Part shown: positions 1-27,851 of the stretch, in pieces
How the letters are laid out: each line of letters begins with the position of its first letter
How positions within the stretch are numbered: position 1 is the first letter of the stretch
Source of the DNA: a virus
Direction: 5' to 3' (one strand)
IMG/VR virus record: IMGVR_UViG_3300020157_000012
Location: 1 to 27,851 of that record
DNA: 27,851 nt
The notes under the pieces: generated by a model
Told to the model about the DNA's origin: nothing
Databases searched by the model: none
What the model saw: the letters and a program-made list of their open reading frames with translations, nothing else
Made by a program: the position numbers and the translations under genes

Positions 1-145
1 CCCCTTTAACAGTAGAATCAACCGAATGACCGCACTTCACACAAGTAACGTCCACCCAGTATTCTTCTAAAGAGTAATACTCATCACCAAGACCTTTTAA
101 ACCGCCACACTTCTTGCAAATCAATTTAAAAGGAGGTTGCTTCAT
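1..145 (-). CDS. Small zinc-ribbon protein, truncated by window edge
   Basis: The ATG at 145-143 overlaps the holin stop codon as TAATG, which suggests translational coupling. The frame stays open to the left edge, so the C-terminus is missing; 48 residues are visible. Two CxxC knuckles, CKKCGG (residues 10-15) and CVKCGH (residues 35-40), about 22 residues apart, form a classic four-cysteine zinc ribbon. There is no membrane segment. The function is unknown: small zinc ribbons in phages may be transcription regulators or structural folds, and nothing here separates these. The gene belongs to the same minus-strand run as the holin. Confidence 0.65.
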   Translation of the reverse strand, partial: MKQPPFKLICKKCGGLKGLGDEYYSLEEYWVDVTCVKCGHSVDSTVKG

Positions 146-357
146 TAGATACTAGGTACGCTAGAAGCAGAATCGGGGTTACCGATTTTCGATGCAAGTG
201 CACCCTTAATAACGCTAATGCCAGCAGCAACAGCAGCAATAGCCCCAGCCTTAGCCGCAGCAGAACCGCCAACACCACCAACAGCATACACAGCAACAAA
301 AGCCTGCAACGCCGTCCAAAACGCTCTTTCAATAATATCTTTAGTCAATACGCTCAT
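145..357 (-). CDS. Holin, r1t-like
   Basis: This 70-aa protein probably forms the inner-membrane lesion that times lysis. The N-terminus (DIIERAFWTALQAF) is followed by a hydrophobic segment at about residues 15-34 and a second Ala/Ile-rich segment at about 36-53. The polar tail contains SKIGNPDSAS, which closely resembles the conserved C-terminus of r1t-family holins in phages of Actinobacteria. The length is normal for the family. A strong Shine-Dalgarno sequence (AGGAGA) lies about 6 bases before the ATG. It follows the metallophosphoesterase gene after 9 bases and overlaps the zinc-ribbon start. Its lysin partner is not adjacent: the only lysin in the window is at 24031-24984. Confidence 0.8.
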   Translation of the reverse strand: MSVLTKDIIERAFWTALQAFVAVYAVGGVGGSAAAKAGAIAAVAAGISVIKGALASKIGNPDSASSVPSI

Positions 358-366
358 AATTTTCTC

Positions 367-1554
367 CTATAACCAACAGGTATATTCACCTGTTACAATT
401 CCCTTTTCGGGATGTACGAACACCAACTGCTGAGAAGGGCGACCTATCGCCGCTAAAGCTTCAATAGCATAAGTGTTCGTAGACTCAGGACTACCAGAAA
501 TTCTTAACTGGATAGTGTTAAACGTCATCTTCGTTGGTGTATGAAAATGACCAATATAAATATCGTCAAAATCTTCATCAATAGCGCCAACCTTCCAACC
601 ATATGCTTTCTTCTGGAAAGCATAGAAAGTTGACAAACTACCAAACTGATCACCATGACAAAGCAAAGCCTTATAATTACCGATCTTTGGGATGGCGTAC
701 CAATTACGCTCACCACGACCGTCAGGGATATTGAAAGAGATACGAGGCTCCTTCTCAAACATCAAACTGACAACACGATACAACATACGATCAGCATTAG
801 TTTCAGGATCATGATCCCTACGACCACGACCACCAATAGCACCATGATTACCAATGATGCCAGTAAAAACTACTTCATCAAAATGTTCTAACATCTTGTT
901 AAGAAAGTTCTTAATAATACGAGGCCCATCAACAGTAACCTGCCTATAAATACCGCCATCAATTAAAAATGATTGACCGGGGAAAATAAGCTCACCCTCA
1001 ACAATATCACCCAAAGCCCAAACATGAAGCTTATTAACAGGATGATCAGCACGCTGAATATTTGTTAACTCAATAACTTTTTCAGCATACAACTCAATCC
1101 TTTGCTCACAAACCAAAGAGTTATAATCAGGAGTAATCTTTGCCAACTGCCAATCGGCAAGAATAGCAACAGCGACTTCCTCACTAGAACCATCCTTAGC
1201 CGTAGCCTTAGAAAAAGACACACCATCGCTCTTACGCTTAATAGGCTGATAATTATCTAAATCAATCCCATCCTTAACAGCACGGTAAACAGCGCTTGTA
1301 AGCTCGTCCTGCTTCGTTTTAAGCTTCTCATACTCAGAAAGCAGTTTAGAGTACGCAACTCTCAAATCTTGATTTGAAGCGATAACTTCGCCACCAACAT
1401 CAGAATCGGGGATAGCTACGATACCATTATCCTTGCGAAATCTGCACAGACCCAAACTATCAATGGACTTACGACAAGTTGGATGAGCATACTTTTGGTT
1501 CGGTGAATTGGGATCGAACTCAAGTTCGCAATTCGCACCTTCACATTGCTTCAT
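367..1554 (-). CDS. Metallophosphoesterase with N-terminal Cys/His motif
   Basis: This 395-aa protein carries calcineurin-like phosphoesterase motifs in order: LADWQ (D134), GD (182-183), GNH (235-237), the CHGD histidine (H300) and GHFH (335-338). The family binds two metal ions and hydrolyses phosphomono- or phosphodiesters. The first motif is D-W-Q rather than the usual D-x-H, so one metal ligand may be altered. Residues 4-27 hold C4, C9, H24 and C27, a possible small zinc site beside an NSPNQKY segment. Residues about 61-92 look helical or coiled-coil. The start is clear: AGGAG lies 5 bases before the ATG. It sits between the HNH gene and the holin. The substrate is unknown; DNA processing or nucleotide metabolism are possible, and a virion role cannot be excluded. 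Confidence 0.78.
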   Translation of the reverse strand: MKQCEGANCELEFDPNSPNQKYAHPTCRKSIDSLGLCRFRKDNGIVAIPDSDVGGEVIASNQDLRVAYSKLLSEYEKLKTKQDELTSAVYRAVKDGIDLDNYQPIKRKSDGVSFSKATAKDGSSEEVAVAILADWQLAKITPDYNSLVCEQRIELYAEKVIELTNIQRADHPVNKLHVWALGDIVEGELIFPGQSFLIDGGIYRQVTVDGPRIIKNFLNKMLEHFDEVVFTGIIGNHGAIGGRGRRDHDPETNADRMLYRVVSLMFEKEPRISFNIPDGRGERNWYAIPKIGNYKALLCHGDQFGSLSTFYAFQKKAYGWKVGAIDEDFDDIYIGHFHTPTKMTFNTIQLRISGSPESTNTYAIEALAAIGRPSQQLVFVHPEKGIVTGEYTCWL

Positions 1555-1678
1555 GTATCTCCTAAAATAATTTTAAAAATGAAATCGCAGTATCAACAAA
1601 AAAACAACAAAACAAACAATGTCAATTAAAAAACGATATCAAATACAAAAGACATAGTACCACACCGAACCGACCGCA

Positions 1679-2122
1679 TCACTCGTTATAAGAGATATTA
1701 GAAAAATTCTTCTTCTTACGGTAATCCCTCTTCAAGGTATGAGGCTTCACGTTGCGAGCGTTCTCACGCATCTTGTCTCGTTGCTTCATATCGGTTCTAC
1801 GACCTTCCATATGAATAGCACTATGTTCTTTAGGCATACAAAGATAAAAATTTTCTATCCTATTGTCAGTCTTAATTTCATTAATATGATGAACAGTTTC
1901 CCAATGTTTAAGATACCGATCAAGATACTTTTCCATAACAAGCCTATGCTCATAAACATAACCCTTAATATTGCGAGGATGATCAGGCAACAAAACTCTC
2001 ACATAGCCTTTATCATCAATATATTTGCCACCAGCAAAATTGGGGTTGCTAGCACCAACGTTGTTCTTAGGTGTCCATTTAATATCTTTACGCTTAGAGG
2101 CAAGTTCCTTATCGGAAGCCAT
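1679..2122 (-). CDS. HNH endonuclease, free-standing homing type
   Basis: This 147-aa protein has an HNH nuclease core: YEHRLVMEKYL, then TVHHINEIKTDNRIENFYL (residues 76-94), with H78/H79 and N87 as likely catalytic or metal residues, followed by H100 and H104. The leader 'NPNFAGGKYIDDKGYV' is common in phage HNH_3-type homing nucleases. I chose the ATG at 2122, two bases after the preceding stop; an upstream in-frame start at 2191 would overlap the neighbouring gene by 67 bases. The Shine-Dalgarno sequence is weak (GGCGG). The gene interrupts the tail-to-lysis gene run, which is typical of mobile free-standing HNH genes. Its cleavage target is unknown. Confidence 0.85.
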   Translation of the reverse strand: MASDKELASKRKDIKWTPKNNVGASNPNFAGGKYIDDKGYVRVLLPDHPRNIKGYVYEHRLVMEKYLDRYLKHWETVHHINEIKTDNRIENFYLCMPKEHSAIHMEGRRTDMKQRDKMRENARNVKPHTLKRDYRKKKNFSNISYNE

Positions 2123-2124
2123 TA

Positions 2125-2802
2125 TCAAACGCCGCCAGCATCTTCCACAGAGAACTGAATTGGACTTGTAACCCCAGCGTCTACTCGCCAACCCGTAGCA
2201 TTATTACTACTTGAACCAACAGTTCTAGCAACACTAGCAAAAAAACTTTGATTAATAACGGCTGTAGTCGTAGACTTAACAATTGAAAAAGTACCACCAC
2301 CAATTTTAGTAGGATAAGTGGTTGTTTTTAAGGCTGCATTAGTAATAACAGGAGCAGCACTAGCAACATTAATATAAGTATAAGGAGGAGGAGAAGCATC
2401 CCATGATCCAAGAAGCAACTTGCCGCTATCAGCAATATTAGCACCCGAATATACACTTAAAGTATATTTAGCGTCTTCTCCACCAGCAGCCAAAATAGCG
2501 ATAGATGGAATATTAAGATTAACTTTATAATAACGATTAGCACTTATACTCACTCTACGATCAGAACCACCAGTAGTAGAATCATCACGAAGATAAATTA
2601 TTTCATGCTCAGCAAAATCAGTATACCCCGGAGTTGTATTTGGAACAGCCGAAGTAACTTCATTAAGTCTAATAACGCCAGTAGCTTTATCGTCAACAAC
2701 ATCTTTAACTTGTTCTATATTAGTGGACATTTGAGCTAAACGAGTACCAGTTAAAGGAGTACCATCAGTCCAAGAAACAAAAAGATAATTTTCATAAGCC
2801 AT
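2125..2802 (-). CDS. Minor tail / virion structural protein
   Basis: This 225-aa protein begins MAYENYLFVSWTDGTPLTG, followed by LAQMSTNIEQVKD, a leader seen in small tail-tip proteins of actinobacterial siphoviruses. The rest is Ser/Thr/Gly-rich and predicted beta, with no membrane segment or catalytic motif, which fits a trimeric or jelly-roll fibre tip. It follows the S74 fibre and an unknown gene, so tail fibre or receptor binding is the best guess. A TATAAT box ends 7 bases before the ATG, and GAGG lies 12 bases before it, too far for an ideal Shine-Dalgarno site. The exact role is not established. Confidence 0.6.
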   Translation of the reverse strand: MAYENYLFVSWTDGTPLTGTRLAQMSTNIEQVKDVVDDKATGVIRLNEVTSAVPNTTPGYTDFAEHEIIYLRDDSTTGGSDRRVSISANRYYKVNLNIPSIAILAAGGEDAKYTLSVYSGANIADSGKLLLGSWDASPPPYTYINVASAAPVITNAALKTTTYPTKIGGGTFSIVKSTTTAVINQSFFASVARTVGSSSNNATGWRVDAGVTSPIQFSVEDAGGV

Positions 2803-2808
2803 AAATCA

Positions 2809-2816
2809 ATTATACC
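2809..2816 (-). promoter_or_regulatory. Candidate -10 box (GGTATAAT)
   Basis: On the minus strand a perfect TATAAT (2814-2809) sits in a 28-base gap. Counting 7 bases from it puts the transcript start on the A of the ATG at 2802, which would make a leaderless mRNA. No convincing -35 is visible. The same nine bases, GGTATAATT, precede the Cys-rich gene at 23976. This is suggestive only. Confidence 0.3.
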
Positions 2817-2830
2817 TCAAAATAACAAAA

Positions 2831-3583
2831 TTACATAGACCTGATAGGGCCACGGTAAGGGTAATTTAACATAATTTCAGTAATCCAATCATCAAAAAGA
2901 GGAGGAATATTAGGGATACCTTCAGGGCGTTGAGTAGCATTCTCATTACCACGAATATACATAGCCACATGGCTATCAGGATACTGCTCAATAAGTTCAG
3001 CCTTAACATCATCAGGCATAGCTAACTTTTCTAAAATACAAGTACAAATAAGCGCAGCCTGCTCGGTATTATTAAAAGGCTCCTTAGCAACTTCAGCCCA
3101 CTCAATAATAAGCTTAAAAAGTTCACCAAGAGTACGAGCACATCTTTGAGGCCAAATAGGGATAAGAGCATCTTCAATATGAGTTGCATCAACATACTCA
3201 TGCGGTGGAGTAAAGCCCTTATCCAAAGCTTCTTGTTGCCACGATGGCAAAGTATCATATGTTCTTTGCATCATCTCTAGTTTTGTCTCTTGCCCCTCTC
3301 CATAAATAATATAAAAATCTGGAGAATGATCAATAATAGGTTTTACATATTTAATATTGCTATACGACTTCAAAGGAAGCGGTAGAGCATACGGAGTTTG
3401 GCCTGTCCAAGTAAAAGCAATAGGGCCAACCGCTCCCTCATCACACCGGCCATCAGCTTGCTGGTGCGGATCTATATGAGCAGCGCCAGTGAAAACAAAA
3501 AGTCCTACACCGTCAGTATCACCAATAATTTTATCGAAGTACCCTAAAGTATTTTTAGAACTACCATAATCTTTAAGCGCCAT
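2831..3583 (-). CDS. Hypothetical protein in tail fibre cluster
   Basis: I do not recognise this 250-aa protein. The N-terminal half (MALKDYGSSKNTLGYFDKIIGDTDG...) contains a 'HIDPHQQADGRCDEG' segment. The middle is acidic and aromatic (SPDFYIIYGEGQETK). Residues about 140-215 look helical, with C150, C181 and C183. The C-terminus is Pro-rich (RPEGIPNIPPLF). There is no signal peptide or membrane segment. The start is well supported: GGGAGG lies about 5 bases before the ATG, inside the end of the S74 gene, which stops one base upstream. The tight coupling suggests co-production with the fibre; a fibre accessory, chaperone or tail-tip component are guesses. Confidence 0.6.
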   Translation of the reverse strand: MALKDYGSSKNTLGYFDKIIGDTDGVGLFVFTGAAHIDPHQQADGRCDEGAVGPIAFTWTGQTPYALPLPLKSYSNIKYVKPIIDHSPDFYIIYGEGQETKLEMMQRTYDTLPSWQQEALDKGFTPPHEYVDATHIEDALIPIWPQRCARTLGELFKLIIEWAEVAKEPFNNTEQAALICTCILEKLAMPDDVKAELIEQYPDSHVAMYIRGNENATQRPEGIPNIPPLFDDWITEIMLNYPYRGPIRSM

Positions 3584-3584
3584 A

Positions 3585-5093
3585 TCAGCCTCCCACTAGC
3601 CCTTCCAAAGCAATGATCCTTGCTTCCAAACTTTCAATATTTTCAATCAGTTCTTTCACAGCACCCACTGTAACACTAATTATAGCATTCGGATCAAACA
3701 TAGAAACAGTAAAGTTAATAGGATCACTAAATTTTTGCTCCGGTGAATCATTTGAGTCACCTATGTAATCATATACAACTAAACCTTTATGAACTTCTTC
3801 TAATTCCTCAACAATAAAACCAAATTTTGGATCTGAATCTTTTAAAAATTTAACCCAATCAGGTTCCAAAGCATTATATCTCCATTTGTAAGTAACAGGA
3901 TTAATTTGTTTAATCATGTTAACACTATTGGTTAAAGATTCAATATTATATTTCTGGTGCCGCCTAGACGAAACCCTAGAAATAATACCATTTGTATCTA
4001 TAACAACACCAGTACCTGCACTAATAGGTAAATTGGCCTTAATAGCTGTCGTACCGCCAGAAGAAGGACCAATAGTAAAGTTAGTTACTGCATCAAAAAC
4101 ATAAGAGTTTGCAATACTAAAAACCAATTTACGATCACTAGCAACATTGCTAGGAGTCATAGCAGTAACATTAGTAGAATTACTAGTAAAAACTAGTTGT
4201 CCTGTATTCGACATAACAACGCCTTCAGTACTTTTAGAACCACTGACAAACCCCGTAGATGTAAAAGCAACAGTTCCTGTACCAAATTGAGTTGTCCCAA
4301 CAGTAATACCAGAAATATTTCCATCCAAAGAAGTCATATAGCCAGTACTATTAGCAGAAAAAGTTGTACCGCTCGCTACCCTAGCATTGTTAACATTACC
4401 ACCAGTAATAGAACTATTTGTTAAAGTAGCAATACCAGTTATACCAGATACAACAGTAGAAAAAGTTCCAGAAGAACGAAAATCACCGTTAGACCACAAA
4501 GTTGTATTGCCAGAAGAAATGCTAGTAGCAGTAATATTCCAACCACCAATGTTTCCAGCATTAGCAGCAATAGTCCCCCTAAACGTAGCACCAGAGAACT
4601 CTGCGGCACCAGTATTAGAAATACTCCAACCAGCAGACCCGGCAACATAATTATTGCTTTTAATAACATTATTAACCAAAATAAGATTAGTGACTAACTC
4701 ATCAGCAGTTATTGTATTAGAAGCAATTTGATCCGCAGTAAGAGTATTAGCAGCAACCTCATTCGCAGTAATAGTATTAGCAACAATCTTATCCGCAGTA
4801 ATTTCTCTAGCACCAATAGTTCTACCAGTAACAGTATTCTCAGCAAGAACAATGCCAGCAGGAGCTAAAATCTGAGAAGAAATAAGATTAGCAATATACC
4901 CATTAAACCGAATCTTATTAAGATTTCTGGAAGCCTCCCTAGCAGAATCGCCATTAGGAGTATTAATACCAGTACCAAAATCAAAAATACTATAACTAGC
5001 AGTATTTATTTCAGAAGAATTAACACCATCATGGCTATGACCACCAAATTTAAAAAATGTTACCCCTGTTTCAGGAATCCCAGATGAAGACAT
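3585..5093 (-). CDS. Tail fibre with C-terminal S74 intramolecular chaperone
   Basis: This is a 502-aa fibre. The N-terminus (FFKFGGHSHDGVNSSEIN, residues 13-30) is a common tail-attachment leader. Residues 97-136 are four 10-residue repeats of the type ITADxIxxNT, typical of trimeric fibre shafts. A Ser/Thr/Gly beta region follows. From residue 375 the segment SSRRHQKYNIESL, then VTYKWR and GFIVEEL, marks a peptidase S74 (endosialidase-type) chaperone domain. In this family the fibre trimerises with its help and a Ser/Lys pair then cleaves it off; S375 or S376 and K381 are candidates. The last 25 residues form a coiled coil (ELIENIESLEARIIALEGL). The ATG at 5093 overlaps the hub stop (TAATG) and follows a purine-rich AAGGAAGGTGG; a start at 5165 is unlikely. 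Confidence 0.85.
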   Translation of the reverse strand: MSSSGIPETGVTFFKFGGHSHDGVNSSEINTASYSIFDFGTGINTPNGDSAREASRNLNKIRFNGYIANLISSQILAPAGIVLAENTVTGRTIGAREITADKIVANTITANEVAANTLTADQIASNTITADELVTNLILVNNVIKSNNYVAGSAGWSISNTGAAEFSGATFRGTIAANAGNIGGWNITATSISSGNTTLWSNGDFRSSGTFSTVVSGITGIATLTNSSITGGNVNNARVASGTTFSANSTGYMTSLDGNISGITVGTTQFGTGTVAFTSTGFVSGSKSTEGVVMSNTGQLVFTSNSTNVTAMTPSNVASDRKLVFSIANSYVFDAVTNFTIGPSSGGTTAIKANLPISAGTGVVIDTNGIISRVSSRRHQKYNIESLTNSVNMIKQINPVTYKWRYNALEPDWVKFLKDSDPKFGFIVEELEEVHKGLVVYDYIGDSNDSPEQKFSDPINFTVSMFDPNAIISVTVGAVKELIENIESLEARIIALEGLVGG

Positions 5094-8000
5094 TACACCA
5101 CCTTCCTTAACTCTAACTGCTGAGAATACGATCCACCCATAGTGACATTTATAGAAGAAACCCAAAAATCAGAATTAACAACATCAAACTGATCCAAAGA
5201 AGTAATACGAATCCTATCACCAACTTGAATCTTGGGAGTTAAAACAGTATTCATAGACATAAGCGGAATAGGCTCAGAAAGCTTAGAAATAATAAAAGAA
5301 GCTAACTCCTGAGCTTGAGCCACATCACTAATAAATGGACTATCAATAACAACTTCCTTCAACCCAAACTTCCTACGATTCTCACTATTAACAGCTTTCT
5401 GTTCCTGAATTTGAGTTTTATTCTGACTTATCTGAACAGGAATCCCAGCAATAGACAAATAAGAAACTTTCTTAGTTAAAGGATTCGTACCCTCAGCAAA
5501 CACAACACTATTAGCATTAACAGTATTAGAAGCAGAAATAACTAAATTAGCTTTATAAGGAGAAGTTTGCCAAGTAAAAATATCTATCTCATTAGGATCT
5601 TCAAAAAGAATACCAGTAATAAAAGGACTCTTAATAGACAAAACAGGATGCTTATCATACTCAAAATTAAACCACAACACTTCACGAATTTTAGAACCAG
5701 AAGTATGAGCAGAAGCAGTCGTATTCAACACACCACGCTCGACCCCAGTAAACGAATTCTGTGTGATACCAGAATACTTCATGATTTCTTTATCAATAAC
5801 AAAATACCCCGCCTTGGCAAAAGGAACAATATCAAAACTACTAGCCAAAACAGTATTAGAAGAACTATCCAAAGAAGAAGTCAAAGAGACAACACCCAGA
5901 GTTGAAGGAGAAGGCGCACGCCAAATAGATTGAGTATCAATCATATTAGAAGAAGTGCCAGAAACCTTAACAACAACACTATTAACTTGCAAAGGGGTCT
6001 TTATATCACTATCAATAATGAAACTACTATCAGCAAAAGATTGTTGAATATTAGCATGCTGAGCAATGGTTGGTTCAAAATACGCATAATAATGTTCATA
6101 AACAACATTCTCATTTTCATCAATATAAATACGACCAAGATCAGCAAAAGAAATATTTTGCATAGTCTGAAAAACAGACTCATTAAACCCATACAAAAAT
6201 GGATACCTACGAACCTCTTTAATCTGTGTTTCCCTATACCTATCCAAAGCGTCAGAAGCACTCAAAGTTATAGAATAAATATTAAGTTCATCAAGATTCA
6301 AATTAATACCATTAGCAGAAACAGAAGAAGTAGGTTTAGTAACCCCAGTACCAGAAACAAACCCAGCGCCACGACCACCAATAGTCAAATCATTAGCACC
6401 CCAAACAGGAGTAGTAGCAGTCACTAAAGACGCAGACGCATTTAAAACACCATCAACATAATAATATATAGTATTAGTAAAAGTATTATATGTAGCAATA
6501 ACATGATTCCAACCAGTCGCATCAGGCATAGCAATAGCGCTAGTAGCAGTAATTGTAGTACCAGCAGAAGTTTTAATTCTAAACCCATGATTAGTAGAAG
6601 CTACATAAAAAAACTCAAATCCAGTAGTAGAAGAAGCATTAGACCAATTACTTACATACTCACCAGAACCACCCAATACACCGCTAGGAGACTTAAAAAG
6701 AACCTCAACAGACCAATCAGTTGAAGGATAAGCAGTAGACAAACTAGCATTCCAAGAAGAATGATAAGGAATTCTTACAAAAGAGTTAACAGCACCAGTG
6801 CTAACAGTATTAGAAATAACAATACTACTATCCAACGTATCCCATGCAATAGAAGCAGGACTTCTAAATGCGACATAGGGGCTAGGCACAGCGGCATTCT
6901 GATTAACATTACGGCCAGAACTACCCACTGCAATAGAAGGATCACGACTACCAATACCATCATTCAAAATATTAGTTAAAAGCTCAGAAGACCCAATAAC
7001 AACCCTAGCCGCACCCGTAGACAAAACCAATGGAAACCCAGCATAAGCCCCAGTCACATAAGAATATGTGTGGAAGAATTCCAATCTGATCTTATAAGGA
7101 TTGCCAGCAACAAAATTATAAGTACCAAAAGCATACTTAGCAGAAGTAAATGTATTCCATGCGTCAATAACAAGATTATCATCTATGTATAAACGAACCC
7201 CGCCATAATTAAAAGACACACCAATTTCATAAAGAGAATTAGTGGTAGTAGGAATATAATATCCATCCATAACCCCATTATAAAAACCTTTAGTCATAGT
7301 TGTGACAGTTAAAGAAGGATCAAAAGAAGAACCCAAAGATGCTGTAGCAAAGTTAGCAACATACTGAGGTGTAACAGAACCAGACAACCCCAAAGCCCTA
7401 TCAAGATCAGTCAACTGCTTATCATAAGCATCAATCTGCAAATCTTTAACCGTACTTTCAAACCCCACAGAAGGCTGAAAGATCCGCACACGCACACCCT
7501 GATACGGGTAAAGAGAAGCAGTGTTCTTAGATTGATCATCACACCTCAACTGAAGAATGGAACCCTTAGACCCAGCACTATCAGAGAAACGAACCAAACT
7601 TTTCATCTTATTCCTAGGAAAATTACCAACATACAACAAATTTTTCAAAGCATCAGGAACAGTAGAATCCTGAACAAAAAACCCACGATCAAGCATCTTA
7701 TCATTTAAAAACTTAAATTTGTCGTTAATATTGATATCAACATTCATACCATTAGTAGTGCTAGAAATATCTTCAATATAAAAAGTACCAACATTAACAT
7801 ATTCAAAAGTATCAAAAGTTACAGTCGCCCCAATCGAATGAGCAACAGCGTCAGTTTTGGCATACCCACGCTGCTGAATATCTAGCTGACCATCAGAAAC
7901 TTTTTTCTTAATAAGAATTTTTTCCTCAAGATTAGTTCCCTTATCAACAGTAACAACATAATAATTAGATTCCAGATTAGTAACACCAGTATCGCCAAGA

Positions 8001-11000
8001 GGGAAATCATAGGCACCAGTAACACTTAAAGAAGTAGCACCAGAAGCAGCAAGAGAAGCAGTTAAATTTGCTTGAATAGTTTCAGCAACATTATCTAAAA
8101 CTTTCCAACCATTATAAATATAAACCCTCAAATCTTTTTGCAAAAATTTTCCATACTGAGAACTAGAATTCAACAGATTAAAAATCTTACTACTGTTATC
8201 CAAAGAAATACTACCATTAGTTTGAGAAGTACCAGCAATCGGTAATGAAGTCTCATGCAAATCACGAATACGATTAGCACTAACATTCATAGCATACTGA
8301 GATATATCGACCTGATACAAAGGAGATACAGCAACAAATCTTGCATAATCAAACCCATTTTTTGTAGCAGTCACAGTTAAAACAATTTGAGTAATATCAG
8401 TATAAGTTGTATTCAAATTAATAATTTTTTCATACTCATAATTAGCAGTATCATAAGTATAAGTCTTATTCAAAACAACACCGCCAGCAGCACTAGTAAC
8501 AGCAATAATAAAACTCTTTACCTGCCCAAACATGCTAGAAGTAACAACTTTAATTTTATTAACAGTGGTAGCAGTAAAAGTCAAAGTTAAAGTAGGCGCA
8601 GTACCAAAAATACCATTACTCGCAGATTTAGAAGCCGACCACCACCCATACTTATAATTATCAGAAAGATCAGCAGGAACAGCACTATACGTCCCATCAG
8701 CAGTAATGACCTTGCCATAATTATCTAACGCCCCAGCAACACCCCAAGCAAACGTTTCATAATCAACACCATTCACAACCTGATCTTTAGAAAAATAATA
8801 ATTAAAATTTTGAAACTGATCCGCAGCCGCAAAATTAACATTCAAAACCGGAGTGCCACCAATACCATTACGAATAATAACATTATAAAATTTACCGGAA
8901 GCACCATTAACAACACCATCGCCATAAGCACCAATACCAAAAGGTGCTGTACTAGGAAATGGTGAATTAAATCTACTAATAGCAGCACCACCAGTAAAAA
9001 TAGTAGGTGTTAAAGTAATCCACTGGGAGCCAACAGGTTCATAAGGTTGATCTGGTGCATACTGGACTGTGCCAGACGTAGAAGAACGAGTAAGCCTAAA
9101 CCAATAAGTTTGACCATCAACAAACCCAGAATACAAAATTGGGCCTGTCAAATAAGTATAATCAGTAGAAGTAGAGCCATCATGGTTACACCATAACTGC
9201 AACCGACCATCAGAAGACCAAATAACAAAATAAGATATATTAGGTGAACCCTTAACAAAAATTCTACGATTATTAACATGAGTACCATACGTATCTAAAG
9301 CAATACGGAAAACAATTTCAATATCCCTAAGCCGCTCAACACGAGCACCCGTACCACCAACAGTAATAATACCCTGATAGGGCGACATCTCTCTAAAAGA
9401 AGTATTGAACTGTACTTGACGGGTGAAATCAGCATTCAAAACAGGGTAAGCAGAACTAATACCATTACGAACAAGAACCTGATAAATCCTACCTGCAAAA
9501 GGAAAGCTGTGAGAAACAGAATCCTGATCACCAATCTGGACAGGAGCAGTCCCCGCATATATGCTAGTAGAGTTAGTAGCAGAAACTGTCCCTAAACTCA
9601 CCCAGCTACTAGTAGGTTCCATTGTTTGATCAGGAGCATACCAAAAAGAAATAGTATACCCACCAGCGCCATTATCAACATCAAGAGTTGCCTTAAGCCA
9701 CAAAGCCCCGCTAGATGGGACAGGTATAGCAGTTGGGCTTGCAGTATCTCTATTAGAAGTAGTGGAATCACCAGTAGAAGACCATCCAAGACGTATATTC
9801 CCTGTTGTATTTATATACATAGAATAAGAATACTGCATAGGAGAAAAGTTACATTTATTAACAATCATATTAAGAGCAGTTGGCCTCCAAGAAGAAGCCT
9901 CAACCCTAGCAACAATCTCCAAATCCCTCATCCGCTCAATTCGCGCCCTAGTCCCAACCATAGAAACAGTAGCGCCATTAGCCACCTCCAGAAAAGAAGT
10001 AGCAAACTGCAACTGACGAGAAAAATGCACATCACACACCGCTGGCCCATCAAAACCATTACGAACAATCGCACGATAAATTTTTCCATTTAAAGGTTGA
10101 ACACCAAGATCAGTAGCCCCAAATATCAATGGACTCGTGCCAATAGCATTCTGTGTAACTGTACCGCCAGTAGTAGAAACAGCAGAAGAAAGCCAAGTAG
10201 CAGGCTCAGCTTCACTATCTAAAGCATAATCTACTGAAAGTTGACTATTAGAAACAGCAAATCTGAATCTAACCCACCTTGTTGAACCATTAGGGAAATG
10301 AGAAGAGTTTACTGCTACAGTTATTGGCCCAGAGTTCGTTACGCCATCAGTAGTCCAATAATATATCCAGTTAGTCCCATCATTAGTGATACGCGGTCCA
10401 AAGTTGCCACCATTATTCCACCTAGAAATAATGGACTGAGCTATAGCGCCAGTCCATTGACACATAGATAACCGCATAACAATTTCAATATTACCTGTAA
10501 TATCCAAAGCAGTAGAAGAAGGGATAGAAGCATAATTACCGCTAAGCCCCGCCTCAACACTTAAAAAAGTTGTGCCATCAACAAAATTAGCACCATTAGT
10601 AGACAGGGTAACGGTATGACCAGAAGTAGAACCAAAAGAAGTAGTACCAAAAGCATACAATGCAAAGTTAATATCAAAAACTGTTGTAGGAGTAGTCGTA
10701 TTACGGAAAATAGCACGATAAAACCTACCAGAAAAAGGACCCTGATTACCAGCATTACCCGGCCCAACATACAAAGCGCCAGCAGTCGTAGCAAACAAAG
10801 CACCAGCAGTAACACCAGCAGTAATAGTAGTACCAAGCTGAGTCCAAGTAGGCTCAGTAGAAAGACCATTATCAGCAGCAAACCAAAAACTAACAGCACC
10901 AGAAGCAGCAACCCTAGTAACCCTCACCCAACCAATAGCACCCTTAGCAAAAGCTAAAGTTGCACCAGATTGTGCCTGAAGCAGGGTAACCCCATCAACA

Positions 11001-12277
11001 GAATAATGCAAATTCATAGCACCATTCTGAGCAATACTCGCATAGTAAGCTTCTTGACCAGCAACAAAATTTAACTTACCGCCAATCCAACGATCACTAA
11101 CAGAACCGCCCGGTGCCCAATCATCTAAAGACAATCTAAAAACAAGCTCAAGATCACCAGTAATATTCAAATTAGTATTATGAGCAACAGAAGCATAACC
11201 ACCAGTAGTCGCAGAAGTCTTACCCAGAGATAAAAAACACGTAGCTTCAGTACCAATAATGTCATACGCCGCATTATCAGGAATAGACGCATAGCTACCA
11301 GAAAGACCATTAAGAGCTAAAAAAGTTGACCCATCAACAATCTTAGCAACAGTACCATTAAGAGTAACAGAACCATTATAAGCAGACCCCTCATTAAAAG
11401 AAGTAGCACCAATAGCAACCTTAGTGAAATCAGCATCATAAACAGAAATACCATTAATACCATTACGAACAACAACACGATAAAAATCGGCATCACAACC
11501 CTGCCCAATATTACAAGCAACACCAGTGCTAGGCGTAAGATGACCAGAAGGAGTTGTACCAGTCGGAGTACCTAACGTACCAATCTGAGTCCAAGAAGTT
11601 GGCTCCAAAGACTGATCCGCAGCATAATAAGCATAAATATCACCAGAACTCCAAGCTCTAGTTATCTTCAACCAAACAGTAGTACCCAAAGGAATATTAT
11701 ACGTCAAGGCACGATCCGTGCGAACCCCAGCAATAGTAGTACTCAAATAAACATTAAAAGCCCTAATAGAAACAAAAAACTGACCCGCATAACCACGAGT
11801 AATCAAAGCATTATCAACAGCAGCCGTAATAGAATTAACACGAACACGAAAAACAAGTTCCAAATCATCAACAACAGAATCAAGACCAGCATTAGCAGGA
11901 GTGGTCGCATAATTAGAACTACCAGCATTAGTAACAGATAAAAAATGTGTACCCTCAACACCCAAAATATCTAAATCAGCAGAATCCTCAACCTTGGCAT
12001 AATTACCAGTAACACCCGGCAAAGCCAAAAATCCGTCAGCAGCAAAAGTATTAGCACCAGAAGTAGAAAGAATAGAAACAGTCTTACCATCAACAGAAGA
12101 AAAAGAAGAAGGAAACTGCGAAGAATAATCAGAATTAGTAGAAACAACAACATTAGTCAAATGTCGCGAATCCTGAAAATCAACAACAACCTTAGGCTTC
12201 ACATATTGAGAAGAAGACGTAATCGCAGACTCAAACGAATTACTTAAAACCTTACCATCACTATTTGTAGTCTGCAC
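5093..12277 (-). CDS. Giant tail hub protein with lectin-like and PA14 domains
   Basis: This 2394-aa protein starts with GTG at 12277, overlapping the previous stop as TAGTG, with AGGAGG 4 bases upstream; an ATG at 12310 is less likely. Residues about 138-1154 hold five tandem modules of roughly 170 aa (LEIVFR ... W.RVTR ... YAPDQ.EP..W ... GRFYR.IVRNG), like concanavalin-type lectins. About 1317-1370 is a hub segment (LYQVDISQY ... GSISLDNSSKIFN). About 1637-1760 resembles PA14 (GYYIPTTTNSLYEIGV ... LYIDDNLVID). About 1815-2015 is a LamG jelly roll (WNHVIATYN ... YYYVDG). The last 370 residues, ending QVGDRIRIT and FWVSSINVTMGGSYSQQLELR, resemble the tail hub/Tal core. It probably caps the tail and binds surface glycans. 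No hydrolase motif is seen. Confidence 0.8.
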   Translation of the reverse strand: MQTTNSDGKVLSNSFESAITSSSQYVKPKVVVDFQDSRHLTNVVVSTNSDYSSQFPSSFSSVDGKTVSILSTSGANTFAADGFLALPGVTGNYAKVEDSADLDILGVEGTHFLSVTNAGSSNYATTPANAGLDSVVDDLELVFRVRVNSITAAVDNALITRGYAGQFFVSIRAFNVYLSTTIAGVRTDRALTYNIPLGTTVWLKITRAWSSGDIYAYYAADQSLEPTSWTQIGTLGTPTGTTPSGHLTPSTGVACNIGQGCDADFYRVVVRNGINGISVYDADFTKVAIGATSFNEGSAYNGSVTLNGTVAKIVDGSTFLALNGLSGSYASIPDNAAYDIIGTEATCFLSLGKTSATTGGYASVAHNTNLNITGDLELVFRLSLDDWAPGGSVSDRWIGGKLNFVAGQEAYYASIAQNGAMNLHYSVDGVTLLQAQSGATLAFAKGAIGWVRVTRVAASGAVSFWFAADNGLSTEPTWTQLGTTITAGVTAGALFATTAGALYVGPGNAGNQGPFSGRFYRAIFRNTTTPTTVFDINFALYAFGTTSFGSTSGHTVTLSTNGANFVDGTTFLSVEAGLSGNYASIPSSTALDITGNIEIVMRLSMCQWTGAIAQSIISRWNNGGNFGPRITNDGTNWIYYWTTDGVTNSGPITVAVNSSHFPNGSTRWVRFRFAVSNSQLSVDYALDSEAEPATWLSSAVSTTGGTVTQNAIGTSPLIFGATDLGVQPLNGKIYRAIVRNGFDGPAVCDVHFSRQLQFATSFLEVANGATVSMVGTRARIERMRDLEIVARVEASSWRPTALNMIVNKCNFSPMQYSYSMYINTTGNIRLGWSSTGDSTTSNRDTASPTAIPVPSSGALWLKATLDVDNGAGGYTISFWYAPDQTMEPTSSWVSLGTVSATNSTSIYAGTAPVQIGDQDSVSHSFPFAGRIYQVLVRNGISSAYPVLNADFTRQVQFNTSFREMSPYQGIITVGGTGARVERLRDIEIVFRIALDTYGTHVNNRRIFVKGSPNISYFVIWSSDGRLQLWCNHDGSTSTDYTYLTGPILYSGFVDGQTYWFRLTRSSTSGTVQYAPDQPYEPVGSQWITLTPTIFTGGAAISRFNSPFPSTAPFGIGAYGDGVVNGASGKFYNVIIRNGIGGTPVLNVNFAAADQFQNFNYYFSKDQVVNGVDYETFAWGVAGALDNYGKVITADGTYSAVPADLSDNYKYGWWSASKSASNGIFGTAPTLTLTFTATTVNKIKVVTSSMFGQVKSFIIAVTSAAGGVVLNKTYTYDTANYEYEKIINLNTTYTDITQIVLTVTATKNGFDYARFVAVSPLYQVDISQYAMNVSANRIRDLHETSLPIAGTSQTNGSISLDNSSKIFNLLNSSSQYGKFLQKDLRVYIYNGWKVLDNVAETIQANLTASLAASGATSLSVTGAYDFPLGDTGVTNLESNYYVVTVDKGTNLEEKILIKKKVSDGQLDIQQRGYAKTDAVAHSIGATVTFDTFEYVNVGTFYIEDISSTTNGMNVDININDKFKFLNDKMLDRGFFVQDSTVPDALKNLLYVGNFPRNKMKSLVRFSDSAGSKGSILQLRCDDQSKNTASLYPYQGVRVRIFQPSVGFESTVKDLQIDAYDKQLTDLDRALGLSGSVTPQYVANFATASLGSSFDPSLTVTTMTKGFYNGVMDGYYIPTTTNSLYEIGVSFNYGGVRLYIDDNLVIDAWNTFTSAKYAFGTYNFVAGNPYKIRLEFFHTYSYVTGAYAGFPLVLSTGAARVVIGSSELLTNILNDGIGSRDPSIAVGSSGRNVNQNAAVPSPYVAFRSPASIAWDTLDSSIVISNTVSTGAVNSFVRIPYHSSWNASLSTAYPSTDWSVEVLFKSPSGVLGGSGEYVSNWSNASSTTGFEFFYVASTNHGFRIKTSAGTTITATSAIAMPDATGWNHVIATYNTFTNTIYYYVDGVLNASASLVTATTPVWGANDLTIGGRGAGFVSGTGVTKPTSSVSANGINLNLDELNIYSITLSASDALDRYRETQIKEVRRYPFLYGFNESVFQTMQNISFADLGRIYIDENENVVYEHYYAYFEPTIAQHANIQQSFADSSFIIDSDIKTPLQVNSVVVKVSGTSSNMIDTQSIWRAPSPSTLGVVSLTSSLDSSSNTVLASSFDIVPFAKAGYFVIDKEIMKYSGITQNSFTGVERGVLNTTASAHTSGSKIREVLWFNFEYDKHPVLSIKSPFITGILFEDPNEIDIFTWQTSPYKANLVISASNTVNANSVVFAEGTNPLTKKVSYLSIAGIPVQISQNKTQIQEQKAVNSENRRKFGLKEVVIDSPFISDVAQAQELASFIISKLSEPIPLMSMNTVLTPKIQVGDRIRITSLDQFDVVNSDFWVSSINVTMGGSYSQQLELRKVV
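8816..11866 (-). repeat. Five tandem lectin-like modules in the hub gene
   Basis: The modules correspond to protein residues about 138-307, 376-561, 595-776, 785-978 and 984-1154. Each runs from [DN][LI]E[LI]V.R through a W-[LV]-[RK] strand and a YA.D...EP..W hairpin to [GA][RK][FI]Y..[IVL][VIF]RNG and an inner-strand DF or NF. They are diverged at DNA level, so the duplications are old. Linkers shorten from the N-terminal to the C-terminal side. Domain boundaries were set by eye and may shift by 10-20 residues. Confidence 0.8.
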
Positions 12278-13044
12278 TAAACCTCCTGCAATACACAAGA
12301 ACAATCCCAATAATACTCATTGGAACCAATATCCCGCCGTTTTAAAGATTCACTATAATCAGTGAAAAAAACATTATACGTACTAGAAGTATACGGTGTC
12401 AAACCACTAGAGTCAATATTTCTCATAACAAGGACATGAGCCTTAGGGTCAGCAGCTTTAGCCGAAATATAATCCCTACCAGCATTCAAATCAACAGTAC
12501 TAAAACTAGAACCCGGCACATAAGACCAACTTAACTTAAAAGTTTTCTTAGTTCCACCAGTCTTAAAATAAACACCAGAAGAACCATTACTTCTTTTATT
12601 AACAACCTTTTTAATTTCCAAACTAGAGTTATACATTCTATTATGCTCAGTTAATGGTACACCATCCAAACTAAAAAATGGTTTAATAGTACTAGTATCT
12701 TCTAAAATCCCAGATCTAAAAACATCAACAAAACTTAATTTAACTCTAAATCTATTAGAAATAGAAGAAGCAATAGGATAAACAACTTGCGTAGTTGCAA
12801 CAACAGAAACTCTAGGCGACAGAGAAATACCTGAAACACCCACAACAGCAATAATGGCAGCAGAAGAAACAATAGAACCAGCAGCAGCCACAGAAGCAGC
12901 AGCAGACATAATAACAACAGGACCAGATATTGCAAAAGAAGAAACACCAGCAATATTGGAATATGAATCAACAGGAATACCATTTAAAAGTTGCCCATTA
13001 GCATTAACAGAAATACTATAAAATGTGTCAATAAAAGCTGTCAT
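12277..13044 (-). CDS. Distal/minor tail protein, paralogue A
   Basis: This 255-aa protein has a C-terminal half (about 122-255: LDGVPLTEHNRMY, TKKTFKLSWSYVP, TVDLNAGRDY, DYSESLKRR) that is clearly homologous to the whole neighbouring protein at 13041-13439. Residues about 30-95 are an unusual Ala/Ser/Val/Ile low-complexity stretch (SAAASVAAAGSIVSS) of alternating pattern; I read this as beta repeats rather than a membrane helix. The start overlaps the previous stop as ATGA. Its position between tape measure and hub suggests a distal tail (Dit-like) or tail-tip ring protein. No enzymatic motif is visible. The N-terminal extension may be an added arm that contacts the hub. Confidence 0.7.
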   Translation of the reverse strand: MTAFIDTFYSISVNANGQLLNGIPVDSYSNIAGVSSFAISGPVVIMSAAASVAAAGSIVSSAAIIAVVGVSGISLSPRVSVVATTQVVYPIASSISNRFRVKLSFVDVFRSGILEDTSTIKPFFSLDGVPLTEHNRMYNSSLEIKKVVNKRSNGSSGVYFKTGGTKKTFKLSWSYVPGSSFSTVDLNAGRDYISAKAADPKAHVLVMRNIDSSGLTPYTSSTYNVFFTDYSESLKRRDIGSNEYYWDCSCVLQEV

Positions 13045-13439
13045 GAAATACTCTCCAAAGAAAGAGAAATATTATAATACCGGCATTGAGTATTAAGAGA
13101 ATTACGAATCAAAGATTCAGAATAATCACTTACCATACAAGTATAATACAACCAATTATCAACAGCATTATATTGAATACCCAAAGTAACCAAGCCATTA
13201 GGGTACATCAAACTATTTAAAAAATCCCTACCAACCCTAGAATCGACAGTAACCGCAGCTTTATCAGGCACATAAGTCCAAGCAAACTTAAAAGTTTTCT
13301 TAGTTGGCTTATAAAATATTTTAGAATTACCATTAGCCAACTCAACAATATTATTATTCAAAATAACAGAATCACTAAACACTCTACCATGTTCAGTAAC
13401 TTCAGTACCATTAATAGTTATAAGAGCATTAATAGGCAT
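13041..13439 (-). CDS. Distal/minor tail protein, paralogue B
   Basis: This 132-aa protein starts MPINALITINGTEVTEHGRVF and holds TKKTFKFAWTYVP, TVDSRVGRDFL and DYSESLIR, the core shared with paralogue A. I chose the ATG at 13439, which overlaps the tape measure stop (TGATG) with AGGGG about 7 bases upstream; a GTG at 13442 is possible but too close to that site. The gene directly follows the tape measure, the usual place for the distal tail protein. It is probably a tail-tip ring component. There is no catalytic motif. Confidence 0.7.
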   Translation of the reverse strand: MPINALITINGTEVTEHGRVFSDSVILNNNIVELANGNSKIFYKPTKKTFKFAWTYVPDKAAVTVDSRVGRDFLNSLMYPNGLVTLGIQYNAVDNWLYYTCMVSDYSESLIRNSLNTQCRYYNISLSLESIS

Positions 13440-16400
13440 CACATACCCCTAGAAAGACCACTATAAGAAGTTAATACTCTGCCCTCCAACCCCGCATTTT
13501 TTTGATTACGAGGGACAACATTCATATTATACTTACTAACCAATTCATTAAACCACTGATCTTCACCAATAAAATTATCAACAATAATATTAACAGTACT
13601 ATTGGTAGTCGATCCAGAAGAAACCTTATAATCAGGATTCTTAGGCACATCCCTATAACGCATGTTATTAAGTCCCGTCAAAGTAGCCATACCAATATTC
13701 TTTACAGCAGCAGCATTAATAACAAATTCACCACCATGCAATAACGCATGAACACCTTGAGATTCTGGACCGGGAACATTGTAACCACCATTAGCGAACG
13801 CAGGGATGATACCACCATTAAATTTGCCGACAGGATTAATAACCATCCTTGTCCCGGCTTCTAATTTTACTCTAACTGCACCAATCTGAACATAACGATT
13901 AGACTCAGCAGCACCATATCCAGTAAGCCCAGCACTTCCATTCCAAACTGCCGGATTGGCGTAATCAACACCATCAACAACATATTTGCCGGGAGGACTA
14001 CCGCCACCGCCACCGCCACCACCACCACCAGCACCAGCAGCAGCAGCTTCATTTGCCAAAGTATACTTAACAACAAGACCATCAAGCTTAGCACCAAGAG
14101 CATCAACAACACTACCAGCACCACCAAAAATCTTTGTCAAATCCAAAAGCATACGATAATTAGCTTCCAAAATAGCATCAGCAAAAACTTTAAAAGGATT
14201 ATGATCAACAAAAATTTGAGCCAAATTATCCAAAGCAGGAGTAATAATATCATTAGCAAGAACATCAAAACCAACAGACGAAACACCCTGTATATCAGTG
14301 ACAATGGCACCAAAATGATTAACAATATCAGTAGCATTCCCAGTAATCTGACCAGAAATACCCATCAACATTCCAATAGTAGCACCAATAATAGTTCCAT
14401 CAGGGCCAGTAGAACTAAGACCATACTTACTTTCAGCAACAGCAACAAGTTGATCCAAAGAAGTTGTAAAAACAGGAACACCCTGATTAGGTATATCATC
14501 AGCCAGATGAGTAACCATCTGCTTCATCATCTCGCCAAAAGTTTCACCATTTTTAGTAGCAGCCTGAGAAGCAACAGCATTCAACATATCAAGCTGAACA
14601 CCATACTGCTCAACTGTTTGAGGAGGGAACTTTGTTATTAAATTAGCAGCATCCTTAAATTGCTGAACACTATCATCAAAAAATTTGGACGCTAAAGACT
14701 TAGACTCTTCAATAGCTTTCTTTAAAGCATCAAGATTTTCTTTAGCAAGAGTTTTCTGACGATCACTATCAATTTTTGCAACAGAATCATCAAAAGAAAT
14801 CTTGTTACTAGATTCCTCCAAAGACAAAACACGAGCATCATCAATACGACCTTCATATATAGCCAGAGCACGATTTCTTTGATAATTCTGAACTTGCAAA
14901 GCCCGCTCAGCAATCATTTTACGACGATCAGACTGATACTGCATCTCAGCAGTCAAAGAAGCCTCAGCCTTTTCTAACTTATCCAAAGTAGCCAACTGAG
15001 CATCGTAAACAGCCATAGCGGCACTCTTCTGAGATTCCAATGCTTTAACCATCTCATCAACAACATCTTTTATAGAAGTAGAAACAATACCTAAAACAGA
15101 ATCAATAAATTTTTGCGCCAAATCCTTAAGCTTACCAGAAACAGCACCAGCTGCTTTATCAATTCCAGAACCCAAAGCAGAAGTGAAAATTTCAGATATC
15201 TCCGGTGCGTCACCTTGTGCCTTATATTTAATTTTTTTGCTAGCACCATCAATATTTTTAACCCAGCCTTGAGTAACTGCATTTAAACCAGTATCAATAG
15301 TATTAAAAACACCATCTATACCTTTTTTACCTATCCCAACAATTGCCCCAATGCCACCCTTAAGCCCCTTAGCAATTTTCTTTTCAACATTAGCAGCCCC
15401 ATCAGCAAAATCGCTAACAGCCTTACCAACTGTTCTCAAAGCACCAGCACCTTCATGAGCAAACGGCACCCATGAAGGAAGCATATCAATCAAATCAGCA
15501 AGCTTCTCTGCAACCCATTGAATAGCACCACCAACAGCTTTCTTGATAGCCATATCCAACCCAAAAAATAAATCTATAGTTGCATTAATAGTAAAGAGCC
15601 AAAGATCAATCCATTTATCAACAACAAACTTAACAACATTCAATGCTGCTCTAAGAATAGTCCCAAGAGAAGAAACCAATAAACCAAGTGCCTTTTTCCA
15701 ATTACCATGAAAAAGTTCAATAAATACTTGAATAAATTGCATAACCCCATGAACAACATTAGCAGCAGCAGTCATAACAACTTTTATAGCCGGAACAACA
15801 TTCTCATTTATAAAATCAGAAATAGACTTAGCAATAGCTTTGATCACACCACCAATTTTACCAACCTGACTAGCTGTCTTACCATCGCCAAATCCAAGCA
15901 TCACAGAAATAGCATCTTTAATAGGAGTAATAATATTTATAAAAGCATTTTTTAAAAGATTAAAAGCCTCATGAATAGGCTTCATACTATCTTTTGTTGT
16001 GCGGAAAGCGTCAATCAACATCATAACGCCACCAACAACCAAAGCAATAGCAGCAACAATTGCTGTAATACCAAGAGCAGTACCTATTGCAGTCATCAAC
16101 CCGCCGACACTAAGCAACCCAACAGCAAAAGATGCCAACCCAGCAATAGCTGAACCAATAAAAGCAAGAAACCCGCCACCAGAAGCAGCAACTTCAGCGA
16201 CAGCAAGCTCTGTAGCAGCAATAGCAGCCACTTCCATAGCAACAGCTTCAGTAGCAACAACACCAGTATAAACCGCAGCAGCAGCCGCAGCGCCCCCTGT
16301 AAGAGCAATACTCTCCGCAATAGCTACATTCATAATCTCTTGAGCACCAGCAGCGACCTCAGCAGCAGTAGCATCACTCATTAAAGCAATCTGATTAAGA

Positions 16401-19400
16401 CCCACAGCCCCAGCAGCAAGTTCTGCTGCTCCCGCCATCTCTATAAATGAAAGATTTAACAACTCTGTACTCATTATAGCTTCCATCTCTTGCTTAGTAG
16501 CTAACTCCATAGAAGTCCAAAACCCATCTATAGCAAGAGAAGCGCCATTAGTGGTAAGAGCAACCCCACCCATCTCAACACCCAAAGCAGAAGAAGCAGC
16601 AATCATATCAGCAATACCCAAATTAACAGAAGCAATAGCCTCAGAAGAAAGACCATTCATTTCAAGAATCATAGTAGCAATACCAGTATTAATTCCAGTA
16701 ATAGCCTCAGAAGAAACAGTGTTCATTTCAAGTATCATACTTGCTAATCCAGTATTAACATTAGCAATTCCCTGAGTGGAAACTACACCAAATTCTCCAT
16801 TCATTACAGCCAAACTAGCATTAACAGAAGCAATAGCCTCAGAAGAAAGCATTTGCATATCTCCAGCTAAAACAGTAGTAATACTCGTTAATTCATTAGT
16901 TTCTTGAATAGCAACATTATATTGCATACTTAATCTAGCCAAAGCCTCATTCTCCTTAGCACTAAGGAAAACAATTTTTTCTTTTTCAACCTCAACACCT
17001 TTAAGCATAAGAGCATATTCTTGTTGCATTTTTGTTTGCAATTCAATAGCAGCAGTATTAACACCAGTTAAATCAGCAGTAGGAGCAGGAACAGAACCCA
17101 AAGGAGCAAATCTACCCGCACCCAATTCGCCCTTAGGAATACGACCTCTAACAGGCAAAGCAGGGCCATGCACAGGCAAAGCAGGCTCAGCTACAGTATT
17201 AAAATCTTTCACACTCGCAGACAACAAAGCCATTTTTGCAGCAGAAGCCTCTTGAGCAGCAACAGATGCCTTCTTAGCAGTAGCAGACTCAGCCCACATA
17301 GACATCTTTTTTCTTTCAGCAATCATCACAGCATCAGCTTCAGCTTTAGCCGCAGCAGCAACAGCAACAGCTTCTTCTTGAGCAGCAGCAATAGCAGCAG
17401 CAGCTTTCTCTTGATCTGCAAGAATTGAAGCAGCAGCAGCCGCTTCTTGAGCAGCAAGTCTTTCCGCAGCCCTAATATCCCTTTGAGATACTTTAGGGAT
17501 AGCTTGAGCAACTACTTTAGGGGCACTCGCAGCAGCAGCTTTCGCCTGAGCCTCTGCTGCTAAAAGAGTTTCTTTCGCCAAAGCAGCCTCAGCAGCAGCA
17601 GCAGCAACAGCAGCTTGCGTATTCTCTTGCATAACAAAAGTAGAAGCAGATATGGCAGTAGCCTCATTAGCTCTAGCCAACGTCACTTTTTCAACATAAA
17701 CAGCTACATCTGCTTGGGCAGTTTGCTCAGCTTTCAAAATGCCAGTCATCAACCCAAATTTTTTAACAACACCAGCAATAACACCATCACCAGAAGCCAT
17801 TTTTGCAACAAGAATACCAAATTTACTAGCAGAAGTTGTAAGATTACCATTAACCATCATCAATGGCTTATTCATATACATAAGCTGACTGCTAGCATTT
17901 ACAGCACCAGCACTAACCTTAGCTAACCCCGGCACAATGCTAATTAATCCATTTGCAAGAAATCCAACTGCAACCTGAACACCACCAACCGCCATTTTTA
18001 ATGGACCAAGCACAGCAACAAAAGCCAAAAACCCTGTTATGGCAGCTTTCATACCGGGACTCATCTGTTGGAAAAAATTAGAAATCTTAGTAGCCCACTG
18101 ATCAACAAAATCAAGAACAGGTCTAAGACCCGACATCATTTGAGCAGCCACAAGTTTAAAATTATTTTTAATTCTTTGCAATGCAGTATCAATAGTACCA
18201 GTAGCAGCCTTCAACTCTTTTTGAGCTAAATCAATATTTGCTGCACCACCAGCAAACTCAACAGCAATAACTCTACCAGATTGACTACCAATCTGGGATA
18301 TTAAATCTTGACCTTTCTTTTTAGCATCAAGCACCGCGGCAGCAACTGCGCCACGAGCCAACGCTGCTGCTTGAATATCTTCTTGAGTAACAGTATGAAG
18401 AACAGATTTACCAAAACTATCCATATACTCAATTTGCTGACCAACTTGCGAAGCAGCAACTCTAGCAGTATTTGCCATATCGCTCATACTTTTAATAACA
18501 GGTATCGTAGAACCATTTAAAGCATTTTGAGCATTTATTGTATCATTAGCAATTTTAGTTAAATTATATGCAGCACTCCCAACATTGCCAATTTCAGTAT
18601 TAAAAGTAGCCATATCTCTAATAGCAACTTCCATTCTTGTTCCTTGCCGTGTACCAAACATTTGACTAAAAAATTGTAAAGTTCCCTTAACACCATACTC
18701 TGAATTTTTTTGTAATGTGGTAAATGCATGAGCTAATCTATCAATACTATTAATACCAATACCAGCAGCAGCAGGAAAATCAACTCCAGTAGTCTTTGCT
18801 AAAGTATCCAACATATCTTTAGTCTGCTTAGAAGGCGAATTCAATCTCTGCAAAGAAACTTTAATAGAAGTAGCAGAAGCACCAACTTCAAACCCAGCAG
18901 CTTTCATAGGAGCTAACAATGCAGCTACTTCTGTCATAGAAATACCAAAAGCTTGCGCAGTAGCAGCAACCTCAGGGAAAGCCTTACCAATATCAGAAAG
19001 AGATAAGGCTGTAACATTTTCTATAGCATTAAACGCATACAGCTGACCTGTAGCAATTTTAAGAGCTTCAGCTTCCTTATATGTCCCAGAAATAACTATA
19101 CCCTGCATATCTGCATTATCTTGCAAGGCAGTCGTAGCATTTTGATACATTGTTTGAACTAAATTTTTAGAACCACTAATATTCATATCGCCAAGCTTTT
19201 CAGTCTGAACACTTAATTCTGCCAAATAAGTAGCACTTTTTTCTGACTGCAAACCCAACTCGGCAAAATCACCAGCAATACTAATAACAAGTTCTCTAGC
19301 GACACCATATCTCATAGATATACCAGTTAAAGCTGTATCCATATCTTTAAGTGTCTTAACCATTTTTTCAGCTTGCGCTTGCTGCGCAGGAGTTATAGCT

Positions 19401-20005
19401 TCACCAACACCAATCCCCATCTTTTCAAAAGCTTGAGTTGTACTATTCGCAGTATTCTCAAGAATTTTGTTAATACGAGTTAATTCTTTATCAACATTAG
19501 AAACAGCAGATAGGCCAACACGACCAAACATAAGTAAAGGAGCAGTAAGACCTTTTACCATAGAATACCCAACATATTGGGAATCCTTACCAGTTGCTAT
19601 CATAGCCTTAGATAAACTAGAAAGATCTTCTTTTAAAACTTTTGTCTTAATACTTTTAAGACCTTCATTGTATGCTTTAAGACTGGACGCATTAGCACTT
19701 GCATTATAACTATTTTTAGCAAAACCAGTTGTTAATGCAGCAATATCATGACTAGTGCCGCTCATTTCTTTTGAAAGAGCTTTTTGATTAGTAATCACCG
19801 CACTAAGAGATTTAGCGTGATCATTAGCACCTCTGCTGGTACGGCCCAAAGCCGTACCCAGCGAGGTAGCGCGAGCATCTAGATTAGTAACGTTTGAAAC
19901 ACCCTGTGCAACACCAACGTTAAGTTGGCGCATTGCATGGCTCAAAGCCGAAAGTTGTTCTACACCAGTTACTTTAACATTAATATTGATATCGTCAGAA
20001 GCCAT
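13439..20005 (-). CDS. Tail tape measure protein, TP901 type
   Basis: This 2188-aa protein sets tail length and fills the tail tube. The ATG at 20005 has AGG 4 bases upstream; a TTG at 20017 would add four residues. Residues about 150-520 match the TP901 core (GDFAELGLQSE, LSLSDIGKAFPEVAATAQAFG, MKAAGFEVGASATSIKVSLQRL, FGTRQGTRMEVAI). Hydrophobic stretches lie at about 654-690 and 1275-1332 and may enter the host membrane during DNA delivery. Residues about 800-927 are Ala-rich and coiled-coil; 1054-1141 are four 22-aa repeats. A run of 10 glycines lies near residue 1990. GGEFVINAAAV near 2090 is a common tape measure C-terminal motif. At roughly 0.15 nm per residue the tail would be about 330 nm, if uncleaved. 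No lysozyme or peptidase motif was recognised. Confidence 0.9.
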   Translation of the reverse strand: MASDDININVKVTGVEQLSALSHAMRQLNVGVAQGVSNVTNLDARATSLGTALGRTSRGANDHAKSLSAVITNQKALSKEMSGTSHDIAALTTGFAKNSYNASANASSLKAYNEGLKSIKTKVLKEDLSSLSKAMIATGKDSQYVGYSMVKGLTAPLLMFGRVGLSAVSNVDKELTRINKILENTANSTTQAFEKMGIGVGEAITPAQQAQAEKMVKTLKDMDTALTGISMRYGVARELVISIAGDFAELGLQSEKSATYLAELSVQTEKLGDMNISGSKNLVQTMYQNATTALQDNADMQGIVISGTYKEAEALKIATGQLYAFNAIENVTALSLSDIGKAFPEVAATAQAFGISMTEVAALLAPMKAAGFEVGASATSIKVSLQRLNSPSKQTKDMLDTLAKTTGVDFPAAAGIGINSIDRLAHAFTTLQKNSEYGVKGTLQFFSQMFGTRQGTRMEVAIRDMATFNTEIGNVGSAAYNLTKIANDTINAQNALNGSTIPVIKSMSDMANTARVAASQVGQQIEYMDSFGKSVLHTVTQEDIQAAALARGAVAAAVLDAKKKGQDLISQIGSQSGRVIAVEFAGGAANIDLAQKELKAATGTIDTALQRIKNNFKLVAAQMMSGLRPVLDFVDQWATKISNFFQQMSPGMKAAITGFLAFVAVLGPLKMAVGGVQVAVGFLANGLISIVPGLAKVSAGAVNASSQLMYMNKPLMMVNGNLTTSASKFGILVAKMASGDGVIAGVVKKFGLMTGILKAEQTAQADVAVYVEKVTLARANEATAISASTFVMQENTQAAVAAAAAEAALAKETLLAAEAQAKAAAASAPKVVAQAIPKVSQRDIRAAERLAAQEAAAAASILADQEKAAAAIAAAQEEAVAVAAAAKAEADAVMIAERKKMSMWAESATAKKASVAAQEASAAKMALLSASVKDFNTVAEPALPVHGPALPVRGRIPKGELGAGRFAPLGSVPAPTADLTGVNTAAIELQTKMQQEYALMLKGVEVEKEKIVFLSAKENEALARLSMQYNVAIQETNELTSITTVLAGDMQMLSSEAIASVNASLAVMNGEFGVVSTQGIANVNTGLASMILEMNTVSSEAITGINTGIATMILEMNGLSSEAIASVNLGIADMIAASSALGVEMGGVALTTNGASLAIDGFWTSMELATKQEMEAIMSTELLNLSFIEMAGAAELAAGAVGLNQIALMSDATAAEVAAGAQEIMNVAIAESIALTGGAAAAAAVYTGVVATEAVAMEVAAIAATELAVAEVAASGGGFLAFIGSAIAGLASFAVGLLSVGGLMTAIGTALGITAIVAAIALVVGGVMMLIDAFRTTKDSMKPIHEAFNLLKNAFINIITPIKDAISVMLGFGDGKTASQVGKIGGVIKAIAKSISDFINENVVPAIKVVMTAAANVVHGVMQFIQVFIELFHGNWKKALGLLVSSLGTILRAALNVVKFVVDKWIDLWLFTINATIDLFFGLDMAIKKAVGGAIQWVAEKLADLIDMLPSWVPFAHEGAGALRTVGKAVSDFADGAANVEKKIAKGLKGGIGAIVGIGKKGIDGVFNTIDTGLNAVTQGWVKNIDGASKKIKYKAQGDAPEISEIFTSALGSGIDKAAGAVSGKLKDLAQKFIDSVLGIVSTSIKDVVDEMVKALESQKSAAMAVYDAQLATLDKLEKAEASLTAEMQYQSDRRKMIAERALQVQNYQRNRALAIYEGRIDDARVLSLEESSNKISFDDSVAKIDSDRQKTLAKENLDALKKAIEESKSLASKFFDDSVQQFKDAANLITKFPPQTVEQYGVQLDMLNAVASQAATKNGETFGEMMKQMVTHLADDIPNQGVPVFTTSLDQLVAVAESKYGLSSTGPDGTIIGATIGMLMGISGQITGNATDIVNHFGAIVTDIQGVSSVGFDVLANDIITPALDNLAQIFVDHNPFKVFADAILEANYRMLLDLTKIFGGAGSVVDALGAKLDGLVVKYTLANEAAAAGAGGGGGGGGGGSPPGKYVVDGVDYANPAVWNGSAGLTGYGAAESNRYVQIGAVRVKLEAGTRMVINPVGKFNGGIIPAFANGGYNVPGPESQGVHALLHGGEFVINAAAVKNIGMATLTGLNNMRYRDVPKNPDYKVSSGSTTNSTVNIIVDNFIGEDQWFNELVSKYNMNVVPRNQKNAGLEGRVLTSYSGLSRGM
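16583..16846 (-). repeat. Four exact-length 22-residue repeats in tape measure
   Basis: Four consecutive 66-bp units encode variants of SSEAIASVN.GLA.MILEMN.. with no indels; the conserved block recurs at + strand 16638, 16704, 16770 and 16836. The DNA is about 70-80% similar between the closest units by eye. The pattern suggests local unequal duplication. Such repeats in tape measure genes can add or remove fixed tail length. Confidence 0.85.
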
Positions 20006-20053
20006 ATAACCTACCAATAATAATTATGTCATCTAATTGATGATAAAGCAAAA

Positions 20054-20676
20054 CTAAGTTTCATAACCAATGCCAAAAGGCAAATATTTCAAATCATTAC
20101 CCGCAATAGGCATAACTGGAATGGGAGGAGTAGGATCATACCAATCATCATCAAAATCAACTTCCCCACCAGAAGCCATAGCAGAAATTTTAACTTGCTT
20201 AACAAATTCATTAGAACAAGCCCTACTCAATAAAAAAAGTTCTTCTAAAGTTAGATTATTTTCTAACTCCAAAATACTTTTCCAAGCACCAACTTGCACA
20301 AAAACTTCTGCTTCATACTTAAGCAATAAAAGATCATCCCAACTTACGCCGTCAGATCCATTACTGCTAGTTATCAGTTTGGGTCGTTACCCATTGCAGC
20401 ACTCATAAGAAGACTATACGTCTTCAAATCAAGAATGTCTTCCAAAGTATCAGAGTCAGCAGCAAGATCAGGATCAGTTGCCATTAAAGCAATAGCAGCA
20501 GATTCAATCATCTTATCAATATCCTCATCACTCATGGAACCCTCTTCAGTAGTCTTCATAGTATTAGCAACTTTCATGAACTTACGAAGTTGACGAATAG
20601 TCAATGGACGGATAGTCCGAATTTTACCATCCGCAAACTTAATCTCTTGTCCAGCATGTAAATCTTTATTAGCCAA
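20054..20676 (-). CDS. Tail assembly chaperone G-T (product of -1 frameshift)
   Basis: This is the longer of two products. Ribosomes start at TTG 20676, read the G frame, slip back one base on CCCAAAC at 20383-20377 and continue (CTG ATA ACT AGC ...) without a stop to 20054, giving about 207 aa. The downstream part includes SWDDLLLLKYEAEVFVQVG and an acidic, Pro-rich tail (DFDDDWYDPTPPIP). In many long-tailed phages a G/G-T pair, made in a fixed ratio by slippage, binds the tape measure and recruits tail tube subunits. The location between major tail protein and tape measure is canonical. The second frame has no credible independent start: its first TTG is at 20326 and no Shine-Dalgarno site was seen. 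Confidence 0.85.
20374..20676 (-). CDS. Tail assembly chaperone G (unshifted product)
   Basis: This 100-aa protein begins at TTG (20676). An in-frame TGA lies three codons upstream and AAGGA sits 9 bases before the TTG, so this start is nearly forced. The sequence MANKDLHAGQEIKFADGKIRT is followed by a helical region (RPLTIRQLRKFMKV) and an acidic stretch, typical of tail chaperones. It is the first gene after the terminator at 20707-20746. It ends with TGA immediately after the slippery heptamer, so most ribosomes should make this form. Confidence 0.85.
   Translation of the reverse strand: MANKDLHAGQEIKFADGKIRTIRPLTIRQLRKFMKVANTMKTTEEGSMSDEDIDKMIESAAIALMATDPDLAADSDTLEDILDLKTYSLLMSAAMGNDPN
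20377..20383 (-). promoter_or_regulatory. Programmed -1 frameshift site CCCAAAC
   Basis: In the zero frame the codons are GAC CCA AAC TGA, giving the canonical X XXY YYZ heptamer C-CCA-AAC, directly followed by the stop codon. Slipping to CCC AAA opens the frame of the downstream tail chaperone segment. I see no strong hairpin just downstream; the adjacent stop codon may itself promote pausing. Confidence 0.85.
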
Positions 20677-20706
20677 TTTTGATCATCCTTTTTATATATA
20701 AACGGC

Positions 20707-20746
20707 AAAAAGCCTCAGGTGTAGTATATCACACCTGAGGCTTTTT
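20707..20746 (-). terminator. Rho-independent terminator after major tail gene
   Basis: A perfect 16-bp inverted repeat (arms 20707-20722 and 20731-20746, core GCCTCAGGTGT) flanks an 8-base loop. On the minus strand it ends in TTTTT. Because the arms carry A and T runs at both ends it could work in both directions. It lies 20 bases after the major tail gene, where many phages reduce read-through so that tail tube protein exceeds the downstream products. Confidence 0.9.
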
Positions 20747-20766
20747 ACGTTAAAAATTAAAACAAA

Positions 20767-21360
20767 TTACACTTGATCAATAACTTTGCCATACTCGTAG
20801 TTAGTATCACTAACAACAGGCAAAATACGGAACACAACACTGAACACAGAAGCCTCAGCACGCTTGTAGTTCATCGAAGAGGCATCCATAGAAATGGCTC
20901 TCTTAGCGTTAAACTTACGATACTTGATAACCGTAGAGTTGCTACCCGGTGCATAACCATTCACTTGAATAGCTTTCTCAACTGGGATAACGCTCTGAAT
21001 ACCAAATTTGAATGTGCTAGTACCTGCACCATCAAGGTTGTTAGACGACAAATAAGTACCGTTAGCGGTATTATCATAGTTCCATGCCATAGCAAGGTTA
21101 TTCAAAGTTGCCTCAACAAGAGTTGTCTTCAAAGTAACCTTAACTTTTGACTGAATAATCTTAGCTGCATCACCGAACTGATCAATCTCAATGTCCACCA
21201 TATCTGGTGCCCACTGAATCTCAACACCACCCTGAGTTGCTCCAACCGAAGTCATCGAATCAAACGATGCCTGAGTTGCAGTCAAATTGGACGGACCTAT
21301 TTTAATTTCTGCTTCACCAACAACAATGTTGGTAGTTACTACGTTAGCTGCACCGGGCAT
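20767..21360 (-). CDS. Major tail (tube) protein
   Basis: This 197-aa protein starts MPGAANVVTTNIVVGEAEIKIGP and continues with QGGVEIQWAPDMVDIEIDQFG, KVKVTLKTTLVEATLNNLAMAW and a C-terminal beta region. This is the pattern of siphovirus tail tube subunits (N-terminal loop, 'D.VEI..DQ..G' strand, 'E.TL.NL..A' helix). Hexameric rings of it should stack around the tape measure. It has the best ribosome site here (AGGAGG, 7 bases before ATG) and is followed by a strong terminator, both consistent with high expression. It follows the small unknown gene after 11 bases. Confidence 0.88.
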   Translation of the reverse strand: MPGAANVVTTNIVVGEAEIKIGPSNLTATQASFDSMTSVGATQGGVEIQWAPDMVDIEIDQFGDAAKIIQSKVKVTLKTTLVEATLNNLAMAWNYDNTANGTYLSSNNLDGAGTSTFKFGIQSVIPVEKAIQVNGYAPGSNSTVIKYRKFNAKRAISMDASSMNYKRAEASVFSVVFRILPVVSDTNYEYGKVIDQV

Positions 21361-21371
21361 ATAAAATCCTC

Positions 21372-21599
21372 CTATTCACAGACAAAAATTCTTTTGCCTT
21401 TTTTATCTCGCCATTTAGCAATTCTTTTAACATGGACTGGGCGAACTTCATCAATTCGATTCCCAATCCCTAGACCTTTATTCCATTCAAACTCATAAAC
21501 CTTAGAATCAACTCTAGCTATGAATCCGGGGTTTTTGCCTACATATGTAATTGTAACATAATTCATATTATACATAATACCACAATTATTTTTTAACAT
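21372..21599 (-). CDS. Small hypothetical protein between neck and tube genes
   Basis: This protein of up to 75 aa has a predicted small beta fold (NYVTITYVGKNPGFIARVDSKVYEFEW) and a basic end (HVKRIAKWRDKKGKRIFVCE). The start is uncertain. The ATG at 21599 overlaps the preceding gene by 14 bases, while in-frame ATGs at 21575 and 21566 lie after its stop; none has a clear Shine-Dalgarno site. The function is unknown. Its position suggests a tail-tube or neck accessory. Confidence 0.55.
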   Translation of the reverse strand: MLKNNCGIMYNMNYVTITYVGKNPGFIARVDSKVYEFEWNKGLGIGNRIDEVRPVHVKRIAKWRDKKGKRIFVCE

Positions 21600-22005
21600 G
21601 GTAGATATTGAACTCTAGATCCATCCTATACCAACCATCTCGCTCAGAAGGTGCTTCAACAAAAGAGTTAACGAACTCCGCTGAAAGAATCCTAGTATTA
21701 GTACCAGTGACACCACCAGCACCAGCAATCTCGTCACCTTTACTTAAAAGACTTATCATAACTTCACCAATATTCAACATACGATCCATATCCACATCAT
21801 AGATACTATAAAGTATAAGATCTTTCCTCATCCACCAAGATTCAACAGATGGTATGGATGGAGAAAAATAATATACAATAAACGGAGAATTAGTATCAGC
21901 ATATCCAAGAGTAGGATAAATTTCAATAGTTTTACCAGCCAAAGTCGTAATAGAAGTATTAGCTTTTATATAATTGTTAATATCATAAACACTAATAGTA
22001 GCCAT
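21586..22005 (-). CDS. Tail terminator protein
   Basis: This 139-aa protein has the alpha/beta pattern of tail terminators that cap the tube and join it to the neck: an N-terminal helix (VYDINNYIKANTSITTLAG), a beta core (PFIVYYFSP, KDLILYSIYD), a helix (MDRMLNIGEVMISLLSK) and a final strand pair (GWYRMDLEFNIYHVKK). Its place between the gp10-like gene and the tail tube gene fits. The ATG lies one base after the previous stop, with a weak Shine-Dalgarno site. The call rests on fold pattern and order rather than a signature motif. Confidence 0.7.
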   Translation of the reverse strand: MATISVYDINNYIKANTSITTLAGKTIEIYPTLGYADTNSPFIVYYFSPSIPSVESWWMRKDLILYSIYDVDMDRMLNIGEVMISLLSKGDEIAGAGGVTGTNTRILSAEFVNSFVEAPSERDGWYRMDLEFNIYHVKK

Positions 22006-22006
22006 A

Positions 22007-22552
22007 CTACTTAACCCGCTTTAATAAAGTCTTATGTTGTTTATTTAGATTATTTGATATAGCATCATGCGCCATTTTATGAATAGGAATATGAGATCCA
22101 CCAGTTTTTCCAGAAAAAGCATAAGCGCCAATAGCAGGAATTCTTACAGGTGCAGCAATGAAATCACCAGCACTCCAAATACCAGAACTATGAGAAATAA
22201 CGTATCCACGCTTTTTTCTAAGAACATAAGCCTTACGACCAGTAAGACCTTCTTCAGAATTCATGAATATACGAGCAATATGAGTACTAGACCCACCGCT
22301 ACTCCTAGGATAAATCCTAACACTTAACCCTGATGGGCCGGATTTTTTTACTTCCACACTTAAGTATTTGCCACCACGACCTCTTCTTACCAAATCTCGC
22401 TCTATATCGCCCACAGAGGCAAGTAGTGCCCTCTCATTAGCTTCCACAATCTTCTGTGAAAGACGACCATAGTGATCAGCAACTTGATTAAAATGATTTA
22501 GGGGATCACCAAATTGACCAACATTAATTTTAGTTTTAATTTCAAGGCCCAT
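22007..22552 (-). CDS. HK97 gp10-like neck/tail completion protein
   Basis: This 181-aa basic protein has an N-terminal helical segment (DPLNHFNQVADHYGRLSQKIVEAN), the RGRGGKYLSV turn and a beta core with a basic hairpin (RKAYVLRKKRGYVISHS). The ending GSHIPIHKMAHDAISNNL is typical of minor tail or gp10-like proteins ('...A...N...L'). It probably works at the head-tail junction or in tail completion. I chose the ATG at 22552, with GAGGG 9 bases upstream, over a TTG at 22558 that lies too close to that site. It overlaps the stopper gene by 11 bases. Confidence 0.65.
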   Translation of the reverse strand: MGLEIKTKINVGQFGDPLNHFNQVADHYGRLSQKIVEANERALLASVGDIERDLVRRGRGGKYLSVEVKKSGPSGLSVRIYPRSSGGSSTHIARIFMNSEEGLTGRKAYVLRKKRGYVISHSSGIWSAGDFIAAPVRIPAIGAYAFSGKTGGSHIPIHKMAHDAISNNLNKQHKTLLKRVK

Positions 22553-22919
22553 TCTCAATCACCCTCTTTAAAGAAACTTTAGCATGATTTAATTTTCCAG
22601 TAAACTGCATCTTTTTTTCAATACCAGTAACTTCATAATATGAACCCTCAATAACTTCACCATAACGATCTTTTATATTCTTAACTCTAATATCATAATT
22701 TAAAAATCTTAAATAATCTTTAGGAATAAAAATATCTAATTGCTCAATATTAGCAATATAAGGATTATTCAAAGCATAAGAATTAGACCACTGAGCAAAA
22801 CAAGGAATCGTATCAACATACGAAAGAGTATGAACTTTTTGACCGGCAGGGCTAATAGTCTCCACTTTATTATAAAGTTCAATAGTATGATGAAACTTTA
22901 TAAAAGTACCGTAAGACAT
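22542..22919 (-). CDS. Head-tail stopper (adaptor) protein
   Basis: This 125-aa beta-rich protein carries FIKFHHTIELYNKVETISPAG, PCFAQWSNS, LDIFIPKDYLRF, RYGEVIEGSYYEVTGIEK and a final strand, consistent with SPP1 gp16-type or HK97-type head closure proteins. These form a ring under the connector that retains DNA. The start overlaps the connector stop as TAATG. The call depends on small beta-barrel pattern and gene order. Confidence 0.65.
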   Translation of the reverse strand: MSYGTFIKFHHTIELYNKVETISPAGQKVHTLSYVDTIPCFAQWSNSYALNNPYIANIEQLDIFIPKDYLRFLNYDIRVKNIKDRYGEVIEGSYYEVTGIEKKMQFTGKLNHAKVSLKRVIENGP

Positions 22920-23848
22920 TAAACTATATAATCCATAATGAACATCATATAGTCCATCAAAAGAACATCAGCGTCAATATTGCCAGTAGTCTCATAGAAT
23001 CTATTACTCATACTAAACGTAGTAGTATCCATACTGATGCTACTAATACCATGACGACGATACTCTGAATCGTCATTCATAATGTCAGCAATAAGAAGAT
23101 TAGCTGCTTGCTTTACATTAGTTGGGACATATCTCCAACCAAAATCCCCAACAATCTTATAAGAATTAGCAGACTTAAATTTATTAGCAATCAATCTACT
23201 TTGATTAGTTTCAATAATTGATGACTTAAACCTTAAATAATAAGAACTTTCAAAATTACTTGATTCACGAACTCTCTCAATAACATTGTAAGAAGGGTTA
23301 GTAACATCATAAATAACAAGAGAGTCAGTATACCCATCATTCATAGTTACCTTATTTAAATAGGCAATAGGTAAATCCAAATGTAGCATAGTATGATTAT
23401 TACCATCAACAGTAATAGTTTTATTTTCATAATAGTCAAAAGCTTGACCACAATAAGTATTTATAACATTACGAACTCGCAATTCAAACTTATCAAAAAC
23501 ATCTTGAAACTTAGTAATAAGCTCAGGGTACTCTTCAAAAAAAGTTTCCGAATCCGTATAAGGAGTATAAACATTAAAATACTGATACTGAGAATACGAA
23601 ACCCCAGACATAGTATAAGTAAACTTAGCTTTATATACGCCAGCAGAACTCAAAATATAAATACCTGAAGACTCCTGACCAAAAGTAACAGTGTAAACAC
23701 CAGTAGAAACCTTGGTAGCAGAAACACCAGTTTTTACAAGAGTATCTCCAAGATCATGGTAAAGATCAACAGTAACAATATTAGAAGTAGGATCAGAAGG
23801 TAAAGTAAGAGTAAGAGTCTTACTATTATTTATTTTAATAGTATCCAT
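22919..23848 (-). CDS. Head-tail connector with N-terminal Ig-like domain
   Basis: This 309-aa protein appears to have two parts. Residues 1-95 are a beta sandwich (KTLTLTLPSD ... VTVDLYHDLGDTLVKTG ... VYKAKFTYTMSGVSYSQ). Residues about 100-309 resemble gp6-type head-tail connectors: helices (ETFFEEYPELITKFQDVFDK), a beta insertion, then PTNVKQAANLLIADIMNDD and a C-terminal 'GNIDADVLLMDY' helix. Twelve-fold rings of such proteins extend the portal. AAGG, overlapping the stop of the Cys-rich gene, lies 7 bases before the ATG. The fusion is likely a natural family arrangement, but I cannot verify this. Confidence 0.68.
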   Translation of the reverse strand: MDTIKINNSKTLTLTLPSDPTSNIVTVDLYHDLGDTLVKTGVSATKVSTGVYTVTFGQESSGIYILSSAGVYKAKFTYTMSGVSYSQYQYFNVYTPYTDSETFFEEYPELITKFQDVFDKFELRVRNVINTYCGQAFDYYENKTITVDGNNHTMLHLDLPIAYLNKVTMNDGYTDSLVIYDVTNPSYNVIERVRESSNFESSYYLRFKSSIIETNQSRLIANKFKSANSYKIVGDFGWRYVPTNVKQAANLLIADIMNDDSEYRRHGISSISMDTTTFSMSNRFYETTGNIDADVLLMDYMMFIMDYIV

Positions 23849-23856
23849 AACACACC

Positions 23857-23976
23857 TTAACAGTCACACTCTTCACAGCCGCAATCACAATAATCAGAAC
23901 ATTTGCAACCACATTTGCAAGATTTACTACGCACAGAAAAACAAGACCAATTAAAGATTTTCAATGCATAAGACAT
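23857..23976 (-). CDS. Cysteine-rich 39-aa microprotein, metallothionein-like
   Basis: An ATG at 23976 opens 39 codons ending in TAA at 23857-23859. The protein has 10 cysteines: C12, C20, C22, C24, C26, C30, C32, C34, C37 and C39. Nine of them fall in the last 20 residues in CKCGCKC, CDCGC and CxxCxC patterns. This dense CxC/CxxC spacing is typical of metallothioneins and other thiolate metal clusters; disulfide cross-linking is an alternative. The first 11 residues are hydrophobic/aromatic (MSYALKIFNWS), possibly a short anchor or interface. No Shine-Dalgarno site is seen; a TATAAT 8 bases upstream suggests leaderless expression. Its stop overlaps the ribosome site of the connector gene. 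It is not recognisable as a known phage protein family. Confidence 0.6.
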   Translation of the reverse strand: MSYALKIFNWSCFSVRSKSCKCGCKCSDYCDCGCEECDC

Positions 23977-23984
23977 ATGTACTA

Positions 23985-24012
23985 ATTATACCCCAAAAGG
24001 GATTTGAAACAA
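23985..24012 (-). promoter_or_regulatory. Candidate promoter for the Cys-rich gene
   Basis: On the minus strand TTGTTT (24012-24007) is followed after 16 bases by TATAAT (23990-23985). The predicted start, about 23978-23976, falls on or 2 bases before the ATG, giving a leaderless transcript of a type that is common in Actinobacteria. The -35 matches only three of six consensus positions. Confidence 0.45.
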
Positions 24013-24030
24013 GACTGTGATTAATAAAAG

Positions 24031-24984
24031 TTAATGCACTGCAAGATAATCTATTACACCCCAAGTTTCCGGGCCAACAACACCATCAACAGTAAGTTTA
24101 AAAAACTTTTGAAGATCTCTAACTCTTTTATCTGTTTGAGGACCAAATGATCCATCAACAGAAATGTTACCCCCAGCTTTATAAAGAATAACACCCTGAA
24201 GATACTTCACAATATCCCCGATAGAACCTTTATTCATAGTTGGTTTCTTTGCAAGAGGATACAAGCTAAAAAGCCCATTAGCAGGATCAAATGGGGGAAG
24301 CGGTGTTGGCTTAGGCGGCTTCGGTTTAATTGGCTTAGGTGGCACCACAGGGGCAACATAGAGCCATGCAGGGAACGGACGCTTAGATACGTTCGTATCA
24401 ATACTACCCATCCCAGAAACATCAAGCGGAGTCCCATTCCACATAGGATTAAAAAACCTATTCACATTACCATGACCACCCTGCCAAACATGAGCATCAG
24501 GATGACGACCGCCACCCCAAGCATAAGCATTAGTAGCCCAAATAAGATCAAAAGCAGCACCCTTAGCTCTTGAAGCATCAACAGCTTTCTTAGAACCATA
24601 AATACCAAAAAGAAACCCGCCAGCCCGAACAGCTTTCTCAGCAGCAACAAAATAATCTGCACAAGCATCAGTCCACTTAGAACTATCATGAGTCATGATA
24701 ATTGGAACACTATTATCATTAGGAATACCAAAATCCTGAGCACTCTTAATCCAACGAACAGCATCAATAGTACCAGCAGTAGCACCATCCTCCGCTCTAG
24801 TAGTAGAAACCTCACCAATAGGGATAACAGGAATACCATTAGCCATATACTCAGCAATTTTTATTTTATCCCAATTTTTAAGATAACAAGCAACAAACTT
24901 AACACCACGAGATTTAATCAACTTCGCATCAGGATACGCAGAAAGAAAATCTAAACCATAAACATTAGCTTCAACAGTACTCAC
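24031..24984 (-). CDS. Endolysin: DUF1906 glycosidase-like plus PG-binding domain
   Basis: This 317-aa protein has three parts. Residues about 8-200 match the DUF1906 (Rv2525c-like, GH25-related TIM barrel) pattern: VYGLDFLSAYP with D12, IPVIPIGEV with E58, PIIMTHD, GFLFGIYGSKKA and DLIWATNAYAW...HVWQGG. Residues 212-231 are a Pro/Lys-rich linker. Residues about 252-315 are a PG_binding_1 domain (GSIGDIVKYLQ ... VDGSFGPQTDKRVRDLQKFF ... VDGVVGPETW). There is no signal peptide, so export should rely on a holin. The start is GTG, with AAGGAG 5 bases upstream. It is unusual in lying between a fibre gene and the connector genes, far from the holin. A virion-bound wall hydrolase is an alternative. 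Confidence 0.82.
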   Translation of the reverse strand: MSTVEANVYGLDFLSAYPDAKLIKSRGVKFVACYLKNWDKIKIAEYMANGIPVIPIGEVSTTRAEDGATAGTIDAVRWIKSAQDFGIPNDNSVPIIMTHDSSKWTDACADYFVAAEKAVRAGGFLFGIYGSKKAVDASRAKGAAFDLIWATNAYAWGGGRHPDAHVWQGGHGNVNRFFNPMWNGTPLDVSGMGSIDTNVSKRPFPAWLYVAPVVPPKPIKPKPPKPTPLPPFDPANGLFSLYPLAKKPTMNKGSIGDIVKYLQGVILYKAGGNISVDGSFGPQTDKRVRDLQKFFKLTVDGVVGPETWGVIDYLAVH

Positions 24985-25009
24985 AATATCTCCTTAACCA
25001 TATAAAATT

Positions 25010-25018
25010 ATTATAACA
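25010..25018 (-). promoter_or_regulatory. Extended -10 promoter element upstream of endolysin
   Basis: In the 69-base gap between fibre and lysin genes the minus strand reads TGT-TATAAT (25018-25010), a perfect -10 with an extended TGn motif. The matching -35 position (25038-25033, TTTTAA) is weak, as is usual for extended -10 promoters. The predicted leader of about 20 bases contains the lysin Shine-Dalgarno site. Confidence 0.45.
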
Positions 25019-25053
25019 CTAAAATATTCAAATTAAAATAGCATATACCAAAA

Positions 25054-27851
25054 CTATGCCAACACAACTGGTATCGAAGGGATGACATAAACAGTAGTTG
25101 CAGAATACGCAACCCCAATACGCTGAACAAAACTACCAGAAGCAGTAGGAGCAGAATTAGCACCGGCTCCAGCAGTACCAAGATACACAGTACCCGGTGT
25201 TTGAGAAGTAACAGCGCTATTGACACCTTCCATAAAAACATCGACAGCAGTACCGCCAGCACCACCAACTAAAACAAATCCGTGTGCTTCTTTACCAGCA
25301 GTAATTGCACTAGCTTTCCTTACATTAAAAGCTCCTGCATTACTAAAAACATTAACATAATCACCATTAGCAATAGTTTCAGAAGCAGTAATAGAAACAG
25401 AAGTTGTACCGCCCGATGGTGCAGCAGCCCAAGAAACACCAGCAGTTGCAGAAGAGTTAGCCATAAGAACTTGACCATTAGTTCCAACAGCAACATTCGC
25501 AGGAGCAGAGCCAGTAGAAGTTCCAGCTATCAATACACCTTTTCCACCAAACAAAGATTTTGGAACAGCATTATCTGCTGTAGAACCTTGTGTTGAAGTA
25601 GCAAAATCGGTAGCAGCATTTGACGCAGCAGTCCCTAAAATAAGAGCAGATCGTGCCCCAGCGGCATCAACCGAAGTCAGCAATGAACGCCCATATGATT
25701 GAGTGCTCAAAAGAGCAATAGCAGTAAGATCAGCATCAAGAGGTTGAGAAGCAGCTTGAGCAGCAGCAGCAGCGCCAGCAGTTTCATAGTTAGGAGTAAC
25801 CCATGTTACACCAACATCTGATGCACTATTAGAATACAATAACTGACCATTAGTAGCGCTAGTGACAACAGTTGTAGGTACGCTAGTAGCATTACCAATT
25901 ACCAAAGCCCCCTTCCCACTATACAAAGATTTTGGCACAGCATTAGTAGCTAAAGTACCTTGCCCAGAAGTAGCAAAATCGGTAGCAGCATTTGAAGCAG
26001 CAGTGCCTAAACTAAGAGCAGATCGTGCAGCAGCAGCATCAGCAAGAGTCAAAAATGATCTACCATACGAAGTAGTAGTCAAAGCAGCAATATTTGACAA
26101 GTCAGCATCAAGAGGTTGAGAAGCTGCAATAGCCGCAGCCTGCGCAGCAGCAGCAGCACCAGCGACCTCATAATTAGGCGTAACCCATGTTGCCCCAGCA
26201 TCAGCAGAGCTATTAGCATAAAGCAATTGACCATTAGTGCCAGCAATAAGAGTTATAGCTGTACTTGTAGCATTACCAATTACTATTGCACCCCTTGCGC
26301 TATACAAAGATTTTGGTACAGCATTAACAGCTAAAGTGCCTTGAGCAGCATTAGCAAAAATATCAGTATTAGCTAATGCAGCATTACCAAGTCCAAGGTT
26401 ATTACGCGCAGCCGTAGTATTAGAAAGATCGCTAAGGTTATTTGACTTAATTAAAGCATTAGCTGCAAGTAAACCTTGCGCACTCGTAGCATAATCAGCA
26501 TTAACCCAAGATACTCCAGCAGTAGCAGAAGAATTAGCAACAAATATTTGACCATCAGTTCCCACTGAAACACCTACAGGAGTTGATGCAGTAGCAGTAC
26601 CTACTATCATTAATCCTTTAAGAGTAAACAAAGATTTTGGTACAGCATTCGTAGCCAAAGTACCTTGTCCAGACGTAGCAAAAATATCAGTATTAGCTAA
26701 AGCAGCATTGCCAAGTCCAAGGTTATTGCGTGCAGCAATAGTATTAGAAAGATCGCTAAGATTATTAGATTTGATTAGGGCGTTAGCAGCAAGCAATCCT
26801 TGCGCTGCACTGGCAAAATCAACAGTATTAGCCACCGCAGCAGTACCTAAACCAAGGTTAGTTCTAGCATTACTAAAATTAGTTAAATCAGAAAGGTTGT
26901 TAGTAGAAACAAGATCTCCACCACCAGCAAGAGTAATCCACTTCGTATCATAATCAGTAGCACTATTCTTAGCTAAAACCTGATTAATCGCACCACCAGC
27001 AATAACCCCAGCACCATTAGTCCCATTAGTTCCAGCAGCGCCAGTAGCGCCATTAGTGCCATTTGTGCCAGCAGCACCAGTAGCGCCAGTAGGAATAGTA
27101 AAGTTAAAAACACCAGTACCAGAAGTACTACCCGTATTAGAAACAGAAGCAGGACTACCAGCAGCACCAGTAGTAACAGTACCGATAGTAACAGCAGGCG
27201 TTGTACCATTAGTACCATTAGTGCCATTAGTGCCATTAGTGCCAGCAGCGCCAGTAGCGCCACGCGGGATAGTGAAATCAAAAGCAGCAGCAGAAGAAGT
27301 ACCAACATTAACAACAGAAGCAGAAGAGCCAGCAGCACCAGTAGTAGTTGAATTAGCTGTAACTGTAGCAGCTGCACCTGCTACACCATTTGTGCCATTT
27401 GTGCCATTTGTGCCATTTGTGCCAGTTGTACCAGCAGCACCCTGTGGGATAGTGAAGTTAAAAGTTGCAGCAGAAGAAGTACCAGCATTAACAACGGAAG
27501 CAGAAGAGCCAGCAGCACCAGTCGTTGTGGATCCAACTGCTACAGTTGCAGCAGCACCATTTGTACCATTTGTACCCGCAATACCCTGAGGAATAGAAAA
27601 ATTAAATATAGCTGCGGATGAAGAACCGCCATTTGTAACGGTCGCAGATGAACCTGCCGCTCCAGTTGCAACTGATCCTACAGCAATTGTTGCCGCAGCA
27701 CCATTAGTACCATTAGTACCATTAGTCCCATTAGTTCCATTAGTTCCAGCAGCGCCAGTAGCACCGTTAGTTCCAGCAGCGCCAGTAGCACCGTTAGTGC
27801 CAGCAGCGCCAGTAGCGCCAGTAGGAATAGTGAAATTGAAAATAGCATTTT
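25054..27851 (-). CDS. Collagen-like phage fibre, 5' end beyond window
   Basis: One frame is open from 25054 to the right edge (931 visible residues), although it has few start codons; the apparent GTG at 26835 is internal. The N-terminal visible part alternates Gly-X-Y tracts (GTN, GAA, GAT triplets) with four to five copies of a 39-residue spacer ending in F[ND]F[TS]IP.G. Next comes 'GGAINQVLAKNSATDYDTKW', a common fibre motif, then repeats of NNLSDLSN..AARNNLGLG and AVPKSL...G.L..G at about 325-380-bp spacing. The last 115 residues (ITASETIANGDYVNVF, GKEAHGFVLVGGAGGTAVDVFMEG, RIGVAYSATTVYV) form a beta domain found at the ends of phage fibres or decoration-like proteins. Its place before the connector genes suggests a capsid-attached fibre, but a tail fibre is possible. 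Confidence 0.8.
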   Translation of the reverse strand, partial: NAIFNFTIPTGATGAAGTNGATGAAGTNGATGAAGTNGTNGTNGTNGTNGAAATIAVGSVATGAAGSSATVTNGGSSSAAIFNFSIPQGIAGTNGTNGAAATVAVGSTTTGAAGSSASVVNAGTSSAATFNFTIPQGAAGTTGTNGTNGTNGTNGVAGAAATVTANSTTTGAAGSSASVVNVGTSSAAAFDFTIPRGATGAAGTNGTNGTNGTNGTTPAVTIGTVTTGAAGSPASVSNTGSTSGTGVFNFTIPTGATGAAGTNGTNGATGAAGTNGTNGAGVIAGGAINQVLAKNSATDYDTKWITLAGGGDLVSTNNLSDLTNFSNARTNLGLGTAAVANTVDFASAAQGLLAANALIKSNNLSDLSNTIAARNNLGLGNAALANTDIFATSGQGTLATNAVPKSLFTLKGLMIVGTATASTPVGVSVGTDGQIFVANSSATAGVSWVNADYATSAQGLLAANALIKSNNLSDLSNTTAARNNLGLGNAALANTDIFANAAQGTLAVNAVPKSLYSARGAIVIGNATSTAITLIAGTNGQLLYANSSADAGATWVTPNYEVAGAAAAAQAAAIAASQPLDADLSNIAALTTTSYGRSFLTLADAAAARSALSLGTAASNAATDFATSGQGTLATNAVPKSLYSGKGALVIGNATSVPTTVVTSATNGQLLYSNSASDVGVTWVTPNYETAGAAAAAQAASQPLDADLTAIALLSTQSYGRSLLTSVDAAGARSALILGTAASNAATDFATSTQGSTADNAVPKSLFGGKGVLIAGTSTGSAPANVAVGTNGQVLMANSSATAGVSWAAAPSGGTTSVSITASETIANGDYVNVFSNAGAFNVRKASAITAGKEAHGFVLVGGAGGTAVDVFMEGVNSAVTSQTPGTVYLGTAGAGANSAPTASGSFVQRIGVAYSATTVYVIPSIPVVLA
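25540..26830 (-). repeat. Fibre shaft repeats (LSDLSN/AARNNLGLG and AVPKSL units)
   Basis: The block encoding G(T/S)xAxNAVPKSL recurs with its core near + strand 25560, 25931, 26312 and 26637. Between copies lie TNGQ[LV]L.[AS]NS[AS].[AD][AV]G..W, [LT]DADL..IA.L and ARSAL.LGTAASNAATDFA units, the last three present twice. This is a nested duplication of about 370 bp plus a shorter copy. Repeat units of this type form trimeric beta shafts in fibres. Confidence 0.75.
27008..27851 (-). repeat. Collagen-like Gly-X-Y tracts with 39-residue spacers
   Basis: Runs of nine-base units encoding GTN/GAA/GAT (for example around 27386-27425, 27210-27240 and 27700-27800) alternate with spacer modules TTGAAGSSASV.N.GTSSAA.FNFTIP. 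The short near-identical units are prone to slippage, so copy number probably varies between relatives and may also be misassembled. The array continues past the right edge. Confidence 0.8.

Follow-up and report, generated by a model that had tools for sequence, protein, structure and literature searches.

A conserved nine-cysteine microprotein gene in the late cluster of uncultivated phages, with features of a minimal metal-thiolate peptide

Results

Composition and Setting of the Cysteine-rich Frame

A short frame between the endolysin and connector genes of an uncultivated phage is unusually rich in cysteine, which raises the question of whether it is a gene and, if so, what its product does. 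The window (the whole stretch of DNA analyzed) is a 27.9-kb virus record, and the features that bear on this question are as follows.

23857-23976, minus strand: cysteine-rich microprotein ORF, 39 amino acids from the ATG at 23976, if that is the start; a leaderless start is possible, 8 nt after TATAAT
23857-23934, minus strand: unit shared across the family, (V/M)RSKSCKCGCKCSDYCDCGCEECDC-stop, made up of 25 codons and a stop, with a possible GTG start
23985-23990, minus strand: TATAAT, a putative -10 promoter element by its sequence, its end 8 nt ahead of the ATG at 23976
22919-23848, minus strand: head-tail adaptor (connector) gene, 309 amino acids, immediately downstream (PHROG 442, head-tail adaptor, E=1.2e-9)
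24031-24984, minus strand: endolysin with an Rv2525c-like glycoside hydrolase domain (PF08924, E=1e-10) and a peptidoglycan-binding domain (PF01471, E=4.5e-13), immediately upstream

The minus-strand product of 23857-23976 is MSYALKIFNWSCFSVRSKSCKCGCKCSDYCDCGCEECDC. Its translation bears out the preliminary description, which had counted 10 Cys in 39 residues, nine of them within the last 20, and had pointed to CxC and CxxC patterns; CxxC occurs once in the frame. A Cys-rich reading was also looked for on the plus strand at the same positions and was not seen. The frame does lie just before the connector gene, ending 8 nt ahead of the connector ATG. The stop codon had been said to overlap the ribosome site of that gene, and since the stop TAA is followed by GGTGTGTTATG, the TAAGG at the stop could indeed serve as the adaptor's site. 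Two further genes of the window were observed on the minus strand: an HNH endonuclease gene (1679-2191, PHROG match) inserted among the late genes, and a small r1t-type holin-like gene (145-357, PF16945) at the far end, well away from the endolysin.

Cysteine density proved to be weak evidence for a gene, because out-of-frame readings of neighboring genes in the real window reach 12 Cys per 20 residues. These stretches come from Ala/Thr/Val-rich genes read in the wrong frame, and related loci likewise show them. The best 20-residue stretch in each of 200 dinucleotide shuffles of the window held 5-9 Cys. Density alone was thus rejected as evidence, Cys-dense frames being common in random and out-of-frame readings. 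The exact nine-Cys spacing, on the other hand, occurs once in the window and in none of the 200 shuffles. The decisive evidence that the frame is a real gene is its conservation across other phages.

Conservation in Related Phages

Relatives were sought without reference to the cysteine motif by using the products of adjacent genes as queries, namely the adaptor protein, an adaptor alignment, and a BppU-like protein. The adaptor protein retrieved three full-length relatives from IMG/VR, two of which carry a nine-Cys peptide directly upstream of the adaptor (MRSKSCDCGCECEEHCTCGCEECDC in L002 and MRNKNCNCGCDCVEHCDCGCEECDC in L004); in the third, L003, a tail-fiber-like gene takes the place of the nine-Cys frame. 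Among the 80 loci retrieved with the adaptor alignment, the nine-Cys frame is present in each of the ten best (L167-L176, 59-66% identical to the window), and in L232, L234, and L241 the frame lies ~2 kb upstream, ahead of tail genes. The BppU-like protein also retrieved 80 loci. All nine Cys are present in 21 of these, with the frame 2-3 nt ahead of the BppU-like gene, and at most four Cys are present in the other 59, with no intermediates. The first glycine of the motif is not absolute, since L248, which is among the 21, reads CECDCDC. Both the adaptor and the BppU-like gene have many close relatives that are not accompanied by the microprotein, and its absence from 59 of 80 BppU-type relatives indicates that it is not essential to this architecture.

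A scan of viral contigs with the full motif, CxCGCxCx3CxCGCx2CxC-stop, yielded 63 matches, and the pattern TGYNNNTGYGGNTGYNNNTGYNNNNNNNNNTGYNNNTGYGGNTGYNNNNNNTGYNNNTGYTRR serves for finding further members. The same kind of scan over 84,980 prokaryote species genomes gave three matches, all in repeat-like frames and none genuine. Scanning for the first six Cys only added one contig with the full array, L447, in which the frame adjoins the adaptor gene; the other new loci were rejected as unrelated, out-of-frame noise without this context. A relaxed pattern without the glycine positions returned mostly trinucleotide-repeat frames, together with real variants that include L248 and L367. In L030 (285-623, plus strand), a 112-amino acid frame without a Pfam or PHROG match terminates in ACGCGCGCDCYNKCDCGCGCH; here a comparable Cys-rich tail is joined to a longer phage protein.

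The typical family product is 25-33 residues long and ends in C-x-C-G-C-x-C-x3-C-x-C-G-C-x2-C-x-C-stop, with the array at the extreme C-terminus. The start codons of relatives fall on or close to the window's GTG codon (VRSKSC in the window corresponds to MRSKSC in L002), and the conserved unit is therefore ~25 residues with nine Cys. The 39-residue, ten-Cys unit first described is thus a real frame, but its first 14 residues and tenth Cys are peculiar to the window phage. In the 25-amino acid unit, the nine Cys make up 36% of residues; they are invariant in an alignment of the window unit with 30 other family members, and the CxC/CxxC array is invariant across 38 DNA versions. Neighboring cysteines occur only in the L056 group (TECCEC), Cys elsewhere alternating with other residues. 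The residues around the Cys are acidic. Aromatic residues and histidine are mostly absent from this putative metal domain, but at one position phages differ, with H, Q, or Y (the window has Y). By inspection the microprotein has no signal peptide, and its C-terminal Cys is free.

Selection was assessed over 24 codons in 38 distinct DNA versions, which encode 33 proteins. Each of the nine Cys columns is invariant in protein and mixes TGT and TGC. The pN/pS ratio is 0.22 for the 38 versions, a set conditioned on the motif, and 0.18 for the 24 versions from motif-blind loci, which are much less so; these ratios are rough, as synonymous sites are near saturation. At non-Cys columns the same rough ratios are 0.48 and 0.42, respectively, and conservation at the protein level extends to Gly, Lys, and acidic positions. 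Conservation of the frame and its cysteines in relatives and a pN/pS of ~0.2, a check set beforehand, establish a real Cys-rich microprotein under purifying selection. The frame represents a new family of bona fide late phage genes.

Gene Neighborhood and Probable Host

The placement of the frame within a connector gene cluster, as originally described, holds in a broader form: the gene belongs to a late lysis/connector/tail cluster, but its upstream neighbor is usually a lysis gene and its downstream neighbor is either the connector or, in another group, a BppU-like tail gene. Wherever a viral locus includes downstream sequence, the same-strand gene that follows is the adaptor or BppU-like gene, at distances ranging from a 7-nt overlap to 34 nt. 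The BppU-like product is a BppU_N-like/L-shaped-tail-fiber-assembly-like protein. Upstream, most loci have an endolysin, an SNase-like gene following an endolysin, a holin-like gene, or a peptidoglycan-binding protein (L152 and L155); the upstream gene in L086 and L149 is of unknown type. The staphylococcal-nuclease-like (SNase) gene lies between the endolysin and the Cys-rich gene in L002 (4475-4855), L018, and L050. At this same genomic place the endolysin catalytic domain varies, being an Rv2525c glycoside hydrolase in the window and VanY-like in L002 and many others. The lysis side of L002 (2343-3626 and 520-1917) and of L004 (2847-4142) encodes secreted-looking proteins that are unusual phage cargo; one ends in LPKTG and a membrane tail, resembling a sorting signal, and in another a PA14 domain is accompanied by a long stretch rich in Pro and Thr.

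Among named phages, the closest adaptor relatives are those of Streptomyces and Rhodococcus phages, at no more than ~29% identity (28.9% for the head-to-tail adaptor of Wakanda, a Streptomyces phage), and no isolate near the window phage was found in the named-phage collection. These adaptor relatives, the Rv2525c-like endolysin domain, and the LPKTG-like tails encoded in the lysis cassettes of L002 and L004 make actinobacteria the likely hosts.

Initiation and Transcription Signals

Most versions have an initiation signal, either a Shine-Dalgarno site or an overlap with the endolysin stop. In about half, a Shine-Dalgarno site precedes an ATG (once a GTG) that is 5-6 codons ahead of the first Cys. 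In some 12 others, the ATG overlaps the upstream endolysin stop (TAATG or TGATG), an arrangement of translational coupling. L091 starts with GTG at the position of the window's GTG and has a Shine-Dalgarno site. No such site was found for the window microprotein, including before its GTG, and for this reason the start codon in the window is uncertain.

The TATAAT at 23985-23990 was not listed by a consensus sigma-70 scan because no good -35 element fits. TATAAT also lies 6 nt ahead of the ATG in L148 and L367. Leaderless mRNA is common in actinobacteria (PMC4633059), and the TATAAT-ATG spacing in these three phages is compatible with such a transcript. In the 90 nt that precede the first core Cys, an exact TATAAT is present in 10 of the 15 distinct versions of adaptor type and in none of the 23 of BppU type. 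On this basis the peptide probably opens the connector-gene transcript in the adaptor-type group, and it probably continues the lysis transcript in the BppU-type group.

Searches for Known Relatives

Pfam, NCBIfam, PHROGs, and PDB sequences contained no meaningful relative, short Cys-rich queries having low power and HMMER bias correction making such searches insensitive. Specifically, none of the 31 family members matches a PHROG profile, and no catalogued metallothionein family in Pfam, NCBIfam, or the PDB matches, again at the low power that 25 residues afford. A tblastn search of named phages with the peptide gave no match, which does not imply absence since BLAST masks such Cys-rich queries. 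The isolates nearest by connector (at most 28.9% identity; Streptomyces and Rhodococcus phages) were therefore inspected. Ahead of the adaptor, no Cys-rich frame is listed in Wakanda or in the inspected stretch of NiceHouse, and the 34-amino acid gene at this place in Faust has no Cys. The family has been found so far only in uncultivated phages. Open-license papers on phage or viral metallothionein yielded no report of such a protein, and a review of phage small proteins mentions neither cysteine, zinc, nor metal. The suggestion that this protein would be unusual for a phage accordingly stands, as family libraries miss it and the open-license papers hold no report of its kind in phages.

Discussion

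What might the peptide do? We consider the chances somewhat better than even that it is a late cytoplasmic metal-thiolate peptide, in which nine Cys surround metal ions and zinc or copper is buffered or sequestered. Late in infection, a cytoplasmic peptide of 25-33 residues would be produced from the lysis/connector/tail cluster, and its nine invariant Cys would fold around metal ions into a single thiolate cluster. This could hold three divalent ions on nine Cys, as in one metallothionein β domain, or alternatively be a Cu(I) cluster. The peptide would then buffer or sequester zinc or copper while the lysis and tail/connector proteins accumulate. Metal binding, the cluster type, and the physiological role are inferred from sequence, and zinc and copper are candidate metals. 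A metal-thiolate cluster is preferred over disulfides because of the odd number of invariant Cys, the tight CxC array, the lack of a signal peptide, and the free C-terminal Cys. The resemblance to a minimal metallothionein comes from the number of Cys, which equals that of the β domain, and from the similarly short metallothionein of Neurospora. Animal metallothioneins are Lys-rich, and the acidic residues around the Cys of the phage peptide, which differ in this respect, weigh against metal binding. That the family constitutes a phage-specific minimal metallothionein (25 residues, nine Cys, and a single cluster) expressed together with the late genes, either controlling zinc or copper in the cell or loading a metal cluster into the virion, strikes us as an even prospect.

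Other roles were weighed against this one. The peptide might instead be a virion protein of the connector or the tail tip/baseplate, its metal cluster stiffening or capping a joint. A structural or tail-assembly gene invariably follows immediately on the 3' side of the microprotein gene, in many cases at a distance of 0-12 nt, and the connector-type peptide seems to open the connector transcript (TATAAT in 10 of 15). However, the downstream partner switches between connector and BppU-like protein while the peptide is unchanged, and the many close relatives of either partner that lack the peptide imply that neither structure needs it, so that a virion role is unlikely. We regard as quite unlikely a disulfide-rich or thiol-reactive peptide that works late in infection by oxidation of its cysteines, for instance to buffer redox state or as a thiol effector directed at the host. 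A peptide with nine Cys would be reactive, and actinobacteria have a distinct thiol system, mycothiol, which counts in favor of such a role; yet a folded peptide with intramolecular disulfides needs neither an odd number of Cys nor the exact CxC array, a mere thiol pool needs no fixed spacing, and a peptide lacking a signal sequence stays in the reducing cytoplasm.

An association with lysis genes raises the prospect that the peptide meters zinc, controlling its delivery to M15/VanY-type endolysins or holding it back from them until the cell lyses. Most loci have an endolysin or another lysis gene upstream, and several of these endolysins belong to or resemble the zinc-dependent VanY/M15 enzymes. 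The window endolysin, however, is of a glycoside-hydrolase type that is not a known zinc enzyme, and among peptide-less BppU-type loci the majority carry a VanY-like endolysin immediately upstream. Presence of the peptide did not correlate with zinc dependence of the endolysin across loci, and a link between the two was not supported; zinc metering appears very unlikely. The least probable role, with only a slim chance, is that of a Cys-responsive leader peptide whose translation is what matters, stalling at Cys codons tuning the downstream gene. The frame is short, immediately upstream, Cys-rich at its end, and possibly leaderless in the window, and such attenuators are reported from mycobacteria (Canestrari et al. 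2020, cited in PMC9031893). Against this, the Cys codons alternate with others rather than being contiguous as in the reported ORFs, the Gly, Lys, and acidic positions are conserved in protein, and the 0-34 nt gap leaves little space for a separate attenuator. A conserved RNA structure was likewise not supported, as none of the 15 pairs predicted in the consensus fold shows a compensatory change; an Rfam search of 22500-25000 gave no match.

Should the peptide prove to bind metal, few natural metal-thiolate proteins would be smaller, and it would, within the reach of our searches, be the first one known from phages; phage control of host zinc or copper would then become directly testable. The family also shows that genes of ~25 codons, too short for the usual cut-off of gene callers, can be strongly selected in dozens of uncultivated phages, and its nine-Cys array offers a simple DNA pattern for locating them.

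Several known systems invite comparison. SmtA/BmtA and MymT are prokaryotic cytoplasmic metal-thiolate proteins; SmtA/BmtA have His ligands and a zinc-finger-like fold. These bacterial metallothioneins are longer than the phage peptide, which has no Pfam or NCBIfam match. To our knowledge, no CxCGCxC run occurs in the short fungal copper metallothioneins, such as those of Neurospora crassa and Agaricus bisporus. These are similar in length to the phage peptide and likewise consist of a single Cys-rich module, but are eukaryotic, without detectable homology to it, and have seven Cys, the N. crassa protein having 26 amino acids (PMC4755600). In the mammalian metallothionein β domain, three metals are bound by nine Cys (PMC2872756). 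This M3S9 domain shares with the phage peptide the nine Cys in a short stretch and the CxC and CxxC spacing, whereas the phage peptide is tighter (nine Cys in 20 residues), acidic, free-standing, and without detectable sequence relationship. The polycysteine leaderless ORFs of mycobacteria, reported as cysteine attenuators (Canestrari et al. 2020, cited in PMC9031893), are also short Cys-rich frames just upstream of an operon in actinobacteria; their Cys codons are contiguous, whereas the phage array alternates and is conserved as protein. Finally, Com of phage Mu is a small zinc-binding protein encoded beside the gene it serves (PMC6483171). As a zinc finger, Com binds mom mRNA, whereas the phage microprotein carries nine Cys in one continuous array.
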